Shown in pieces: positions 1-64,000 of a stretch of 64,000 nucleotides of DNA (the first letter of the stretch is position 1; each line of letters starts with the position of its first letter). A model generated the notes under the pieces. It saw only the letters and a list, made by a program, of their open reading frames with translations. It was not told the origin of the DNA and made no database searches. Location of the stretch: assembly GCF_000024545.1 (NCBI RefSeq), contig NC_013947.1:2418001-2482000 (forward strand), in the 5' to 3' direction. Origin of the DNA: Stackebrandtia nassauensis DSM 44728 (GTDB taxonomy: Bacteria; Actinomycetota; Actinomycetes; Mycobacteriales; Micromonosporaceae). Both the position numbers and the translations under genes were made by a program.

Positions 1-132
1 CTCGTTGTAAACCGCGAGCCGGTGCTCCAACAGCTCGGGCCCCTGCTTGCCCCAGTAGCCGGTCCAATCGCCTCCGGCGGTACCGAAACCGTCGAGGCTG
101 CAGAAGAAATCGAAGGTGTAGGTGGCGCTCAT
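1..132 (-). CDS. Dihydrofolate reductase / RibD C-terminal family protein (5' part only)
   Basis: The first 44 residues are present and the gene runs off the left edge of the window. It begins MSATYTFDFFCSLDGFG, with the SLDG motif seen near the N-terminus of stand-alone RibD_C/DHFR-like reductases, followed by a Gly/Trp-rich segment. A GAGGAG ribosome binding site lies just upstream of the ATG. The family binds NAD(P)H, but the substrate of most members is unknown. Only the N-terminus is visible, so no catalytic residue beyond the SLDG turn can be checked. Confidence 0.6.
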   Translation of the reverse strand, partial: MSATYTFDFFCSLDGFGTAGGDWTGYWGKQGPELLEHRLAVYNE

Positions 133-194
133 GGTGTTCTCCTCGAACAAGATTCGTCGGGTTTGTCAGTACAGACGACGCGCCCCGGCGAAAC

Positions 195-1061
195 TCATCG
201 GCACGCGGGAGGTTTTCCACCGGCCTCGTCGACCGCCGCCCTGATGTCGTCGATCTGGGCACCGACGCTGGCGTAGACACCCGGCTCGGGGGTCTCGTAG
301 CAGTCGGACCCCCAGCTGACGATCCCCGCCAGCACGGTTCGTCCGTCCACCTCGGCCATGAGCGGTCCGCCCGAGTCGACCGGGCAGGCGTTGACCTCCT
401 CGCCCTCCAGCTCTCCCGCGCACAGCTGGGTCTTCGGGAAGAACTCGCTGTCCTCGTTCAGCGCGCCGCATTCCGTGTCGTCGATGTACGGGACCTCGGC
501 CCAGCGCAGGTCCGGGGACGGAGCGGTATGTCCCGTGACGCCCCAGCCAGCGATCTCGAACGTCGACCAGTCCTCGTCGTCCGTCGCCGCCAGCGGCAGC
601 GGCTCGGCATCGGCGACAGGTTCGGCGAGTTTCACTACCGCCCAGTCGTATTGGAGGTCGTGGTCGTAGCCCTCGGCGACGACCACGTCGGCGATCGCGT
701 ACCTGTCGGCCTTCGCCAAGGTGACGTCGCCATGCCGGACGACGAGCTCGGCGGGGGAGAGGTCGTCGAAGCAGTGACCGGCGGTCAGGACGACATCGTC
801 GGCGATCAACGTGCCGCCGCAGTAGCCCACGTCGGGCTCCTCGGCCGTCGTGATCGCGGCCATCCACGGAAACCGGCCGTCCTCGGCGAGCTGTCCTCCG
901 GCGATCTTCGACTCGACGTCACGCGCCTCCTCGGCGGAGACGTCCGTGGCGGCCCATACGACCGCCACCGCGCTGGTCACGACCGCCACGCCCGCGACCA
1001 GACGGCTCACGGTCCTTCGCTGCTTGTCCACGAAACAAAAGACGCGAATCGGACGCGCCAC
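195..1061 (-). CDS. Secreted trypsin-like serine protease (S1A family)
   Basis: About 288 residues. An N-terminal hydrophobic signal segment ends near an ATDVSA/EEA cleavage-like site. A short propeptide follows, then the mature start IAGGQ, matching the IVGG activation site of chymotrypsin-like zymogens. The catalytic triad is visible: His in LTAGHC, Asp in YDWAVVKL and Ser in PVDSGGPLM; the usual GDSGGP is VDSGGP here. Conserved GWG and IVSWGSDC segments are also present. It should act outside the cell on proteins. The start is uncertain: the GTG at 1061 has no good ribosome binding site, and internal GTGs at about 1031 and 1010 also leave a signal peptide. It is transcribed divergently from the isomerase-like gene at 1120. 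Confidence 0.88.
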   Translation of the reverse strand: MARPIRVFCFVDKQRRTVSRLVAGVAVVTSAVAVVWAATDVSAEEARDVESKIAGGQLAEDGRFPWMAAITTAEEPDVGYCGGTLIADDVVLTAGHCFDDLSPAELVVRHGDVTLAKADRYAIADVVVAEGYDHDLQYDWAVVKLAEPVADAEPLPLAATDDEDWSTFEIAGWGVTGHTAPSPDLRWAEVPYIDDTECGALNEDSEFFPKTQLCAGELEGEEVNACPVDSGGPLMAEVDGRTVLAGIVSWGSDCYETPEPGVYASVGAQIDDIRAAVDEAGGKPPACR

Positions 1062-1119
1062 GGTTGACAGGGCACCGCGTCGACCGTGCCAAAATCACAC
1101 CGACGAAGGGAGCACGCCA

Positions 1120-2166
1120 ATGGCGGAGTCATCGATCCACGTGCCGGTGCCGACGTTGATCTCGCAAAGCGTCCTGATCGAGCCGGACGCGGTGCGCATC
1201 CTCGACCGGCGGGTGTTCCCGTTCGAGCGGACCTGGGTGTCGTGCGCGACCTACCAGGAGGTGGCCCAGGCGATCGAGGACATGGTCACCCAAAGCAACG
1301 GTCCACTGTTCGCGGCGGCCGGGGGCATGACCCTGGCGGCGCGCGCGGCCGACGCGCTCCCTGGTGAGAACCGCCGCGCGTACCTGACCGAGGCCGCGGA
1401 CCGGCTGCGGGCGACCCGGCCGACCCACAATGGGATCCGGGAGGTCGTCGACGCGATCCTGCGGGCCGCTGAGCCGTCGCTGGCCGCGCGTGAACCCGTC
1501 GCCGAGGTGGTCGAGCAAGCCGCCGTCGCCGCCGGTGACCGCCACTTCGCCCGCTGCCGACAGCTCGGGGAGGCTGCCGCCGAACTGCTCGACGACGGCG
1601 ACACCGTGCTGACGCACTGCTGGGGCGAGTCGTACGTGACCGAGCCCGTCGCGGCCGCGCTGCGAGCGGGCAAGCGGCTGCGGATGGTGTGCACCGAGAC
1701 CCGGCCGTACCTGCAGGGCGCCCGGCTCACCGCGGAGTCACTGGCGGAGATGGGCGTGGAGACCGTGGTGGTCACCGACGCGATGCCCGCCGAACTGATG
1801 AGCCGCGGCGAGATCGACAAGGTCATCACCGGCGCCGACCGGGTCACCATGGACGGCCACGTGATCAACAAGGTCGGCACGCTGCAGATCGCGATCGCCG
1901 CGCACGCCTTCGGCGTGCCGTACGTGGCCGTGGTGACCGCCCCCGACGCGCAGGCCCCCACCCCCGAGGCGGTGCCGCTGGAGTACCGCGACGGCAACGA
2001 GGTCCTGCACGCCCTGGGACACCGCACCGCGTCGACCCGGGCCACCGGCATCTACCCCGCCTTCGACGTCACCCCGCCCCGCTACGTCAGCACCGTCGCC
2101 ACCGACCGGGGCCGGTTCTCGCCCAACGACCTCGCGTCCTACTACAACACCGACGCCCCGGACTGA
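1120..2166 (+). CDS. MtnA/eIF-2B-alpha family protein, probable aldose-phosphate isomerase
   Basis: 348 residues. The C-terminal Rossmann-like half has the family signatures LTHCWGESY (the Cys position used by methylthioribose-1-phosphate isomerase), ETRPYLQGARLTAESLAEMG, and KVITGADRVTMDGHVINKVGT, with the catalytic Asp in GADR and the NK-GT motif. Both residues that distinguish active isomerases from eIF2B translation-factor subunits are therefore kept. The substrate could be 5-methylthioribose-1-P or another ribose-1-phosphate derivative such as ribose-1,5-bisphosphate; no neighbouring methionine-salvage gene decides this. The start was chosen at the ATG preceded by GAAGGGAG; an in-frame upstream extension overlaps the divergent protease and is unlikely to be translated. 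Confidence 0.8.
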   Translation: MAESSIHVPVPTLISQSVLIEPDAVRILDRRVFPFERTWVSCATYQEVAQAIEDMVTQSNGPLFAAAGGMTLAARAADALPGENRRAYLTEAADRLRATRPTHNGIREVVDAILRAAEPSLAAREPVAEVVEQAAVAAGDRHFARCRQLGEAAAELLDDGDTVLTHCWGESYVTEPVAAALRAGKRLRMVCTETRPYLQGARLTAESLAEMGVETVVVTDAMPAELMSRGEIDKVITGADRVTMDGHVINKVGTLQIAIAAHAFGVPYVAVVTAPDAQAPTPEAVPLEYRDGNEVLHALGHRTASTRATGIYPAFDVTPPRYVSTVATDRGRFSPNDLASYYNTDAPD

Positions 2167-2257
2167 ACCCGGCCGCGCGCGACACCGACACCATCGCGTC
2201 ACGATTTGGCATCCGCGTTCCTCGACCGGGCCGAACCCGTGGCACGCTTGGGCCACT

Positions 2258-2851
2258 ATGTGGCCCGACATCGATCACCTCCTCGCCTCACCCTGGGTGT
2301 ACCTGGTGGTGATGGCGTTGATCATGTGCGATGTCTACCTGCCGGTCCTGCCCAGCGGCACCAGCCTGATCGTGGCCACCGTCTACGCCCACACCGGAGC
2401 CACCAACGAGCTGGCGCTGCTGGGGTGCGCCGCGCTGGCCTCCACCACCGGCGACTGGCTGGCCTTCCGGCTGGCCTCGCGCGGATCGGGCCGCCTGCGG
2501 GCCCGGCTGGCGCGCCGACCGAGCCTGGCCCGTGCCGACGACCGGCTGCGGTCGATGCTGCGGCACCACACCGGACGCAGCGTGGTGTTCGCCCGGTTCG
2601 TCCCGGCGGGCCGGTGCGTGGTCACCTTCGCCTGCGGCAGCGATCCCGACATCTCCGCGCGACGGTTCCAACCCTGGTCGGCGGTGGCGGCGATCTGCTG
2701 GGCCACGTACACCGTCGGACTGGGTTACCTCAACGCACTGTTGTTCCACACCACCTGGATCAGCGCGGTGGTCGCGGTGGTGGCACTGTTCACCGTCGGC
2801 ATGCTGCTGGCCCGTACCCGCCCCGCCACCGAACTGGTCAAGAGCTCCTGA
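2258..2851 (+). CDS. DedA/VTT-family membrane protein
   Basis: 197 residues. It has the DedA (SNARE-associated/VTT) layout: an N-terminal re-entrant hydrophobic segment with LPVLPSGTSL, a helix with a conserved G-D-W (TTGDWLAFRLAS), the diagnostic F-x-R-F-x-P-x-G-R motif (FARFVPAGRCV), and two C-terminal membrane helices. DedA proteins work in membrane homeostasis and have been linked to lipid-carrier flipping; the exact substrate here cannot be read from sequence. It is convergent with the next gene, and the last 14 bases of the two coding regions overlap. Confidence 0.85.
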   Translation: MWPDIDHLLASPWVYLVVMALIMCDVYLPVLPSGTSLIVATVYAHTGATNELALLGCAALASTTGDWLAFRLASRGSGRLRARLARRPSLARADDRLRSMLRHHTGRSVVFARFVPAGRCVVTFACGSDPDISARRFQPWSAVAAICWATYTVGLGYLNALLFHTTWISAVVAVVALFTVGMLLARTRPATELVKSS

Positions 2852-3818
2852 CCGCGGCGGTCACCATCGCACCCAGCACGGCGAGCACCAGAACGTACGT
2901 CATCACGTAGGCCGCGAAGAACAGGAACGCCAGCGCCAGTACGGCGATCGCCAGCACACCCACCACGATGACCACGCAGGTGCCGACGACCAGACTGACC
3001 ACAGAGGTCACCGCGGCGCCGGTGGTGGCCGAGGCCAGGTTCACCACGCCTCGCGCGCCGCCCGACACACCACGGGGCGCGGGCAAGACCAAACACAGTA
3101 GACCCAACGCCGCGAACCCGACGATGCCGGGAACCGTACTCAACAGCTTGGCCAGTTCCCACAGGATCGCCACGGGCTCATGCAGAGTCCACACCTCGAG
3201 CGCGTGCTGAAGCCACTGCGGCCCCCGCCCGAACGGCCCCGCCGCCACCTCGGGCACGGCCTCGTAGAGCGCGCGCCAACCGACGAGGATCGCCGTGACC
3301 ACGACGATGAGGACACTCCACACGCCGCGACGAGCCGCTGGCGTCCACGACGTCGCGTCGCTGGAAGGCCGGTACGTCGACACGACGACCCCGACGATGC
3401 CGCAGACGGCCGCCGCGACACCCACCGGACCCACCATGAGAACCAGCGTGTACAGCGGCGTCGTCACCATCCACACGACGTAGTTCTGCCCGGCCGACTC
3501 GGGCAGGGCGTAACCGAGCCACAGGTAGAACCACAGGCCGGATGCGGCCACGCCGAGCAGAACCGTGACCACCCCACGGAAGTCCGGTCCGTCCTCAGTG
3601 GCAGCACCGATCGTCGTGCTTCGTCGCCTCGACACGAAATCGACGACCACACTCAACGTCATCCACGTCAGCACGACGCCGCCGATGTTGAGCGCCACCG
3701 CGAGCACCAACGCTAAGCCGAACCCACTGTCGGCCTGCTCCACCCATGCGCATTCGGATTCCCCGACGCAACGGAAAAGCTCCATCAGGTTGCGCCAGGC
3801 CGAGATCTCAGGTTCCAT
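2838..3818 (-). CDS. Multi-pass membrane protein of unknown function
   Basis: 326 residues with about seven hydrophobic segments, for example ALVLAVALNIGGVVLTWM, VLLGVAASGLWFYLWLGYAL, two mid-protein segments and a long C-terminal tandem of Val/Ala-rich helices. No enzymatic motif is recognised. The ATG at 3818 is preferred because GGGGTG lies 4-5 bases upstream; an in-frame GTG at 3824 is the alternative. It is followed by another minus-strand membrane gene upstream in the genome but has no clear functional link to it. The 3' end overlaps the convergent DedA gene. Confidence 0.7.
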   Translation of the reverse strand: MEPEISAWRNLMELFRCVGESECAWVEQADSGFGLALVLAVALNIGGVVLTWMTLSVVVDFVSRRRSTTIGAATEDGPDFRGVVTVLLGVAASGLWFYLWLGYALPESAGQNYVVWMVTTPLYTLVLMVGPVGVAAAVCGIVGVVVSTYRPSSDATSWTPAARRGVWSVLIVVVTAILVGWRALYEAVPEVAAGPFGRGPQWLQHALEVWTLHEPVAILWELAKLLSTVPGIVGFAALGLLCLVLPAPRGVSGGARGVVNLASATTGAAVTSVVSLVVGTCVVIVVGVLAIAVLALAFLFFAAYVMTYVLVLAVLGAMVTAAVRSS

Positions 3819-3921
3819 TGCCACCCCAACGAACTGTCCAAAAGATACGCGGGCTAGCCGGTGGCGCCGCAGGATCGACGGTATCCGTCGGTTCAGCGGC
3901 TACGCAGGGGATTTGGTCCCG

Positions 3922-5049
3922 TCATCGGTGTCGATGGTGATGCCAGTAGTCGTGAAGCAGGGCGAACGCCTCGCGCACCGGCATCGGGGTGCCGTCCGTC
4001 GGTCGCGGGTAGGAGCCGTTGGGGTGCGCCCGAAAGCGCGGCTGGATCAGGATCAGTTCCCCGATCGGGATCTCGACGCCGGGGCGGCGGTGGTACACAG
4101 TGGTGGGTCCGGTTTCGGTGCGGGCCTGGATCAGCCATTGCCCCCAGGCGTGTTCCAGCTCCAGGCCGTGGATCCGCGACCACGGCAGCCGCTGGCGACT
4201 GAACCCCAAGCTACGGACGAGGGTGATGCCCCGCGAGGTGACGATGGTGCCCTCCCGCGTGCGCGCCACGAAGTACGCCACCATGATCGCCGTGAACACG
4301 GCGACCAGGCTGAGGAACCAGGTCCACGTGATCGGGGAATCGCGACGACTCCACTTGATCACCATGTAGACGGGGAACAGCAGCACCATTCCCGTGGTCC
4401 ACAACGCCACTTCGGACACGAAGCGGCGGTCGCGAAGCAGACGCCGCTCCACGGGCGGGCTCGCCGAAACCGGCAGCGGCGCCTGGGCGTCCACTGTCGG
4501 CGAAGCGGGCTGTCGCGCCGTGATTCGCGCGTGCGGGCCGACGTGGCCGCGCCAGTGGTGTTCGATCACGGCACACGCCGAGCGGAACGGCGGCGCCGCC
4601 CAGTCCGGCAACACCGCGGAGTCGACACTGCCACTCGAACCCAGGATCGGGCCGTCGTCGCCGTAACCGCGCAGCTGGTATGTGAAGAGCACCAGTTCGC
4701 CACCCGCGACGTCGGCCCACAGCACCCACCGGCCGTCGTCCTGTCCCATTGCCAGACCGCGGATCTCCGTCCAGCCGACGCGTTGTGACGACCACGCCCG
4801 CACGACCTTCACACCGCGTTCGTCCACGATGGTTCGCCGACGGATATAGGCCACGCACGCGACCGTGCCCGCCAGCGACACCACCGCCGCGCCCGCCAGC
4901 ACGAGTCGCCACGGCTGCTCCAGTTCCAGTCCGTGCAGTCCGGCCACGCTCAAGACCACCGCCGCCAGCAGCAGACCGCCGCCGACCCGCAACGCCATCC
5001 ACAGGTGACCGGGGTTGCCGAACCAGTAACGTCCGAAACGCTTCCGCAT
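3922..5049 (-). CDS. Membrane protein with two bacterial-PH-like repeats
   Basis: 375 residues built as an internal duplication. Each half has two transmembrane helices followed by a beta-rich module that starts RRRTIVDERGVKVVRAW in the first copy and TREGTIVTSRGITLVRSL in the second. Both modules continue with a Trp plus I-x-G-L (WTEIRGLAM, WSRIHGLEL). This is the pattern of small actinobacterial membrane proteins with a bacterial PH domain. The C-terminus is His-rich (HHHRHR). The start is the ATG at 5049 with GGG 7 bases upstream; an in-frame ATG lies 6 bases further up. Function is unknown. Confidence 0.7.
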   Translation of the reverse strand: MRKRFGRYWFGNPGHLWMALRVGGGLLLAAVVLSVAGLHGLELEQPWRLVLAGAAVVSLAGTVACVAYIRRRTIVDERGVKVVRAWSSQRVGWTEIRGLAMGQDDGRWVLWADVAGGELVLFTYQLRGYGDDGPILGSSGSVDSAVLPDWAAPPFRSACAVIEHHWRGHVGPHARITARQPASPTVDAQAPLPVSASPPVERRLLRDRRFVSEVALWTTGMVLLFPVYMVIKWSRRDSPITWTWFLSLVAVFTAIMVAYFVARTREGTIVTSRGITLVRSLGFSRQRLPWSRIHGLELEHAWGQWLIQARTETGPTTVYHRRPGVEIPIGELILIQPRFRAHPNGSYPRPTDGTPMPVREAFALLHDYWHHHRHR

Positions 5050-5159
5050 TGCCATCCCTTGTCGACTCCGTGTTGCTCCCGTCCGTGTGAGTCTCACACC
5101 GCGACCGCAACGCCACCTCGCAATTCCGTGCCACGATTCGGGACGCGGGCGGACGACCG

Positions 5160-6377
5160 TCAGCTGGCTTGTCGGGGAATGGTGGCCGTCGCGGCGACAC
5201 CGGCGGCAGCCGCCAGCACCGCCATGGCGATGAACAGGGCCTGATAGCCGCCCAAGGCGTTGACCAGCAGCGCCCCGGCCCACGGAGCGGCGGCCATGGC
5301 GATGGTCGACGGGGCGCTGTAAGCGCCGTACAGGACACCGAAGTTCCTTGTGCCCCAACGATCGGACACGGCCGTGGCCTCCAGCAGCGTGAAGATCCCC
5401 CTTGTCGCTCCGAAAGCGATCGCGGCGGCGATGAGAGCCGCGGCCTGGTGGGCGGTGACGGCCGTGAGGACGATCGTGACGGCCGCGGCGACCAGCACGG
5501 CGACGGTGCGGAACCGAATGCTGGTGCGGGCGGTGAGACGGGCGTATCCGATGCGGCCCAACAGTTGTCCGGCACCGCACAAACCCAGCGTCCAGGCGGC
5601 GAAGCTGGTGGAGGCACCTCGGTCGGTGAGCATGGGGACCAGGTTGACGGTGGCCGCGAACAGCGCGAAGGTCGCCGTCGTCATGACGAGCACCAGGGTC
5701 AGGAACGCCGGTGAGCGCATGATCGCCCGGTTACCAGTGGTCCGCGAACCGGGCTGGTCGTGCTGCGGATTCCAGGGCACCTTGAGGAAGCGGGCGTGGA
5801 CGGGAATGGTGACGACGGCCAGAAACGCCCCGAGGATCAGGTAGGTGGTGCGCCAGTCGACCCGGTCGACCAGGAACGCGGCGACGGGCGCGAAGACCGT
5901 ACTGGACAGCCCTGCCACCAGGGTGACCGTGGTGAGCGCCTTGACGCGATCGGGCCCGTACCAACCGGTGATGGCGGCGAAGGCGGGCTTGTAGAACACG
6001 CAGGCCTGCGCCAGCCCTGAAACCGCCCACGCGGCGGTGAACCACCACGGGTTCGGGGCCAGCGCGATCCCCGCGATCGCAACGACACCGACAACCGATC
6101 CGACGGTCATGACCGGACGCGGCCCGTACCGGTCCAGGAGCCGACCGACCGGGATCCCGGCCAGCGCCGACACCCCCAGTCCGACCGAGAACGCCCCCAT
6201 GACGACGGTCGTCGACCAGCCGGTGTCGGCGGTGATCGCGACCAGCAGCACCGGGAACGCGTAATAGAGGATGCCCCAGCTGGTGATCTCGGTGACGCAC
6301 AACGCGACCAGACCGCGCCGCCGTCCCGCGATCGCCTGAGCGGTCGGGACGGCGGCGCTGGTTTCGGTGGCGCTCAT
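5160..6377 (-). CDS. MFS transporter, probable exporter of the arsenic-type locus
   Basis: 405 residues with twelve predicted membrane helices and the MFS loop motif GRLLDRYGPRPVM between helices 2 and 3. It starts MSATETSA; its ATG overlaps the stop of the upstream flavoprotein as ATGA, so the two are translationally coupled. Because that partner is ArsO-like and two ArsR regulators lie divergently, the likely role is export of a metalloid or an organo-metalloid compound. This role is inferred from neighbours only; the sequence alone says only MFS (oxalate/formate- or monocarboxylate-like groups look similar). Confidence 0.82.
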   Translation of the reverse strand: MSATETSAAVPTAQAIAGRRRGLVALCVTEITSWGILYYAFPVLLVAITADTGWSTTVVMGAFSVGLGVSALAGIPVGRLLDRYGPRPVMTVGSVVGVVAIAGIALAPNPWWFTAAWAVSGLAQACVFYKPAFAAITGWYGPDRVKALTTVTLVAGLSSTVFAPVAAFLVDRVDWRTTYLILGAFLAVVTIPVHARFLKVPWNPQHDQPGSRTTGNRAIMRSPAFLTLVLVMTTATFALFAATVNLVPMLTDRGASTSFAAWTLGLCGAGQLLGRIGYARLTARTSIRFRTVAVLVAAAVTIVLTAVTAHQAAALIAAAIAFGATRGIFTLLEATAVSDRWGTRNFGVLYGAYSAPSTIAMAAAPWAGALLVNALGGYQALFIAMAVLAAAAGVAATATIPRQAS

Positions 6378-7858
6378 ACGGTGGCGGGTTCGCCGCCGCA
6401 ACAGCCGCCCGCCGGCGCGGCCTCCTGGACGACCGGAAGCGTCGCGCCCTCACCGGAGTAGCCGTGCAGTACACCGGTGGTCAGTCCACGCGGCGCCGCA
6501 GCCGTGCCGCACGACGACCCCTCGTCGCCGGTCCCGCAGCCGCCGGACGCCTCGGCGAAGGTGACGTTGCCGTCGGCGTCCTCGACGGTGGGACTGGAGG
6601 AACACACCCCGGTCTCGGGCAGTTCAAGGTGGACCTCATCGGCGGCCTCGCGGTCCCCGGCGATGGCCGCGACTATCGAACGCACCTGCTCGTACCCGGT
6701 GGCCATCAGGAACGTCGGGGCCCGGCCATAACTCTTCATCCCGGCGACGTAGAAACCCTCGTCGGGATGGGCCAGCACCCGCTCGCCGTGCGGCGGAACG
6801 GTTCCGCAGGAATGGAAGTTCGGGTCGATCAACGGCGCCAACTGACTCGGTGCCTCCACCGCCGGATCCAGGTCGAGCCGGACCTCGCGCAACATGTCCA
6901 CATCGGGCCGGAACCCGGTCGCGGCGACCACGACGTCGACGTCGAGTTTGACCGGCTCGTCACCGGACCGCCCCACCACCGCCAGCGGGCCGTCCGTGGC
7001 CGGTTCGAAGCGGTCGATGGTGAAGTTCTTGATGAGGGTGAGCCTGCCGTCGGCGACCAGCTGCTTGACCCGGGTACCCAGCTTGCCGCGCTCCGGCAGC
7101 GCGTCGGCGTCGCCGCCGCCGTACAACCGCGCCGCCGACCTCCCGCGCACCACCCACGTGATCCGGGTGCCCGGCGCGACCTCGGCCAGATCCGCCAGGG
7201 CGAGCAGCGCGTTGGCCGCCGAATGTCCCATGCCGACCACGAGCGCGTGCCTACCGGCGAACCGCTCGCGATCGGCGCCCAGGATGTCCGGAAGCGCACC
7301 CGCCATATAGGACGAGGCCTCGGCCTCACCCGGAGCGGGCAGACCGTGCGCCCCCAAGGGATTCGACTTCCCCCACGTGCCCGACGCGTCGATGACCGCC
7401 CTGGCCACCACGTCGCGGTACTCACCGGCACCGGTACGGGTACGCACCAGATACGGCCGTCCGTCCCGGCCGACGGTGCGGGTCTTGTCAATCCCGTGCC
7501 GCGCCACCGCCACCACCCGGGTGTCGAAGTGGACATGCGGCGCCAACCGAGGCAGTTCCGCCAACGGCTTCAGATAGTCGTCCACCAGTTCGTCGCCGGT
7601 CGGCAGGTGCGCCGCGTTGGGCGCGCTCCAACCCTCGGCCTCCAGCAACCGACGCGCGGCGGCGTCGATGTTGAACCGCCACGGCGAGAACACCCGCACA
7701 TGCCCCCACTCACGGATCGCGGCGCCGGGACCGAAACCGGCTTCCAGGACCACCGGGGTGATGCCGCGCTCCACCAGGTGCGCGGCCGCCGCCAACCCGA
7801 CCGGCCCGGCGCCGATGACCACCACCGGCTCGGCGGAACTCTGCTCGTACTCAGACAT
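6374..7858 (-). CDS. ArsO-like FAD/NAD(P)-binding flavoprotein with Cys-rich C-terminal tail
   Basis: 494 residues. The N-terminal FAD-binding Rossmann fold is VVVIGAGPVGLAAAAHLVERG, followed by a VFSPW segment; a second nucleotide site is ALVVGMGHSAANALLALA. The region resembles flavin monooxygenases reported in actinobacterial ars operons (ArsO-type). The last 85 residues are unusual: Gly/Ser-rich with five cysteines (ETGVCSSS, GGCGTGDEGSSCG, GGCCGG), which suggests binding of a thiophilic metalloid. The start is MSEYEQ with GGAGGA just upstream; an earlier in-frame start at 7891 has no ribosome binding site and falls inside the operator. It is coupled to the MFS gene by ATGA. Confidence 0.82.
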   Translation of the reverse strand: MSEYEQSSAEPVVVIGAGPVGLAAAAHLVERGITPVVLEAGFGPGAAIREWGHVRVFSPWRFNIDAAARRLLEAEGWSAPNAAHLPTGDELVDDYLKPLAELPRLAPHVHFDTRVVAVARHGIDKTRTVGRDGRPYLVRTRTGAGEYRDVVARAVIDASGTWGKSNPLGAHGLPAPGEAEASSYMAGALPDILGADRERFAGRHALVVGMGHSAANALLALADLAEVAPGTRITWVVRGRSAARLYGGGDADALPERGKLGTRVKQLVADGRLTLIKNFTIDRFEPATDGPLAVVGRSGDEPVKLDVDVVVAATGFRPDVDMLREVRLDLDPAVEAPSQLAPLIDPNFHSCGTVPPHGERVLAHPDEGFYVAGMKSYGRAPTFLMATGYEQVRSIVAAIAGDREAADEVHLELPETGVCSSSPTVEDADGNVTFAEASGGCGTGDEGSSCGTAAAPRGLTTGVLHGYSGEGATLPVVQEAAPAGGCCGGEPATV

Positions 7859-7882
7859 GACGTCCTCCACGGACTCGGGGAA

Positions 7883-7900
7883 TGAAGCCAACTGACTTCA
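7883..7900. promoter_or_regulatory. Probable ArsR operator between the flavoprotein and arsR genes
   Basis: The 18-bp imperfect palindrome TGAAGCCAACTGACTTCA (14 of 18 positions symmetric) sits in the 102-bp divergent intergenic region, 25 bases upstream of the flavoprotein start and 60 bases upstream of the first arsR. A site placed like this would let one ArsR dimer control both directions. Assignment to ArsR is inference. Confidence 0.55.
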
Positions 7901-7960
7901 ACAAACGCAATTAATACCAGTAGATCCTGTTGATGACAAACTTCGTGCCATAATGGGTTC

Positions 7961-8302
7961 ATGTCCCCGACGCTGCAGGCACAACCCGACGCCGCGATCA
8001 CCGCCAAGGCCCGCACGCTGGCACCTCAGCTGAAGGCACTGGGGGATGAGACCCGGCTGACCCTGCTGTTGCTGCTGGCCGAGCGCCCCCGCAGTGTGCG
8101 CGAACTCACCGACGCCACCGGCCTGTCGCAGACCCTGGTCTCGCACCACCTCACCCCGTTGCGCGAGCAGGGCCTCATCACCGCCACCCCCAAGGGCCGC
8201 AGCAACATCTACTCGGTGTGCTGCGACGAGATCGCCGTCCCGGTCCAGATGCTCGCCGGTCTCGCCGACACCGCTCGCGGCTGCGAGACCGGCTGCGCCT
8301 AG
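7961..8302 (+). CDS. ArsR/SmtB-family metalloregulator
   Basis: 113 residues. Winged-helix ArsR fold: LKALGDETRLTLLLLLAE, then the recognition helix region LSQTLVSHHLTPLREQGL and a beta-hairpin wing ending NIYSV. Cysteines follow at once (SVCCDEIA) and at the C-terminus (CETGCA), giving a plausible thiol site for As(III)/Sb(III) or a soft metal. It is transcribed divergently from the flavoprotein-MFS operon, so the expected role is repression relieved by metalloid. Which metal it senses cannot be decided from sequence. Confidence 0.9.
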   Translation: MSPTLQAQPDAAITAKARTLAPQLKALGDETRLTLLLLLAERPRSVRELTDATGLSQTLVSHHLTPLREQGLITATPKGRSNIYSVCCDEIAVPVQMLAGLADTARGCETGCA

Positions 8303-8343
8303 CTCGGACACCGCGCGACCTCCGATCGCGAATTGACGGACTC

Positions 8344-8378
8344 TCCTTCATCTATTATCGTCGATTATCGATGAAGGA
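8344..8378. promoter_or_regulatory. 35-bp palindromic operator overlapping the second arsR start codon
   Basis: The arms TCCTTCATC and GATGAAGGA are perfect 9-bp inverted repeats around an inner near-palindrome ATTATCGTCGATTAT; overall about 30 of 35 bases are symmetric. The right arm contains the ATG of the next gene (8371). No ribosome binding site is present, so the mRNA may be leaderless, and a repressor bound here would block transcription initiation directly. Autoregulation by the ArsR at 8371 is the simplest reading. Confidence 0.6.
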
Positions 8379-8721
8379 AAATCAAGAGCCGGCCATCGAC
8401 CAATCCCTGGCCGACGAATACGCCAAGTGGTTCAAGGCTTTGGCCGACGGCACCCGCATCCGCATCGTGTCCCTGCTGGCCCGACAGTCGGCCCCCATGA
8501 AGGTGGGCGACATCGTGAAAGCCGTCGACATCAGCCAGTCGACCGTCTCGCACCACCTGAAGATCCTGGCCCAGGTCGGATTCCTCATCGCCGAACCCCG
8601 CGCCACAGCGGTGTACTACCGCATCAACTCCGCCTGCGTGACCGCGTTCCCCACCGCGGCCGACGTCATCATGGCCCGCCCGCCGACAACCCCAGCGGGC
8701 GGGACCACGGATGCCTGCTAG
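8371..8721 (+). CDS. Second ArsR-family regulator
   Basis: 116 residues. ArsR winged helix: WFKALADGTRIRIVSLLAR, recognition region ISQSTVSHHLKILAQVGFL, and wing AVYYRI. Cysteines are sparse (NSAC and the terminal DAC), so its ligand probably differs from that of the first ArsR. The start is the ATG inside the palindrome described at 8344; there is no Shine-Dalgarno sequence. It lies 68 bp downstream of the first arsR, with its own operator, so it is probably a separate transcription unit. Its stop overlaps the stop of the convergent DUF1801 gene by 3 bases. Confidence 0.87.
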   Translation: MKENQEPAIDQSLADEYAKWFKALADGTRIRIVSLLARQSAPMKVGDIVKAVDISQSTVSHHLKILAQVGFLIAEPRATAVYYRINSACVTAFPTAADVIMARPPTTPAGGTTDAC

Positions 8722-9113
8722 CCGGCGGCCTTGATCCTCCGCCAGCCACCGTTGCGATTGTTGGCGATGATCTGCCGGAACATCGCGACGAGCGCCTTCT
8801 CGTTGATCGGTTCACCCTCCCGGATGGCGATCTGGCGAGCCGTCTTGTTGTCGTGCCCGTGGGTGATGATCCCCTCGGGATCGGGAACGATGGCGCCGTC
8901 GTACAGGAAGACGTTCACGTGGTCCTTCGCGGCCAGCAGCGCACAGACATTGCCCTGCAACACGAAATACGGGCGGACCTTGAACTTGACGGTCTCTTCG
9001 ACCTCGGGGTCGGCGGCGTGCACGAGCTCGCGCACCTTGCGGCAGATGTCCTGCTTCCACTGCGGCAGACCGTTGATGTAGTCGTCGACACGGGTATCTG
9101 TCTCATAAGTCAT
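8718..9113 (-). CDS. DUF1801 (YdhG-like) domain protein
   Basis: 131 residues, alpha/beta. It contains the DUF1801 pattern: DDYINGLPQWKQDICRKVRE, a central PEVEETVKFKVRPYF segment, and a C-terminal helix pair ending FRQIIANNRNGG. The fold resembles the YjbR/CyaY-like group, but no activity is established. The gene lies directly behind a DUF1761 gene on the same strand, 27 bases apart, so the two may be co-transcribed. Confidence 0.8.
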   Translation of the reverse strand: MTYETDTRVDDYINGLPQWKQDICRKVRELVHAADPEVEETVKFKVRPYFVLQGNVCALLAAKDHVNVFLYDGAIVPDPEGIITHGHDNKTARQIAIREGEPINEKALVAMFRQIIANNRNGGWRRIKAAG

Positions 9114-9140
9114 GACGCGTCCTTCGATGGTTTGGAGTCG

Positions 9141-9533
9141 CTACCGCCACAGCCCGACGATCAGCGTGACGGCCAACAGCTTGATCAACCAGTCCCCGGC
9201 GTGAATGGCCGCGAGCTTTGCCGGGACCTTCTCATGGAAGACCGAACCGGTCAGGATCATGACCGGGAAACCGATCCACACCGCTCCGGCCAGCAACACC
9301 GCGTCGGTCCAACCACCGATGTCCACGAACATCGTCAACCCGGCCACCACCAAGGCCAGCACGAGATTGCGCACGATCTCCACGACGGCTGTCACAGCGG
9401 GCGACCGTCCCTCCCCGGTGTAAGCCGGACTCAACCGGGCCAGCTGCTTGCCGAACCCGGCATACCAAGCGCCGCTGAGCACAAAGGCCGCCACGGCGGC
9501 CACCAGTACGGCCCAGAAATTCATGTCGTTCAC
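9141..9533 (-). CDS. DUF1761 small membrane protein
   Basis: 130 residues with four predicted membrane helices. The DUF1761 pattern is visible: N-terminal AAFVLSGAWYAGFGKQ, the middle IGFPVMILTGSVFHEK, and a last helix with IHAGDWLIKLLAVTLIVG. Function unknown. It is followed at 27 bases by the DUF1801 gene; the hairpin at 9560 separates it from the upstream AhpD-like gene. Confidence 0.82.
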   Translation of the reverse strand: MNDMNFWAVLVAAVAAFVLSGAWYAGFGKQLARLSPAYTGEGRSPAVTAVVEIVRNLVLALVVAGLTMFVDIGGWTDAVLLAGAVWIGFPVMILTGSVFHEKVPAKLAAIHAGDWLIKLLAVTLIVGLWR

Positions 9534-9559
9534 GGTGTCTCCTCGAATATTGGGATGAC

Positions 9560-9585
9560 CCGACCCGGCGGCAACCGGGTCGGGA
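9560..9585 (-). terminator. Strong hairpin after the AhpD-like gene
   Basis: A perfect 10-bp GC-rich stem, CCCGACCCGG/CCGGGTCGGG with a 6-base loop, lies 78 bases past the stop of the gene ending at 9663 and just before the DUF1761 gene. There is no U-tract, as is common for actinobacterial terminators. Confidence 0.5.
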
Positions 9586-9662
9586 CTGGCAGCCGTCGAA
9601 CGGCTCCCGGTACTAAAGACGCCGCGAGAACACGAAACTCATCGGTGATCCGGATCCCGGTC

Positions 9663-10208
9663 TCAGTCGACGCGTCGCAGCTCCACAGTGGGAAAGTCAA
9701 CCGGAACCGCGAGCGCGATGTTGACGTAATTGGTGAACAGGTTCAGCGCGACCTGAGCGATGACCTCGACGATCTGCTCGTCACCCCAGCCGTGACCCCG
9801 AAGGGCCTGGACGTCGTCGGGCGTCACCTGACCGCGCTCGCGCACCAGCTTGACGGCGAATCCGAGCAGGGCGGCCACACGGGGATCGTCGGACTCGCCG
9901 TCCTGCGCCGCCGCGAGCGCCGCCCGCGTCACCCCGGCCTTGCGCCCGAGCGCGGTGTGCGCCGCCAGGCAGTACTCGCACGAGTTGCGGTTCGCGACGG
10001 CGACGGCGATCTGTTCACTGAGCGCCGAGCCGAGAGCGCCGTCGGCGAAAGCGCCGAACGACCCCCACATGCTCGCCAGCGCCGCGGGCGAGTTGGCCAC
10101 GGCCTTGAACATCGCCGGCACGGTGCCGAACGCGGCCTGTATCTGATCGAGCTGTTCCTTGACGGCGCCGCTCGCGGACTCGAGCTCGACGAGGGGAACG
10201 TTGGACAT
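9663..10208 (-). CDS. AhpD-like / carboxymuconolactone decarboxylase-family peroxidase-related protein
   Basis: 181 residues, all-alpha. The AhpD/CMD core motif is present as NRNSCEYCLAAHTALGRKAG, with the redox Cys-x-x-Cys written CEYC and the following His. Such stand-alone proteins are alkylhydroperoxidase-like and act on peroxide or electrophile stress in the cytoplasm. It is transcribed divergently from an AraC regulator (start 10350), which probably controls it. The 141-bp gap holds the shared promoter region, but no clear dyad was found there. Confidence 0.85.
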   Translation of the reverse strand: MSNVPLVELESASGAVKEQLDQIQAAFGTVPAMFKAVANSPAALASMWGSFGAFADGALGSALSEQIAVAVANRNSCEYCLAAHTALGRKAGVTRAALAAAQDGESDDPRVAALLGFAVKLVRERGQVTPDDVQALRGHGWGDEQIVEVIAQVALNLFTNYVNIALAVPVDFPTVELRRVD

Positions 10209-10349
10209 GAGATACTCCTTCGCTTGTGGACAGACGGCGTCGCCCGCGATGTCGGTGCGGGTGACGTGTTACCAGGCTGCCCGGCAAGTCCGGACTAATC
10301 GCAACAGATCATCTCGATTTCTTACCAATTCGTCTGGCATGCTTGCCCC

Positions 10350-11204
10350 ATGGCCCCCGTCGACCGTCTAACGCCCCTACTCGAACGCTTCCGGGTACGA
10401 ACCCGCCTGTTCCACACGGGTCCGCTGTGCGGAGTCACCACCTTCGCCGCACGACCAGGGCGAGGCTTCCTCCACGTGCTCCGCCACGGCGAGATGGACG
10501 TGACCTACCAGGGCACCGGCGGCCGGTTGGAGCGAACCCGAATAGACCGCCCCAGCCTGCTCTTCTACCCACGCCCCCTGGAACACGCCTTCCACAACGC
10601 GCCCACGGCGGACTCCGACTTCGCCTGCGCGACGCTCGACTTCGACGGTGGACAGACCCACCCGCTCGTACGCACGCTTCCTCCCGTGATCGTGCTGCCG
10701 CTGCACGTCGTCGACTCCTTGGGACCGGCGCTCGACCTGCTCTTCGCCGAGATCGACAACGTCCGCTGCGGCAACCCCGTACTGGCCGACCGCCTGTTCG
10801 AAGTCGTCCTCATCCAGCTGTTCCGCTGGATCCTCGACCACACCACCGAACTCGCACTGCCCGCTGGGCTGCTGAGGGGCCTGTCCGACGACCGTCTGGC
10901 CCGCACCCTCGTGGCCATCCACGAATCCCCGGGGCGGCCCTGGACACTGACCACAATGGCCCGTGAAGCGAATCTGTCTCGCAGCACGTTCGCCGCGCGC
11001 TTCAAAGCGACAGTGGGCCAGCCGCCCGCCGACTACCTCACCGCATGGCGACTCACCGTGGCTCAGGACCGACTCCGCCACGGCGCCACCGTCTCCGCCA
11101 CCGCCGCCGAACTCGGCTACGCCAACTCCTCGGCCTTCTCCAGGGTCTTCACCCAGCGACTGGGACGCTCACCCCGCGCATGGCGAGCCACCGCCGACCG
11201 ATAA
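10350..11204 (+). CDS. AraC-family transcriptional regulator
   Basis: 284 residues. The N-terminal half is a cupin-type effector domain (AraC_binding_2/cupin_6-like: RGFLHVLRHGEMDVTYQGTG, then FYPRPLEHAFHN). The C-terminal 100 residues carry two HTH motifs: WTLTTMAREANLSRSTFAAR and VSATAAELGYANSSAFSRVF, followed by GRSPRAWR. It is divergent from the AhpD-like gene, its likely target. Its last 36 bases overlap the convergent gamma-glutamyltransferase gene. Confidence 0.9.
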   Translation: MAPVDRLTPLLERFRVRTRLFHTGPLCGVTTFAARPGRGFLHVLRHGEMDVTYQGTGGRLERTRIDRPSLLFYPRPLEHAFHNAPTADSDFACATLDFDGGQTHPLVRTLPPVIVLPLHVVDSLGPALDLLFAEIDNVRCGNPVLADRLFEVVLIQLFRWILDHTTELALPAGLLRGLSDDRLARTLVAIHESPGRPWTLTTMAREANLSRSTFAARFKATVGQPPADYLTAWRLTVAQDRLRHGATVSATAAELGYANSSAFSRVFTQRLGRSPRAWRATADR

Positions 11205-12749
11205 CCGCCCCTGGGCCGAGCCGATCACGGTACGGGGATCGGCCGCCCCCGCGAACTGCCCGGAATCGTCCATCTCGATCACATGGGCATGCCCGAAACC
11301 GGTCGGCACCCGGTTCACCAAGTGCCCCTTCGCCTCCAACCGATCCCAAGCATCCGGTGCCGCCTCCTCCAACTCGATGGGAGCCCGCTCGCCGTCGCGC
11401 CAAGTGTCGAAACCATTGGAATTACCGATCCGCCAACGGGCCGCCCCCACCGCCTCGGCGGGGGACTGACCGTGCCGCAGCAACCGGGTGATCACCTGCA
11501 ACAGGATCTGGGGCTGGGTGTCCCCGCCCATGGTCCCCACCAGCGCACGCGTCGAACCATCCCGCCGGGTGACCAGCGCCGGGGCGAGCGTGTGCGGAGG
11601 CCGCCGCCCGGGCCGATACTCGGCCGGATGCCCGGGAAGCAACGAGAACCCCAACCCCCGATTGTGCAGCCCGATACCAGTGCCGGGCTCGAAAATCCTT
11701 GACCCGAACCCCGAGGCGTTCGACTGGATCAACGACACCGCGAGCCCGCCATGCTCGGCGGCACACAGATAAGTCGTGTCACCCGCCGCTGCCGAATCCG
11801 GCATCCCGGCGGCCTGCCCCGGATCGATCAGGCCACGCCGCCGCCCCACCTCCTCGGGTGACAACACCACCCCGGCATCGAACCCCTCATGCAACAACTC
11901 CGGACGATCACACCCGGCCCGCCGCGCCGCCTCGATCAACAAATGCGCCCACAAAGGATCATCCGGATCGTCGGGCAACGGAAGCCCGTCCGCGATCGCC
12001 AACCCCAATCCCACCAAATAACCCTGACTGTTGGGCGGCGTCACCCACACCCGATGCCCCACCGCGTCCACCCCGATCGGACTCACCCAGTCCGCACTGC
12101 CCCGCCGCAAATCCTCGACACTGAAGAGCCCATCCGCCAGCCGCACCAACCCGCGCCCGAACTCACCACAATAGAACCCGTCCCGCCCCTCCGCAGCGAC
12201 CGCCCGCAACGCCCGCGCCACCCCACCCCGCCGCACCACGGCACCGGCCCACGTAGCCTCCGCCAACTCCTCGGCCCCCGCCTTACCGCGCAACACCGGC
12301 ACCGCCGACGCCAACAGGGGAGAAGCCCCGAAACCGTCCTCGGCGAACCCGACGGCCGCCGCGAAAACCTCGGCCAGCGCCAGCCTCCCGAACCTCTCAT
12401 GCAACGCCACCCACCCGTCAACACACCCGGGCACGGTCACCGACCGCACATCATCGAACAACGGCATCACCCCATACCCAGCCGCCCGCAACCCCTCGGG
12501 ATCAGCCCCACTACCCGCCCGCCCGGAAGCGTTCAACGCCACCGGAGCCGAATCCCCGTCCTGCACCACAGCGAACAGATCCCCACCCATACCGCACAAA
12601 TGCGGCGCCGTCACCGCGAGCACCGCGTTGGCGGCGATCGCGGCATCCACAGCGGTGCCCCCACCCCGCAAAACCTCCACCCCCGCCGCCGAGGCGCGCT
12701 CATCGGCGGAAACCACCATGCCGGTCGGCGAGAAAACGGTAGCCGTCAT
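11169..12749 (-). CDS. Gamma-glutamyltransferase family protein (Ntn hydrolase)
   Basis: 526 residues, typical GGT length. N-terminal family motif GGGTAVDAAIAANAVLAVTAPHLCGMGGD; the autoprocessing site is in AAGDTTYLCAAEHGG, where the Thr after Asp becomes the N-terminal nucleophile of the small subunit. Downstream, LGTMGGDTQPQ-like (VGTMGGDTQPQILLQV) matches the small subunit. No clear signal peptide is seen, unlike exported GGTs, so this may be a cytoplasmic or acylase-like member. It hydrolyses or transfers gamma-glutamyl or related amide groups. It is a single gene; the 3' end overlaps araC by 36 bases. Confidence 0.86.
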   Translation of the reverse strand: MTATVFSPTGMVVSADERASAAGVEVLRGGGTAVDAAIAANAVLAVTAPHLCGMGGDLFAVVQDGDSAPVALNASGRAGSGADPEGLRAAGYGVMPLFDDVRSVTVPGCVDGWVALHERFGRLALAEVFAAAVGFAEDGFGASPLLASAVPVLRGKAGAEELAEATWAGAVVRRGGVARALRAVAAEGRDGFYCGEFGRGLVRLADGLFSVEDLRRGSADWVSPIGVDAVGHRVWVTPPNSQGYLVGLGLAIADGLPLPDDPDDPLWAHLLIEAARRAGCDRPELLHEGFDAGVVLSPEEVGRRRGLIDPGQAAGMPDSAAAGDTTYLCAAEHGGLAVSLIQSNASGFGSRIFEPGTGIGLHNRGLGFSLLPGHPAEYRPGRRPPHTLAPALVTRRDGSTRALVGTMGGDTQPQILLQVITRLLRHGQSPAEAVGAARWRIGNSNGFDTWRDGERAPIELEEAAPDAWDRLEAKGHLVNRVPTGFGHAHVIEMDDSGQFAGAADPRTVIGSAQGRLSVGGGSPCAG

Positions 12750-12788
12750 GAACTGGACGCTACCCGCCCGACAGCGAGGGCTTGACGG

Positions 12789-13964
12789 TTACCGCCGTTG
12801 GACGGCCTCGATGCGGTTGCCGTTGCTGTCGAAGAAGTGCAGCAGGTCGGTGTGAACCTCGATCGACATCGCCTGTCCGGGGCGGCATCGTGAATATGGG
12901 GCCAGTCTGACCGTCACGTCGGAGATCTGTTTGTTGTGCCGTCCGGATTCCGGCTGCTGGGAGTGTGCGTCGTGGTCAACCGGTACGGCCCCGATCCTGA
13001 GATGGACGAGGGACTCGTGTCCGTGGTGTTCCATGAACTGGATCAATCCGTTGAGGACATTGGGCCGGTCGTGGGACACCGGCCGTACCGCCTCGGCGCG
13101 AATGCCCACGACGATCTGTTCACCGTGATATTTGGACACTCCGCGGCTTTGCAGGTCGCTCCAGGGCAACCGGATGCTCTGCGATCCCAGATGCAGGGTC
13201 ACGTACCGGTCGAGGTGTACCTCGACGTAGGCCCGCACCAGGTTCATGCGGGGGTTGCCCAGGAACGCCGCCACGTACATGGTGGCGGGTTTGTCGTAGA
13301 CCTGGTCAGGGGAGCCGACGTCCTGCAACCGTCCCCGTCTCAGTACCGCCACTCGGTCGGCCATGGTCAGCGCCTCGGTCTGGTCGTGGGTGACGTAGAC
13401 GGTGGTGATGTTCAGGCGGTGGGCCATTTCGACGATCTCGGTGCGCAGCTGCGAGCGAAGTCCGATGTCCAGGTTGGACAAGGGTTCGTCCATGAGCAGG
13501 AACCGGGGATGGCGGATCAGCGCCCGGCCCATGGCGACCCGTTGGCGCTGACCTCCCGACAGCTGGTGCGGTTTGCGGTCGAGCAGGTCCTCGATTCCCA
13601 ACGACGCGGCCATCGCGACGGTGCGCTCCTTGATGGTGGCGGCATCGACTCCCGCGATGCGCAGCGGAAAGCCGATGTTGTCGGCGACCCGGAAATGCGG
13701 GTACAGGGCGAAGTTCTGAAACACCATGGCGACCCCACGTTCTCGTGGTGTCAGGTGGTTGGCGAACTCCCCATTGAGGAGGATGTCCCCGTCGAGGGTG
13801 TCCTCAAGGCCCGCGAGCATGCGCAGGATCGTCGACTTTCCGCAACCTGAGGGGCCCAGCAGGACCATGAACTCACCGTTGTTCACCGATAGGTTCAGGT
13901 CATCCACCGCGACGATGTCGGGAGCGAAGACCTTCGAGACGTTCTTGAGCTCAACGGTGGTCAC
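12789..13964 (-). CDS. Sugar ABC transporter ATPase (MsmK/UgpC type)
   Basis: 391 residues. ATPase domain with Walker A GPSGCGKST, Q-loop FQNFALYPH, signature LSGGQRQRVAMGRAL, Walker B RFLLMDEPLSNLD and H-loop VTHDQTEAL. A C-terminal OB/TOBE regulatory region of about 140 residues is typical of MalK/MsmK proteins. GTG start with GGAGGA six bases upstream. It is divergent from the lacI gene and faces the permease and binding-protein genes at 15241-18361, which lack an ATPase of their own; it very likely powers them and may also serve other CUT1 importers. Confidence 0.92.
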   Translation of the reverse strand: MTTVELKNVSKVFAPDIVAVDDLNLSVNNGEFMVLLGPSGCGKSTILRMLAGLEDTLDGDILLNGEFANHLTPRERGVAMVFQNFALYPHFRVADNIGFPLRIAGVDAATIKERTVAMAASLGIEDLLDRKPHQLSGGQRQRVAMGRALIRHPRFLLMDEPLSNLDIGLRSQLRTEIVEMAHRLNITTVYVTHDQTEALTMADRVAVLRRGRLQDVGSPDQVYDKPATMYVAAFLGNPRMNLVRAYVEVHLDRYVTLHLGSQSIRLPWSDLQSRGVSKYHGEQIVVGIRAEAVRPVSHDRPNVLNGLIQFMEHHGHESLVHLRIGAVPVDHDAHSQQPESGRHNKQISDVTVRLAPYSRCRPGQAMSIEVHTDLLHFFDSNGNRIEAVQRR

Positions 13965-14136
13965 GTCTCCTCCGAGACTGAGAGCTGGGACACACTGGCC
14001 GTGGTCGGGTATGAGTGTGCCAAAGACCGGCTTGGCCGTACTTCAGGTGAACGTCCAGTGTCCAGCTGGCTGCATGGGTAGCAACGCGCATGTCGCGGCG
14101 GGGGTCGCTCGCGTCGGCAAGTGAAAGATCTGCATA

Positions 14137-14165
14137 TTGACAGGGTCTGATATCGTTCTTGTAAT
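14137..14165 (+). promoter_or_regulatory. Sigma70-like promoter of the lacI-led operon
   Basis: TTGACA (14137) and TGTAAT (14160) are separated by exactly 17 bases, an unusually good consensus for this GC-rich sequence. The -10 box runs into the operator at 14162. The operon start codon is about 45 bases downstream. Confidence 0.65.
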
Positions 14166-14183
14166 CGTTCTCAAGAACGTTTA
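14162..14183. promoter_or_regulatory. LacI-family operator
   Basis: TAATCGTTCTCAAGAACGTTTA-type dyad: the core arms CGTTCT/AGAACG are perfect and 9 of 11 positions match over the full half-sites. It overlaps the -10 box and the expected transcription start, the classic repression position. Autoregulation by the LacI protein encoded 27 bases downstream is inferred. Confidence 0.65.
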
Positions 14184-14209
14184 CAACGTATGATACGCAG
14201 GGAAAACGC

Positions 14210-15244
14210 ATGGCAGAGACAAAGAAGTCGAACCTCGCGCTGGTCGCCGCCCGAGCCGGAGTGTCGGTCGCGTCGGTGTCCCGGGTGTTGAACGGAGGCT
14301 CGGCCTCCGAGGAGCTGACCCGGCGGGTGCGGGAGGCGGCGGACGAACTCGGGTACGTGCCCGATGCCAGCGCGCGCACCCTGCGAACCGGCCGCACCGA
14401 CCAGATCGCGCTCGCGGTCGCCGATGTCGGGAACCCCGTCTATGTGCAGATGATGCGGGCGGTCACCCGTATCGTCGCCAAGGCCGACTACCGGCTCGTG
14501 GTGTCGTCCACCGGCAGTGACCCGCAGGCGCAGATCGATCTGCTCACCAGTCTCAACCGTGGCTACGCCGACGGTCTTCTGTTGAGCCCGTTGCGGATCA
14601 CCCCCGACCTCATCGACGCCATGCGCGCGAGTCGGCTGCCGATCGTGGTCATCGGTTCGCTGCCTCCCGACGTGGAGCTCGACAACGTTCGCGCCGACTC
14701 GGCGACCGGCATCGGGCTCGCCATCGAGCACCTGGTCGAGCAGGGGCGCCGTCGCATCGCGCTCGTGAACGGCCCGGTCGACACCGTCCCCGGCGCCGCC
14801 CGGCTCGCCGGGTATCTCGACGCGGTGAAGCGCTTCGGGTTGCCCGACAGTCCGGAACTGCAGGTGACCGCCGATGCCTTCACCTATCGGGCCGGACGCG
14901 AGGCGACCGCCGACCTGTTGCGGCAGTCCAGCCCCGACGCGGTCGTGGGCGCCAACGATCTGCTGGCCGTGGCCGCGCTGAAGGAACTCAACGCCGCCGG
15001 AGCCCGGGTGCCCGACGATGTCGCCGTCGTCGGCATGGACGACACCGATGCGGCCGAGCTGGCCACGCCGTCGCTCACCAGCGTCGACCTCGGATCGGCC
15101 GAGCGCGCCAAGGCCGCGGCCGAACTCCTCATCAGACGGATCAGGAACCCGGAGTCGAAGGTCCGCAGGATCGTCATCACCCCCTCCCTGTCGGTCCGCG
15201 AATCGAGCCGCACCGAGGCCCAGAAGCCGGACGGTGCCTCATGA
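14210..15244 (+). CDS. LacI-family transcriptional regulator
   Basis: 344 residues. The N-terminal HTH reads NLALVAARAGVSVASVSRVL, with the hinge-helix region ELGYVPDASARTLRTGRTD. The periplasmic-binding-protein-like ligand domain fills the rest, with RRIALVNGPVDTVPGA and PDDVAVVGMDD segments. It is the first gene of the operon that continues with two permeases, a binding protein and ribosyl-compound enzymes. Its inducer is therefore probably the imported substrate or a product. The stop overlaps the next start as ATGA. Confidence 0.92.
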   Translation: MAETKKSNLALVAARAGVSVASVSRVLNGGSASEELTRRVREAADELGYVPDASARTLRTGRTDQIALAVADVGNPVYVQMMRAVTRIVAKADYRLVVSSTGSDPQAQIDLLTSLNRGYADGLLLSPLRITPDLIDAMRASRLPIVVIGSLPPDVELDNVRADSATGIGLAIEHLVEQGRRRIALVNGPVDTVPGAARLAGYLDAVKRFGLPDSPELQVTADAFTYRAGREATADLLRQSSPDAVVGANDLLAVAALKELNAAGARVPDDVAVVGMDDTDAAELATPSLTSVDLGSAERAKAAAELLIRRIRNPESKVRRIVITPSLSVRESSRTEAQKPDGAS

Positions 15245-16176
15245 CGGCGATGACGCAGTCGGTCGGCAACCCTCAGCCCCGCGCTCGACGCCGACGCCGT
15301 CGACTCGGTTCGAGTGGCCGGGACGCGTGGCCGTTCGTACTCCCGGCGCTGCTTCCGGTGATGCTGTTCAGCGTCTATCCGTTGGTGTACGGCGTTTTCC
15401 TCGGCTTCACCGACGCCGAGGCCGGACTGAACGTGGAGACGAACTTCAACGGCGTCGACAACTACATCAAGCTCGGCGGCAACGAACTGTTCTGGAGTTC
15501 GTTCAAGATCGGACTGATCTGGGCGTTCAGCGTCACGATTCTGCAGTTCCTGGCCTCGCTCGGCTTGGCGCTGCTGCTGAACCTCGATCTGCGGCTGCGC
15601 TGGCTGGCGCGCACCCTCGCGCTCGTGCCCTGGGCGATGCCGCCGGTGATCATCGCGATCATGTGGCAGCTCATGCTCAACCCCGACTACGGGCCCGTCA
15701 ACCGCAGCCTGGAAGCACTCGGGCTGCCCGGCGGCGTCAACTGGCTGGGTGACGGCTCCACCGCTCTGGCGGTCGTCATCATCGTCGGTGTCTGGGCCGG
15801 GATGCCCCAGACGACGATCACGCTGCTGGCCGGGTTGCAGGCCGTCCCCGTCGAGCTGCACGAAGCCGCCGCGATCGACGGTGCCAACACCCGGCGCCGG
15901 TTCTGGCACGTCACGCTGCCCGCGATCCGGCCGGTGGTCGTCGCGATCACCACACTCGACCTGATCTGGAACTTCAACTCCTTCGCGCTCGTGTTCGTGC
16001 TGACCGCGGGCGGGCCGGGCGGTACCACGATGCTGCCGAGCCTGTTCGCCTACAACGAGGCGTTCCGCTACGGCAACTTCGGTTACGCGGCCGCGATGGG
16101 CAACGTCATGGTCATCGTGATCGGCGCGATCCTCTTCTTCTACCTGCGCGGCCAGATGCGAAGGCGGCTCCAATGA
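15241..16176 (+). CDS. Sugar ABC transporter permease (MalF type)
   Basis: 311 residues with six membrane helices: FVLPALLPVMLFSVYPLVYG at the N-terminus, and the EAA loop ELHEAAAIDGANTRRRFW that docks to the ATPase. This is CUT1 carbohydrate importer architecture. Translationally coupled to lacI upstream and to the second permease downstream (ATGA at both ends). It works with the permease at 16173, the binding protein at 17084 and probably the ATPase at 12789. Confidence 0.92.
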   Translation: MTAMTQSVGNPQPRARRRRRRLGSSGRDAWPFVLPALLPVMLFSVYPLVYGVFLGFTDAEAGLNVETNFNGVDNYIKLGGNELFWSSFKIGLIWAFSVTILQFLASLGLALLLNLDLRLRWLARTLALVPWAMPPVIIAIMWQLMLNPDYGPVNRSLEALGLPGGVNWLGDGSTALAVVIIVGVWAGMPQTTITLLAGLQAVPVELHEAAAIDGANTRRRFWHVTLPAIRPVVVAITTLDLIWNFNSFALVFVLTAGGPGGTTMLPSLFAYNEAFRYGNFGYAAAMGNVMVIVIGAILFFYLRGQMRRRLQ

Positions 16177-17033
16177 CGACACTCCCCAGAACATCCACTG
16201 TAGGCCGAAGCGCGGTCGCCCGGCCGCTGCAATACCTGGCGCTCCTCGCCTACATGTGCTTCCTGGCGTTCCCGCTGCTGTTCCTGCTGAGCACCGCGTT
16301 CAAGACGCCACGGGAGCTGAAGTCCCCGGACGCCGGACTGCTGCCCGAACACTTCGACCTCGGCAACTTCTCCTCGGCGATCACGAAGGCCGACCTGTTC
16401 ACCGCGGCGGGAAACAGCCTGCTCGTCTCCGCGACCACCACCGTCCTGGTCACGCTCGTGGCGCTGCCCGCCGCCTACGCCCTCGTCCGGTTCCGGACCA
16501 AGCTGCGGGGCCTGGCGACCGGCTGGATCCTGCTCAGCCAGGTCTTCCCCTTCATCCTCATCATCATCCCGCTGTTCCTGCTGCTCAAGAACATCGGACT
16601 GGTCGACACCCTGCTGGGCCTGGTGCTCGTCTACGCCGTGTGGGCGCTGCCGTTCTCACTGTGGATGCTCCAGGGATACGTGTCCGCGATCCCGGTCGAG
16701 CTGGAGGAGGCCAGCGCCGTCGACGGCGCCGGACGACTGACGACGCTCACCAGGATCGTCCTGCCGCTGCTCGCGCCCGGTTTGGTCGCCACCAGCCTGT
16801 TCACGTTCATCAACTCCTGGAACGAGTTCTTCTTCGCGCTGGTCCTCATCCAGGACCCCGACATGCAGACCCTGCCGCTCGCGCTGGCGCGCTTCGTCGG
16901 CGTCGAGGGGCAGGTCCAGCTCGGCCAGCTCGCCGCGGCCGCACTCCTGGCCTGTGTCCCGAGCCTGGCGTTCTTCATGTTCATCCAGAAGCGGCTCACC
17001 GCCGGACTTCTCAGCGGCGCGGTCAAGGGCTGA
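16173..17033 (+). CDS. Sugar ABC transporter permease (MalG type)
   Basis: 286 residues, six membrane helices, EAA loop ELEEASAVDGAGRLTTLTR, then FTFINSWNEFFFAL, a hallmark of MalG-like permeases. It overlaps the MalF-type permease by 4 bases. Second half of the heterodimeric membrane channel for the imported compound. Confidence 0.92.
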   Translation: MTTLPRTSTVGRSAVARPLQYLALLAYMCFLAFPLLFLLSTAFKTPRELKSPDAGLLPEHFDLGNFSSAITKADLFTAAGNSLLVSATTTVLVTLVALPAAYALVRFRTKLRGLATGWILLSQVFPFILIIIPLFLLLKNIGLVDTLLGLVLVYAVWALPFSLWMLQGYVSAIPVELEEASAVDGAGRLTTLTRIVLPLLAPGLVATSLFTFINSWNEFFFALVLIQDPDMQTLPLALARFVGVEGQVQLGQLAAAALLACVPSLAFFMFIQKRLTAGLLSGAVKG

Positions 17034-17083
17034 TCGCCGCGAATCGTGCCTTCCCTCAACACCCCCATGAAAGAGAGAGAACC

Positions 17084-18361
17084 ATGCGAACCAGCACCAG
17101 AGCCCGAGCGGGCGCCGCGCTCGCCGCGCTGTCCCTCGCCCTGACCGGATGTTCCGCGTTCGGCGTCGGCGACGAGGACGGCGACACCCTCACCTTCCAG
17201 TCGCTGGCGTTCCAGGACACCACGATCAAGGCGACGAAGGACATCGTGGACGCCTGGAACAAGAAGAACCCCGACACCCCGGTGAAGATCGTGAAGGGCA
17301 GCTGGGACAACGTCCACGACCAGCTCGTCACCCAGTTCAAGGGCGGCACCGCCCCTGACATCATCCACGACGAGTCCGCCGACATCATGGGCTTCGCCGA
17401 GCAGGGCTACCTGGCCGACCTAGGGCCGCATCTGAGCGACAAGGTGAAGTCCGCGGTCTCCGACGAGGTCTGGAAGTCGGTGACCACCGAGGACGACAAG
17501 GTGGTCGCGGCCCCGACGCTGCTGCAGTCGTACGTCGTGTTCGCCAACACCGACGCGTTCGCCGACGCCGACGTCAAGGTCCCCACCGGTGAGGCCCTGG
17601 ACTGGGACGACCTGCAAAAGCTCGCGAAGAAGCTCACCGCCGACGGTGACTACGGCGTCGGCTGGGGCATGAAGGACCCCACCGCCACGGTCATGAACCT
17701 GGCCCTCAACTTCGACGGCACCTTCTTCTCCGGGAAGGGCGACAAGGCGTCCATCGACGTGGGGGACAACGAACTCGAAGTGCCCGAACGCATCCACTCC
17801 ATGGCCTTCAAGGACAAGTCACTCGACCCGAAGTCGCTCACCCAGAGCGGATCCGACGTCCTGCCGGGATTCTTCGACGGCAAGTACTCCATGTACGTCG
17901 CGGGCAACTACGTCGCCCAGCAGATCGTCGAGTCCGCGCCGAAGGACTTCAAGTGGGAGGTGCTGCCGCCACTGGCCGGAACCGCCGGTGCCAGCCAGGC
18001 CGCCAACCCGCAGACGATGTCCGTGTCCGCCGAGAGCGACCACGTCGACGAGTCCGCCAAGTTCATCGACTTCTTCATGCGGGCCGACCACCAGGCCGCC
18101 CTGGCCGAAGGTGACTGGCTGATCCCGTCCTCGAAGGACGCGCGCAAGACCGTCGCCACCAACACCAAGGGCGCCAACGGCTGGGAGAGCGTCCTCGCCT
18201 CGGGGGACACCCTGACCGCCGCCCCGTTCCAGTCGGCGAGCAAATACCCACAGTGGAAAGACCAGTTCGCCACACCCGCGCTCCAGGACTACCTGGCGGA
18301 CAAGATCACCGCCAAGGAACTGAAGCGGAAGCTCGTCGACGGCTGGTCCGAACTGGACTGA
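17084..18361 (+). CDS. Extracellular solute-binding lipoprotein of the sugar ABC importer
   Basis: 425 residues. N-terminal lipoprotein signal ending LSLALTGCSAFG (lipobox LTGC), so it is anchored to the outer face of the membrane. The mature part follows the family-1 carbohydrate-binding pattern, with APDIIHDESADIMGFAEQGYL. The ATG at 17084 has an AGAGAGAGA purine run upstream; the in-frame open stretch before it is inside the permease gene. It delivers the substrate to the two permeases. Substrate is unknown; the operon suggests a ribosylated or N-glycosylated compound. Confidence 0.9.
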   Translation: MRTSTRARAGAALAALSLALTGCSAFGVGDEDGDTLTFQSLAFQDTTIKATKDIVDAWNKKNPDTPVKIVKGSWDNVHDQLVTQFKGGTAPDIIHDESADIMGFAEQGYLADLGPHLSDKVKSAVSDEVWKSVTTEDDKVVAAPTLLQSYVVFANTDAFADADVKVPTGEALDWDDLQKLAKKLTADGDYGVGWGMKDPTATVMNLALNFDGTFFSGKGDKASIDVGDNELEVPERIHSMAFKDKSLDPKSLTQSGSDVLPGFFDGKYSMYVAGNYVAQQIVESAPKDFKWEVLPPLAGTAGASQAANPQTMSVSAESDHVDESAKFIDFFMRADHQAALAEGDWLIPSSKDARKTVATNTKGANGWESVLASGDTLTAAPFQSASKYPQWKDQFATPALQDYLADKITAKELKRKLVDGWSELD

Positions 18362-18380
18362 CGACACCGGCAGCAGCCAC

Positions 18381-18412
18381 GTCCAGCTCCGGCGGCACCG
18401 CCGGAGCTGGAC
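18381..18412 (+). terminator. Perfect 14-bp hairpin between binding-protein and glycohydrolase genes
   Basis: Arms GTCCAGCTCCGGCG and CGCCGGAGCTGGAC with the 4-base loop GCAC. There is no U-tract and the operon seems to continue 25 bases later, so it is more likely an mRNA 3'-end stabiliser and partial terminator that raises the binding protein over downstream enzymes, as in many ABC importer operons. Confidence 0.55.
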
Positions 18413-18436
18413 ACCTGACGAGAAGCGAGGAGACAC

Positions 18437-19588
18437 ATGGACACACTGGTTGACAAGGCGACGGGAGCGCTGACGGGATCAGCCGTGGGCGACGCGCTCG
18501 GGGGGGCCGCCGAGGGCAATCCGCCCGAGGCGATCCAGGAACGCTACGGCGGCTTCATCGAGGGGATCGTGCCCCCGTTCCTGGCCGACTGGCGCAACGC
18601 CCGTCCGATCGCCCCGTACCACAAGGGCGACGGCCACATCACCGACGACACCCTCATGACCTCGGCACTCGTCGACGTCTACGACACCGTGCGGGACCAT
18701 CTCGACGCCCACGCGATCGCCGAACACCTGGTGCCGCTGCTGATCGGCGACAAACGCTGGATCCCCGAACTCGAAACCGAGGCGCTGCTGCTGCACCGGG
18801 TGTTCCTCGCGGAGAAGTGGCTCGTCGCGCGCCTCCACTACGGACACATCGACCCGCGTGAGGCGGGCGTCGGCAACATCGTCAACTGTGGAGCGACCAT
18901 GTACGTGGCCCCGATCGGCATCGTCAACGCCGGATCCCCCGAGGCCGCCTACGCGGAGGCCATCGACGTCGCCGGAGCCCACCAGTCGAGCTACGGCCGC
19001 GAGGCCGCCGGAGTCTTCGCTGCGGCCGTCGCCGAGGCGATGCGCCCCGGCGCCACCGTCGAAACCGTGATCGACCGCGCCCTGAGCCTCGCGAAGGACG
19101 GCACCAAGTCCGCCATCGACGCTGTCGCGCAGGCCGCCTCGGGAGTCGACGACTGGCGAACCGGCCTGGCCGAGCTGCGGCGTGCCGTCGAACCCTTCGA
19201 CACCGTCGGCCCGCACTACCGCCAACCCGCGATGGACGCCCGGATCCCCAGCCGCACCAAGTCCATCGAGGAACTGCCGATCGCCCTGGGCATGCTCATC
19301 GCCGCCGACGGCGACTACCGCGAAGCCGTACTGGGCGCCGTCAACTACGGCCGTGACTCCGACTCGATCGCCGTCATGGCCGGATCCCTGGCGGGCGCCC
19401 TGCACGGCATCGACGCCGTCCCCCGCGAGTGGATCGACGGCGTGAGCGAGGGCAGCCGGATGGACATCACCGCCACCGGCCCCGTCATCGCCGCCGTCGC
19501 CCGCGACGTGTGGGCGGCCGACGCCCAACGCGCCGAACAAGCCGCGAAAACCCGCGCCGCCCTCACCGCCACCGAGGCCGCGCGATGA
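18437..19588 (+). CDS. ADP-ribosylglycohydrolase family protein (first of two)
   Basis: 383 residues. ARH-fold metal-binding motifs are all present: GSAVGDALGG near the N-terminus, GHITDDTLMTSALVDVYD (TDDT), and NYGRDSDSIAVMAGSLAGAL near the C-terminus; these Asp/Thr residues bind two Mg ions in this family. The enzymes cleave N- or O-glycosidic bonds to ADP-ribose or simpler ribosides. Its place behind a sugar importer and before a ribokinase suggests a small ribosylated molecule rather than a modified protein. The stop overlaps the next start (ATGATG). Confidence 0.87.
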   Translation: MDTLVDKATGALTGSAVGDALGGAAEGNPPEAIQERYGGFIEGIVPPFLADWRNARPIAPYHKGDGHITDDTLMTSALVDVYDTVRDHLDAHAIAEHLVPLLIGDKRWIPELETEALLLHRVFLAEKWLVARLHYGHIDPREAGVGNIVNCGATMYVAPIGIVNAGSPEAAYAEAIDVAGAHQSSYGREAAGVFAAAVAEAMRPGATVETVIDRALSLAKDGTKSAIDAVAQAASGVDDWRTGLAELRRAVEPFDTVGPHYRQPAMDARIPSRTKSIEELPIALGMLIAADGDYREAVLGAVNYGRDSDSIAVMAGSLAGALHGIDAVPREWIDGVSEGSRMDITATGPVIAAVARDVWAADAQRAEQAAKTRAALTATEAAR

Positions 19589-20934
19589 TGCGGCTCAGCT
19601 GGACCCAACCCGAGGACCTCGTCCCGCACGCGCTGGTCGCCGCCGAACTCGACGGCCGCGACACCACCGAGATCCGGCAGCGCTGGCGCGATGGGGGAGG
19701 TGCGGCCGAACCCGCGGTCAGCGGCGCCACCCCCGATCCGGCCCCGGAACACGTCCGCACCCTCGCGCGCGAACTGCTGTCCGAAATAGACAAGCTCCCG
19801 GATCCCGAGGTGTTGCGCACCAACGAACCCGACGACATCGACGACATCCTCGCCACAACCTCGTCCTCGGACCCGCCCAAGCCCGGCCCCGACTTCGACG
19901 ACCGGGTGCTCGGTGCGTGGCTGGGCCGCGCCAGCGGCTGCCTGCTGGGCAAACCGGTGGAGAAGCTCCCGCTCGCGGGCATCCGCGCCATCGGCCGCGC
20001 CACCGGAAACTGGCCGCTGCGCTCCTACTTCACCGAGGTCGGACTCGACGCCACCACCGCCGCCAAGTACCCGTGGAACCGCCGCAGCCGCCCGACCAGC
20101 CTCGTCGAGAACATCGACGGCATGCCTGAGGACGACGACCTCAACTTCCCGCTGATCGCGCTGGATCTCTTGGAGCGCACCGGCTTCGGCTTCAGCACCG
20201 AAGACGTCGCCCAGTCCTGGCTGTCCCACCTGCCCGGCGGGCGCGTCTTCACCGCCGAACGCATCACCTACCGCAACCTCCTCGACGGCTACGAACCCGA
20301 CGTCGCCGGTCGGGTGCGCAACCCCTTCCGCGACTGGATCGGCGCCCAGATCCGCACCGACGTATACGGCTGGACCAACCCGGGCCAGCCACAGCGCGCC
20401 GCCCGGCTCGCCTGGACCGACGCGCGGCTGAGTCACGGCCGCAACGGCGTCTACGGCGCGATGTTCGCGGCCGCTGCCAGCGCCGCGGCCGTCACCGCCG
20501 TCCCCGTCACCGAAGTACTGGAAACGGGTCTGTCGGTCGTACCGCCCGCGAGCCGCTACGCCGCCGCGGTGCGACGCGGCACCCAACTCGGTCTGGGCGA
20601 TCTGCCCGACGACGCCGCCATCGACGTCCTCCACGAGGAATACGGCCACCTGCACTGGGTCCATGTGCTCAACAACGCCGCGCTGCTCGCGTTCGCCCTG
20701 GCCCGCGGCGACGGCGACTTCGCCCGCACGATCACCCTCGCGGTCTCGGGCGGCTGGGACACCGACTCGGTCGGCGCGACGGCGGGAGCCATCACCGGCG
20801 CCCTCACCGGGGCGAAGAATCTGCCGCCCCGGTGGATCGATCCGCTGGACGACCGGCTCGCCACCACTGTCCCCGGCTTCGCCGGCGCCCGGTTCTCCAA
20901 CCTCGCCGCACGCACGGTGGCGATAGCCCGATGA
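19585..20934 (+). CDS. ADP-ribosylglycohydrolase family protein (second, with extra N-terminal domain)
   Basis: 449 residues. About 100 N-terminal residues (LSWTQPEDLVPHALVAAEL and an acidic linker) are not part of the ARH fold. The catalytic region follows: GAWLGRASGCLLGKPVEKLP, then PEDDDLNFPLIALDLLERTG (DDD in place of TDDT) and SGGWDTDSVGATAGAITGAL. The altered second motif suggests a different substrate from its neighbour. The ATG at 19585 overlaps the previous stop; its own stop overlaps the ribokinase start. Confidence 0.84.
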   Translation: MMRLSWTQPEDLVPHALVAAELDGRDTTEIRQRWRDGGGAAEPAVSGATPDPAPEHVRTLARELLSEIDKLPDPEVLRTNEPDDIDDILATTSSSDPPKPGPDFDDRVLGAWLGRASGCLLGKPVEKLPLAGIRAIGRATGNWPLRSYFTEVGLDATTAAKYPWNRRSRPTSLVENIDGMPEDDDLNFPLIALDLLERTGFGFSTEDVAQSWLSHLPGGRVFTAERITYRNLLDGYEPDVAGRVRNPFRDWIGAQIRTDVYGWTNPGQPQRAARLAWTDARLSHGRNGVYGAMFAAAASAAAVTAVPVTEVLETGLSVVPPASRYAAAVRRGTQLGLGDLPDDAAIDVLHEEYGHLHWVHVLNNAALLAFALARGDGDFARTITLAVSGGWDTDSVGATAGAITGALTGAKNLPPRWIDPLDDRLATTVPGFAGARFSNLAARTVAIAR

Positions 20935-21851
20935 GCGTCGTCGTCCTGGGCAGCGCCAACCTCGACCTCGTATACGACGTCGACCGCATCCCCGCGCCCG
21001 GCGAAACCGTCCTGTCCCGAAGCTTCGAGTCCTTCCCCGGCGGCAAGGGCCTCAACCAGGCCATCGCCGCCGCCCGCAGTGGGGCCGAGGTCCATTTCCT
21101 TGTCGCCCTTGGCAAAGACGCCGCCGGTGACCGCCTCGCCGCCGAAGCCCGCGACGCCGGGATCGACCTGCGCGACCGCCGCGTCGACGCTCCCACCGGA
21201 ACCGCCGTGATCTACGTCGACCGCGACGGCGAGAACTCGATCGTCGTCAACTCCGGCGCCAACGCCACCCTCGTGGACCTCACCGAGGCCGAAGTCGCCG
21301 CCATCGCCGCAGCGAATCTGCTGGTGCTGCAAATGGAGACGCCGCCCACGACGGTGCGGGCGGCGGCGCGAGTCGCGAAAGCGAACGGCACCACCGTCAT
21401 CCTCAACGCCGCCCCGAGCGGCTCGGTCCCCGCCGCGCTGCTCGGCGAGGTCGACATCCTCATCGTCAACGAACACGAGGCCGCCGACCTGGCGGGCCAG
21501 ACCGCCGACGCCCCCGACCAATCACTGTCGGCGCTCACCACACACGGCTGTGCCGTCATCGTCACGCTGGGAGCAGCGGGCTCCCTCGTCGGCGCCCCCG
21601 GCCAACCCACGGCCAAGATCCCGGCCATCACAGTCACCCCCATCGACACCACCGGCGCGGGCGACGCGTTCGTAGGCGCGTTCGCCGCAGCACTCGACAA
21701 CAGCGGCCGGGCAACCAACCCCGACCTGCGCACTCTCATCGGCGCGACCGAGTTCGCCACGACCGCCGCCGGAATCGCGGTACAACGCAAGGGCGCGGTT
21801 CCCTCGATACCCACCCTGGAGGAGGTGCGGCTCCACAGTGCCCAAAGCTGA
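20931..21851 (+). CDS. Ribokinase-like PfkB sugar kinase
   Basis: 306 residues. N-terminal PfkB signature SFPGGKGLNQAIAAARSG; C-terminal signature PIDTTGAGDAFVGAFAAAL, with the catalytic Asp and anion hole. NxNAAPS-like (VILNAAPSGS) and NEHEA motifs are those of ribokinases. It would phosphorylate ribose, or another sugar freed by the glycohydrolases, at the expense of ATP. ATGA-coupled to the gene before; its 3' end overlaps the next gene by 14 bases. Confidence 0.9.
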   Translation: MSVVVLGSANLDLVYDVDRIPAPGETVLSRSFESFPGGKGLNQAIAAARSGAEVHFLVALGKDAAGDRLAAEARDAGIDLRDRRVDAPTGTAVIYVDRDGENSIVVNSGANATLVDLTEAEVAAIAAANLLVLQMETPPTTVRAAARVAKANGTTVILNAAPSGSVPAALLGEVDILIVNEHEAADLAGQTADAPDQSLSALTTHGCAVIVTLGAAGSLVGAPGQPTAKIPAITVTPIDTTGAGDAFVGAFAAALDNSGRATNPDLRTLIGATEFATTAAGIAVQRKGAVPSIPTLEEVRLHSAQS

Positions 21852-23847
21852 CCCTGACGAGGCGAACACCAACGAGTTCGACCCGCTGGTGCCCCGGCCC
21901 ATCGACCGGCCCACGGTCCTGCCACCCGGCGGCAACATTGACGCCGCCACCGGCGATGTCGCCAAGATCTTCGCGGCCCCCGACGACCCCGCTGACTGGC
22001 CGTCCTGGCGCGCCGACCTCGCCGCCTGGCGCGACGAGTCCCGAACCCGCCTCGCCTACAGCGGCAAGGCGTACGAGAACGCGGCGACCCGCTGGGCGAG
22101 CCGCGCCTACGCCGTGGCCCAAGTCTGGCTGTGGGACGAGCGCCTGTTCGACCACACCGGACAGAAGTTCACCGTCGACGCCTTCCTCAACTCAATCGCC
22201 GACCAGGGTGGCCTCGACGGTCTGGTCCTGTGGCACGCCTACCCGATCATCGGCATCGACGACCGCAACCAGTTCGACTTCTACCGCGACGTACCCGGCC
22301 TGAAAGACCTCGTCCACCAGTTCCACGAACGCGGACTGCGCGTCTTCGTCGACTACAACCCCTGGGACACCGGCACCCGCCGCGCCAAGCGCGACGACGC
22401 CGAAGAACTGGCCGCACTCGTCTCGGAACTCGGCGCCGACGGAGTCTTCCTCGACACGCTCAAGGAAGGCGACGCGCGCCTCACCTCGGCCCTCACCACC
22501 GCCACCCCGCCGCAGGTCCTGGAGGGCGAATCCCGGGTCCCCAACCAACGCGTCGAAGACCACCTGCTGAGCTGGGCGCAGTGGTTCGCCGACTCCCAGG
22601 CCCCCGGCGTGATGCGCGCTCACTGGTACGAGCGCCGCCACATGATGCACTCCATCCGCCGCTGGAACCGCGACCACAGCGGCGAACTCCAGTCGGCATG
22701 GATGAACGGCACCGGGATCCTGGTGTGGGACGCGGTATTCGGCGTCTGGGTCGGCTGGAACCGTCGCGACGAAGCGACCCTGCGACGCATGCTCCGGGTA
22801 CAGCGAGCGGCCAGCGACGTCTTGATCGACGGCGACTGGTCGCCGCTGGAAGGCGCCACAACCGAGGCGATCTCCGCCGGAATGTACGTGTCCCGATGGA
22901 CCAAGGACGGGACAACACTGTGGACGATAGTCAATCGCCGCGACCATGACTGGACCGGTGATCCACTGGCAGCGCCGCTGCCCCAGGGAGCCCGCCGATT
23001 CGACGTCACAGCGGGAACAACAGCCCCGATCACCGTCACCGTGCCCGCCCGGGGCATAACCGGCATCCTCGAACTCGCCCCAGGCGCCGACGAACCCGAA
23101 TGGCTGGCTCGACTGCTGAACGAAGCGTCGAAGGACCCCGGCTCGTCCGACGCGACATTCCCCGCGCGCCAAGCGATCCGCGTCGTCCCCCCACCCTCGC
23201 GATCCACAGCACCCGCAACCGAAACCATCCGCGTCGACCCCGGCTCACACCAACTCGCAGTGACCTACCGACGTCGCGAAACCGGCTTCTACCAGGGCGC
23301 CCCCTACGTCGAGGAGTGGAAGCCGCTGCCGCCCCGCCTGCACGACGACCGACGCGAAACGCTCGATGTCACGATCCCCGGGCCCGTCGCCGTCGCCACC
23401 AGGGAAGTCTCGGTGGCCCAGTTCCGGTCATTCCTCGAAACGACCGGATACGAGCCGCCGGTATCCGCCCGATTCCTCCAAGGCCGCGACGACATCTCCG
23501 ACGACGCTCCCGTGACAGGCGTGTCGCTTTCGGACGCGCGAGCATACGCGTCCTGGGCGGGCGCCCGCCTCCCCAACGAGTTCGAATGGCAGCTCGCCGC
23601 CGCCCAGTCCCACTTCCAACGGCGCTCTCCCGTCGTCTGGAACTGGACTGAGAGCGAACACAGCGACGGCATCACCCGCTTCGCCATGCTCAAGGGCGGC
23701 AGCGACCACCAAAGCACCGGCTCCGACTGGTACACCGACGGCGGCCTCCGTGATGAGACCTTCACCCTGAAACTGCTGCTCGCCGGGCTCGGCGTGGAAC
23801 GCTCCCCGAGCATCGGTTTCCGGATCGCCTGGGACCTACCCACCTGA
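21838..23847 (+). CDS. Glycoside-hydrolase-like TIM barrel fused to an FGE-sulfatase-type domain
   Basis: 669 residues. Residues about 60-400 look like a (beta/alpha)8 glycosidase: GLRVFVDYNPWDTGTR, then LGADGVFLDTLKEGDARL, where the Asp of FLDT sits at the usual nucleophile position. The last 180 residues carry a formylglycine-generating-enzyme/SUMF1-type C-lectin fold: REVSVAQFRSFLETTGYEPP, DDAPVTGVSLSDARAYASWAGARLP, NEFEWQLAAA, WNWTES, and GFRIAW. The FGE copper/active-site cysteines are absent, so this part is likely for binding. GTG start with GGAGGAGG about 8 bases upstream. It is the last gene of the ribosyl-compound operon. Confidence 0.75.
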   Translation: MPKADPDEANTNEFDPLVPRPIDRPTVLPPGGNIDAATGDVAKIFAAPDDPADWPSWRADLAAWRDESRTRLAYSGKAYENAATRWASRAYAVAQVWLWDERLFDHTGQKFTVDAFLNSIADQGGLDGLVLWHAYPIIGIDDRNQFDFYRDVPGLKDLVHQFHERGLRVFVDYNPWDTGTRRAKRDDAEELAALVSELGADGVFLDTLKEGDARLTSALTTATPPQVLEGESRVPNQRVEDHLLSWAQWFADSQAPGVMRAHWYERRHMMHSIRRWNRDHSGELQSAWMNGTGILVWDAVFGVWVGWNRRDEATLRRMLRVQRAASDVLIDGDWSPLEGATTEAISAGMYVSRWTKDGTTLWTIVNRRDHDWTGDPLAAPLPQGARRFDVTAGTTAPITVTVPARGITGILELAPGADEPEWLARLLNEASKDPGSSDATFPARQAIRVVPPPSRSTAPATETIRVDPGSHQLAVTYRRRETGFYQGAPYVEEWKPLPPRLHDDRRETLDVTIPGPVAVATREVSVAQFRSFLETTGYEPPVSARFLQGRDDISDDAPVTGVSLSDARAYASWAGARLPNEFEWQLAAAQSHFQRRSPVVWNWTESEHSDGITRFAMLKGGSDHQSTGSDWYTDGGLRDETFTLKLLLAGLGVERSPSIGFRIAWDLPT

Positions 23848-23980
23848 GAACCTGGGCGGACACGTTATGGTGAGCCGCACCGGCGCGGTTTCACGTTGTC
23901 GATCCGTTCGGACCATTCGATGGTGCGTGGACTCTGACTAGACTCGCCGGAATCGCTCCTCTACCAGCTGAAAGTGTCCC

Positions 23981-25168
23981 GTGCTCGACCGCGAAGCCGC
24001 GAAGAATCGGATATGGGTTGCCCTGCGCGGCATAGACCTGCGCTCGCCCGATTGGTGGCGCAAGAATGCGCGTTATGTGGCGATCGGCGCGATCGTCGTC
24101 GTACTACTGGGGATCGGCGGCGTCGTGTGGACAGACTCGGATGACGATCCGGAAACCGTGGTCACGCAGTTCTTCGACGCCATCGAGGACAAGAACGTCG
24201 ACCGGGCGCTCAGCTTCGTCTCGCCCGACGGATACGGGGTGCCCGCTGGCGACGAGGCGGTGTTCCTCGACGAGGACGCCATCAGCGACGACTGGCGACT
24301 CCTGGTGGTCAAGCAGCGATCCGCGGTCAAGTCCGACGGTTCCGCCGTCGTGGATGTGGTTCTCGGCGACGGGAAGTCGACCAAAGCCGGAGTCATCAAC
24401 GTAGACGATAAGTACGGACAGTGGCAGGTGGTCGATCCGTTCATCAAGGTGCGCTTCGAATCGGCTTCGCTGTCGTACCTGAAGGTCAACGACAAGACCG
24501 TGGTCAGGCAGGAACTGTACGCCCACGACGTCACGAACCGGGAGGTCCGGGAATACCGGTTGTTCCCGGGGATGAACGCATTCTTCGGGAACCTGAAGGG
24601 CACCACCGGCGCGACCGCTCCCGGCAAACTACTGCTGCCGACCGAGAACAGTGGCGACAAGGCATTGCGGGTCTCACCACCGAAACTCAAATTCACAGAC
24701 ACCGCGCGCAAGTCGGTCCAAGACGGGGTGGAGGCGATCGTGGACGACTGCGTCAGATTCGCCATGCCGCAACCGTCGCGGTGCCCGTTCGGTGTCGACA
24801 GCCCGCACACCGACGAGTTCGGGGTCGCCTACGGCGATTTCGACGACGTCACATGGAAGCTAAAGAAGTATCCGAAGGTGCGCTTGAAGGATCCCGGCGA
24901 CGACGGCGACGACACCGGCGGAATGCCCATCAAGGTCGACGATCCCGGATCCATCTCCCTGACCGCCGCCGCCGTGACCCAGGACGCGGCCTCCAAGGCG
25001 GTCACGCTGACCGCCGACTGCCGGTTCACCGCCGAACCGCTGCGCGCGGTGCTGGGCCCGGACGGCAAGGCACGAGTCATTCCGCTGGGCCAGAGCGGAT
25101 CAGAGCTTGCATCGATATCCTTCGATCTCGACACTTGTGGCTCCGACTCGTCTGGGGGTGGATCGTGA
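23981..25168 (+). CDS. Membrane-anchored protein of unknown function (tandem copy 1)
   Basis: 395 residues. A short cytoplasmic N-terminus with RSPDWWRKNARYV leads to one membrane helix (IGAIVVVLLGIGGVVW), and the rest should be outside the cell. It begins PETVVTQFFDAIEDKNVDRALSFVS, resembling NTF2-like/lumazine-binding-type segments often placed after a membrane anchor. No catalytic motif. It is clearly paralogous to the next gene, with the same anchor, the same opening motif and a similar two-Cys C-terminal segment. GTG start with a weak ribosome binding site; a DNA-level gap of 133 bases separates it from the upstream operon. Confidence 0.7.
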   Translation: MLDREAAKNRIWVALRGIDLRSPDWWRKNARYVAIGAIVVVLLGIGGVVWTDSDDDPETVVTQFFDAIEDKNVDRALSFVSPDGYGVPAGDEAVFLDEDAISDDWRLLVVKQRSAVKSDGSAVVDVVLGDGKSTKAGVINVDDKYGQWQVVDPFIKVRFESASLSYLKVNDKTVVRQELYAHDVTNREVREYRLFPGMNAFFGNLKGTTGATAPGKLLLPTENSGDKALRVSPPKLKFTDTARKSVQDGVEAIVDDCVRFAMPQPSRCPFGVDSPHTDEFGVAYGDFDDVTWKLKKYPKVRLKDPGDDGDDTGGMPIKVDDPGSISLTAAAVTQDAASKAVTLTADCRFTAEPLRAVLGPDGKARVIPLGQSGSELASISFDLDTCGSDSSGGGS

Positions 25169-26328
25169 TGATGCGCAGCGTATTGGACATGGCATCCGAA
25201 CGCGCCAGTGCCGACGCGAAAGCCGAGCCGTCCAAGACACCGTGGTGGAAGAAGCGCCGCAACCTGAAGATCCTCGCGGTGGCCCTGGTCGCGGTGGTCG
25301 CGGTGAGCAACCTCGGCTACCAGTTGACGCGTCCCGGTCCCGAAGCGGTCGTCAGCGACTACCTGTCGGCGATACAAGACGGTGACGTCGACGTCGCGCT
25401 CGACTACGTCGACGGCATCTGGGAGTTCGACGAGGTCTCCGACGACCTGCTGGTCTCGGGCGCCATGACCACGGACTGGAAGGTCACCAACGTCGCCCGC
25501 CGCCCCGGGGTCGACCCGCTGGTGGCCAACATCGACTTCACGATCACGGCCGCCGACAAGACAACCCGCACCGGCCGGTTCGAGCTGCTCGACAACGGCA
25601 GCGACTGGCAGATCCTCAACCCGCTCGCCAAGATCGACGTCGTCGCGATGCCGGTCGGGTTCGCCGAGTTCAACCGCGTCGTGGGTTATCCCTCCACGAC
25701 CACGAAGACCGACGACTCGCGGACCCTGGTGCAGAAACCAGCGCGCCAACTGTGGATGTTCCCCGGTGCCTACGACCCCTATGTTGACAGTGACGAGCTG
25801 GTGAAACCCCGGATGTCCAGCTACATCGCCATACCGTCGAAGTACCTGAGGGGCGAGGCGGTCATGCTGTCCTCGCAGACCTTCGCACCCGAACTGGTCC
25901 CGGGCAAGAAGTTCGTCAAGGAGGTCAACCGCCAGTTCACCGACTGGCTCGACAAGTGCGCGGCCTCCAGCCGGATCGCCCCTAAGAACTGCCCGTTCGC
26001 GGCCGGTGCCGGGGCACGCAGGGGCGCTGTCTCGCTGGAACCCGACCAGGAGTACCTCACCGAAAAAGCGGACTGGAAGGTCACGGCCCACCCCGAGATC
26101 GAACTGATCCAGGCCAACGGAAAGTTCATCGTCCGTGAGGTGAAACCCGGCACGGTCGCGATCAGCGGCGAGGGCGAACCCGCCGACCAACGCGACGGGT
26201 TCCCCGTCCCGTTCAGCGGCGAGTGCACCATCGACATGGCGAGCCTCAGCGTGACCCTGGCCAAACCCGGAGACTTCGCGTTCAAGGCCCAGCGGCCCGC
26301 CTCGAACTGTGCCCCGACGGACGTGTAA
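25168..26328 (+). CDS. Membrane-anchored protein of unknown function (tandem copy 2)
   Basis: 386 residues. Layout matches the previous gene: PWWKKRRNLKILAVALVAVVA anchor region, then PEAVVSDYLSAIQDGDVDVALDYVDG, an extracellular beta-rich region, and a CAASSRIAPKNCPF cysteine pair like the CVRFAMPQPSRCPF pair of copy 1. The ATG at 25168 has GGGGGTGG 7 bases upstream and overlaps the preceding stop by one base, so the two are co-expressed. They may form a complex at the cell surface. Function unknown; a gene for a secreted peptidase-like protein follows. Confidence 0.7.
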   Translation: MMRSVLDMASERASADAKAEPSKTPWWKKRRNLKILAVALVAVVAVSNLGYQLTRPGPEAVVSDYLSAIQDGDVDVALDYVDGIWEFDEVSDDLLVSGAMTTDWKVTNVARRPGVDPLVANIDFTITAADKTTRTGRFELLDNGSDWQILNPLAKIDVVAMPVGFAEFNRVVGYPSTTTKTDDSRTLVQKPARQLWMFPGAYDPYVDSDELVKPRMSSYIAIPSKYLRGEAVMLSSQTFAPELVPGKKFVKEVNRQFTDWLDKCAASSRIAPKNCPFAAGAGARRGAVSLEPDQEYLTEKADWKVTAHPEIELIQANGKFIVREVKPGTVAISGEGEPADQRDGFPVPFSGECTIDMASLSVTLAKPGDFAFKAQRPASNCAPTDV

Positions 26329-26442
26329 AGCCGTCTTCCCGCCAACGATCGGGCACGAACCGGTCATACGGAACGTGAACTTTTCGCAGGTTGGCACATA
26401 TGGGGGATGCCGGAAACTACTGTGCGTCATTAGCGTGAACGC

Positions 26443-28662
26443 ATGGCCGAGCCTGAAATCAATGTGGACCGTCGGTGGTGGCGGTTGGATGCTGACACTT
26501 CCAAGATCACTGCGGCGTCCACGGGGTGGAAGAACCTGGGCACCGCCGTGGACAAGGCCGGTGACGACGTGTTCAAGAAGGCCAAGGTCGTGTACGACGA
26601 CGGCTGGGAGGGCAAGGGCCGCACCGCTTATGAGGGGCATCAGCAGAAGATCAGCAAGGCGCTGGTGGATTTGAAGGCTAAGGCCGACGCGGTGGACACC
26701 GCGTTGGACAACATCGCCAATACGATCACGGCCAAGCAGGGGCAGTTGACCACGGCCGAGGGCGCGATCACTGGCGCGGTGCCGTGTGTCGTCGGCGACG
26801 ACAAGATCAACTTCAAACCCGCCAACCCTGAGCAGTCCAAAGCTGTCATCGAGGCGGTGCGGGCCGCCAAGGGGATCCGCGCGGACCTGGACAAGCAGTT
26901 GGGCACCGAGGCGGGCAACCTCAAGACCGCGGCTTCCGATTTCGCGGACGTGACGATCAAGTGGGGTTCGGTGGCGGAAGGCTTTAAGGAGCCGTTCGAT
27001 CTGCCGCCGGAGTCCACGAGGGTTCCGCGCACGATCACGCTGCCGGACGGCCGGGTCATCATGAACACGGGGACGGGCAATGATGACGTCAAGGTCACCA
27101 CGGATGACAAGGGCAATGTCATCGTGGAGTCCAACGGCACCAAACACACCTATCCACCGGGCACCAACATCACCGTCCGGGGCGGCCAAGGCGACGACAC
27201 CATCAAGGTGGACGCCAAGGGCGTTCAGGTCACCAGCCTGGGTGGCGCGGGCAAGGACACCATCGCTGCGGGCAACCCGTTGTTCCCGTTCGGTGGCGAA
27301 GACGGAAACAACACGATCATCTCCGGCACCGGTGACGACACGGTGTCGACGTCCGGTGGCGACAACCGCGTCTCCACCGGAGCCGGCAAGGACACCGTCA
27401 TGACCGGTGACGGCAACGACAACGTGTCCACTTACAGCGGTGACGATGGGGTCTTGGACACTGGTGGCAAGAACGACATCTCCACCGGCGAGGGTGATGA
27501 CGGCGTCAGTGCCTCGGGGGACAACCACGTCTACTCCGGCGACGGTAGCGACAAGGTCAACACCGGTGGCGGCAAGGACGTGATCGTCTCCGGGGATGAC
27601 GATGACCGGGTGCAGGCCGGGGCTGGCGACGACCGGGTGTTCAGCGGTGAGGGCAGGGATTACGTCGACGGACAGGACGGTAACGACCACCTGGAGGCCG
27701 GGACCGGGGGCCAACGGACCGATAGTCAGGGCAACCCGTACCACGAGGGCGACACGATCTACGGCGGCGATGGCGATGACACTCTCGCCGGTGGTGACGC
27801 CAACGACTACCTGGATGGCGGCACTGGCAACGACAAGGTCTCCGGTGGCGGTGGCAACGACGTGTTGTCGGGTGGCAAGGGTGATGACACTTTGGATGCC
27901 GGGGAGGGCAAGGATGTCATGTATTCCGGCTTCGGCAAGGACTCGGTGACCGGGGACGCCCAGGACACCGCGTACGTCCAGGACGGTGAGGACAAGGTGG
28001 ACGGTGTCGGTACCAAGCACCATGTTCAGCCGATCGACGCCGACCAGTTGGTGAAGGACGGTGTCATCGAGATCGAGGGCTCGGAGGAGTTCAAGGACCG
28101 GATGCTGGCGGATCTCAACACCTTCGGATCGTCGCCGACCGGCAAGGAGATGCTGAACCTCTACAAAGACCACATGAGCGACACCTTCAACGGCGACTCC
28201 TTCAAGATCAAGGAGCTCCAGTACGACTCGGGCAACCCGGACCGGGATGAGGAAAGCGACATCGAAAACGGGTACATGAGGGACACAGGGGACTTCAGTG
28301 ACGACATCGAAGTCGAGATCAACCCGGCGTTCCACATTGACGAACTCGGCGACGGGCTCGGCGGCGCCAACCAGGGTGACGGACCCGGTGGCCGTCCGTC
28401 TGTAATCCTGTACCACGAGATGGCACATGGCGCCAGCAGTCTCGAAGACGTCTTCGACGACGACAAGGTCGGCGGCAACGGTCCCGACGCCAACATCACC
28501 AAGGCCGAGCGGCTGGCCGCCGGACTTCCCACCGACGGCCGCGCCTACGACCCGAACAACCCGCAGGCCAACCTGGGCCAGAAGTACGAGTACACCGAAA
28601 ACGGCCTGCGCGACGAAATGGGACTGCCCGCCCGAGAGACCTACTCTTCGGACGGGCGGTAG
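26443..28662 (+). CDS. Secreted candidate toxin: WXG-like N-terminus, RTX repeats, M91 (NleD-type) zinc metallopeptidase
   Basis: 739 residues. Residues 1-110 are helical with a W-E-G turn (DDGWEGKGRTAYEGHQQ), like WXG100/LXG proteins exported by type VII secretion. Residues about 208-520 hold many GGxGxD-type nonapeptides (GGDGDDTLAGGDANDYLDGG) that bind calcium. The last 190 residues contain the zinc motif HEMAH (658-662, in ILYHEMAHGAS) and a C-terminal ENGLRDEMGLPARETY, which matches the EN-LR-E-GLP-R pattern of M91/NleD-like peptidases. No signal peptide. NleD cleaves host kinases; the target here is unknown. No immunity gene or other T7SS gene is seen nearby. Confidence 0.8.
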   Translation: MAEPEINVDRRWWRLDADTSKITAASTGWKNLGTAVDKAGDDVFKKAKVVYDDGWEGKGRTAYEGHQQKISKALVDLKAKADAVDTALDNIANTITAKQGQLTTAEGAITGAVPCVVGDDKINFKPANPEQSKAVIEAVRAAKGIRADLDKQLGTEAGNLKTAASDFADVTIKWGSVAEGFKEPFDLPPESTRVPRTITLPDGRVIMNTGTGNDDVKVTTDDKGNVIVESNGTKHTYPPGTNITVRGGQGDDTIKVDAKGVQVTSLGGAGKDTIAAGNPLFPFGGEDGNNTIISGTGDDTVSTSGGDNRVSTGAGKDTVMTGDGNDNVSTYSGDDGVLDTGGKNDISTGEGDDGVSASGDNHVYSGDGSDKVNTGGGKDVIVSGDDDDRVQAGAGDDRVFSGEGRDYVDGQDGNDHLEAGTGGQRTDSQGNPYHEGDTIYGGDGDDTLAGGDANDYLDGGTGNDKVSGGGGNDVLSGGKGDDTLDAGEGKDVMYSGFGKDSVTGDAQDTAYVQDGEDKVDGVGTKHHVQPIDADQLVKDGVIEIEGSEEFKDRMLADLNTFGSSPTGKEMLNLYKDHMSDTFNGDSFKIKELQYDSGNPDRDEESDIENGYMRDTGDFSDDIEVEINPAFHIDELGDGLGGANQGDGPGGRPSVILYHEMAHGASSLEDVFDDDKVGGNGPDANITKAERLAAGLPTDGRAYDPNNPQANLGQKYEYTENGLRDEMGLPARETYSSDGR

Positions 28663-28692
28663 CAGTGCGGGAGAGAGCCATGACGGGCGGCA

Positions 28693-28830
28693 TCATGAGC
28701 GAAACAGCCGGATGCGCCGTCCGCGACGGTGGGGTGTCGATTCCCGGGCTTCCCGGGCCAGCCGGTAGGCCTTGGCGTCTTCGATCATCGAGTTGACTCG
28801 CTGGTTGGCGACGTCGTAGTCGAAACTCAT
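28693..28830 (-). CDS. Small basic protein, 45 residues
   Basis: MSFDYDVANQRVNSMIEDAK is followed by an AYRLAREARE helix and a basic tail RRGRRIRLF. GGAG sits 7 bases before the ATG, which supports translation. Short proteins of this style occur next to regulators in many actinobacteria, but no function is known. It is divergent from the MarR gene and separated from it by the large palindrome at 28935. Confidence 0.5.
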   Translation of the reverse strand: MSFDYDVANQRVNSMIEDAKAYRLAREARESTPHRRGRRIRLFRS

Positions 28831-28934
28831 CGTGTGCTCCTTGGTTGTTGTCACCGCTTTTCGGTGTGAAACCAACAATCGACGTAAGGGCACCGGGAGC
28901 GCATTGGGCAAACGACTCGCGTCCACGCCTGGGG

Positions 28935-28974
28935 GGCCTTACTCGGCCTTACCTACGTAAGGCCGAGTAAGGCC
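28935..28974. repeat. Perfect 18-bp inverted repeat with 4-base loop
   Basis: GGCCTTACTCGGCCTTAC and GTAAGGCCGAGTAAGGCC flank CTAC. Each arm is itself a tandem of GTAAGGCC/GAG units. It stands between two divergent genes, so it is not placed as a terminator; it could bind a regulator or be a mobile palindrome. Confidence 0.7.
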
Positions 28975-29004
28975 GAGGTCAGGTGTCCTCGTGGATTGGC
29001 AGAT

Positions 29005-29036
29005 GCATAAAGCATTTATATAAAACTGCTATGCTT
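29005..29036 (+). promoter_or_regulatory. AT-rich promoter/operator of the MarR-MFS operon
   Basis: It contains the perfect palindrome TTTATATAAA (29015-29024) inside an AAGCAT/ATGCTT outer inverted repeat. A TATGCT -10-like box at 29030 is only 7 bases from the GTG, so the mRNA is probably leaderless. MarR-family dimers bind palindromes of this kind over the promoter; autoregulation is inferred. Confidence 0.55.
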
Positions 29037-29041
29037 CGGGT

Positions 29042-29500
29042 GTGAGTCGCCGAGACGCCGCGCGTGGCACTTCCGATGCCATCGGGTCAGTCCTCTACGG
29101 TCTGGCCACCAGGGCCGTGAGACGCCTGCCCCGCGACATGAGCCTTACCTCCGCCGCCACCTTGGCCACCCTGGACAAGACCGGCCCGCGACGGATCACC
29201 GATCTGGCGGTGGCCGAGGGCGTCACCCAGCCCGCGATGACCGTCCTGGTCCGGGTGATGGAGGAATCCGGGCTGGTCGAGCGGACGACCGATCCGTCCG
29301 ACAAGCGGGTCACGCTGGTATGCCTGACCGAAGCCGGCGCGTCGTACGTCCGGACGCGACGCCAGGCGGGCGTCGACGCGTACGCGCGGTTGATCGACGA
29401 ACTCACCGGTGACGAGGTCAAGACCCTGGAAGCGGCCCTTCCGGCGCTGCTGCGTCTGGCGGAGCTCGAAAGCCCCACCCGAGATGAGCCAGAGCGGTGA
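29042..29500 (+). CDS. MarR-family transcriptional regulator
   Basis: 152 residues. Winged helix with ITDLAVAEGVTQPAMTVLVR, MEESGLVERTTDPSDKRVTL (wing with the D-x-R motif typical of MarR) and flanking dimerisation helices. GTG start at 29042 directly after the promoter. The stop overlaps the start of the MFS gene (GTGA), so it most likely represses this exporter and itself until a toxic ligand binds. Confidence 0.9.
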   Translation: MSRRDAARGTSDAIGSVLYGLATRAVRRLPRDMSLTSAATLATLDKTGPRRITDLAVAEGVTQPAMTVLVRVMEESGLVERTTDPSDKRVTLVCLTEAGASYVRTRRQAGVDAYARLIDELTGDEVKTLEAALPALLRLAELESPTRDEPER

Positions 29501-30918
29501 CAGCGGACCAGGCTCATGACCAGCCCATGAGCGCCGCCCTGACACGTTCCCCGGCACGCCTGCTGGTCCCCGCCCTGGTGTTCATCGCCCTGGTCGTGGC
29601 GGCGGTCGCCAGCCTCGGGATGCCGCTGATCACCAGCGTGGCGACCACGTTCCACGTCTCCCTCGACAGCGCTCAGTGGACGCTGACCATCACCCTGCTC
29701 AGCGGCGCCGTCGCCACACCCGTCCTGGGTCGGCTCGGCACCGGTCGGCACCGGCGAGCCACGATTCTGGCCACACTGGCGATCGTCGTCGTCGGCAGCG
29801 CGCTCACCGTGCTGCCACTGCCGTTCGCCTGGCTGCTGGTCGGCAGAGCGGCCCAAGGCATCGGACTGGGTCTCACGGCGCTGATGATGGGCGTGGCCCG
29901 CGACCATCTTCCCGAGAAGCGCGGCGCGGCCACGATCGCCCTGATCTCGGTGGTCTCGATCATCGGGGCCGGCGTCGGCTACCCGCTGGCCGCGCTGCTC
30001 GCCGAGTTCGGCGGACTGCGGGCCGCCTACGGCCTCGGCCTGCTCGTCACCGCTATCGCACTCCTGACCGCGTGGCGTTCCATACCCGCGGCACCCGAAG
30101 GCCGCTTCGCTCACGTGAACGTGGCCGGTGCGCTCGTCCTGGCGGGTGGACTGTTCCTCGTCCTGTTCCTGGCCGGTGAGCGGAGCCTGTGGGGCCGACA
30201 CCTCGCCGTCGCGGTGTCCCTCGCCGTCGCTGCCGTACTCCTGCTGTGCCTCTGGACCGCCTCCGAACTGCGCAGCACCACACCGCTGGTCGACGTCCGG
30301 GCGGTAAGGCACCCGGCGGTCGCCGGGGCGAACATCGCCATGTTCGTCGGCGGGAGCGGCATGTACCTCCTGCTCACGCTCATCACCCGCTACGCGCAGA
30401 CACCACACAGCGCTGGCTACGGCTTCGGACTGTCCACTTTCGTGGCGGGGTTGGTCCTCATCCCGTTCTCCGTGCTGGGGTTCGTCGCCGGCAAGCTCAC
30501 CCAGCGGGTCCGCGAACGGATCGACGGCCCCCTGCTCCTGGCGGGCAGCGCCGCCATCGTCGGCGGCGGGTTCGTCCTGTTCGCGGTGGCCCGGTCGAAC
30601 CTGGCCGAACTTCTCGTGGCCATGGGCCTGCTGGGCTTCGGCGTCGGCGGCTTCTCGGCCGCCATGCCCGGCGTCATCCTGGCCGTCACGCCCAAGAGCG
30701 AGACGTCGAGCGCGATGAGCTTCAACTACGTCGTCCGCAGCGTCGGCTACTCCCTGGGCAGCGCCATCGGGGGATTGGTGCTGGCCGTCGGCACCGGCCG
30801 CCTTTTCCCGAACGAGGCCGCCTACACCACCGCGGCACTGCTCGGCGTCGCCGCGATGGCGATCACAACGATGACCAGCCTCGCCCTAGCCCGACGACGC
30901 TCGCGACCAAGGATCTGA
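29497..30918 (+). CDS. MFS transporter, DHA2-like drug exporter
   Basis: 473 residues with about 14 hydrophobic helices, and a GRLGTGRHRRATIL loop after helix 2. It is co-translated with the upstream MarR regulator (GTGA overlap), the typical arrangement of a ligand-inducible multidrug pump. An in-frame ATG at 29527 is an alternative start. Substrate unknown. A small DUF1330 gene follows 29 bases downstream with its own strong ribosome binding site. Confidence 0.87.
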   Translation: MTADQAHDQPMSAALTRSPARLLVPALVFIALVVAAVASLGMPLITSVATTFHVSLDSAQWTLTITLLSGAVATPVLGRLGTGRHRRATILATLAIVVVGSALTVLPLPFAWLLVGRAAQGIGLGLTALMMGVARDHLPEKRGAATIALISVVSIIGAGVGYPLAALLAEFGGLRAAYGLGLLVTAIALLTAWRSIPAAPEGRFAHVNVAGALVLAGGLFLVLFLAGERSLWGRHLAVAVSLAVAAVLLLCLWTASELRSTTPLVDVRAVRHPAVAGANIAMFVGGSGMYLLLTLITRYAQTPHSAGYGFGLSTFVAGLVLIPFSVLGFVAGKLTQRVRERIDGPLLLAGSAAIVGGGFVLFAVARSNLAELLVAMGLLGFGVGGFSAAMPGVILAVTPKSETSSAMSFNYVVRSVGYSLGSAIGGLVLAVGTGRLFPNEAAYTTAALLGVAAMAITTMTSLALARRRSRPRI

Positions 30919-30947
30919 ACATCAATTCCGAACACAGGAGGTACACC

Positions 30948-31241
30948 GTGGCCAAGGGTTACTGGGTCAGCGTCTACCGCACCATTTCCGACCCCGAGAA
31001 GCTGGCTGCCTACAACGAGCTGGCCGGTCTGGCCGTCCACCCCGCGGGCGGGCGGACGCTCGCCCGTGACGGCCGGATCGTCGCACACGAGGCCGGAACC
31101 ACGCAACGCGTCGTTCTGGTCGAGTTCGACAGCTTCGAACAGGCCGTCGCGGCATACGAGAGCGAGGCTTACCAGAAGGCGCTGGCCGCACTCGCCGACG
31201 GCGTCGAGCGCGACTTCCGCATCATCGAAGGTCTCGACTAG
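30948..31241 (+). CDS. DUF1330 domain protein
   Basis: 97 residues. Ferredoxin-like dimeric alpha/beta-barrel type: KGYWVSVYRTISDPEKLAAY, then VEFDSFEQAVAAYESEAYQ and a final DFRIIEGLD strand. The family resembles monooxygenase-like dimeric barrels, but no reaction is established. GTG start with AGGAGG 6 bases before. Last gene of the MarR-MFS operon and the last gene before the tRNA-derived repeat at 31255. A second DUF1330 gene lies in the island at 34540. Confidence 0.85.
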   Translation: MAKGYWVSVYRTISDPEKLAAYNELAGLAVHPAGGRTLARDGRIVAHEAGTTQRVVLVEFDSFEQAVAAYESEAYQKALAALADGVERDFRIIEGLD

Positions 31242-31254
31242 CGATCGAGGCCGC

Positions 31255-31301
31255 GGTGGGGCGAGTCGGGGTCCAACCGACGACCGGCGGGTTATGAGTC
31301 C
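31255..31301. repeat. Left attachment-site repeat (tRNA 3'-half remnant)
   Basis: This 47-bp stretch matches 36205-36251 with only two differences, GGTCCAAC here against GCTCGAAC. It corresponds to the anticodon loop through the 3' end of the tRNA at 36207. The two changes fall in the T-loop, destroying the UUCGA sequence, and there is no 5' half, so it is not a functional tRNA. Confidence 0.85.
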
Positions 31302-31848
31302 CATGAAGACAGTGATGGCCCGGATTAGTAGGTGTCGATGCCGACTTAAGGCTACATAGGGCCTGAAGTGGGGTTTTGCGCTGGAAGGTATCTGTCGCGG
31401 GAAGGATCGAAAATCTATCGCGGCCGGGGTAGACATTCGAAAATCGGGGTGGTAGCCTTCTTCGTGTCAAGAAGAGAGAAAGTCTAAGGACCGGGTGGCA
31501 GCGACTAGTCACCCACCAGATAGGCAGGCAGTGCGAGCGTGCCGAGGCCGAGATCGTTCAGGGCTTCGGGGCGGCGACACTGCCAGCGGCCCACAAGGCC
31601 GCAGTAGTAGATAGGCAGTAAAAGACACCACTAGTTACAACCAGTTAACCGAGAAACAGATCAGAAAGGAAGGAGTTTCGACACCAACGCCGACCGCCGT
31701 GCGAGCCAGGACGTTTGCCGCACGGACACCGCAGTCCTGTTGGTATGACTGCGGCGGTCACATCCATGAGATCACGCGCAACTGCTACACCAGGAGTTGC
31801 CGCGAAAGAAAAATCCGGTTCTTCCGGTACATGGTGTTGAACGACTTC
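31302..31848 (+). ncRNA. Long structured leader upstream of the merR gene
   Basis: No confident gene lies in these 550 bases. Visible structure: repeats of TCGAAAATC near 31390 and 31430; a good ribosome binding site GGAAGGAG near 31670 with no ATG or GTG at the right distance; a perfect 8-bp stem CCGCAGTC/GACTGCGG at 31729-31754; a GCAACT/AGTTGC stem near 31780-31802; and finally the terminator at 31849. A GTG-initiated Cys-rich reading frame begins at 31699 and would run through the terminator. Successive hairpins before a U-tract terminator just ahead of a regulator suggest transcription attenuation; unproven. Confidence 0.4.
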
Positions 31849-31881
31849 GGGCCCCGGCGATGCAACGCCGGGGCCCTTTTT
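31849..31881 (+). terminator. Canonical Rho-independent terminator ahead of merR
   Basis: Perfect 11-bp stem GGGCCCCGGCG/CGCCGGGGCCC with loop ATGCAA, followed by TTTTT. True U-tract terminators are rare in this window. The ATG of the merR gene comes only 3 bases after the Ts, so expression of that gene requires read-through or disruption of the stem. Confidence 0.8.
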
Positions 31882-31883
31882 GA

Positions 31884-32207
31884 ATGGATTACATGGAAAA
31901 CGCACAAACACCGTCCCGCAACACCAACGACAAATTCGACGACGAGGACTACCCGGCCTACACCATGGGCCGGGCCGCCGAACTCATCGGAGTGACACCA
32001 GCGTTTCTGCGCCAACTAGACCAAGCCGGTCTCATCACACCGCAACGATCCAGCGGTGGGCATCGCAGTTTCTCCCGCAAGCAACTTCGTATCGCCGAAC
32101 GCGCCCGCGAACTCGTTGACCAAGGCACTCCCATGGAGGCGGCCTGCCGCATCATCGACCTCGAAAACCAACTCGCCGAAAGCCGCAACACCAACGACAC
32201 CACCTAG
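31884..32207 (+). CDS. Small MerR-family regulator
   Basis: 107 residues. The HTH begins YPAYTMGRAAELIGVTPAFLR, followed by DQAGLITPQRSSGGHRSFSR and a helix of QLRIAERARELVDQGTPME, then a short coiled end. This short MerR type without a ligand domain recurs in actinobacteria. The start is ATG 31884 or ATG 31893 (MENAQT); neither has a Shine-Dalgarno sequence, because the terminator stem occupies that space. In an island it could also act like an excisionase-type DNA-bending protein; that is a weaker alternative. Confidence 0.8.
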   Translation: MDYMENAQTPSRNTNDKFDDEDYPAYTMGRAAELIGVTPAFLRQLDQAGLITPQRSSGGHRSFSRKQLRIAERARELVDQGTPMEAACRIIDLENQLAESRNTNDTT

Positions 32208-32283
32208 ACTGCGCCTGACAGTCTGCAGGGGGCACACACGGCATACCGTCACGGGCGACGACGATGAGGGAAAGCGGGAACTG

Positions 32284-33204
32284 ATGTCCGCGATGTTCAG
32301 ACTCAAGCTGCTCCTCGCGATCGTGGTGATCGGCGTAGTGGTGCTCGTGATCCAGGGCGTCATCGTCTCCGTGAGCTTGTTGACGTCCGCACCGAGCCCA
32401 TCATCCAAGGCGGACGAAGTCAACGAGGACATAGTCAAGGAATTCGATCCGCAGTCGGCCGAGTTTCATCTGACCCGTGGTGACGGCACCCCCGGCAAAC
32501 GCGTCAAACTCACCGACGGCCGATACAAATCGATGAGCGTCGTCACTGAGGAAAAGCCCGCGTATGCCGATGTGGACTCCGACGGGGATCTGGACGCGGC
32601 GATGCTCCTGGAACACTCCGGCAAGGACACCGACGACAGCGACGGAGCCTGGCGCGGCATGTACCTGTGGCTATGGCAGGACGGACAGATCGAACCGGTC
32701 AAGTGGCGAGCCGGTTGGGAGTGGACGTGTTCGTCGGCGGTCGACGGCAAGGAGCTCACTCTCGACGGTGGTCCGTCGATCGGAGCCGAACTGCCCGCCA
32801 TGTGGGCGCTGGAATTCGTCGAATGCACCGACCACACCGTTGAGGACCCCGATGGAGACGGTGACAACGATGTGATCAGGTTCCCGCACTTCACGGCCGT
32901 GGAGGACGGCATTCCCGTGCGGCACTTCAGTGACCTCACCGGGTCGAACACGTTGTGCACCCTCGAAGACGGCAAGGACGTCACGATCAAAGCGGACGCA
33001 GACCCGCGGATCGTGCCCGACAAGAAGTCTCCGAAGGTCAGCGCCGGACACTCCAAGATCGCGGTGGCCGATCCCGACCGGATGGCGGAACTGTTCCCGC
33101 CCGACGATAACAACGGGTACGTTCCGGCCAAAGTCACCTGGCCTGACGGAGAGGGCGGCGAAATCCAAAACTGCGGCTGGATCGAATGGGCTCAGGTCCC
33201 CTGA
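32284..33204 (+). CDS. Uncharacterised membrane-anchored extracellular protein
   Basis: 306 residues. One N-terminal membrane helix (LLLAIVVIGVVVLVIQGVIV) without a clear cleavage site. The outside part contains acidic loops DVDSDGDLDAAML and DPDGDGDNDVIRF that look like calcium-binding FG-GAP/EF-like repeats, and three or four conserved-looking cysteines near the end. The ATG at 32284 has a GGGA sequence about 6 bases upstream. It lies 76 bases behind the merR gene and may be co-transcribed with it. Function not recognised. Confidence 0.65.
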   Translation: MSAMFRLKLLLAIVVIGVVVLVIQGVIVSVSLLTSAPSPSSKADEVNEDIVKEFDPQSAEFHLTRGDGTPGKRVKLTDGRYKSMSVVTEEKPAYADVDSDGDLDAAMLLEHSGKDTDDSDGAWRGMYLWLWQDGQIEPVKWRAGWEWTCSSAVDGKELTLDGGPSIGAELPAMWALEFVECTDHTVEDPDGDGDNDVIRFPHFTAVEDGIPVRHFSDLTGSNTLCTLEDGKDVTIKADADPRIVPDKKSPKVSAGHSKIAVADPDRMAELFPPDDNNGYVPAKVTWPDGEGGEIQNCGWIEWAQVP

Positions 33205-33498
33205 CTGATGTGACCGTGGTGATCAATGCGGAGACCACCTGAGTGACGTGCGAGAGTCACCGCTCCCGATAACGGATTCGACTACGGAAAAGTTAACCGC
33301 GGCGGTGCGGGTTGTGATGTGGCTGTTGGTGTTCCAGGGTTTCGATCACGGGCCGGCCCAGCGCCAACTTGAACCAGCATCGTTTCGATCGCCACCAGCA
33401 CACCTGCTGCCACTACAAGTACACCTGATCCCCGTCCAATCGGGGTGCCGCAGCCCCCGGGTATTCGTGCCGCCTATACACCTACGTAGCCTCGTGCG
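33205..33498. other. Intergenic 294 bases inside the island
   Basis: No ORF with coding character, tRNA or strong hairpin was found here. The region probably holds the promoter of the acyltransferase gene and unidentifiable debris. Confidence 0.4.
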
Positions 33499-34239
33499 AT
33501 GGAACTCGTCTATCCGCCGGTCATCCTCGCTGCAAAGGCGATGTTCAAAACTCTAGGGCTCAGGATCAATGTGCAGGGAGCTGAGCACATTCCTGACCGA
33601 GGTGGTGCGGTCATAGCTTGCACCCATCACAGTTATCTCGACTTCATCTTCTGCGGTTTCGGCGCGCAGCCAGCAAAGCGGCTCGTGCGGTTCATGGCGA
33701 AGAAACAGGTGTTCGACCATCGCGTCTCCGGCCCGCTGATGCGCGGCATGCGCCACATTCCGGTCGACCGCAGCGCGGGTAAGGCTGCCTACGAGGAGGC
33801 GGTGCGACAGCTGCGGCGAGGTGAGGTCGTCGGGGTGTTCCCCGAAGCCACCATCAGCCGCTCCTTCACGGTGAAAGAGCTGAAGTCGGGCACGGTGCGG
33901 ATGGCCGCCGAAGCCGGCGTGCCAATTTTGCCCATGGCGGTCTGGGGCACTCACCGACTGTGGACCAAGGGCCGACCCAGGAACCTCACCAAACGGGGCA
34001 TTGCGATATCGATTCGGGTTGGTTCCCCCTTCGCAGCGGACGAGGACGCCTCGCTCGATACATCGACCAAACAACTGCGCGGCCGTATGCAGCAGTTGTT
34101 GGACGGCATCCAAGCCGACTACCCGAGCAAGCCTGCAGACGGTGAGGACCCGTGGTGGGTTCCCGGCCACCTGGGCGGCACCGCTCCCACACCCGAAGAG
34201 GCGGCAGAACTCGACAATAGACATCGAGAAGACGACTAG
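33499..34239 (+). CDS. 1-acyl-sn-glycerol-3-phosphate acyltransferase family protein (PlsC-like)
   Basis: 246 residues. Acyltransferase block I is present as THHSYLDFIF (H-x4-D), block II as RHIPVDRSAG, block III as VGVFPEATIS (PEAT in place of PEGT) and block IV as ILPMAVWGTHRLW. It uses acyl-CoA or acyl-ACP to acylate a lysophospholipid at the membrane face. It has no partner phospholipid gene in the island. The C-terminal 35 residues are an acidic tail ending NRHREDD. ATG at 33499 has no strong ribosome binding site. Confidence 0.87.
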   Translation: MELVYPPVILAAKAMFKTLGLRINVQGAEHIPDRGGAVIACTHHSYLDFIFCGFGAQPAKRLVRFMAKKQVFDHRVSGPLMRGMRHIPVDRSAGKAAYEEAVRQLRRGEVVGVFPEATISRSFTVKELKSGTVRMAAEAGVPILPMAVWGTHRLWTKGRPRNLTKRGIAISIRVGSPFAADEDASLDTSTKQLRGRMQQLLDGIQADYPSKPADGEDPWWVPGHLGGTAPTPEEAAELDNRHREDD

Positions 34240-34337
34240 GGCGCGTCCCAGGCAGTCAAAACCGGCATGTAGCACTGTCCTTTTTGTACCAACAATGCGA
34301 CTGTAGTGGTGCACCAATATAGGTCAGGTCAGCCAGA

Positions 34338-34510
34338 TCATGATGGCGGCGATATCGGGTTGTCACCGGCCTGACCCGGCGTGATGAGAGTGGACAGCGG
34401 CCTGCCGCAGCCGTCGACGGCCAGGTGCATCTTGGTGGACAAGCCGCCCCTTGGGGACGAATCTTGCTCAGAAAAGTGCCCGTGCCGGGCACCACGCAAA
34501 CCGTCACCGC
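34338..34510 (-). pseudogene. IS5-family transposase fragment
   Basis: About 50 residues match the central DDE region of IS5-group transposases: SPRGGLSTKMHLAVDGCGRP followed by LSTLITPGQAGDNP. Neither the N-terminus nor the remaining catalytic part is present, and no terminal inverted repeats were found. A dead insertion-sequence relic within the island. Confidence 0.75.
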
Positions 34511-34539
34511 AGGATGCGCGACACGGCACGCTAATGTGG

Positions 34540-34839
34540 TTATTCGTCAGAATTGTATGGGCGTGCCAACACCAGTATCGACTCGCCGTTGTCGGTGCGG
34601 ACCTTCTTGAGTTCGATGTACTCGGGTGAGCTGTACCAGCGTTGCGCTGCCTCGGCACTGTCGAAGCGCATGACCACGCCGTTGGTTGCTGGGAAGGCTC
34701 CTTCCATAACCTGTTCGATCGCAGCCTCCAGAACGAACTGACCGCCGTGGTTCTCCACCATCGGCCGGACGCGCTCGACATAGTCCTTCATTGCCGCCGG
34801 GTTGGCGGTGTTGGTCATTCCGATCAGGTAGTACGACAT
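34540..34839 (-). CDS. DUF1330 domain protein (island copy)
   Basis: 99 residues: MSYYLIGMTNTANPAAMKDY, VVMRFDSAEAAQRWYSSPEY and a last ESILVLARPY strand show the same dimeric barrel fold as the protein at 30948, but overall identity is low, so the two are not a recent duplication. It lies 18 bases downstream of the oxidoreductase on the same strand and is probably co-transcribed with it. Activity unknown. Confidence 0.83.
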   Translation of the reverse strand: MSYYLIGMTNTANPAAMKDYVERVRPMVENHGGQFVLEAAIEQVMEGAFPATNGVVMRFDSAEAAQRWYSSPEYIELKKVRTDNGESILVLARPYNSDE

Positions 34840-34857
34840 TTGGACTCCTTAGCTTGT

Positions 34858-35790
34858 TCAGAACCGGACGGCGAGTTTGCCGCGGGTGTGTTTACCGGCC
34901 AGATCGGCCAAGGCCCGATCGGCTTCGGCGAACGGGTAGACGGTGCTGACCGGGACGGTCAGGCTGCCGGTGTCGGCCAGCTCGAGAAGCTCACCCAGCC
35001 GCCCCGGCATCGGTTGCATGTCGCTGCGGACCACGGTGATGCCACGTGTGTTGTGGCCAGTGCGCTCTTCGCCGACGAGGCTGACGAGGCGTCCGCCGTC
35101 AGCGATCGCGGGGATGGTGTCGGCCAGGTTGGCACTGACCAGGTCGATGGCGATATCCACGCCTCCGGGCGCGATCGCCCGGGCCTGCGATGCGGTGACC
35201 TGGTTGGAGTAGTCGATGGCGTGCCGGGCGCCGAGAGCGCGAATCTGGTCCGCGTCCTCAGTCCGCGCGGTGGCCAATACCCGGGCACCAGCCTGCGTGG
35301 CGAGTTGGACGGCGAACGACCCGACACCGCCGGTGGCGCCAACGATCAGCACGGTTTGGCCGGGGCGGGGTTGAGCGAGGTCGAGCATGGTGGCGGCGGT
35401 CATCGCGGCCGCGGGCAGGGCCGCCGCCTGGACCACGTCGAGCCGCCCCGGACGGCGGGCGAGGCAGGGCCCGGCCGTGGCGAGCGTGTATTCGGCGAGG
35501 GCGCCGAACAGCGGCACGGTGAACGCGGCGACGTCGTCACCGGGCGCGTAGCCAGTGACGTCGGGTCCCACCGACTCCACCACTCCCGCCACGTCCAATC
35601 CTGGCGTGAACGGATGGGTCACCGGGAAGACCTCCTGTACCAGGCCGGTGATGATCTTTATGTCCAGTGGGTTGAGTGCCGCTGCGTGGGTCCGGATGAG
35701 GACCTGGCCCGTTCCCGGTGTGGGAACTGGCCGCTCGGCGAACTCAAGCTTGTCGAGCGGACCGTACGTGGGGGCAACAAGGGCCTTCAC
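34858..35790 (-). CDS. NADP-dependent quinone-oxidoreductase/MDR-family protein
   Basis: 310 residues. GroES-like N-terminal domain (EVFPVTHPFTPGLDVAGVVE, no zinc-binding Cys cluster) and a Rossmann NAD(P) site VLIVGATGGVGSFAVQLA. This is the zinc-free QOR/enoyl-reductase group, which reduces quinones or activated alkenes with NADPH. With the co-oriented DUF1330 gene it resembles small stress-response pairs. The LuxR remnant upstream may once have regulated it. Confidence 0.87.
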   Translation of the reverse strand: MKALVAPTYGPLDKLEFAERPVPTPGTGQVLIRTHAAALNPLDIKIITGLVQEVFPVTHPFTPGLDVAGVVESVGPDVTGYAPGDDVAAFTVPLFGALAEYTLATAGPCLARRPGRLDVVQAAALPAAAMTAATMLDLAQPRPGQTVLIVGATGGVGSFAVQLATQAGARVLATARTEDADQIRALGARHAIDYSNQVTASQARAIAPGGVDIAIDLVSANLADTIPAIADGGRLVSLVGEERTGHNTRGITVVRSDMQPMPGRLGELLELADTGSLTVPVSTVYPFAEADRALADLAGKHTRGKLAVRF

Positions 35791-35902
35791 ATCTGCTCCT
35801 TAACGGACGAGAACCCCGCCAATCGGGGCGCCACCACCATGTTGGCGGCAGACCCGCCGGAGGCCACCTGGTGATTGGAGTTGTTCGACCTACCCGAACT
35901 GA

Positions 35903-36034
35903 CGGGTGGCGGCGGCAAGGCGGTTGCATGTCAGCGAGCACACGGTGAAGTTCCACGTCACCAACATCCTCGGCAAACTGTCGGTGAGCTCCGGCGGCGA
36001 AGCCGCCGCAATCGCCCGCGAAGCGGGCCTCCAA
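35903..36034 (+). pseudogene. LuxR/GerE-type HTH remnant
   Basis: In the frame from 35903 one reads RVAAARRLHVSEHTVKFHVT and NILGKLSV...AREAGL, the second half of a LuxR-type HTH. The expected LTxREREVL start survives only as PELTG in another frame, and a TGA precedes it in this frame. The gene has lost its receiver/sensor part. Confidence 0.6.
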
Positions 36035-36038
36035 TACC

Positions 36039-36185
36039 AACGACGTCATCGCGCTGCACATACGCAAGCAACCCGAACGCCGGGCGCTGCTCGGGGCAGG
36101 TTGGGTGGACTCCGGGCGGCTGTTCACCACCCCCACGCCCTCACTTGCGGACGATACGGACAGGCTAATGGGGATCGTCATCAAT
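36039..36185 (+). pseudogene. Tyrosine-recombinase (integrase) remnant
   Basis: In the frame from 36039 the translation DVIALHIRKQPERRALLGAG, then WVDSGRLFTTPTPSL, resembles the middle of phage-type integrases (L..H...Q..ER...G..W.D.GLVFTT..G.P). It is fused in a disturbed way to the LuxR remnant and stops short of the catalytic R-H-R-Y part. It sits 20 bases from the tRNA-derived repeat, where an integrase gene is expected. Confidence 0.55.
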
Positions 36186-36204
36186 GAAATCCCTGGTCAA
36201 TCCC

Positions 36205-36280
<76 letters not shown>

Positions 36281-36340
36281 TTCGACGGGACATCGTACCG
36301 GGCGGGTTCGAGGGGTCCCATTGTGTATCCGGAGATGGGT

Positions 36341-36376
36341 TGGGCCGCTCCGGGTGGTCGGTTCCGGAGCGGCCCA
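36341..36376 (-). terminator. 13-bp hairpin after the serine hydrolase gene
   Basis: TGGGCCGCTCCGG and CCGGAGCGGCCCA with a 10-base loop, 14 bases past the stop of the gene ending at 36391. No U-tract. Confidence 0.6.
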
Positions 36377-36390
36377 GTTCGGTTGGGTGG

Positions 36391-37611
36391 TTAGTTCTTG
36401 TCGTAGATCTTGGACTTTTTGTCGCTGACCGCTTCCGCTTGGGAGGCGGCTTCGTCGAGGTCGTCGGAGATCATCTTGGTGACGGAGTCACTGGGTGGTG
36501 TGTCCTCGCCGCACAGGGCGGAGGTGAGGGCCTTGGACATCTCTTCGGCCGGGTTGGTCAGACCGGTGGAGCTGGTGTTGACGCCGATGAAGATGGAGCG
36601 GCCGTCGCCGGTGGTGAAGGAGTAGCTGACGTAGCCGATGACGTGGCCCGTGTGGCCCCAGGCGGCGCCGCAGGGGAGTTCGGCTTCCTGGAGGCCGAGG
36701 CCGTAGTGGGCGTCGGGGAAGGACTCCTTCATTTGTTCGAGGCTGGGGTCGGTGAGGAGGTCGCCGTTGAGGAGGGCGTCAAGGAAGGTGGTGAGGTCGG
36801 AGCCGGACGAGACCAGCGCGCCAGCGGCGGCCCAGATGCCGGGTTCGTGGCCGGAGACCTCGAAGAGGGCGGGTGGGACGCCCAGGTAGCCCCGGAAGTG
36901 GGGGCCTTTCATTTCCTTGTCGCCCGCGTAGGCGTAGCTGGTTTCCTTGAGGTCCAGGGGTTTGACGATGCGTTCGTCGATCGCTTCGCCGACGCGCTGG
37001 CCGGTGAGCTTTTCGATGAGGATGCCCAGGATCGTGTAGCCCGTGTTGGAGTAGCTGAACTTGGCGCCCGGTTCGGATTTGGAACCGTGACGCAGGCCGA
37101 GCTTGACCATGTCCTCGGGGGTGGGTGGGTTCCACTGGAGACGGGGGTCGGCGATGACGTCGGCCGTGAGGTTGTCGGCCAGACCGCTGGTGTGTTGCAG
37201 CAGATGGCGGACGGTGATTTTGGTTTCGTCGATGCCTTCGCCCTTGACCAGACCGGGAAGGTAGTCGCCGATGGGGGCGTCGAGGTCGAGCTTGTCCTCT
37301 TCGGCCAGTTGCAGTAGGACGGTGGAGACGAACATCTTGGTGTTGCTGGCGACCCGGAACTGGTCGTCGGCGTCGGGGACGTCGTCCTTGCCGAAGGTGG
37401 TGGTGCCGCTGCCGTAGTGCTTCACCGATTCGCCGTCGTCGACGACGACGACGGTGCCGGTCGATTTGGCGGCGTCGCGGATGGCGTCGGCCTGCGCTTG
37501 GCCGTCGGTCTTGGTGGGGTCCGCGACCGCGTTAGCGGTGACGATCGCGACCGCCAGGCCGGTGATTCCTAGTAGAGCGCCGATCTGGTAGCGCCTACGG
37601 GGCATTCGCAT
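36391..37611 (-). CDS. Secreted serine beta-lactamase-like hydrolase (class C / DD-peptidase family)
   Basis: 406 residues. N-terminal signal segment (GALLGITGLAVAIVTANAVA). Beta-lactamase/transpeptidase-like active site: SNTK (Ser-x-x-Lys) in RVASNTKMFVS, YSN in FSYSNTGYTIL, and HTG in AWGHTGHVIGY. Such proteins are usually D-alanyl-D-alanine carboxypeptidases or esterases rather than resistance enzymes. TAGGAG lies 9 bases before the ATG. It stands alone and ends at the hairpin at 36341. Confidence 0.87.
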   Translation of the reverse strand: MRMPRRRYQIGALLGITGLAVAIVTANAVADPTKTDGQAQADAIRDAAKSTGTVVVVDDGESVKHYGSGTTTFGKDDVPDADDQFRVASNTKMFVSTVLLQLAEEDKLDLDAPIGDYLPGLVKGEGIDETKITVRHLLQHTSGLADNLTADVIADPRLQWNPPTPEDMVKLGLRHGSKSEPGAKFSYSNTGYTILGILIEKLTGQRVGEAIDERIVKPLDLKETSYAYAGDKEMKGPHFRGYLGVPPALFEVSGHEPGIWAAAGALVSSGSDLTTFLDALLNGDLLTDPSLEQMKESFPDAHYGLGLQEAELPCGAAWGHTGHVIGYVSYSFTTGDGRSIFIGVNTSSTGLTNPAEEMSKALTSALCGEDTPPSDSVTKMISDDLDEAASQAEAVSDKKSKIYDKN

Positions 37612-37750
37612 GACTTGTTGCTCCTAGGGGTTCCACAGTGTGCCGGTTGAGGGAGACATGTCAATCTGGCACGGACTACGTGGGGAGGCAATACGACCGA
37701 TGTGGCGCACGTGGGACACGCCCAGACCGGACACGCGAGGATGGGTGGCG

Positions 37751-38770
37751 TCAGCCGGATTCGGTGTGCCTGGCCCAGTTGACGAGCAGTTCGAAGATGG
37801 GGCGGCGGCGTCGCATGACTTCCTCGGTGCCGCTGTCGGGGTCGTAGCTGTGTGAGCCGGGGGAGGTGCCTTCGGTGAGGCGGGTGAGCATCATGGGGGC
37901 CAGCCAGGTGTATTTGGCGACGGCGGTCAGGGCTATGGCGCGGTGGATGTCGGCTTCGGGCAGGTCGCCACCGGCGCGGCGGAAACCGTTGGTGTAGGCG
38001 GTGGTGAGGGTTTCGCGGATCTCGTCCAGTGAGTCGACGTCCAGCAGGCCGTCGAGGACGGTGTCGGGGATGAGGTTGCCGATGTCCTCGCCGATCGCGC
38101 CTTCGCCGGTGAAGGCCCAGTCGATGAGGATGGACTCGTCGCCGCGCGCGAACAGGTTCTTGGGCCACACGTCCAGATGGCAGACCGTTTGCGGGAGGCG
38201 TTCGGCGGCGTCGAACAGGGTCCATCGCCGCTCCCACAGGCGGCGCAGGCCGTCGAGGAGGTCGGGGGGCCAGAATCGTTGTGCGGTGGGGTGACTCCAG
38301 TCGATCGTGGGGTAGTCGAAGCGACCCGCGTAGTGGCGCAAGAATCGGCGGGAGAGCCATTGTGGACGCGGTTGGTGGCGCCAGCGGGCCTGGGCCGCGC
38401 CGAGTTGGGTGGCGAAGGTTCCCAGTCGTTCGATGGTCCACTGTTCACCGGGGGTGCCGGACACGTCTTCCAGCCACAGTTCGACGGCGCCGTCGGTGCG
38501 ATCGACACTCGCCAGTAGCCGGGGTGCGGACAGTCCGGTGTCGCGGCAGTAGTCGGCGATGAAGCCGTCGCGGTAGGCGAGCGGTTCGCGTTGCCAGTGG
38601 TCCCAGGCGGTCGTGTTGTCCCCGTTGGGGGTGGCGATCTTGAGGATGGCTTCGCCTTGGGCGCCGGTTACCCGCCAGACGCCGCCGGTGGCGGTGTTGC
38701 CCGTGTTGTGGGTCAGCGCCCTGAGGGCGCTGACCGTTCCGACGGGGGAGTTGTCGCCTTGTCGCAGCAT
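37751..38770 (-). CDS. Aminoglycoside-phosphotransferase-like kinase (APH family)
   Basis: 339 residues. The Brenner-type catalytic loop reads VCHLDVWPKNLFARG, with the catalytic Asp and metal-binding Asn, followed by ILIDWAFTGEGAIGEDIGN in place of the DFG-like motif. The N-lobe has TGGVWRVTGAQGEAILKI with the ATP-binding Lys. The family phosphorylates small alcohols, sugars or antibiotics; the substrate is not predictable. It is followed 24 bases later by an epimerase-like gene upstream on the same strand, so they may share a transcript. Confidence 0.82.
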   Translation of the reverse strand: MLRQGDNSPVGTVSALRALTHNTGNTATGGVWRVTGAQGEAILKIATPNGDNTTAWDHWQREPLAYRDGFIADYCRDTGLSAPRLLASVDRTDGAVELWLEDVSGTPGEQWTIERLGTFATQLGAAQARWRHQPRPQWLSRRFLRHYAGRFDYPTIDWSHPTAQRFWPPDLLDGLRRLWERRWTLFDAAERLPQTVCHLDVWPKNLFARGDESILIDWAFTGEGAIGEDIGNLIPDTVLDGLLDVDSLDEIRETLTTAYTNGFRRAGGDLPEADIHRAIALTAVAKYTWLAPMMLTRLTEGTSPGSHSYDPDSGTEEVMRRRRPIFELLVNWARHTESG

Positions 38771-38794
38771 CAGGTGATTCTCCGGTGCGGTGGA

Positions 38795-39718
38795 TCAGGA
38801 CTCGCGCCAGGCCGCGACGGTGGCCTTGAGGGCTTCGTCCATATCGGTGGGTGCGACGCCGAAGGTGGTCTCGAAGGCGGAGGAGTCGACGACGAAGGGG
38901 CGGATGAACTGGTAGCGCACGTGTCGCAGTTCCCGGATCATCGGCGAGAACAGGCCGCCGACGCTCAGCAGCAGACCGGGGATGGCCTTGACGCCGGGGT
39001 TGGGGATGCCTTCGAGGCGGCAGACGTCGGCGGCGAGTTCGCGGGCCGTGCGGGGTGGGGCGGTGGGCACGTGCCAGGCCTTGCCCCAGGCGCGTTCGTC
39101 CTCGGCGGCGGTGATGAGCGCCTGGACGACGTCGGGGACGTAGGTCCAGCTGTGCGGCTGGCTGGGGTCGCCGGCGAACTGGACGGTCTTGCCCGCCAGC
39201 AGCAGCGGCATGAAGCGCTCGCCAAGGTGGGACTGGTCCTTGCAGCTGGGGCCGTAGTAGTCGCTGGCGCGCACCTCGGTGGCCCGGATGCGTCCGGCCT
39301 CGTGGGCGGCGAGGGCGTCGCGCCACATCTGTGCCCGCACTTCGGCCTTGGCGCTGGTGGGTGCCAGCGGGTCGGTCTCGCGCATCGGGGCGGTGGGCTC
39401 GGCGTAGACGTACAGGTTGCCGAGCATGACGTAGACGGCGCCGCTGCGTTCGGCGGCGGCCAGCATCCCGGCGGCCATGGGCGGCCAGTCGGTGAGCCAG
39501 CGGTGGTAGGCGGGGTTGACGCAGTTGTAGAGCGCGACGGCGCCTTCGCACAGCTCGGCGAGCCGGTCGGCGTCGGCGACGTCGGCGGCCACCCGCGTCA
39601 CGGTCTCGGGACCGGAACCGGAGCGGCTGACGAGGATGACTTCGTGGCCGCGTTCGGCCAGTGCGAGCGCCAGTTGCGAACCGACCTGTCCGGCTCCGGC
39701 GATGACGTGCTTTGCCAT
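38795..39718 (-). CDS. NAD-dependent epimerase/dehydratase family protein (atypical SDR)
   Basis: 307 residues. N-terminal dinucleotide motif VIAGAGQVGSQLALALAERG. The active-site region ASDYYGPSCKD keeps a Tyr, but the classic YxxxK is not evident, so this is an atypical extended SDR. A SWTYVPDVVQAL segment is typical of nucleoside-diphosphate-sugar epimerase relatives. It lies 9 bases from the DUF2568 gene in one minus-strand run, which is divergent from a TetR regulator. Confidence 0.82.
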   Translation of the reverse strand: MAKHVIAGAGQVGSQLALALAERGHEVILVSRSGSGPETVTRVAADVADADRLAELCEGAVALYNCVNPAYHRWLTDWPPMAAGMLAAAERSGAVYVMLGNLYVYAEPTAPMRETDPLAPTSAKAEVRAQMWRDALAAHEAGRIRATEVRASDYYGPSCKDQSHLGERFMPLLLAGKTVQFAGDPSQPHSWTYVPDVVQALITAAEDERAWGKAWHVPTAPPRTARELAADVCRLEGIPNPGVKAIPGLLLSVGGLFSPMIRELRHVRYQFIRPFVVDSSAFETTFGVAPTDMDEALKATVAAWRES

Positions 39719-39727
39719 GGTCTTGAC

Positions 39728-40066
39728 CTACTTCCAGTACAGCCGCAGCGCGGCGTTGATGATGAAGAGAACCGCGAAGATCACGGCCAGAGTCGTGCGT
39801 CCCGCCAGTGCCAGTGCCGTGGCACCGCCGCCGAACCAGCCGATCTCCAGTGCCGCGCGCCAGATGCCCTCAGCAGGGTAGGTGGCGTCGGCGGCGGCGC
39901 CGAACAGCGCCCAGACGGTGACGAAGACGGCGATGCCGCCGACGGCGACGAGGATGCGCAGCCACAGTGAGGTGGCCAGGGTGAGGCCCCAGTAGCCGAC
40001 GGCGGCCAGGACGCCCAGTTCGAGCAGGAACATCAGCAGCGAGTTGGCGTTCTCGAGGGCTCTCAT
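39728..40066 (-). CDS. YrdB/DUF2568 membrane protein
   Basis: 112 residues, four predicted membrane helices, starting with a Leu-rich helix (SLLMFLLELGVLAAVGYWGL) and containing WALFGAAADATYP, typical of YrdB/DUF2568 proteins. No known function. First gene of the minus-strand run divergent from tetR, so it and the epimerase are probable TetR targets. Confidence 0.8.
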   Translation of the reverse strand: MRALENANSLLMFLLELGVLAAVGYWGLTLATSLWLRILVAVGGIAVFVTVWALFGAAADATYPAEGIWRAALEIGWFGGGATALALAGRTTLAVIFAVLFIINAALRLYWK

Positions 40067-40100
40067 GACGACTCCGATTTAAGATCAGTGCTTCGCTTTG

Positions 40101-40113
40101 AGAGCAATGCTCT
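40101..40113. promoter_or_regulatory. Palindrome AGAGCAATGCTCT, probable TetR operator
   Basis: A 13-bp palindrome with one central base, 35 bases upstream of the DUF2568 gene start, within the divergent promoter region. It shares the AGAGC/GCTCT half-sites with the site at 40135. Confidence 0.55.
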
Positions 40114-40134
40114 CTCAGGAATCCGGCATTGTCA

Positions 40135-40166
40135 AGAGCGGTGCTCACTTTTTTGTGCACTGCTCT
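40135..40166. promoter_or_regulatory. Second AGAGC/GCTCT dyad next to tetR
   Basis: AGAGCGGTGCTCAC and GTGCACTGCTCT form an imperfect inverted repeat around TTTTTT, 15 bases upstream of the tetR ATG. Two related sites, one close to each divergent gene, suit TetR autoregulation plus control of the neighbouring genes. Confidence 0.5.
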
Positions 40167-40180
40167 GTTATCGTGGTCTC

Positions 40181-40885
40181 ATGGCAGCCATACCCACGGC
40201 TCGCGAACGCGCCCGAGCCGCACTGACCGCGGACATCGTCACCGCGGCCCGCGCCCAGCTGGCCGACACCGGGGCCGCCGGACTGTCGTTGCGGGCGGTC
40301 GCCCGCGAACTCGGCATGGTCTCCTCGGCGATCCACCGGTACTTCCCGACGAAGGACGATCTGCTCACCGCGCTGATCATCGACGGCTACAACGCCGTCG
40401 GCCAGGCGGTCGAGGACGCCGACGCCGCGTGTGAACGCACCGACTACTTCGGACGCTGGCGGGCGGTGTGCCGCGCGGTGCGGACCTGGGCGCTGGAACA
40501 CCCGCAGGAGTACGCGCTGCTGTACGGTTCCCCGGTTCCCGGCTACGAGGCCCCCATGGACACCGTCCCCGCCGCCGTGCGCGACACCGCCGTGTTCGGG
40601 ACGATAGTGTCCGAAGCGGACAAAGCCGGGGCGCTGGCCCCGACGGGCCCGGAGCTGAAACCGCCCGCGTCCTTCGCCGCCGACGCTCAGCAGGTCCGGG
40701 AGGTCATCCCCGACGTGTCCGACGCGACGATCGCCCGCGCCGTCTCGGCGTGGACCGGCCTGTACGGCTGGGTCAACTTCGAGCTCTTCGGACAGTTCAA
40801 CAACGTCCTCGAAGACCGCGACGTGGCCTTCGATCTCCAGATCGACTGCCTGGCGGGGATTCTGGGACTGTCCGCGAGCGACTGA
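40181..40885 (+). CDS. TetR-family transcriptional regulator
   Basis: 234 residues. HTH AGLSLRAVARELGMVSSAIH followed by RYFPTKDDLLTALI, characteristic of TetR. The C-terminal ligand domain is of the TetR_C_13/33-like type with LEHPQEYALLYGSPVPGYEAP. It is divergent from the DUF2568-epimerase-kinase run and flanked by two operator-like dyads. Ligand unknown. Confidence 0.9.
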   Translation: MAAIPTARERARAALTADIVTAARAQLADTGAAGLSLRAVARELGMVSSAIHRYFPTKDDLLTALIIDGYNAVGQAVEDADAACERTDYFGRWRAVCRAVRTWALEHPQEYALLYGSPVPGYEAPMDTVPAAVRDTAVFGTIVSEADKAGALAPTGPELKPPASFAADAQQVREVIPDVSDATIARAVSAWTGLYGWVNFELFGQFNNVLEDRDVAFDLQIDCLAGILGLSASD

Positions 40886-40956
40886 CGCGGGCAGACCTGA
40901 CCCCGCCCGATGACCGAAGGCCCAATATCCGGTTACCGGGCGGGGCGGATGTGGTG

Positions 40957-42291
40957 TTAACCGATGCGTTCCCACAGGGCCGGGGTGTTGGGCGGTTCCC
41001 AGCCGGGGTAGGAGGTGTGGGCGATCCGGCACCGGTAACTGACGCCATTGTAGACGACCTGGGCGCCGACCTGGTAGCTCGTGTTGGCCTTCCAGGTGGT
41101 CTCGCCCGGATCACCCGGGCCACCGTCGGTGGTGGTCAGAGTGGTGCCGGTGTTGGCGATCGCGCGGGTCAGCGGCTCGAAGAAGGTCGTGCCGCCGGAG
41201 CTGCAGTTGCCGGAGCCGCCGGAGGTCATGCCCTGGGCACTGCCGCCGGAGATGTACGAGCCGCCGGAGTCACCGGGTTCGGCGCACACCGTGGTGCGGG
41301 TCATGCCGGACACCGTCCCCTGCGGATAGCTGACCGACTGGTTCTTGGCGCTGATCGTTCCACAGTGCCATCCGGTGGTGGAACCGGAGCGGCACACCGA
41401 CGCGCCCACGGCGGCCTCGGTGCCGTTGGCGACCTGCGCCGAGCTGCCGTTCACGCGCGGGGCCACGGTCCAGCCGGAACCGGCCTCGACCCACGCGTAG
41501 TCGGTGCCGGGGAACTGCGAATAGCGGAACGAGCCGCCCTGCCCGGTGCCGCCGGTGATCGAGGCGCCAGTGCGTCCACAGTGTCCGGCGGTCAGGAAGC
41601 CGTCGCCGTAGCTGGGGTGGGTTGCCGAGAAGCCGACCGAGCAGCGCGAGGAACCGTTGATGTTGTAGGCGCTGCCGCCGACGATGTCGGCGAACGGCTG
41701 GGGCTGCTGGCGGCTGACCTTGACGGTGACGTCGGAGGCGGACAGCCCCGCGGCACGCGCGAAGTCGCGACCGGCGGCCCGGCTGTCGGCGACCACGACC
41801 TCGGTGTTGGCCTTCACGTCGGAGTACCAGCCGTGCACGGTGTCGGGCACGTCCTTACCGTGCGACAGCCGGTCGAGGGCGATGTGGGCGGTGTTGAGGT
41901 CGGCCAGCGAATCCTTGACCACCTTGGCTTCGGCGCCCAGCCGGTCGACTTCGGACACGTAGGCGTCGTCGGTGACGGCCACGACCAGTCTGGTGGCGTC
42001 GTCGGCCAGCCAGGTTCCGGCGTAGTAGCCGCCGAACGCCTTCTGGGCGCGGTCCTCGACCTCGGCGGCGACGGACTCCGACGCCAGCCGGTCGTACACT
42101 TCGGACGTGGTCAGGCCGAACTCGGCGCGCATGGCGGACAGGATGCCGCCGTCCACTTTGCCGACCAGCGAGGCGCGGGCGTCCTCGTGGCTGGGGGCCG
42201 AATCCGCCCATGCCGACGGCGAGGCGCCCACGACCGCGGTGACGGTCAGGGCCCCGGCGCCGAGCGCGGCGAGGGTTCTGCGGAGGTTCAC
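40957..42291 (-). CDS. Streptogrisin C-like secreted serine protease with C-terminal chitin-binding module
   Basis: 444 residues. Signal peptide ending SAWAD; prodomain of about 150 residues (alpha-lytic-protease type, with AGTWLADDATRLVVAVTD); mature protease with His in LTAGHCG, Asp in TDYAWVEAG, and Ser in CAEPGDSGGSYISGG. After a Gly/Pro/Thr linker the last 50 residues form a CBM5/12 chitin/cellulose-binding module: WKANTSYQVGAQVVYNGVSY ending PPNTPALWERIG. The GTG at 42291 was chosen because AAAGG lies 8 bases before; an in-frame start at 42330 is possible. It probably degrades proteins bound to chitin outside the cell. Confidence 0.92.
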   Translation of the reverse strand: MNLRRTLAALGAGALTVTAVVGASPSAWADSAPSHEDARASLVGKVDGGILSAMRAEFGLTTSEVYDRLASESVAAEVEDRAQKAFGGYYAGTWLADDATRLVVAVTDDAYVSEVDRLGAEAKVVKDSLADLNTAHIALDRLSHGKDVPDTVHGWYSDVKANTEVVVADSRAAGRDFARAAGLSASDVTVKVSRQQPQPFADIVGGSAYNINGSSRCSVGFSATHPSYGDGFLTAGHCGRTGASITGGTGQGGSFRYSQFPGTDYAWVEAGSGWTVAPRVNGSSAQVANGTEAAVGASVCRSGSTTGWHCGTISAKNQSVSYPQGTVSGMTRTTVCAEPGDSGGSYISGGSAQGMTSGGSGNCSSGGTTFFEPLTRAIANTGTTLTTTDGGPGDPGETTWKANTSYQVGAQVVYNGVSYRCRIAHTSYPGWEPPNTPALWERIG

Positions 42292-42564
42292 GGTAGTGAC
42301 CTTTCTGGGATGTGAGCCGATGTCGGGCACACGGGCTCCACACCAGGTAGTCCTGGTGGACGGCCGGGTTCTCCGGCCGCGATGACACGCTAACGAAATA
42401 TGTGAATGTCTGGAATAAGTAATAGTTAACTGAATTTAATATTCCGGGTCCGACCCCGCGGCACCCGAAGTCTTCCGGTTTCGCGCGCCGTTTCCCGAAG
42501 ATGATGCGGCGCCCCCGCTAAGGTCCACGGTGTACACCAGCCGGATCGGACACGGGGGACGGTC
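42292..42564. other. Intergenic region between the divergent protease and MFS genes
   Basis: 273 bases. It contains an unusually AT-rich block at about 42395-42445 (ATAAGTAATAGTTAACTGAA) that probably holds the protease promoter. No small gene was found. Confidence 0.4.
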
Positions 42565-44601
42565 ATGACGACGGCCGAGGACACCGCGCTATCCACACCC
42601 ATGCTGTCGCGCGGCCGCATGAACATCGTGTTCGTCACCATCATGCTGGGCATGCTGATGGCCGCACTCGACCAGACCATTGTGGCCACCGCGCTGCCCA
42701 CCATCGTCGCCGACCTCGGCGGCGCCGGGCACATGGCCTGGGTCGTCACCGCCTACCTGCTGGCCGAGACCATCGCCACCGCCGTGGTCGGCAAGTTCGG
42801 CGACCTGTTCGGACGCAAGATCGTCTTCCAGATCTCGGCCATCGTCTTCGTCGCCGGTTCGGCGCTGGCGGGACTGTCCGGCGACATGGTCTTCCTCATC
42901 GTGGCCCGCGCGATCCAGGGCCTGGGCGGCGGCGGGCTCATGGTCACCGCGATGGCCCTGATCGCCGACGTCATCCCGCTGCGTGACCGCGGCCGCTACC
43001 AGGGCGCCATGGGCGCGGTCTTCGGCGTGACCACCGTGCTGGGACCCACGATGGGCGGCCTGTTCACCGACCACCTGTCCTGGCGCTGGTGCTTCTACGT
43101 CAACGTCCCGGTCGCGGTGGTCATGGTCGCCATGGCCGCGTGGACGATCCCCTCGGTCAAGGCCGCGGCGCGTCCGCTGGTCGACTACGTCGGCCTGATC
43201 CTGGTGGCACTGGGATCCTCGGGCCTGATCCTGGCCCTGGAATGGGGCGGCGAGGAGTACGCCTGGGACTCCGTCGAGATCATCGGACTGTTCGCCGGTT
43301 CCGCGCTCATGCTGGTGCTGTTCGTGTTCGCCGAACTGCGCGCCGCCGAACCCATCCTGCCGATGCACCTGTTCCGTAGCCGGGTCTTCACCGTCTCGGC
43401 GATCCTCAGCTTCATCGTCGGCTTCGCGATGCTGGGCGCCATGACCTACCTGCCCACGTATCTGCAGTATGTGGACGGAGTCTCGGCCACCGCCTCGGGA
43501 CTGCGCACCCTGCCGCTGGTCGCCGGGCTGCTGGCCACCTCGATGCTGTCGGGCAGCGTGGTCAGCCGCACCGGACGGTACAAGGTCTTCCCCATCGCGG
43601 GAACCGCCGTGATGGCGCTGGGGCTGTACCTGATGTCCACCATGAACGCCGACACCGGCGTCTACCTGGAATCGGTGTACATGCTGATCCTGGGACTGGG
43701 CATCGGTTTGGCCATGCAGGTGCTGACCATCGCGGTGCAGAACACCGTCCCGTACCACGAGATGGGCGCCGCCACGTCCGGCGTCACCTTCTTCCGCACC
43801 CTGGGCAGCGCCTTCGGCACCGCGATCTTCGGCACCCTGTACTCCAACGACCTGTCCTCCCGGCTCGCCGACGCCTACCGTCAGACGCCCGGCGTCAACC
43901 CCGAGGCCGTGGCCAGTCCCGAAGCGCTGCACAAACTCCCCGACGACACGATCCGGCCCATCGTGGACGCCTACGCCGACACAGTGGACTACGTGTTCTT
44001 CTGGGTGGTCCCGGTCGCGATCCTGGGTTTCGCGGTCTCCTGGTTCCTCAAGGAGGTGCCGTTGCGCGACTCGGCCCGCGCCTCGGTGGTCGACCTGGGG
44101 GAGGGCTTCGCCGCTCCCGACGGATCCGCCAACCGGGAACGCCTCGCCCGGTCGCTGGCCAAGGTGATCCGCCGCGAACACCCCGACCTCGGCCGCCAGG
44201 TACTGGCCGAATCCGGCAGCACGCTGCCGCCGGAACGCGCCTGGGCGTTGACGCAGATCTACGTCCGCACCCGGGTCAGCGGCGCGGCGACCCTCGCCGG
44301 AATGGCTCGGGCACACCGGCTGCCGCCCGAGGTGCTGTTGCCGACCTTCGACGCGTGCGTCGAAGCGGGACTGATCGCAGTGGACGGAGACCGGATGCGG
44401 CTCACCGAGGCCGGTGAGGCCGAGATGACCACCTTGGTGGCGGCGTTGCGGCGTTGGCTCGACACCCACCTGGACGACTGGGACATCACCGACCCGGTGG
44501 ATCGGGCCGCCCTGGACCGGGCGGTGGACGAGCTGGCGCACCGCATGATCGAGGAGGAGCGCTCGGCCGAGTTCACCTCCGCAGAGGCCAAGGTCGGCTG
44601 A
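42565..44601 (+). CDS. MFS drug exporter (EmrB/QacA, DHA2 family) with C-terminal winged-helix-like extension
   Basis: 678 residues, longer than the usual 470-550. The first 510 carry 14 membrane helices with motif A (GKFGDLFGRKIVF), the D-x2 motif LDQTIVATALPTIVADL, and motif C (GAVFGVTTVLGPTMGG). The last 150 residues are soluble: VSGAATLAGMARAHRLPPE, then CVEAGLIAVDGDRMRLTEAG, which reads like a MarR/DprA-type winged helix. The fusion could tie export to ligand sensing in the cytoplasm. GGGGGAC precedes the ATG. No regulator gene is adjacent. Confidence 0.85.
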   Translation: MTTAEDTALSTPMLSRGRMNIVFVTIMLGMLMAALDQTIVATALPTIVADLGGAGHMAWVVTAYLLAETIATAVVGKFGDLFGRKIVFQISAIVFVAGSALAGLSGDMVFLIVARAIQGLGGGGLMVTAMALIADVIPLRDRGRYQGAMGAVFGVTTVLGPTMGGLFTDHLSWRWCFYVNVPVAVVMVAMAAWTIPSVKAAARPLVDYVGLILVALGSSGLILALEWGGEEYAWDSVEIIGLFAGSALMLVLFVFAELRAAEPILPMHLFRSRVFTVSAILSFIVGFAMLGAMTYLPTYLQYVDGVSATASGLRTLPLVAGLLATSMLSGSVVSRTGRYKVFPIAGTAVMALGLYLMSTMNADTGVYLESVYMLILGLGIGLAMQVLTIAVQNTVPYHEMGAATSGVTFFRTLGSAFGTAIFGTLYSNDLSSRLADAYRQTPGVNPEAVASPEALHKLPDDTIRPIVDAYADTVDYVFFWVVPVAILGFAVSWFLKEVPLRDSARASVVDLGEGFAAPDGSANRERLARSLAKVIRREHPDLGRQVLAESGSTLPPERAWALTQIYVRTRVSGAATLAGMARAHRLPPEVLLPTFDACVEAGLIAVDGDRMRLTEAGEAEMTTLVAALRRWLDTHLDDWDITDPVDRAALDRAVDELAHRMIEEERSAEFTSAEAKVG

Positions 44602-44606
44602 GGTCG

Positions 44607-45110
44607 TCAGGCCGGTTCGTCGAGCTGGTCGGCGTAGTAGCGGACGTTGGCGACGTGGTGGACCACCTCGCGGATCGTCCAGGTGTCCGGGTCGGGACGG
44701 TGGTCCAGCGTGTTGTCGTCCAGTGCGGACATCCGCGCCTCGTACCAGACCGCCAGTCGGCCCAGCCGACTCGTGGCCTCGTCGAGGTCGGCCTCGGTGA
44801 ACCGGGCCCAGTCGCCGTCGAGGGTGAGTTTGCGGCCGTGCCAGCGATCCGGGATCGTCGGCATCCCCGCCAGCCGGCATTCGATCTCCGCCAGATGGTC
44901 GATCAGGTGGTCGCCGACGCGGCGCAGCGCCTTGTGCGGCGTCCACGCGTTGCCGTCCGACAGCACCGCCGTGCCGTCCCAGCCCAGCCAGGTCTCGGCG
45001 CGCTCCAGCACGTACCGCACCGAATCCGGGACCAGCCCGGTCACCGGGGAGTCGTCCACGTCCGGGCGGGAGACCGGCGCGGCGGGGTCGAAAGTCAGGT
45101 GTCTGGTCAT
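44607..45110 (-). CDS. DinB-fold protein
   Basis: 167 residues. Four-helix bundle pattern with the metal-ligand helix DHLIDHLAEIECR and the terminal VVHHVANVRYYADQL, the His-rich signature of DinB/mycothiol-dependent transferases. Such proteins in actinobacteria often use mycothiol as a cofactor. It is divergent from the ArsR-like gene at 45176 (65 bp apart), which may regulate it. Confidence 0.72.
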   Translation of the reverse strand: MTRHLTFDPAAPVSRPDVDDSPVTGLVPDSVRYVLERAETWLGWDGTAVLSDGNAWTPHKALRRVGDHLIDHLAEIECRLAGMPTIPDRWHGRKLTLDGDWARFTEADLDEATSRLGRLAVWYEARMSALDDNTLDHRPDPDTWTIREVVHHVANVRYYADQLDEPA

Positions 45111-45175
45111 GCCCGCGACGCTATGCGGCTAACGTTTCGGCGGCGGCCGAAACGTGTCCGCGCTACCGTGAAGTC

Positions 45176-45880
45176 ATGCCTGAACCCGGCCCTGGTGGCG
45201 AGGTTGATGTGGCCGGAATCGCCCGGTTGATCGGCGAACCCGCCCGCACGGCCATGTTGGACGCCCTGCTGACCGGCAGGGCGCTCGCGGCAGGGGAGCT
45301 GGCCCGCGTCGCCGGGGTCGCCGCGGCCACCGCGAGCGAGCACCTGGCGCGGATGCGGTCCGCGGGACTGGTGGCGACCGTCGCGGCCGGACGGCACCGC
45401 TACTACCGGCTGGCCTCACCGGAGGTCGCGCAGGCACTGGAAGCCCTGGCGCTGCTGGCCCCGAGCCGACCGGTGACCTCGCTGCGGCAGTCGCGACGCA
45501 ACGCGGCGCTGCTGACCGCGCGAACCTGCTACGACCACCTCGCCGGACGCGTCGGCGTCGGGATTCACCGGTGGCTGCTGGCATCCGGGGCCCTGACGCA
45601 GACGGCGGCCGGGCTCGACCTGACCGACACCGGCCGCGACCGGCTGGGCGAACTGGGAATCGACGTGGCGGCCGCCCGGATGCGGCGGCGGGTCTTCGCC
45701 CGGTCCTGCCTCGACTTCACCGAACGGCAGGAACACCTGGCGGGGGCACTGGGGGCGGCGATCTGTGCGCGACTGCTGAGCCTGGACTGGTTGCGGCACC
45801 GCGATCCCGGCCATCGAGGGCTGCGCGTCACCGACCTGGGCCGCCGGGAACTGGCCGCCCACTTCGACCTCGACGTGTGA
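45176..45880 (+). CDS. ArsR-family winged-helix regulator, long form
   Basis: 234 residues, twice the length of ordinary ArsR proteins. N-terminal HTH: IARLIGEPARTAMLDALLTG, VAAATASEHLARMRSAGLVA and wing RHRYYRLAS. The C-terminal half (about residues 110-234) is a separate helical domain with a CYDHLAGRVGVGI segment, the form seen in ArsR regulators that respond to small molecules rather than metals. Convergent with the pca-operon IclR gene; they abut at 45880/45881. Confidence 0.87.
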   Translation: MPEPGPGGEVDVAGIARLIGEPARTAMLDALLTGRALAAGELARVAGVAAATASEHLARMRSAGLVATVAAGRHRYYRLASPEVAQALEALALLAPSRPVTSLRQSRRNAALLTARTCYDHLAGRVGVGIHRWLLASGALTQTAAGLDLTDTGRDRLGELGIDVAAARMRRRVFARSCLDFTERQEHLAGALGAAICARLLSLDWLRHRDPGHRGLRVTDLGRRELAAHFDLDV

Positions 45881-46672
45881 TCAGCCGGGACCGCGTCCGA
45901 TGTCGCGCAGGTCAGCCTCAATGGACGCCGCCGCGTCCAGCAGCAACGGCAGCAGCTCCTCGTGCAGTGCCTCCCCGCTGCCCCGGCTGATGTGCGCCGA
46001 GACGTTCACCCCCGCCACCACGGCGCCGGTGGCGTCGCGAATCGGCGCCGCCATGGACCGCAACCCCTCCTCGAGCTGCTGGTCCGCGAGCGCGAAACCC
46101 TGCTCCCGCACCCGATCCAGCTCGGCGCGCAGTTCCTCCCGGTCCACGATCGTGTGCGGCGTCAGCGGACGCAGCTTGACCCCGGCCAGGTAGCCGTCGA
46201 GCCAGTCGCGGCTCTGCCCGGCCAGCAGCACCCGTCCCAGGGAAGTGGCGTAGGCAGGGAACCGGGTGCCGATGGCGATGACCACGGTCATGATGCGCTT
46301 GGTCGGCACCCGCGCGATGTACACGACCTCGTCGGAGTCCAGCACCGCCACCGAGGCTGACTCGTGGGCGCTGGCCGACAGCCGCTCCAGGTGCGGCATC
46401 GCCACCTCGGGCAGGCTCAGGCTCGACAGGTACGAGTACCCCAGTTCGAGCACCCGGGGCCGCAGCGAGAACTGGCGCCCGTCGCTGCCGATGTAGCCCA
46501 GTTCGGTGAGGGTCAACAGGAACCGCCGCGCCGCCGAACGGGTCAGGCCGGTGCGGCGGGCCACGTCGCTGAGCGTCAGTTGTGGATGGTCGGCGTCGAA
46601 GGCCTTGATGACGGCCAGCCCGCGCGCCAGCGACTGCACGTAGTCCGGGCTCGCCTGCGACTGTTCGGTCAT
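45881..46672 (-). CDS. pcaR: IclR-family regulator of the protocatechuate operon (PcaR/PobR-like)
   Basis: 263 residues. N-terminal HTH LTLSDVARRTGLTRSAARRF, then the IclR effector domain with SASAHESASVAVLDSDEVVY and SAHISRGSGEAL. It matches the PcaR/PcaU/PobR subgroup in overall form. It is the last gene of the minus-strand pca operon (ATGA overlap with pcaC), so it is autoregulated with its targets. Probable operators are at 52220 and 52340. Ligand is likely protocatechuate or 3-oxoadipate, by family. Confidence 0.88.
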   Translation of the reverse strand: MTEQSQASPDYVQSLARGLAVIKAFDADHPQLTLSDVARRTGLTRSAARRFLLTLTELGYIGSDGRQFSLRPRVLELGYSYLSSLSLPEVAMPHLERLSASAHESASVAVLDSDEVVYIARVPTKRIMTVVIAIGTRFPAYATSLGRVLLAGQSRDWLDGYLAGVKLRPLTPHTIVDREELRAELDRVREQGFALADQQLEEGLRSMAAPIRDATGAVVAGVNVSAHISRGSGEALHEELLPLLLDAAASIEADLRDIGRGPG

Positions 46673-47058
46673 GTATCGCCCCTGCCTGTGGATTCCCGCT
46701 CGGCCAGCGTTCGCCCAGCGATCGTAAAGGCGCGGTTCGCGGCGGGGAGTCCGGCATACACCCCCACGTGCATCAGCAGTTCGGACAGTTCCTCGGCCGT
46801 GACGCCGTCGTCGAGGGCGGCCCGGATGTGCATGTCCAGCTCCTCGTCGCGCCCCAGCGCGGCCAGCATCGCGATGGTGACCAGTCGGCGCACGTGCCGG
46901 TCCAGCCCGGGGCGGGTCCAGATCTCGCCCCACGCGTAACGGGTGATGAAGTCCTGGAAGTCCGCGTTGAACGACGTGACGGACGCTTCGGCGCGGTCGA
47001 CGTGCGCGTCGCCCAGCACCTCGCGGCGGGTCTGGTTGCCTTCCTGGCGCGGGGTCAT
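46669..47058 (-). CDS. pcaC: 4-carboxymuconolactone decarboxylase
   Basis: 129 residues, the usual stand-alone PcaC length. It contains FNADFQDFITRYAWGEIWTR, the PcaC/CMD N-terminal signature, and IRAALDDGVTAEELSELLMH. Converts 4-carboxymuconolactone to 3-oxoadipate enol-lactone. The ATG at 47058 overlaps the pcaD stop, and its own stop overlaps the IclR start; an in-frame upstream extension is inside pcaD. Operon order and position confirm the assignment. Confidence 0.92.
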   Translation of the reverse strand: MTPRQEGNQTRREVLGDAHVDRAEASVTSFNADFQDFITRYAWGEIWTRPGLDRHVRRLVTIAMLAALGRDEELDMHIRAALDDGVTAEELSELLMHVGVYAGLPAANRAFTIAGRTLAERESTGRGDT

Positions 47059-47837
47059 GCCGCCTCCCGTTCCGGGTCGATGAGATGGTCGAGCAGCGCG
47101 GGGGTGCAGCGGTCGGCGGCCTCGACGACGGCCAGGTGCCGTCCGGGCACCGCCAGCAGCGAGGCGCCCCGGATCGAACCCGCCAGCGTGGCCGACATGG
47201 AGATCGTGCATATCGGATCGTCCATTCCCGACAGCACCAGCGTGGGGGCGGTGATCCGCGACAGGTCCTCACGCAGGTCCAGGTTCCCGATCGCCTCGCA
47301 GCACCCGGCGTAGCCCTCGACATCGCAGGTGAGCAGCGTGCTGGCACAGCGGTTGGCGATCTCGGGGTGGGACCGCCGAAACGGGGTCGACAGCCAGCGA
47401 TCCAGGCTCTTGTCCACCAGTCCGGCGGTGGTACCGGCCCACCGCACGGCGGTGGCCCGGTCGGTCCACCCCTCACGCGGCGGCAATCGGGACGCGGTGC
47501 AGCACAACACGAGCCGGTCGATCCGCTCGGGAGCGTTGGCGGCCAGCCACATGCCGATCATGCCGCCCAGCGACAGCCCGCACCACGACACCCGCGCGAG
47601 GCCGAGCCGATCGAACAGCCGCAGATAGTCGGCGCCGAGCTCCGCGATCGAGTACGGCCCCAACGGGGCGGGGGAACCGCCGTGCCCCCGGGTGTCGGCC
47701 AGCAGCAACCGGAACCGCGAACCCAGCCGGGCGGTCAGCGACGTCCACATTCCCGCGTCGAGCCCGAGAGCGTGTGACAGCACCAGAACCGGCGCCCGCT
47801 CGGGGCCGGTGAGCTCGTAGTGCAGGTCCACGGTCAT
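47055..47837 (-). CDS. pcaD: 3-oxoadipate enol-lactonase
   Basis: 260 residues. Alpha/beta-hydrolase with nucleophile elbow GLSLGG (WCGLSLGGMIG), oxyanion-hole segment LSHALGLDAGMW, Asp in LVLSGMDDPIC and His in VPGRHLAVVEA. It hydrolyses enol-lactone to 3-oxoadipate. Coupled to both neighbours by ATGA overlaps. Confidence 0.93.
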   Translation of the reverse strand: MTVDLHYELTGPERAPVLVLSHALGLDAGMWTSLTARLGSRFRLLLADTRGHGGSPAPLGPYSIAELGADYLRLFDRLGLARVSWCGLSLGGMIGMWLAANAPERIDRLVLCCTASRLPPREGWTDRATAVRWAGTTAGLVDKSLDRWLSTPFRRSHPEIANRCASTLLTCDVEGYAGCCEAIGNLDLREDLSRITAPTLVLSGMDDPICTISMSATLAGSIRGASLLAVPGRHLAVVEAADRCTPALLDHLIDPEREAA

Positions 47838-49336
47838 GGCTCCTCCTGGGCTCGATGTCGTGCGAGGGCCCGATCGACGAGGGCCCGCGCGGCGGGAAGG
47901 CAGGCGGTCGGATCGCAGGCGGCGTCCAGCTCGGCCGCCGTGAGGTGGGCGGTGACGGTCGGGTCGGCGTCGAGGAACTCGCGGAAGGTGGCTTGGCCCG
48001 CGCCCGGAGGGCCGTGGGGTGCGCTTGGCTGGTCGGGGCGCTCGGACTGGTCACCGAGCTGGGCCCACCCAGGCGGCTTGTGGTCCGCTGCGCTTGACTG
48101 GCCGTCGAACGTGGCTGTCTCGGCTCGGGCGGCCAGATCGGCGATGAGCTCGTGAGCCTCGCGGCGGCCGAGAGCCGGGGCCAGCTGGTCGGCAACTGCT
48201 CCGGCCCGCAGCAGGCCACCGGTCGCGTCCAGATGGGAGCGCATCCGGCCGGTGTCGACGCGCAGGCCGCTGAGCAGCGACGAAGCGCGCGAACTCGCAC
48301 CGCCGCAGCAGCGCAACAGTTGCGACAGCGTCTGCCATTCCGACTGCCAGGCCCCCGCCGGACGTTGCAGTTCCGACTCCAGCGCGGCGAACATCGTGGC
48401 CGCCAGGCCGGGGGTGCGGCGCACGTTCGCCAGCACCAGGACGCTGTCGGCCGGATTGTGCTTGTGGGGCATCGCGCTGGAGCCGCCGCCGGAGCCCTCT
48501 CGCAGTTCGCCGACATCGCTGGAGCCGAGGACCGACACATCGTGGGCGACCTTCGCCAGCGTCCCCGCGCCCGTGGCCAGCGCCGACGCCAGCCGGGTCA
48601 CGCGGGTTCGCTCGGTGTGCCAGGGCAGGCCGGGATCGGCCAACCCCAGCCGGTGGGCGAAGTCGGCGAGCACCCGCAACCCTTGCGTGCCATAGGGTTC
48701 CAGGGTGCCGACGGGCCCGCCCAGTTGCGCGGCCAGCTCAAAGCGGGCGGAGCGAAGCTGGTCGCGGGCCGCGTCGATGCCGCTCAGCCAACCGGCGGCC
48801 ACCGCTCCGAAGGTTGTGGGGGCGGCGTGCTGGCCGAGAGTGCGTCCGATGAGGAGCGTGTCGCGGTGCCGCTCGGTCAGCGATGCGGCGGCTTCGGCCG
48901 CGTGGGCGAGATTGTCGACGATGACGGCGGTGGCACGGTGCGCCACCAGCATCATCGCGGTGTCCATGATGTCCTGGCTGGTCGCGCCGTAGTGCACCCA
49001 GCCGCGAACCTCCAGCGGCACGGCTTCGGCGAGCGTGTTCACAAGCGGCACCACCGGAGATGCGGACGAAGCGTGTGCGAACACCGCACTGGTGACGCCC
49101 CCGGACCGGCAAGCCTCCCCGATGGCCTTGGCCGCCGCGACCGGAACGAGCTCCGCCTCGGCGAGCGCTTCGGCCAGCGCCCGCTCGGCGTCCAGCATGG
49201 CGCCCAACCAGCCGTCTGTCCCGCAAGCCTGGTCCACCCGAGGATCGCCGAACACAACGGCGAACGGATCGCTCGCGTCGACCGGCGGCGCGATGCTCGG
49301 CTCGCCCCACTCAGACGGCGAAGAAGACGGTCTCAT
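47834..49336 (-). CDS. pcaB: 3-carboxy-cis,cis-muconate cycloisomerase
   Basis: 500 residues. Fumarase/adenylosuccinate-lyase superfamily: signature GSSAMPHKHNPADSVL, with YGATSQDIMDTAMM and a TLGQHAAPTTFG segment. It lactonises 3-carboxymuconate. Near the C-terminus a Gly/Pro/Ser-rich block of about 40 residues (around SERPDQPSAPHGPPGAGQ) interrupts the usual end; it is encoded at about 47990-48115 and looks like an insertion. The ATG at 49336 follows GAGGTG; a GTG at 49342 is an alternative. It overlaps pcaG by about 26 bases. Confidence 0.93.
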   Translation of the reverse strand: MRPSSSPSEWGEPSIAPPVDASDPFAVVFGDPRVDQACGTDGWLGAMLDAERALAEALAEAELVPVAAAKAIGEACRSGGVTSAVFAHASSASPVVPLVNTLAEAVPLEVRGWVHYGATSQDIMDTAMMLVAHRATAVIVDNLAHAAEAAASLTERHRDTLLIGRTLGQHAAPTTFGAVAAGWLSGIDAARDQLRSARFELAAQLGGPVGTLEPYGTQGLRVLADFAHRLGLADPGLPWHTERTRVTRLASALATGAGTLAKVAHDVSVLGSSDVGELREGSGGGSSAMPHKHNPADSVLVLANVRRTPGLAATMFAALESELQRPAGAWQSEWQTLSQLLRCCGGASSRASSLLSGLRVDTGRMRSHLDATGGLLRAGAVADQLAPALGRREAHELIADLAARAETATFDGQSSAADHKPPGWAQLGDQSERPDQPSAPHGPPGAGQATFREFLDADPTVTAHLTAAELDAACDPTACLPAARALVDRALARHRAQEEP

Positions 49337-49859
49337 GGTCACCTCGCAGCCGGATGTCGAATCGCAGCCCGTCCCCGTCCGGCACCGCGATCAACGTGAC
49401 GGCCCGCTCCGGTTCCGGTAGGCCACACAGGACCGGGTCCGTGCCGTTGGCCTCGGACTCGTCGGGGAAGTACATCCGGGTCACCAAGTGCCGCAACAGC
49501 CCCCGCGCCAGCACCGTGACGTTCAGATGCGGGGCGTGCCGCTCCTCGCCGTCGGACACGGGGCCGGGTTTGACGGTGTGGACCGCATACCGTCCATTGT
49601 CATCGGTAGGGCAACGGGCAAACCAGCGGGCCGCCGACGTCTGGCAGCCACGCGGGTCGTCGGGGTGGTCGAAGCGCCCGTCCGGGTCGGCCTGCCAGGT
49701 CTCGATCAGCGCGTCGGGCACCGGTGCGCCCGCTCCGTCCAGGACGACACCGCGCACCGTGATCAGGCCGGGCGTGTCCGGCGGCGCCGCGTAGGGGCCG
49801 TCGGGCCACGGCAGCGCGAAGCCGAAGAACGGGCCGACGGTCTGCGATGGTGTCGTCAT
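49311..49859 (-). CDS. pcaG: Protocatechuate 3,4-dioxygenase alpha subunit
   Basis: 182 residues. Intradiol dioxygenase alpha chain: QTVGPFFGFALPW start, beta-sandwich with ALIETWQADPDGRF, and HLNVTVLARGLLRHLVTRMY. The alpha chain lacks the iron ligands, as expected. It forms the heteromultimer with PcaH that opens the protocatechuate ring. ATGA overlap with pcaH; overlaps pcaB. Confidence 0.94.
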   Translation of the reverse strand: MTTPSQTVGPFFGFALPWPDGPYAAPPDTPGLITVRGVVLDGAGAPVPDALIETWQADPDGRFDHPDDPRGCQTSAARWFARCPTDDNGRYAVHTVKPGPVSDGEERHAPHLNVTVLARGLLRHLVTRMYFPDESEANGTDPVLCGLPEPERAVTLIAVPDGDGLRFDIRLRGDHETVFFAV

Positions 49860-50563
49860 GCCGCATCATCCTCGAATATGGACGCCCGGGGCCCGCGCAG
49901 CACGATGTCGAAGCGGTAGCCGAGCGCTCGTTCGGGCACCGTGGCATCGAGGTCGAACGCCGCGATCATGCGCCGCCGCGCGGTTTCCGGTACCGAGGCG
50001 TAGACCGGGTCGGTGTCGAACAGCGGATCGCCGGGGAAGTACATCTGGGTCACCAGTCGCTGGGTGAACGCCTGCCCGAACAGCGAGAAGTGGATGTGCG
50101 CCGGACGCCAGGCGTTGTGGTGGTTCTTCCACGGGTAGCAGCCGGGTTTGACGGTGACGAAACGATAGTGGCCCTGGGCGTCGGTGAGGGTGCGTCCGGC
50201 GCCGGTGAAGTTCGGGTCGAGCGGCGCCGGGTGACGGTCCAGGTCGTGGCGGTACCGACCCGAGGCGTTGGCCTGCCACACCTCCACGAGCGTGTGCGGC
50301 ACCGGGCGGCCGCTCGAGTCGAGCACTCGCCCGGACACGATGATGCGCTGTCCCAAGGGTTCTCCGGTGTGCCCGGTGGTCAGGTCGGCGTCGCCGGGGG
50401 CCACCGCGTCGGTCCCCAGCAGCGGGCCGGTGATCTCGGTGAGGGACTGCCGCAGCGGCACCAGCGGCCGCGACGGCGCCCGCAGCAGCGTGGACCGGTA
50501 GTCCGGCCACAGGTACGGCGGTTGGACGGCCGAGTCGTCTTCGTAGCGGGGGAGTGGGGTCAT
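49856..50563 (-). CDS. pcaH: Protocatechuate 3,4-dioxygenase beta subunit
   Basis: 235 residues. Iron-binding chain: GCYPWKNHHNAWRPAHIHFS holds the Tyr and His ligands (AHIHFS), and VEVWQANASGRYRHDLD the other conserved Tyr. Ring cleavage with O2 gives 3-carboxy-cis,cis-muconate. The start is the ATG at 50563 overlapping the pcaJ stop; the longer open stretch upstream is inside pcaJ in another frame. Confidence 0.95.
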   Translation of the reverse strand: MTPLPRYEDDSAVQPPYLWPDYRSTLLRAPSRPLVPLRQSLTEITGPLLGTDAVAPGDADLTTGHTGEPLGQRIIVSGRVLDSSGRPVPHTLVEVWQANASGRYRHDLDRHPAPLDPNFTGAGRTLTDAQGHYRFVTVKPGCYPWKNHHNAWRPAHIHFSLFGQAFTQRLVTQMYFPGDPLFDTDPVYASVPETARRRMIAAFDLDATVPERALGYRFDIVLRGPRASIFEDDAA

Positions 50564-51321
50564 GATGCTGCCTTCGGGCTCGGTTTCAGGGCACGCAGCG
50601 CGGCCAGTTCCGCCTCGGACGGCGGTGGGGTGCGCGCCGGGTCTCGGGGCACCGACAACTCCCAGCCGCAGGCGGCTTTCGCCTGCTCCACCGTGACATC
50701 GGGGTGCAGCCGCGTCAACACCAGTTCGCTGGTCGCCGGGTCGGGCGCGTAGACGCCCAGGTCGGTGATGACGGTGGTGGGACCGGCGCCGCGCAGGCCG
50801 TGCCGTTGCCGAAAGCCCGGCCCGGTACCGAATCCCGCCGAGGTGACGAAGTCGACGCGGTCCACGAACGACCGCTTCGACTGTCGCAACACGACGATGG
50901 CCTCCTTGCTGGAGGCCGCGATCTCCGGCGCCCCACCGGCTCCGGGCAGCCGGACCGTCGGGCGCTGGTAGTCGGCGCCGATGACGGTGGTGTTGATGTT
51001 GCCGAACCGGTCGATCTGGGCCGCGCCGAGGAACCCGATGTCGATGCGTCCCGCCTGGAGCCAGTAGTTGAAGATCTCCGGGACGCTGACCACCGCGTCG
51101 GCGGTCTCGGCGAGGATACCGTCGCCTATGGACAGCGGCAGTCGGGCCGGTTTGGCGCCGATGGTCCCGGACTCGTAGATGAGCACCAGTTCGGGCGCGT
51201 GGGTGTGCCGGGCCAGGTTCGCCGCCGTGCTGGGCAGGCCGATGCCGACGAAGCAGGTCGCGCCGTCGGGCAGGGCCCGCGCCGCCGCGATCGTCATCAT
51301 CTCCTCGGTCGTGTGGCTCAT
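50560..51321 (-). CDS. pcaJ: 3-oxoadipate CoA-transferase subunit B
   Basis: 253 residues. CoA-transferase beta-type chain with CFVGIGLPSTAANLARHTHA and the catalytic-Glu region IYESGTIGAKPARLPLSIGD. With PcaI it moves CoA from succinyl-CoA to 3-oxoadipate. Coupled by ATGA at both ends. Confidence 0.92.
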   Translation of the reverse strand: MSHTTEEMMTIAAARALPDGATCFVGIGLPSTAANLARHTHAPELVLIYESGTIGAKPARLPLSIGDGILAETADAVVSVPEIFNYWLQAGRIDIGFLGAAQIDRFGNINTTVIGADYQRPTVRLPGAGGAPEIAASSKEAIVVLRQSKRSFVDRVDFVTSAGFGTGPGFRQRHGLRGAGPTTVITDLGVYAPDPATSELVLTRLHPDVTVEQAKAACGWELSVPRDPARTPPPSEAELAALRALKPSPKAAS

Positions 51322-52205
51322 GGCCCCGCCTCGCTGCGCTCGGCGGACGCATTCGCGGCGCTACTGTGCTGTCTGGCTCGCTCGCTACGCTCGCTCGCTG
51401 GAGCCACCCCCAGCCGCTGCGACAGCCACGCGGTGAAGGCTTCCCGGTCCCGGGACACGGCGTCCCAGGCGAGGTAGTAGTCGTTGTCGCGCTCGTAGAA
51501 ACCGTGCGCGTAGGACGGATGCGCGCCGCCCGGACAGTGCGCGACCGCCGTGACCACCCAGGACGGCAGCACGGTCGCGCCGGGCCGGGGCCGCAGCTCG
51601 TCGACGACCTCCTCGACCGTCACCAGGGACCGCCGCGCCGCCAGCACCGCTTCCTTCTGCACGCCGGTGATTCCCCACAGCTGCACGTTGCCGTCGCGGT
51701 CGGCGCGCTGCGCGTGCACGACGGTGACGTCGGGACGCAGCGCCGGGACCGCCGCGAGCGTCTCGCCCGTGAACGGACAGTCGATGGGCTTGATGGTGCC
51801 GGTGTGCCGGGCCAGGTCGGTGCCGGCGTAGCCGCGCAGCACCGCGAACGGCAGCCCCGAGGCCCCGGCGACGTAGCGGTTGGCCATGCCCGCGTGGCTG
51901 TGCTCCTCGATGTCCACAGCCGACGGCCAGCCGTTCTCGACCGCGTCGCGGAACCGGTGCAGTGAACCGACTCCGGGGTTGCCGCCCCAGGAGAACACGA
52001 GTCGCCGCGCGCACCCGGCGCCGATCAGCTGGTCGTACACGACATCGGGGGTCATTCGCACCAGCGTGAGGTCGCGACGGCGCTGCCGGATGATCTCGTG
52101 GCCCGCCGCGAACGGGATCAGGTGGGTGAAGCCCTCCAACGCGACGGTGTCACCGTCGGCGATCAGTTCGGCGACGGCTTCGGTGAGCGGAAGCAGCGCG
52201 GTCAT
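51318..52205 (-). CDS. pcaI: 3-oxoadipate CoA-transferase subunit A
   Basis: 295 residues. CoA-transferase alpha-type chain with AVAELIADGDTVALEGFTHL and RLVFSWGGNPGVGSLHRF. First gene of the pca operon. The last 25 residues are a low-complexity tail with ERSERARQHSSA and AERSEAG, encoded by palindromic CTCGCT(A/G)CGCTCG units absent from the family's usual end. No thiolase (pcaF) gene follows in this window, so the final step must be encoded elsewhere. Confidence 0.92.
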   Translation of the reverse strand: MTALLPLTEAVAELIADGDTVALEGFTHLIPFAAGHEIIRQRRRDLTLVRMTPDVVYDQLIGAGCARRLVFSWGGNPGVGSLHRFRDAVENGWPSAVDIEEHSHAGMANRYVAGASGLPFAVLRGYAGTDLARHTGTIKPIDCPFTGETLAAVPALRPDVTVVHAQRADRDGNVQLWGITGVQKEAVLAARRSLVTVEEVVDELRPRPGATVLPSWVVTAVAHCPGGAHPSYAHGFYERDNDYYLAWDAVSRDREAFTAWLSQRLGVAPASERSERARQHSSAANASAERSEAGP

Positions 52206-52219
52206 GGGTTCCTTCTCGC

Positions 52220-52236
52220 GTTCGATACACGAACAT
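52220..52236 (-). promoter_or_regulatory. Putative IclR operator, pca side
   Basis: GTTCGATACACGAACAT, 15 bases upstream of pcaI. It matches 14 of 17 bases of the site at 52340 in the opposite orientation and contains its own GTTCG/CGAAC dyad. Confidence 0.5.
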
Positions 52237-52339
52237 CAATTCATATATCGGACGATACTTGCCCGATGTGGCTGCGGTCAACCGTTTCGAGGGCCTTGAC
52301 TCGTCCACCAGGCGCCCCATAGTATCGAAAAATAGACGC

Positions 52340-52356
52340 ATGTTTGTATAGCGAAC
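52340..52356 (+). promoter_or_regulatory. Putative IclR operator, aldehyde dehydrogenase side
   Basis: ATGTTTGTATAGCGAAC, 13 bases upstream of the aldehyde dehydrogenase gene; the inverted partner of the site at 52220. One regulator could so control both divergent operons. Confidence 0.5.
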
Positions 52357-52368
52357 AAGGCGAGTGAC

Positions 52369-53829
52369 ATGACCGAACAACGTGCGCTCATCATCGACAA
52401 CCAGCCCACGCCTGCGGCCTCCGGACGATCCACACCCGACACCAACCCCTACACCGGCGAGGTGTTCACCACCGTCGCCGCCGCGGCCGAGTCCGACGTG
52501 ACCGCCGCGGTCGACGCCGCCGAGCGCGCCGGTCGCGACTGGGCCGACACCTCGCCCTCACGACGGCGCGACATCCTGTGGCGCGCCGCCGACACCCTCG
52601 CATCCCGTGCCGAGCAGGCGATCGAGCTCATGGCGACCGAAACCGGTGCCACCGCCGGCTGGGCCGGCTTCAACGCCGAACTGGGTGCGGCGATGCTGCG
52701 GGAGGCGGCGGCCTCGGCGACTCGTCCCATCGGCGAGGTCCTGGCCACCGACGCCCCCGGAGTCATGTCGCTGTCGGTGCGCGAACCCGCCGGGGTGGTG
52801 GCCGCCTTCGCGCCCTGGAACGCCCCGCTCATCCTGGGCTGCCGCGCGATCGCCGCGCCACTGGCCGCCGGGAACACCGTGGTGCTCAAGGCGAGCGAGA
52901 AGGCCCCGGTGGCGAGCGGCCTGTTCATCGCCGAGGCACTCATCGACGCCGGACTGCCGCCGGGCGTCCTCAATGTCATCAGCAACGACCCCGCCGACGC
53001 CGCGGACGTGGCCGCGACCCTCGTCGGCGACCGCCGGGTGCGCCGCGTCAACTTCACCGGCTCCACGATGGCCGGACGCCGCATCGCCGCCCTGGCAGCC
53101 GAAAGCCTCACCCCGGCGGTGCTGGAGCTCGGCGGCAAGAACGCGCTGCTGGTGCTGGACGATGCCGACCTCGACTACGCCGCCAGGGCGGTGACCTTCT
53201 CGGCGTACTTCAACTCCGGTCAGATCTGCATGTCGGCCGATCGCGTGGTGGCACACCGCTCGATCGCCGCCGAACTCACCGAACGGATCGCGGCCCGCGC
53301 CGCGAACCTCAGCTGCGGCGACCCCGGCGATCCGGCCAACGCGCTGGGACCCCTCATCGACACCGACGCCGCCGCACGGGTCGCGTCTCTCGTGGACGGC
53401 GCGGTGCGACAGGGTGCGGCCCTGGCCGCCGGGGGCGGCACCCCCGACGGCGCCTGCTATCCGGCGACCGTCGTCACCGGCGTCACCGAGGACATGCCGC
53501 TGCACAACGAGGAGATCTTCGGTCCGGTGTGCACGGTGCTGCCGGTCGACTCCGACGCCGAGGCCGTCGCGCTGGCCAACGCCAGCCCGTACGGGCTCAC
53601 CGCCGGAGTGCTCACCGAGAACCTGTCCCGGGGCTGGGAAGTGGCGCGCGGCCTGCGCACCGGCATCGTGCACGTCAACGACCAGTCCATCGACGACGAA
53701 CCCCAGGCGCCGTTCGGCGGCGTGAAGGACTCCGGCCACGGCCGCTTCGGCGGCAGACACGGCATCGAGGCGTTCAGTGAGACGCGCTGGATCACCCTGC
53801 GGGGCCGCCACAAACAATTCCCCATCTAA
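52369..53829 (+). CDS. Aromatic-type aldehyde dehydrogenase (vanillin/benzaldehyde dehydrogenase-like)
   Basis: 486 residues. NAD-binding and active-site motifs: FAPWNAPLILGCRAIAAPLA, FTGSTMAGRRIA, catalytic Glu in LELGGKNALLVL, and catalytic Cys in NSGQICMSADRV. The sequence fits the vanillin/salicylaldehyde dehydrogenase branch. In this context it would oxidise aldehydes such as 4-hydroxybenzaldehyde or vanillin to acids that feed pobA/pca. First gene of the plus-strand catabolic run. Confidence 0.87.
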   Translation: MTEQRALIIDNQPTPAASGRSTPDTNPYTGEVFTTVAAAAESDVTAAVDAAERAGRDWADTSPSRRRDILWRAADTLASRAEQAIELMATETGATAGWAGFNAELGAAMLREAAASATRPIGEVLATDAPGVMSLSVREPAGVVAAFAPWNAPLILGCRAIAAPLAAGNTVVLKASEKAPVASGLFIAEALIDAGLPPGVLNVISNDPADAADVAATLVGDRRVRRVNFTGSTMAGRRIAALAAESLTPAVLELGGKNALLVLDDADLDYAARAVTFSAYFNSGQICMSADRVVAHRSIAAELTERIAARAANLSCGDPGDPANALGPLIDTDAAARVASLVDGAVRQGAALAAGGGTPDGACYPATVVTGVTEDMPLHNEEIFGPVCTVLPVDSDAEAVALANASPYGLTAGVLTENLSRGWEVARGLRTGIVHVNDQSIDDEPQAPFGGVKDSGHGRFGGRHGIEAFSETRWITLRGRHKQFPI

Positions 53830-53837
53830 GGAACGAC

Positions 53838-54782
53838 ATGCGAAACCAGCTCGCCCCACTGGCCATCCTGTTGGCACTGGGAACAACGGCATGCTCTCCC
53901 TCGGAATCGGCCGACGACGGCGGCGAGAACGTCACCGTCGGCGTCATACCCATTGTGGACGTCGCGCCGATCTACCTCGGTGAGAAGCAGGGCTTCTTCG
54001 CCGACCGCGACATCGACCTGAAACTGGAAGCCGGTCAGGGCGGCGCGGCGATCGTGCCCGGCGTTTCCTCTGGCGACTTCCAGTTCGGGTTCAGCAACCT
54101 CACCTCGCTCATGTCGGCGCAGACCGAGGGCCTGAAGGTCCAGGCCGTGGCCCCGGGCGTCGCCTCCACCGGCAAGGCCGGGGACGACTTCGGCGCCGTC
54201 GTGGTCCCCAAGGGAAGCTCCATCAAGTCCGCCAAGGACCTGCCGGGCCATACCGTCGCGGTCAACACCCTCAACAACATCGGCGACACCACCATCCGCG
54301 AGTCCATCCGCGTCGACGGCGGTAAACCAGACGATGTGGAGTTCACCGAGTTCGGGTTCCCCGACATGCCCGCCCAACTCGACGACGGCAACGTCGACGC
54401 CGCCTGGGTGGTGGAGCCGTTCCTGTCTATCGCCAAGGAATCCGGTGCCCGGCCGATCGCGTGGAACTATGTGGACATCGCCGACGACCTCACCGTCGCG
54501 GCCTACTTCACCACCACCGAGTTCGTCGACAAGGACCCGGACCTGGTGAAACGGTTCACCGCCGCGATGACCGAATCGCTGGAGTACGCGGCGAAGCACC
54601 CCGACGAGGTCCGCGACATCTTGAGCGAATACGCCGACATCGACGCCGCGATCGCCGAGAAGATCACGCTGCCCGCCTGGCCGTCGGCCATCAACGAGAA
54701 ATCCACCGCGAGACTCGCCGAACTCGGCGTCTCCGACGGCGTCCTGAAATCCGAACCCGACCTGAAGTCGCTGCTGCCGTGA
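53838..54782 (+). CDS. NMT1/SsuA-type ABC substrate-binding lipoprotein
   Basis: 314 residues. Lipoprotein signal with TTAC/SPSE lipobox, then the SsuA/THI5-like fold: VGVIPIVDVAPIYLGEKQGF, FGFSNLTSLMSAQTEG, and PAQLDDGNVDAAWVVEPF. This family binds taurine, sulfonates, aromatic acids or pyrimidine precursors; here an aromatic carboxylate is the likely ligand by context. Nine bases after the aldehyde dehydrogenase, coupled by GTGA to the first permease. Confidence 0.88.
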   Translation: MRNQLAPLAILLALGTTACSPSESADDGGENVTVGVIPIVDVAPIYLGEKQGFFADRDIDLKLEAGQGGAAIVPGVSSGDFQFGFSNLTSLMSAQTEGLKVQAVAPGVASTGKAGDDFGAVVVPKGSSIKSAKDLPGHTVAVNTLNNIGDTTIRESIRVDGGKPDDVEFTEFGFPDMPAQLDDGNVDAAWVVEPFLSIAKESGARPIAWNYVDIADDLTVAAYFTTTEFVDKDPDLVKRFTAAMTESLEYAAKHPDEVRDILSEYADIDAAIAEKITLPAWPSAINEKSTARLAELGVSDGVLKSEPDLKSLLP

Positions 54783-55564
54783 GGATCCCGCTCCCCGGCG
54801 CCCGGCTGGGCTACGGCCTGGCCGGGGTCGCGGCGGCCGTCGGACTGGCCGAGCTCCTGCCCCGGCTGGGCGTCGTCGACCCCCGCCACCTGCCGCCCGT
54901 CTCCCGGATCGCCGCAGCCCTCGGCACCGAACTGGGCCAGTCCGGGTTCTGGCTCGCCGTCGCCGACACGCTGGCCGCCTGGGCCCAGGGGCTGCTGATC
55001 GCGGTCGTGGCCGGGGTGGTCTGCGGCGTCGTCATCGCATCGGTGCCGGGCCTGCGCGCCGCCACCGCCTCCACCATCGAGTTCCTGCGTCCCATACCGT
55101 CGGTGGCTCTCATCCCGCTGGCGATCCTGCTGCTGGGCACCGGCATCGAGTCCACATTGCTGCTGGTGGTGTACGCGTCGTTCTGGCAGGTCCTCATCCA
55201 GGTGATCGCCGGAATCAACGACATCGACTCGGTGGCCGCCGACACCGCGCGCTCGTTCCGGCTGTCGGCCGCGCGCCGCGTGTGGCACCTGGCGCTGCCC
55301 AGCGCACTGCCGTACATCCTGACCGGCGTGCGGCTGGCGGCCTCGGTCGCGCTGGTACTGGCCGTGACTGCCGAACTCGTGATCGGCGCTCCCGGGCTCG
55401 GCCACGAGATCTCGGTCGCCAAGACCTCGGCCGCGGTGCCGAGGATGTACGCGCTCATCGCCGTGACCGGAATCCTCGGCGTCGCGGTGAATCTGGCCGC
55501 GCGCGGCGCCGAACGCCGACTGCTGCGCTGGCATCCCTCGATCCGGCAGGAGGTGCCCGCGTGA
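54779..55564 (+). CDS. ABC permease (SsuC/TauC type), first
   Basis: 261 residues, six helices; an IEFLRPIPSVALIPLAILLL segment (typical SsuC FR-PP-A-P-) and the EAA-like loop DTARSFRLSAARRVW. The GTG start overlaps the binding-protein stop. A long in-frame stretch before it is within the binding-protein gene. Forms, with the next permease, a likely heterodimeric channel. Confidence 0.88.
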   Translation: MRIPLPGARLGYGLAGVAAAVGLAELLPRLGVVDPRHLPPVSRIAAALGTELGQSGFWLAVADTLAAWAQGLLIAVVAGVVCGVVIASVPGLRAATASTIEFLRPIPSVALIPLAILLLGTGIESTLLLVVYASFWQVLIQVIAGINDIDSVAADTARSFRLSAARRVWHLALPSALPYILTGVRLAASVALVLAVTAELVIGAPGLGHEISVAKTSAAVPRMYALIAVTGILGVAVNLAARGAERRLLRWHPSIRQEVPA

Positions 55565-56391
55565 CCACCCAAACCAAGCCACCGGGGCGCCTGACCGTCG
55601 CGTGGCGTCCGATCCGGACACTCCTGTGGCGGCTGCTGCTGTGGTTCGGGCTTCCGGTGGCGCTGCTGACGATCTGGTGGCTTGCCTCGGACGGCAGCCG
55701 CGACTTCTACTGGCCGTCGCTTCGCGACATCCTGCACACCTTCACTCAACTGTGGACGCTCGACCGGTGGCGCGCCGACATCCTGCCCAGCCTCGCCCGG
55801 TTGGCCGCCGGATACGCGGCCGCGTCGGCACTGGGAATCGCACTCGGCGTCCTGATCGGACTCAACTGGCGGATCCGCGCGCTGTGCGAACCGGTGCTGG
55901 AGTTCTTCCGCGCCGTACCGCCGCCGGTTCTGGTGCCCGTCATCATGCTGTTCACCGGCGTCGGCGACACCATGAAGGCCGTCGTCATCGTGTCGGGCTG
56001 CGTGTGGCCGATCCTGCTCAACACCGTCACCGGCGTACGCGGCATCGACCCGGTACAGCGCGACACCTGCGCGGTGTTCGCGCTGCGGCCACTGACCCGG
56101 CTGCGACGCCTTGTGCTGCCCGCTGCGGCACCCCACATCGCCACCGGAATGCGGCAGGCACTGTCGATCGGGATCATCCTGATGGTGGTCTCGGAGATGT
56201 TCGCCGCCCACTCCGGACTCGGCTTCGCCATCGTCCAGTTCCAGCGCGGCTTCCAGATCCCCGAGATGTGGAGCGGCATCATCCTGCTGGGCCTGATCGG
56301 CGTGACGCTGTCACTGTTGTTCACCGTCGTCGAACGCCGGGTACTCGCGTGGTACCACGGCATGCGCCGCACCGAAGGGACCCGCACATGA
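55561..56391 (+). CDS. ABC permease (SsuC/TauC type), second
   Basis: 276 residues, related to but clearly distinct from the previous permease: VLEFFRAVPPPVLVPVIMLF and RDTCAVFALRPLTRLRRLV. The GTG start at 55561 overlaps the previous stop, and its end overlaps the ATPase start. SsuC/TauC importers usually have a single permease; two different copies in one operon are less common. Confidence 0.88.
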   Translation: MTTQTKPPGRLTVAWRPIRTLLWRLLLWFGLPVALLTIWWLASDGSRDFYWPSLRDILHTFTQLWTLDRWRADILPSLARLAAGYAAASALGIALGVLIGLNWRIRALCEPVLEFFRAVPPPVLVPVIMLFTGVGDTMKAVVIVSGCVWPILLNTVTGVRGIDPVQRDTCAVFALRPLTRLRRLVLPAAAPHIATGMRQALSIGIILMVVSEMFAAHSGLGFAIVQFQRGFQIPEMWSGIILLGLIGVTLSLLFTVVERRVLAWYHGMRRTEGTRT

Positions 56392-57170
56392 GCCAGACCG
56401 CCGCCAGCCTGTCGGTGCGGGACCTCGGCAAGACCTACACCACCGGCACCCGATCGGTGCGGGCCATCGACAACCTGAACTTCGACGTCGCCGCCGGGGA
56501 GCTGGTGTGCGTCGTCGGACCGTCGGGCTGCGGCAAGACCACCCTGCTGCGCACCATCGCCGGACTGCTGCGCCCCACCACCGGCGAACTGACGGTGGAC
56601 GGACGCGGCGTCACCGGAACCCCGCCGGGAACCGCCGTCGTCTTCCAGGAGTACGGCCGCAGCCTGTTCCCGTGGCTGCGGGTCGGCGACAACGTCGCAC
56701 TCCCGTTGCGCGACAACAGTGTCGGCGGCGCCGAACGACGGACCCGGGTCCGCGAGGCACTGGAACAGGTGGGCCTGGCCGACGCCGAACGCTCCTACCC
56801 CTGGCAGCTGTCCGGCGGCATGCAGCAGCGGGTCGCCATCGCCCGGGCACTGGCCTACCGTCCCCGGCTGCTGCTCATGGACGAACCCTTCGCCGCCGTC
56901 GACGCCCAGACCCGCGCCGACCTGGAGGACCTCGTCTACCGGCTGTGGCGCGACCTGGGAGTCACCGTCGTGTTCATCACCCACGACATCGACGAAGCGG
57001 TATACCTGGGGCAGCGCGTACTGGTGCTGTCGGCCCCGCCGTCCCGGATCCGGGAGGAGATCACCGTGGACCTCCCCGTCGAGCGCGACCAGCTCACCAC
57101 CCGCGCCGACCCCCGCTTCCTCGCGTTGCGAACCCAGATCCACCAGCACATCCGCGAATCCGGAAGGTGA
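56388..57170 (+). CDS. ABC transporter ATPase (SsuB/TauB type)
   Basis: 260 residues. Walker A GPSGCGKTT, signature LSGGMQQRVAIARAL, Walker B LLLMDEPFAAVD, H-loop ITHDIDEAV. Powers the import of the compound bound by the lipoprotein at 53838. Coupled by ATGA; pobA starts 4 bases after its stop, which makes an aromatic substrate such as 4-hydroxybenzoate plausible. Confidence 0.93.
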   Translation: MSQTAASLSVRDLGKTYTTGTRSVRAIDNLNFDVAAGELVCVVGPSGCGKTTLLRTIAGLLRPTTGELTVDGRGVTGTPPGTAVVFQEYGRSLFPWLRVGDNVALPLRDNSVGGAERRTRVREALEQVGLADAERSYPWQLSGGMQQRVAIARALAYRPRLLLMDEPFAAVDAQTRADLEDLVYRLWRDLGVTVVFITHDIDEAVYLGQRVLVLSAPPSRIREEITVDLPVERDQLTTRADPRFLALRTQIHQHIRESGR

Positions 57171-57173
57171 CAC

Positions 57174-58341
57174 ATGCGAACCCAGGTCGCGATCGTCGGC
57201 GCGGGACCCGCCGGACTGCTGCTGGCGCGGCTGCTGGGCCTGGCGGGAATCGCTTGCGTCGTACTGGAACTGCGCAGCCGTGAACACTGCGAGTCCCGGG
57301 TGCGGGCCGGAGTCCTGGAACAGGGCACCGTGGACACCCTGGACGCCGTCGGCGTCTCGCACCGACTGCACGCCGAAGGCCAACGGCACGAGGGTATCGA
57401 ACTGCGGTTCGGCGGCCAGCGGCACCGGATCGCCTTCGAGAAACTGGTTCCCGGACGCGCCATCACCGTCTACGGGCAGCAGGAGGTCGTCAAGGACCTC
57501 ATCGCCGCCGTGCTCGACCAGGGAACCGAGATCCACTTCGACGTCACGGACGTCGAACCGCACGACCTCGACACCGACCACCCCTACCTCACCTTCGGCG
57601 GCCAGCGGCTCGACTGCGACGTCATCGCCGGATGCGACGGCTTCCACGGCGTGTGCCGTCCGTCGATTCCGGACGGACACCTGACGGTTTTCGAGCGGGA
57701 GTACCCGTTCGCGTGGCTGGGAGTGCTCGCGTCGGTCGCGCCGTCCACCCGCGAACTCATCTACGCCCAGCACGACAGCGGCTTCGCGCTGCACAGCATG
57801 CGCACCCCCTCGATCAGCCGCTTCTACCTACAGGTGCCGCGCGACACCGACATGGCGCAGTGGCCGACGCGACGCGTCTGGACCGAACTGGCCCACCGTC
57901 TGGAGACCGTGCCGGGCTTCCGGTTGCGGGAGGGGCCGATCATCTCCACCGACCTGACGCCGATGCGGTCCTTCGTCGCCGAACCGCTGCGGTACGGGCG
58001 GCTGTTCCTGGCCGGGGACGCCGCGCACATCGTCCCGCCCACGGGAGCCAAGGGCCTCAACCTGGCCGTCGCGGACGTGCGGGTGCTGGCCGACGCGATC
58101 GCCGACTGGTACGGCACCGGCGACGAGACCCGCCTGGACGACTACTCGGCGCGCTGCCTGCGCCGGGTCTGGCGGGCCCAGCACTTCTCGTGGTGGCTGA
58201 CAACCCTGCTGCACACCTTCGACACCGACGACGCCTACGCCCGGCGGCTACAACAGTCGCATCTGGACTACGTCGTGTCGTCGACCGCTGCGGCCACCAC
58301 ACTGGCCGAGAACTACGTCGGCTTCCCGCTGGAGGTCTTAG
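57174..58341 (+). CDS. pobA: 4-hydroxybenzoate 3-monooxygenase with displaced stop codon
   Basis: Core of 388 residues, the length of known PobA proteins. FAD motif IVGAGPAGLLLARLLGLAG, RAGVLEQGTVDTL, the DG motif CDGFHGVCR, and GDAAHIVPPTGAKGLNLAV. It ends NYVGFPLE, where PobA proteins normally stop. In this sequence the next bases, GTCTTAG, read V-L-A and the frame stays open to 59855 over the opposite-strand ligase. A TAG lies one base out of frame at 58339; one extra T at 58338-58339 would explain this. The end given is that TAG. The protein hydroxylates 4-hydroxybenzoate to protocatechuate with NAD(P)H and O2, feeding the pca operon. Confidence 0.87.
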
Positions 58342-59867
58342 CTGAACCGGTCCCGCAGTACCCGCTTGAGCACCTTCATGCTGGGGCCCAACGGAAGTTC
58401 CTTCACGAACTCCACCCGGCGCGGATACTTGTGCGCCCCCATGCGCTCCCGCCCGAACTCCAGCACCTCCTCGGCGGTGGGCACCTGGTCCTCGTCGGCC
58501 ACCACCACGGCGCAGACCTCCTCGCCGCACTCCTCGTCCGGCAGCCCGATGACCGCCACCTCGGCGACGCCCGGGTGCCGCAGCAGCACCTCCTCGACCT
58601 CGCTGGGGTACACGTTGAATCCATTGCGGATGATCATGTCCTTGACCCGGTCGACGATGGTCACGAAGCCCTCGTCGTCCTTCGTGCCGAGGTCCCCGGT
58701 GCGGAACCAGTCGTCCACCAGCGCCTTGGCCGACTCGGCGGGCCGGTCGAGATAGCCGTTGAACACGTTGTGTCCCCGCACGACGATCTCACCCAGTTCA
58801 CCGGTGGGCAGCAGCTCGATGCCCTCGCTCTCGGCGCGGGCGATCTCCACGTCCACGCCCCACAGTGGATGGCCGACGGTGCCGACCCGGGTGCCGTAGG
58901 CGGGCTGGTTGACCGTCGCCACCGGCGAGGTCTCGCTCAGCCCGTACCCCTCGTAGATCGACGCGTCGAAGGTCGTGTTGAACTCCTCCAGCACCGGGCC
59001 GGGAAGGCTGGCGCCGCCGCTGAGGCACAGCCGCAGCCGAGGCAGCGCACTCGCGTGGGCGGCGGCCTGGGTGAGCGCCCGGTACATCGTGGGCACCCCG
59101 TGGAAGACGGTGACGTTCTCGGCCACCATCAGCTCGATCGCCGCGGCCGGGTCGAAGCGCGGCATCAGCACCAGGGTGCCGCCCAACCGGAACAGCGTGT
59201 TCATGCTGACCGACTGTCCGAAGGTGTGGAACAGCGGCAGCGCCCCCAGCGCGATGTCGTCGCGGCGGTAGTCGTGGGTGTCGAAGGCGCAGATGGTGGC
59301 GTTCATGATCAGGTTGAGATGCGACAGCACCGCGCCCTTGGACTGCCCGGAGGTGCCGGAGGTGTAGAACACCACGGCGGGGTCGCCGGGCGCGCGGGTC
59401 ACGAAGGTCGGCAACGGCGAACCGGCCTCGGCCACGTCCTCCAGGTGCGCGTCGGCGCCGAGGTCCGGCGCTTGTGGACCGACCGTGACCATGCGCACGC
59501 CCGCCGCCCGGGCGGCCTGGCCCCCGACCTCGGCACAGGCGCTGTGGCACAACAGCAACCGGGCGCCGCTGTCGCGCAGCACGTACTCAGTCTCCTCCGC
59601 CCGCAGCAGCAGGTGCACCGGCACCACCACGGCACCGGCGGCCAGGATCGCGTAGTAGGCGCGGGGGAACTCGACGGTGTTGGGGCACATGAGGGCCACC
59701 CGGTCGCCGGGCCGCACCCCCAGCCGCTCCAGGGCGGCGGCCTGCGCCAGGGCCTCGGCCCACAGCCGCGAGTAGGTGATGCGCTTGTCGCCCTCGATGA
59801 GTCCGATGTGGTCGCCGCAGCGGCGGGCCGAACCGGCCAGGACGCTGGCCAGTGACAGTGTCGACAT
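58338..59867 (-). CDS. AMP-forming acyl-CoA synthetase (ANL superfamily)
   Basis: 509 residues. Motifs: YTSGTSGQSKG, YEGYGLSETSPVATV, DWFRTGDLGTKDD, and a C-terminal lid with PSMKVLKRVLR (the catalytic Lys region). Activates a fatty or aromatic acid to its CoA thioester. Convergent with pobA, sharing the stop region, and 43 bases downstream of an acyl-CoA dehydrogenase on the same strand, with which it probably forms one transcript. The exact acid is unknown; neighbours allow a phenylpropanoid or medium-chain acid. Confidence 0.87.
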   Translation of the reverse strand: MSTLSLASVLAGSARRCGDHIGLIEGDKRITYSRLWAEALAQAAALERLGVRPGDRVALMCPNTVEFPRAYYAILAAGAVVVPVHLLLRAEETEYVLRDSGARLLLCHSACAEVGGQAARAAGVRMVTVGPQAPDLGADAHLEDVAEAGSPLPTFVTRAPGDPAVVFYTSGTSGQSKGAVLSHLNLIMNATICAFDTHDYRRDDIALGALPLFHTFGQSVSMNTLFRLGGTLVLMPRFDPAAAIELMVAENVTVFHGVPTMYRALTQAAAHASALPRLRLCLSGGASLPGPVLEEFNTTFDASIYEGYGLSETSPVATVNQPAYGTRVGTVGHPLWGVDVEIARAESEGIELLPTGELGEIVVRGHNVFNGYLDRPAESAKALVDDWFRTGDLGTKDDEGFVTIVDRVKDMIIRNGFNVYPSEVEEVLLRHPGVAEVAVIGLPDEECGEEVCAVVVADEDQVPTAEEVLEFGRERMGAHKYPRRVEFVKELPLGPSMKVLKRVLRDRFS

Positions 59868-59910
59868 GGTGGTGGTTCCTTTCGTCAGCCGAAGCGCCCT
59901 CGCCCGGGGG

Positions 59911-61068
59911 TCAGGCGAAGGCGTTGATCCCGGTCAGCGCGCGTCCGATCAGGAGTTTCTGGATCTGGCTGGTGCCCTCGTACAGGGTCATGACCCGCGC
60001 GTCGCGCAGGTACTTGCCGACCGGGTACTCGTCGACGTACCCGTAGCCGCCGAAGACCTGCAACGCGTCCCCGGCCGCCGCCACGGCGGCCTCGCTGGCG
60101 AACAGCTTCGCCATGGACGAGGCGGCGGCGTAGTCGAGTCCCCGGTCGATGTGGTCGGCGACCCGCCACACCAGCAGCCGGGCCGCGTCCACATTGACCG
60201 CGATCCCCGACAGCAGCTCCTGCACCAGCTGGTGCGCGGCGATGGGTTTGCCGAACTGGACCCGGTCCTTGGCGTAGCCGACCGCGGCGTCCAGGCAGCC
60301 CTGCGCGATGCCCACGCAACCGGCCGCCACCGACATCCGCCCCTTGGCCAGCGCGGCCATCGCGATCGAGAAGCCCTTGCCGAGTGCGCCCAGCCGGGCG
60401 CTGTCGGGAACCCGCACCGCGTCCAGGTGGAACTCGGCGGTGGCCTGGGCGCGCAGCCCCAACTTCCCGTCGATCTCCTTGCGCCCGAAGCCTTCGGCGT
60501 CGGTGGGCACCAAAAACGCCGTGATGCCGCGATGCCCCGGCTCGTCAGGGTCGGTGCGCGCGAACACCAGCGCCACCGAGGCCAGGGTTCCGTTGGTGAT
60601 GAAGCGTTTCGTGCCGGTCAACAGCCAGTCGTCGCCGTCGCGCACCGCCCGGGTGGTCAGGTGCGCCGCGTCGGAACCGACGTCCGGTTCGGTCAACGCG
60701 AAGCACCCCAGGTCCTGCCCGGACGTCAAGCGCGGCAACCACTGCCGCTTCTGGGCGTCGTCGCCGTAACGCGCGATGGTGGTGCCGACCAGACCCAGCG
60801 ACACCGACACCACGCCGCGCACCGCCGAGTCGCCGCGCCCCAGTTCCTCCATGACCAGGCAGTAGGTCAGGTGGTCGCCGCCGGAGCCGCCGTACTCCTC
60901 GCCGATGGTCATGCCCAGGAAACCCAGCTCGCCCAGCCGGGGGACCAGTGCCGGATCCATGGCCTCGGCGCGGTCCCAGGCGGTGACGTGCGGGACGACC
61001 TCCCGGTCGATGAACTCGGCGGCCAGTCGCCGCACGGCCGTCTGTTCCTCGGACAGTTCCAAATCCAC
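59911..61068 (-). CDS. Acyl-CoA dehydrogenase
   Basis: 385 residues. FAD acyl-CoA dehydrogenase pattern: CFALTEPDVGSDAAHLTTRA, FITNGTLASVALVF, and the C-terminal catalytic-Glu motif MTLYEGTSQIQKLLIGRAL. It introduces the alpha-beta double bond in an acyl-CoA. Together with the ligase downstream it could shorten side chains of aromatic acids or act on fatty acids. Divergent from the TetR gene at 61185, its likely regulator. Confidence 0.9.
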   Translation of the reverse strand: MDLELSEEQTAVRRLAAEFIDREVVPHVTAWDRAEAMDPALVPRLGELGFLGMTIGEEYGGSGGDHLTYCLVMEELGRGDSAVRGVVSVSLGLVGTTIARYGDDAQKRQWLPRLTSGQDLGCFALTEPDVGSDAAHLTTRAVRDGDDWLLTGTKRFITNGTLASVALVFARTDPDEPGHRGITAFLVPTDAEGFGRKEIDGKLGLRAQATAEFHLDAVRVPDSARLGALGKGFSIAMAALAKGRMSVAAGCVGIAQGCLDAAVGYAKDRVQFGKPIAAHQLVQELLSGIAVNVDAARLLVWRVADHIDRGLDYAAASSMAKLFASEAAVAAAGDALQVFGGYGYVDEYPVGKYLRDARVMTLYEGTSQIQKLLIGRALTGINAFA

Positions 61069-61134
61069 AACGGACCTCTACCTGTGACGCATTAAACTAG
61101 CGATGTAAGTTTTGTGGGATGTTACGCGTACCGT

Positions 61135-61149
61135 ACTTGCGCCACAAGT
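61135..61149. promoter_or_regulatory. ACTTG-N5-CAAGT dyad, probable TetR operator
   Basis: Inverted repeat ACTTGCGCCACAAGT between the divergent acyl-CoA dehydrogenase and tetR genes, flanked on both sides by GTAC. Confidence 0.5.
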
Positions 61150-61184
61150 GGCCGTACTCCCTCACTCGCGCAGGAGGTTTAGTC

Positions 61185-61841
61185 GTGGCGCGCCCCCGCC
61201 GACCGCTGCTCAGCCGTGACCGCATCACCGCCGCGGCGCTGGCGGTCGTCGACGCCGACGGGCTGGAGGCACTGTCCACCCGGCGGCTGGCCACCGAGCT
61301 CGGCGTCAGCGGCCCGTCCCTGTACAACCACGTCGCCACGAAGGACGAACTGCTCGACGACGTCGTCGACAGCGTCCTCGGCGAGGTCGACACCACCGCC
61401 ATGGCTGGGCTGTCGCCGAGCCGCCGGGACTGGGCCACGGCGCTGGCCGCGTGGGCCCGCTCCTACCGCACCGCGCTGGCCGCCCACCCCAACATCGTCC
61501 CGGCGCTGGCCTCGGGCCCCGGCAACCGGCCGCACGCGCTGCGCATCGCCGACGCCGTCTTCGGCGGTCTGGTCGGAGCGGGCTGGCCGCGCCGCGAGGC
61601 CACCCGGGTCGGCGCGCTGATGCGGTACTTCGTGACCGGCTCCGCGCTGGGCTCCTTCGCGGGCGGTTTCCCCGCCGACGCGGCGGTCTACGAGTCCGGT
61701 TATCCGCATCTGGACCAGGCGCACCTGCTGGCCGAACGCCAGCAGCGCATCGACGACGAGGCCTTCGAGACCGGCCTTGCCGCGCTGCTGGAAGGGCTCG
61801 GGGCCCGCTACCGCCGACTCACCGACGCACCGCATGATTGA
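61185..61841 (+). CDS. TetR-family transcriptional regulator
   Basis: 218 residues. HTH STRRLATELGVSGPSLYNHV and ATKDELLDDVVDSV. The C-terminal domain is of the TetR_C_11-like (tetracycline-repressor) type. GTG start with GGAGGT 7 bases before it; a longer ATG-initiated frame at 61119 lacks a ribosome binding site and covers the operator. It probably represses the divergent acyl-CoA dehydrogenase-ligase pair. Confidence 0.88.
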   Translation: MARPRRPLLSRDRITAAALAVVDADGLEALSTRRLATELGVSGPSLYNHVATKDELLDDVVDSVLGEVDTTAMAGLSPSRRDWATALAAWARSYRTALAAHPNIVPALASGPGNRPHALRIADAVFGGLVGAGWPRREATRVGALMRYFVTGSALGSFAGGFPADAAVYESGYPHLDQAHLLAERQQRIDDEAFETGLAALLEGLGARYRRLTDAPHD

Positions 61842-61878
61842 GGCCGATTCCCAACAGCCGAACGAAAGCAGGCCGGGC

Positions 61879-62223
61879 ATGACAGCACCCTCATTGGACG
61901 GACGACGCTTCGGATCGACCGAGAACACCGTGGACGGCGAGGTCGGGGGAGACACGTCCTTCGAGTACTTCGAGAACGACAGCGAGATCTGGGGAACCTA
62001 CTCGGGCGGCGAGGTGCGGCGCGGCTACCTGGTGGGCACCCGCGACGGCGACGCGCTCGACTTCCGGTACACCCACCTCAACACCAAGCGCGAGACCTCC
62101 AGTGGACACTGCCTGACCCGGATCGTGGTCCTGGACGACGGTCGGCTGCGCCTGGAGGAGACCTGGGAGTGGGAGTCGCGGCCGGGCTCGGGATTCAGCG
62201 CCGTGGAGGAGCTCCGCGACTGA
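61879..62223 (+). CDS. Small uncharacterised protein (avidin/lipocalin-like beta protein)
   Basis: 114 residues, almost all beta: FEYFENDSEIWGTYSGGEVR, GYLVGTRDGDALDFRYTHLN, then RLRLEETWEWES. From memory, similar short proteins are sometimes labelled N-acetylglutamate synthase, but no GNAT acetyl-CoA motif is visible here, so that name should not be used. The ATG at 61879 has only a weak ribosome binding site; an in-frame ATG at 61834 overlaps the tetR end. Confidence 0.65.
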   Translation: MTAPSLDGRRFGSTENTVDGEVGGDTSFEYFENDSEIWGTYSGGEVRRGYLVGTRDGDALDFRYTHLNTKRETSSGHCLTRIVVLDDGRLRLEETWEWESRPGSGFSAVEELRD

Positions 62224-62289
62224 CGTGTGGACAGCCGCCGCGCCCCGGTCGGTGGAGGCGGGACGCGGCGGTCGCTGCCACAGTACGGG

Positions 62290-62745
62290 TCAGAAGATCC
62301 CGGAGTCTGGTTCCTCGCGAGATTTCCTGGCCGCCTTGGCTATCAGATCCAAGGCCTCGGAGACAATGGTTTGCTCCTGAGGGGACAGATGGTCCAGTAT
62401 CCGGGCGATCTGCTCGGCTCGGGCGGTTCGGAAGCTACTCATGAACGCGGCCCCGGCGGGGCTGAGCTTGATGTATCTGGCGCGGCGATCGGTGGGATGT
62501 TCGCGGCGCTCCAGCAGTTCGCGGCACACCAGCCTGTCGATGAGACGGCTCGTGCGGGAAACCGAGCGGCCGATGGTGGCCGCCAGGCCCTTGACCGTCA
62601 GCTCCCGACCATCGGTCAGGGCTGACAGCAGGGCTACGTCGATGAGTTGCAGCTCGTCTTGACCCGTGCCCCGCAGAATCTGCGGCGTCAACCCAGTCTG
62701 CATGGCTTGCAGCTGCTGGGCGAGCCGATTGGCGTCCGGGGTCAC
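62290..62745 (-). CDS. MarR-family transcriptional regulator
   Basis: 151 residues. Winged helix: LTVKGLAATIGRSVSRTSRL, CRELLERREHPTDRRARYI (wing), with flanking helices. GTG start at 62745 with GGAGG 5 bases upstream; longer in-frame extensions run into the divergent histidine kinase gene. The dyad at 62761 is the probable operator. Divergent from the kinase gene, which it may control. Confidence 0.88.
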   Translation of the reverse strand: MTPDANRLAQQLQAMQTGLTPQILRGTGQDELQLIDVALLSALTDGRELTVKGLAATIGRSVSRTSRLIDRLVCRELLERREHPTDRRARYIKLSPAGAAFMSSFRTARAEQIARILDHLSPQEQTIVSEALDLIAKAARKSREEPDSGIF

Positions 62746-62760
62746 AGCACCTCCTTCTAA

Positions 62761-62780
62761 TAGTTGCGTGGTGGCAAATA
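62761..62780. promoter_or_regulatory. MarR-type operator TAGTTGC-N6-GCAAATA
   Basis: Imperfect palindrome with perfect TTGC/GCAA core arms spaced by 6 bases, between the divergent MarR and histidine kinase genes. Confidence 0.5.
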
Positions 62781-62806
62781 AATCTCGGGACGTTAGTCTT
62801 GCGCCG

Positions 62807-63973
62807 GTGAACACCCCGTCCCGGCTGGCGAAGGCGGCCCGCGCGCTGCGCGCGACCGTCGGCCTTGGCGTGGGATTCGTGACCGCCGTACCCGAACTCG
62901 GCCTCGCCCTCGTGGCCGGGACGCTCATGCTGTGCCTGCGCGGCTGGTCCCGCCCCGAACACCCCGTGATCGCCGCCGTCAACCGGATGCTGAAAGCGGT
63001 GACCGCCTGGGAGTTCCGGCGCGTCGCCGGATACGCCGGAAAGATCACCGTCGGGTACACCGGCAGACGAGCGTGGCTTTATCTGGCCGCTCGTCCGTGG
63101 GTCGGACTGCTGGCCGGAGCGATAGGTGTGCTCATCGTCTACGGCGCCGGGGCGGGGATCGTGGCGGTCGTTCAGTGGGTGCGCGGGTATGAAGTGGATG
63201 GTATCGCGCCCTCGGCGGGCAACCTGGCGTACCTGTCGGTGGCCGGAATCGTACTGGCATTCCTTGCCGTACAAGGGCTGCTGGGCGTCGTCATACTGGA
63301 ACGCGCGCTGGCGACGCGGCTGCTGGGCCCCAGCCGGGAACAGCAGCTGTCCGAACGGGTGTCCACACTGACGCGAAGCCGCGCGGCCGTCGTCGAGGCC
63401 GTCGACGCCGAACGCCGCCGCATCGAACGCGACATCCACGACGGCGTGCAGCAGCGCACCGTGGCCCTGGGCATGCTCATCGGACGGGCCCGGCGCGGCG
63501 AGGACCCGCGCCGCCGCGAGGAACTGCTGGCCCAGGCCCACCTGGAATCGCAGGCGCTGCTGTCCGACCTGCGCGAGGTCAGCTGGCGGATCTACCCGAC
63601 GGCACTGGAGACCGAGGGACTGCGCGTCGCGATCGAGTCCGTCATCGACCGCTGCGCCATCCCGGTGCGGCTGTCCTACGACGCGCCCGCGCGCCTGGAC
63701 CGCGGCGTCGAGACCGCCGCGTATTTCGTCGTGTGTGAAGCCGTCACCAACGCCGCCAAGCATTCCGGAGCCTCGAGCGTGGACGTCACAGTGTCGCGAA
63801 GTGATGATCGTCTTATTGTTTCAGTGCGCGACAACGGTTGTGGCGGCGCCAACCCCGAAGGCGGTGGACTGTCCGGGCTGGCGCGCCGGGCGGCGGCCGG
63901 GGACGGCACGTTCACCGTCGACAGCCCCGTCGGCGGACCCACCACAATCGAAGCGGAGCTGCCATGCGGGTGA
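62807..63973 (+). CDS. Sensor histidine kinase (NarL/DesK type, HisKA_3)
   Basis: 388 residues. N-terminal membrane region with about four helices, phosphoacceptor His in ERRRIERDIHDGVQQR (HisKA_3), helix pair, then ATP domain with VVCEAVTNAAKHSGASSVDV (N-box), DNGCGG (G1) and GGGLSGLARRAAAGDG (G2). GTG start at 62807, possibly leaderless. It signals to the response regulator that begins within its last bases (63964). The stimulus is not evident. Confidence 0.9.
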   Translation: MNTPSRLAKAARALRATVGLGVGFVTAVPELGLALVAGTLMLCLRGWSRPEHPVIAAVNRMLKAVTAWEFRRVAGYAGKITVGYTGRRAWLYLAARPWVGLLAGAIGVLIVYGAGAGIVAVVQWVRGYEVDGIAPSAGNLAYLSVAGIVLAFLAVQGLLGVVILERALATRLLGPSREQQLSERVSTLTRSRAAVVEAVDAERRRIERDIHDGVQQRTVALGMLIGRARRGEDPRRREELLAQAHLESQALLSDLREVSWRIYPTALETEGLRVAIESVIDRCAIPVRLSYDAPARLDRGVETAAYFVVCEAVTNAAKHSGASSVDVTVSRSDDRLIVSVRDNGCGGANPEGGGLSGLARRAAAGDGTFTVDSPVGGPTTIEAELPCG

Positions 63974-64000
63974 TCCTGGCCGAGGACTCGACCCTGTTGC
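63964..64000 (+). CDS. NarL/FixJ-family response regulator (first 12 residues)
   Basis: It starts MRVILAEDSTLL, with the conserved acidic pair (ED) of a receiver domain, overlapping the kinase stop. Cut by the window edge. Partner of the kinase at 62807. Confidence 0.75.
   Translation, partial: MRVILAEDSTLL

What the first reader, a model, noticed from the sequence alone, without database searches (positions are those of the whole stretch)
12789..23847. A LacI-controlled importer with two ADP-ribosylglycohydrolase-type enzymes, a ribokinase and a glycosidase-like fusion
Gene order and coupling suggest a complete pathway: import of a ribosylated compound, two different ARH-type cleavages, and phosphorylation of the released ribose. 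ARH enzymes are usually discussed in reversal of protein ADP-ribosylation, so a nutrient-salvage operon built around two of them would be a distinct use. The substrate could be ADP-ribose, a free riboside, or another N-glycoside.
Basis: inference. Interest (0 to 1): 0.75.

Follow-up and report, generated by a model that had tools for sequence, protein, structure and literature searches.

The report
Sugar-uptake operon with ADP-ribosylhydrolase-like enzymes
A bacterium carries an operon that looks built to import and take apart an unidentified ribose-containing compound, using enzymes from a family otherwise known for removing ADP-ribose from proteins; similar operons exist in other bacterial groups, so an undescribed nutrient pathway is likely.

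Summary
In detail: 12789-23847 holds an ABC ATPase, a LacI regulator, two sugar-type permeases, a binding lipoprotein, two distinct ADP-ribosylglycohydrolase-family proteins (ARH1, ARH2), a ribokinase-like PfkB kinase and a GH13-like barrel fused to a cysteine-free FGE-type domain. Extra ARH-family genes and the fusion replace each other (33 loci with one, 33 with the other, 1 both, 1 neither). The arrangement recurs on rhizobial plasmids, with related ones in Deinococcus and Mycolicibacterium. ARH1 and ARH2 form two clades apart from DraG/Tri1-like proteins and miss those families' cut-offs. Best reading: uptake and dismantling of a ribofuranoside conjugate, ribose entering via the kinase and, probably, a hydroxy-dicarboxylic acid via CoA-transferase and lyase. 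The substrate is unidentified; no activity was measured.

The parts
12789..13964 (-). UgpC/MalK-type ABC ATPase, divergent from the operon; likely energiser of the importer
   Evidence: Pfam ABC_tran, OB_MalK; best NCBIfam UgpC 396 bits, below its cut-off 432; no second copy at E<=1e-90 in the genome. In rhizobial relatives a UgpC gene is inside the cluster, 6 of 6 records.
14159..14186 (.). putative LacI operator: imperfect 28-base palindrome, core 14166-14179 (CGTTCTCAAGAACG)
   Evidence: extent read by eye, two mismatches between halves; core lies 30 bases before the LacI start; exact core occurs once in the genome; many relatives have TGTAAACGTTTACA-type palindromes before LacI
14210..15244 (+). 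LacI-family regulator
   Evidence: Pfam LacI, Peripla_BP_3; best NCBIfam RbsR 194.6 bits, below cut-off 531
15241..16176 (+). ABC permease 1 (MalF/UgpA type)
16173..17033 (+). ABC permease 2 (MalG/GlcU type)
17084..18361 (+). substrate-binding lipoprotein (SBP_bac_1)
   Evidence: closest solved relative Lmo0181, E 2.9e-17; lipobox-like LTGC read by eye
18381..18412 (+). 14-bp GC-rich hairpin without T-run between binding protein and ARH1
   Evidence: predicted -39.1 kcal/mol for the 75-base gap
18437..19588 (+). ARH1: ADP_ribosyl_GH-family protein with TDDT (69-72) and D307xD309-S310
   Evidence: Pfam 175 bits; these residues identical in 8 of 8 aligned rows
19585..20934 (+). ARH2: ADP_ribosyl_GH-family protein with EDDD (182-185) in place of TDDT, GWDTDS near the end, and a ~110-residue N-terminal extension without Pfam match
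   Evidence: Pfam 170 bits at 110-416; these residues identical in 9 of 9 aligned rows
20931..21851 (+). ribokinase-like PfkB kinase
   Evidence: Pfam PfkB 207 bits; TIGR02152 267.2 bits, below cut-off 299.65; N10, D12, G37-G38-K39, N42, E136, D245 align with identical residues of the E. coli ribokinase chain 1gqt
21838..23847 (+). GH13-like TIM barrel (about 58-415) fused to an FGE-fold domain (about 455-669) with no cysteine

Best explanation
This is a LacI-regulated catabolic operon for a ribose-containing conjugate. SHOWN (sequence, conservation, predicted fold): the gene content, the tight gene coupling, recurrence in Actinomycetota and rhizobia, two ARH clades separate from DraG/Tri1-like proteins, a glycosidase-like fold for the fusion, and the linked CoA-transferase/CitE pair in relatives. 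INFERRED: the CUT1-type ABC importer brings in a glycoside; ARH1 and ARH2 act inside the cell as metal-dependent glycosidases on 1,2-cis ribofuranosyl linkages; the GH13-like fusion (or, in Streptomyces and others, usually two extra ARH-family enzymes) cuts a further linkage; the kinase turns free ribose into ribose 5-phosphate; and a released beta-hydroxy dicarboxylic acid (citramalate or 3-hydroxy-3-methylglutarate type) is activated by the CoA-transferase and split by the CitE-type lyase to acetyl-CoA and an oxo acid. In this genome those last two genes have their own locus with a DctM permease.
For: Operon structure. Of 80 named loci fetched by ARH1, 68 have full flanks (>=7 kb upstream, >=7.5 kb downstream); of these 67 have ARH2, 66 the CoA-transferase, 66 the CitE lyase, 51 LacI, 50 the permeases and binding protein, 49 the kinase. 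Fusion and extra ARHs replace one another (33/33/1/1; relatedness not corrected). Rhizobial plasmids: LacI-ABC-ARH1 in 6 of 6 annotated records read, ARH2 in 5, CoA-transferase plus lyase in 2, intact ribokinase in 1. Deinococcus: LacI-ABC-ARH-ribokinase-ARH; Mycolicibacterium: LacI-ARH-ABC-ribokinase. Sphingopyxis: ribokinase-fusion-GH127-type protein-CoA-transferase, no ARH match in the stretch. Tree: split from DraG/Tri1-like rows 96/93. Kinase residues. Glycomyces CoA-transferase: nearest solved relative succinate-hydroxymethylglutarate CoA-transferase, E 9.5e-52; Glycomyces lyase: nearest NCBIfam RipC, 138 bits, below cut-off 375. Own genome: CoA-transferase 67% identical and lyase adjacent at 1711417-1713662, DctM next. 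ARH3 cleaved only the alpha anomer of a serine-ADP-ribosyl peptide (PMC11664928, passages).
Against: No substrate, activity or expression data. The kinase gene is missing from 19 of 68 full-flank loci; in the 11 loci whose gap after ARH2 was measured it is 204 bases or less, too small for a kinase, so a dedicated kinase is not universal. The kinase, the CoA-transferase and the lyase all score below their curated equivalog cut-offs. The LacI core operator, even with one mismatch, is not found at the CoA-transferase/lyase locus, which has its own palindrome, so co-regulation in this genome is not shown. 18 of 68 loci, 16 of them titled Streptomyces, lack the permeases next to the enzymes. 4 of 6 rhizobial records lack the CoA-transferase/lyase pair in the stretch read. 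ARH2 carries D for the first T of TDDT, so its chemistry could differ.
Confidence: 0.6

Rival explanations
1. The ARH proteins cleave the glycoside of a different sugar or are not hydrolases of ribosides at all; the PfkB kinase acts on another pentose or ketose, and the operon takes up an ordinary plant or microbial oligosaccharide.
For: CUT1-type importers usually carry di- and oligosaccharides (established knowledge); the kinase falls below the ribokinase cut-off and is missing in 19 of 68 loci; a GH13-like partner.
Against: Ribose-contacting residues of E. coli ribokinase are all kept (roles recalled); ribokinase kin also in the Deinococcus, Agrobacterium, Mycolicibacterium and Sphingopyxis versions.
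Confidence: 0.22
2. Nucleoside or ADP-ribose salvage: the importer brings in a nucleoside, NAD fragment or ADP-ribose, and the ARHs remove the base or the ADP-ribosyl group.
For: ARH-family genes sit beside a nucleoside permease and a PfkB kinase in Pantoea and with a SIS protein, a kinase and UshA in a Yersinia plasmid, as in E. coli yegTUV (PMC10819704, passages); these ARHs group on the ARH1 side of the tree, weakly (85/77).
Against: They form their own branch there (100/96); the importer is CUT1, not a nucleoside type; a CoA-transferase/lyase pair is not explained.
Confidence: 0.13
3. Reversal of protein ADP-ribosylation (DraG, Tri1 or immunity type); the neighbours are incidental.
For: Both proteins are ADP_ribosyl_GH family with the acidic motifs.
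Against: DraG 46.2 and 30.8 bits against cut-off 337.05; Tri1 59.2 and 26.5 against 490; separate clades; conserved catabolic-type neighbours. ADP-ribosyltransferases near the clusters were not searched for.
Confidence: 0.05

Closest known systems
E. coli yegTUV (nucleoside-type transporter, ARH-family YegU, PfkB kinase YegV; function unknown, PMC10819704, passages)
   Same: An ARH-family protein with a PfkB kinase and a transporter; the E. coli protein groups on the ARH1 side of the tree, weakly (85/77; the row is from an unannotated E. coli record, taken to be YegU).
   Different: Nucleoside:H+ symporter-type transporter, one ARH, GntR-type regulator, no CoA-transferase or lyase.
DraG (dinitrogenase reductase-activating glycohydrolase)
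   Same: Pfam family and acidic motifs.
   Different: Far below the DraG cut-off, other neighbours, separate clade from DraG-like proteins of the phylum (those are themselves below the DraG cut-off).
Ribokinase RbsK operons (LacI-type RbsR, CUT2 transporter; recalled)
   Same: LacI regulator whose best NCBIfam match is RbsR, below its cut-off, and a ribokinase-like kinase.
   Different: CUT1-type transporter with SBP_bac_1, plus ARH and GH-like enzymes; implies a conjugate rather than free ribose.
Itaconate/citramalate and HMG degradation (SUGCT-type CoA-transferase, RipC/Rv2498c-type lyase)
   Same: The CoA-transferase and CitE-type lyase of a relative's cluster resemble these enzymes; Rv2498c is described as an (S)-citramalyl-CoA and (R)-HMG-CoA lyase (PMC6689899, abstract and headings).
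   Different: Tied to an ARH/ABC cluster; no hydratase was noticed there, though none was searched for; scores below the curated cut-offs.

Membership tests
ADP_ribosyl_GH (PF03747) | Score above Pfam gathering threshold over the full domain | tested here: met
   175.0 and 170.4 bits against 26.2; profile 1-287 covered in both
ADP_ribosyl_GH (PF03747) | Acidic metal-site motifs near both ends (roles recalled) | tested here: met
   ARH1 TDDT and DxDS 8 of 8 rows; ARH2 DDD and DxDS 9 of 9, with D for T at the first place
DraG (TIGR02662) | Equivalog cut-off 337.05 bits | tested here: not met
   46.2 and 30.8 bits
ADP-ribosylarginine hydrolase Tri1 (NF041672) | Equivalog cut-off 490 bits | tested here: not met
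   59.2 and 26.5 bits
Protein de-ADP-ribosylating ARH enzymes | Removal of ADP-ribose from protein | not testable with these tools
   needs an enzyme assay
Ribokinase (TIGR02152) | Equivalog cut-off 299.65 bits | tested here: not met
   267.2 bits
Ribokinase (TIGR02152) | Residues at E. coli N14, D16, G41-K43, N46, E143, D255 (roles recalled) | tested here: met
   all identical in the alignment to the 1gqt chain
CUT1 sugar ABC importer | Two BPD_transp_1 permeases, SBP_bac_1 lipoprotein, MalK/UgpC-type ATPase | tested here: met
   that this divergent ATPase serves this importer is inferred
Formylglycine-generating enzyme / EgtB | Catalytic cysteine pair (FGE, recalled) | tested here: not met
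Glycoside hydrolase family 13 / clan GH-H | Barrel fold with Asp after strand 4 and Glu after strand 5 (recalled) | tested here: inconclusive
yegTUV-type module | Nucleoside-type permease plus one ARH plus PfkB | tested here: not met
   ABC importer and two ARHs instead

The most novel reading that the evidence does not exclude
A branch of the ADP-ribosylhydrolase fold works as a set of nutrient ribofuranosidases: up to four paralogues per operon dismantle a widespread but unidentified ribosylated hydroxy-acid conjugate of soil and plant habitats, feeding ribose into the pentose phosphate pathway and the acid into acetyl-CoA and an oxo acid. ARH proteins would then be glycosidases with a catabolic role as old as, or older than, de-ADP-ribosylation.
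Probability: 0.3. Interest if true: 0.85.

Novelty: new variant of a known kind. Interest (0 to 1): 0.62.

Why it matters
If right, it gives the ADP-ribosylhydrolase family a second trade in nutrient catabolism, explains many genes now annotated only as 'ADP-ribosylglycohydrolase family protein' (565 stretches encoding a relative of ARH1 were confirmed in one capped scan), and points to a natural ribose conjugate that, as far as the searches here show, has not been linked to a pathway. The cluster makes the question testable: versions of it in Streptomyces, Kribbella, Glycomyces and Sinorhizobium can be deleted and grown on candidate compounds.

Tried and rejected
A gene fusion of ARH2 and ribokinase in rhizobia was suspected from protein length and rejected: the extra ~390 residues have no Pfam match and no BLAST likeness to the PfkB kinases compared. 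A first ARH tree contained some reference rows read on the wrong strand; it was discarded and rebuilt. Rows dropped from the rebuilt tree: L002, L146 and L158 (no frame with both motifs), L157 (frame too far off centre), four duplicates, and two of ten extra-ARH rows that had a stop or were too short when the set was made. No true DraG or Tri1 was available as reference: 0 of 149 phylum genomes passed either cut-off, so sub-threshold DraG-like and Tri1-like proteins stood in; animal ARHs are not in the tree. A first structure model from 8 rows had mean pLDDT 55 and was not searched; the 35-row model was.

Literature: (listings; some returned nothing, the others list 1 to 25 of the matching papers) showed no title or abstract start that describes an ARH-based catabolic operon. 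A paper on ribose use by Bacteroides that I recalled was not among the 10 of 286 listed. The RikA ribokinase paper (PMC13432705: abstract, section 2.6 and a word search) does not mention ADP-ribosyl hydrolases. Search by operator for further regulon genes gave only the window site exactly and two one-mismatch sites, not followed up. A phylum-wide sample gave ARH1 at E<=1e-60 in 10 of 396 genomes, the window's own and nine of one genus: the cluster is patchy. The Deinococcus hypothetical protein between binding protein and ARH has no Pfam match at E<=10.
Full report
WHAT IS THERE. The finding is real. Nine genes lie between 12789 and 23847. Pfam identifies an ABC ATPase with MalK-type OB domain (minus strand), a LacI regulator, two permeases, an SBP_bac_1 lipoprotein, two ADP_ribosyl_GH proteins, a PfkB kinase and a protein with a C-terminal FGE-sulfatase domain. 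From LacI to the second permease and again from ARH1 to the last gene, neighbours overlap by 4 to 14 bases (coordinates). An imperfect palindrome (core 14166-14179) lies 30 bases before the LacI start; the core occurs exactly only once in the 6.84 Mb genome. A strong predicted hairpin without a T-run separates the binding protein from ARH1, a common way to raise binding-protein expression (general knowledge).

THE TWO ARH PROTEINS. They are different subfamilies. ARH1 has the family's TDDT motif and NYGRDSDS near the end; ARH2 has EDDD in that place, GWDTDS near the end, and an N-terminal extension of about 110 residues. The motif residues are identical in 8 of 8 and 9 of 9 aligned rows. Neither comes near the DraG or Tri1 equivalog cut-offs. 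Nearest solved relatives by sequence are MJ1187 (E 1.3e-14) for ARH1 and 2cwc (E 4.6e-7) for ARH2. A tree of 61 ARH proteins (midpoint root, for drawing only) separates DraG-like, Tri1-like and two other own-genome ARHs (long branches) from all rows of operon type (96/93). ARH1 of actinobacteria and rhizobia form one clade (100/99), the ARH2 type another (100/100), and the extra ARHs of Streptomyces and others are sister to ARH2 (97/90). The deeper order is weaker (85/77 for ARH1 with the E. coli/Pantoea/Yersinia group). Authentic DraG, Tri1 and animal ARHs were not available for the tree.

NEIGHBOURS IN RELATIVES. Twelve of 41 genomes, the window's own included, have an ARH2 match at E<=1e-10. 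Of the eleven stretches taken round such matches, six show the full order LacI-permease-permease-binding protein-ARH1-ARH2-kinase-fusion, one (L024) has extra ARHs instead of the fusion, one has only ARH2 and kinase, and three only an ARH2-like gene. In the 68 of 80 loci with full flanks: ARH2 67, CoA-transferase 66, CitE-type lyase 66, LacI 51, permeases and binding protein 50, kinase 49, fusion 34, extra ARH 34, esterase 16 (homology map, tblastn E<=1e-12). Fusion and extra ARHs exclude each other almost perfectly (1 both, 33, 33, 1 neither); because this follows taxonomy, the Fisher value printed is not a probability. The esterase is a PF00756 protein in the two examples scanned, with a signal-like N-terminus by eye, and occurs with the fusion in 15 of 16 cases.

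THE MISSING TWO GENES. The CoA-transferase and lyase are the steadiest partners of ARH1/ARH2, yet are absent downstream of the window's fusion gene. They exist in this genome as an adjacent pair at 1711417-1713662 (CoA-transferase 67% identical to the Glycomyces copy; lyase 45% and 60% over two pieces), followed by a DctM-type permease, with another palindrome upstream. The own CoA-transferase is 62.7 to 70.7% identical to 77 matching stretches in the mapped loci. The Glycomyces CoA-transferase is nearest in sequence to succinate-hydroxymethylglutarate CoA-transferase, the Glycomyces lyase to the RipC model among NCBIfam families and to acyl-CoA lyase beta chains among solved structures; all scores lie below equivalog cut-offs. 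Their usual joint effect is to split a beta-hydroxy acid into acetyl-CoA and an oxo acid; Rv2498c is described as an (S)-citramalyl-CoA and (R)-HMG-CoA lyase (PMC6689899, abstract and section headings). A permease of the DctM family beside them fits an organic-acid substrate.

OTHER PHYLA. Plasmid records show the same cluster in rhizobia and kin: LacI-permease-permease-binding protein-ARH1 in 6 of 6 annotated records read (Phyllobacterium, Sinorhizobium, Pseudochrobactrum, Nitratireductor, Ensifer, Agrobacterium), UgpC in 6, ARH2 in 5, CoA-transferase and lyase in 2, intact ribokinase in 1, and a 65-residue ribokinase remnant in 1. These six were picked from the 28 and 48 records with matches. 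ARH2 of the three such records scanned carries about 390 extra C-terminal residues without a Pfam match. Deinococcus aetherius and Mycolicibacterium arabiense have LacI, ABC, ARH2-type and ribokinase genes together. In Sphingopyxis a ribokinase, the fusion, a GH127-type beta-L-arabinofuranosidase-domain protein and a family III CoA-transferase are adjacent, with no ARH match in the stretch: another furanosidase family appears in the place of the ARHs. ARH genes also sit with sugar, sugar-acid or nucleoside-type genes in Pantoea, Yersinia, Enterobacter, Microvirga and Halalkalicoccus records. In a phylum-wide sample only 10 of 396 genomes had ARH1 at E<=1e-60, so the cluster is patchy.

HOW IT PROBABLY WORKS. 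The importer is of the sugar (CUT1) type; LacI releases the operon when the substrate or a product binds. ARH3 cleaved only the alpha anomer of a serine-ADP-ribosyl peptide (PMC11664928, passages), so the simplest chemistry for ARH1/ARH2 is hydrolysis of 1,2-cis (alpha) ribofuranosyl linkages. Alpha-D-ribofuranosides exist in nature, for example as a naphthalene glycoside of the fungus Daldinia (PMC11204397, passages), but nothing here ties the operon to them. Ribose is then phosphorylated, and the acid goes through the CoA-transferase and lyase. All enzymatic steps are inferred.

VERDICT. A real, conserved catabolic-type gene cluster, not found described in the searches made here, in which ARH-family proteins take the place of glycosidases. 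I rate it a new variant of a known kind: the operon plan is familiar, the enzymes and the likely substrate are not. By recall, the genome length equals that of Stackebrandtia nassauensis; this was not tested.

Noticed in passing
genome positions 434020, 775649, 6541156 (L005, L002, L001): Three more ADP_ribosyl_GH genes elsewhere in the same genome; those at 0.43 and 6.54 Mb fell on the DraG/Tri1-like side of the tree on very long branches, the third was dropped from it.
   Followed up: partly
L117:8588-12571: CoA-transferase, CitE-type lyase and DctM permease with a 20-base palindrome ATGCATCTTATAAGATGCAT upstream; looks like a separate organic-acid locus.
   Followed up: partly
L125:2327-8379 (Sphingopyxis plasmid): Ribokinase, GH13-like/FGE fusion, GH127-type protein and CoA-transferase in a row next to a TonB receptor, without an ARH match: a possible Gram-negative counterpart of the pathway.
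   Followed up: partly
L128:7742-8854 (Deinococcus): 370-residue hypothetical protein between binding protein and ARH, no Pfam match at E<=10; may be a further enzyme of the same pathway.
   Followed up: partly
L122:10198-12297 and L128:11121-13223: ARH2-type proteins of about 700 residues whose C-terminal halves resemble each other (26% identity); the Sinorhizobium one matches no Pfam family there.
   Followed up: partly
L164 (CP103578.1): An Enterobacter plasmid record carries what are usually chromosome genes (fldA, fur, chiP, glnS, nagE) around a LacI-ARH-binding-protein cluster; a large insertion or an assembly matter.
   Followed up: no
L078 (Allokutzneria sp. A3M-2-11): An ARH1 gene with none of the usual partners matched in its 21 kb stretch.
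   Followed up: no
L073, L087, L100, L105: Streptomyces clusters in which ARH2 abuts or overlaps the CoA-transferase with no kinase gene between.
   Followed up: yes
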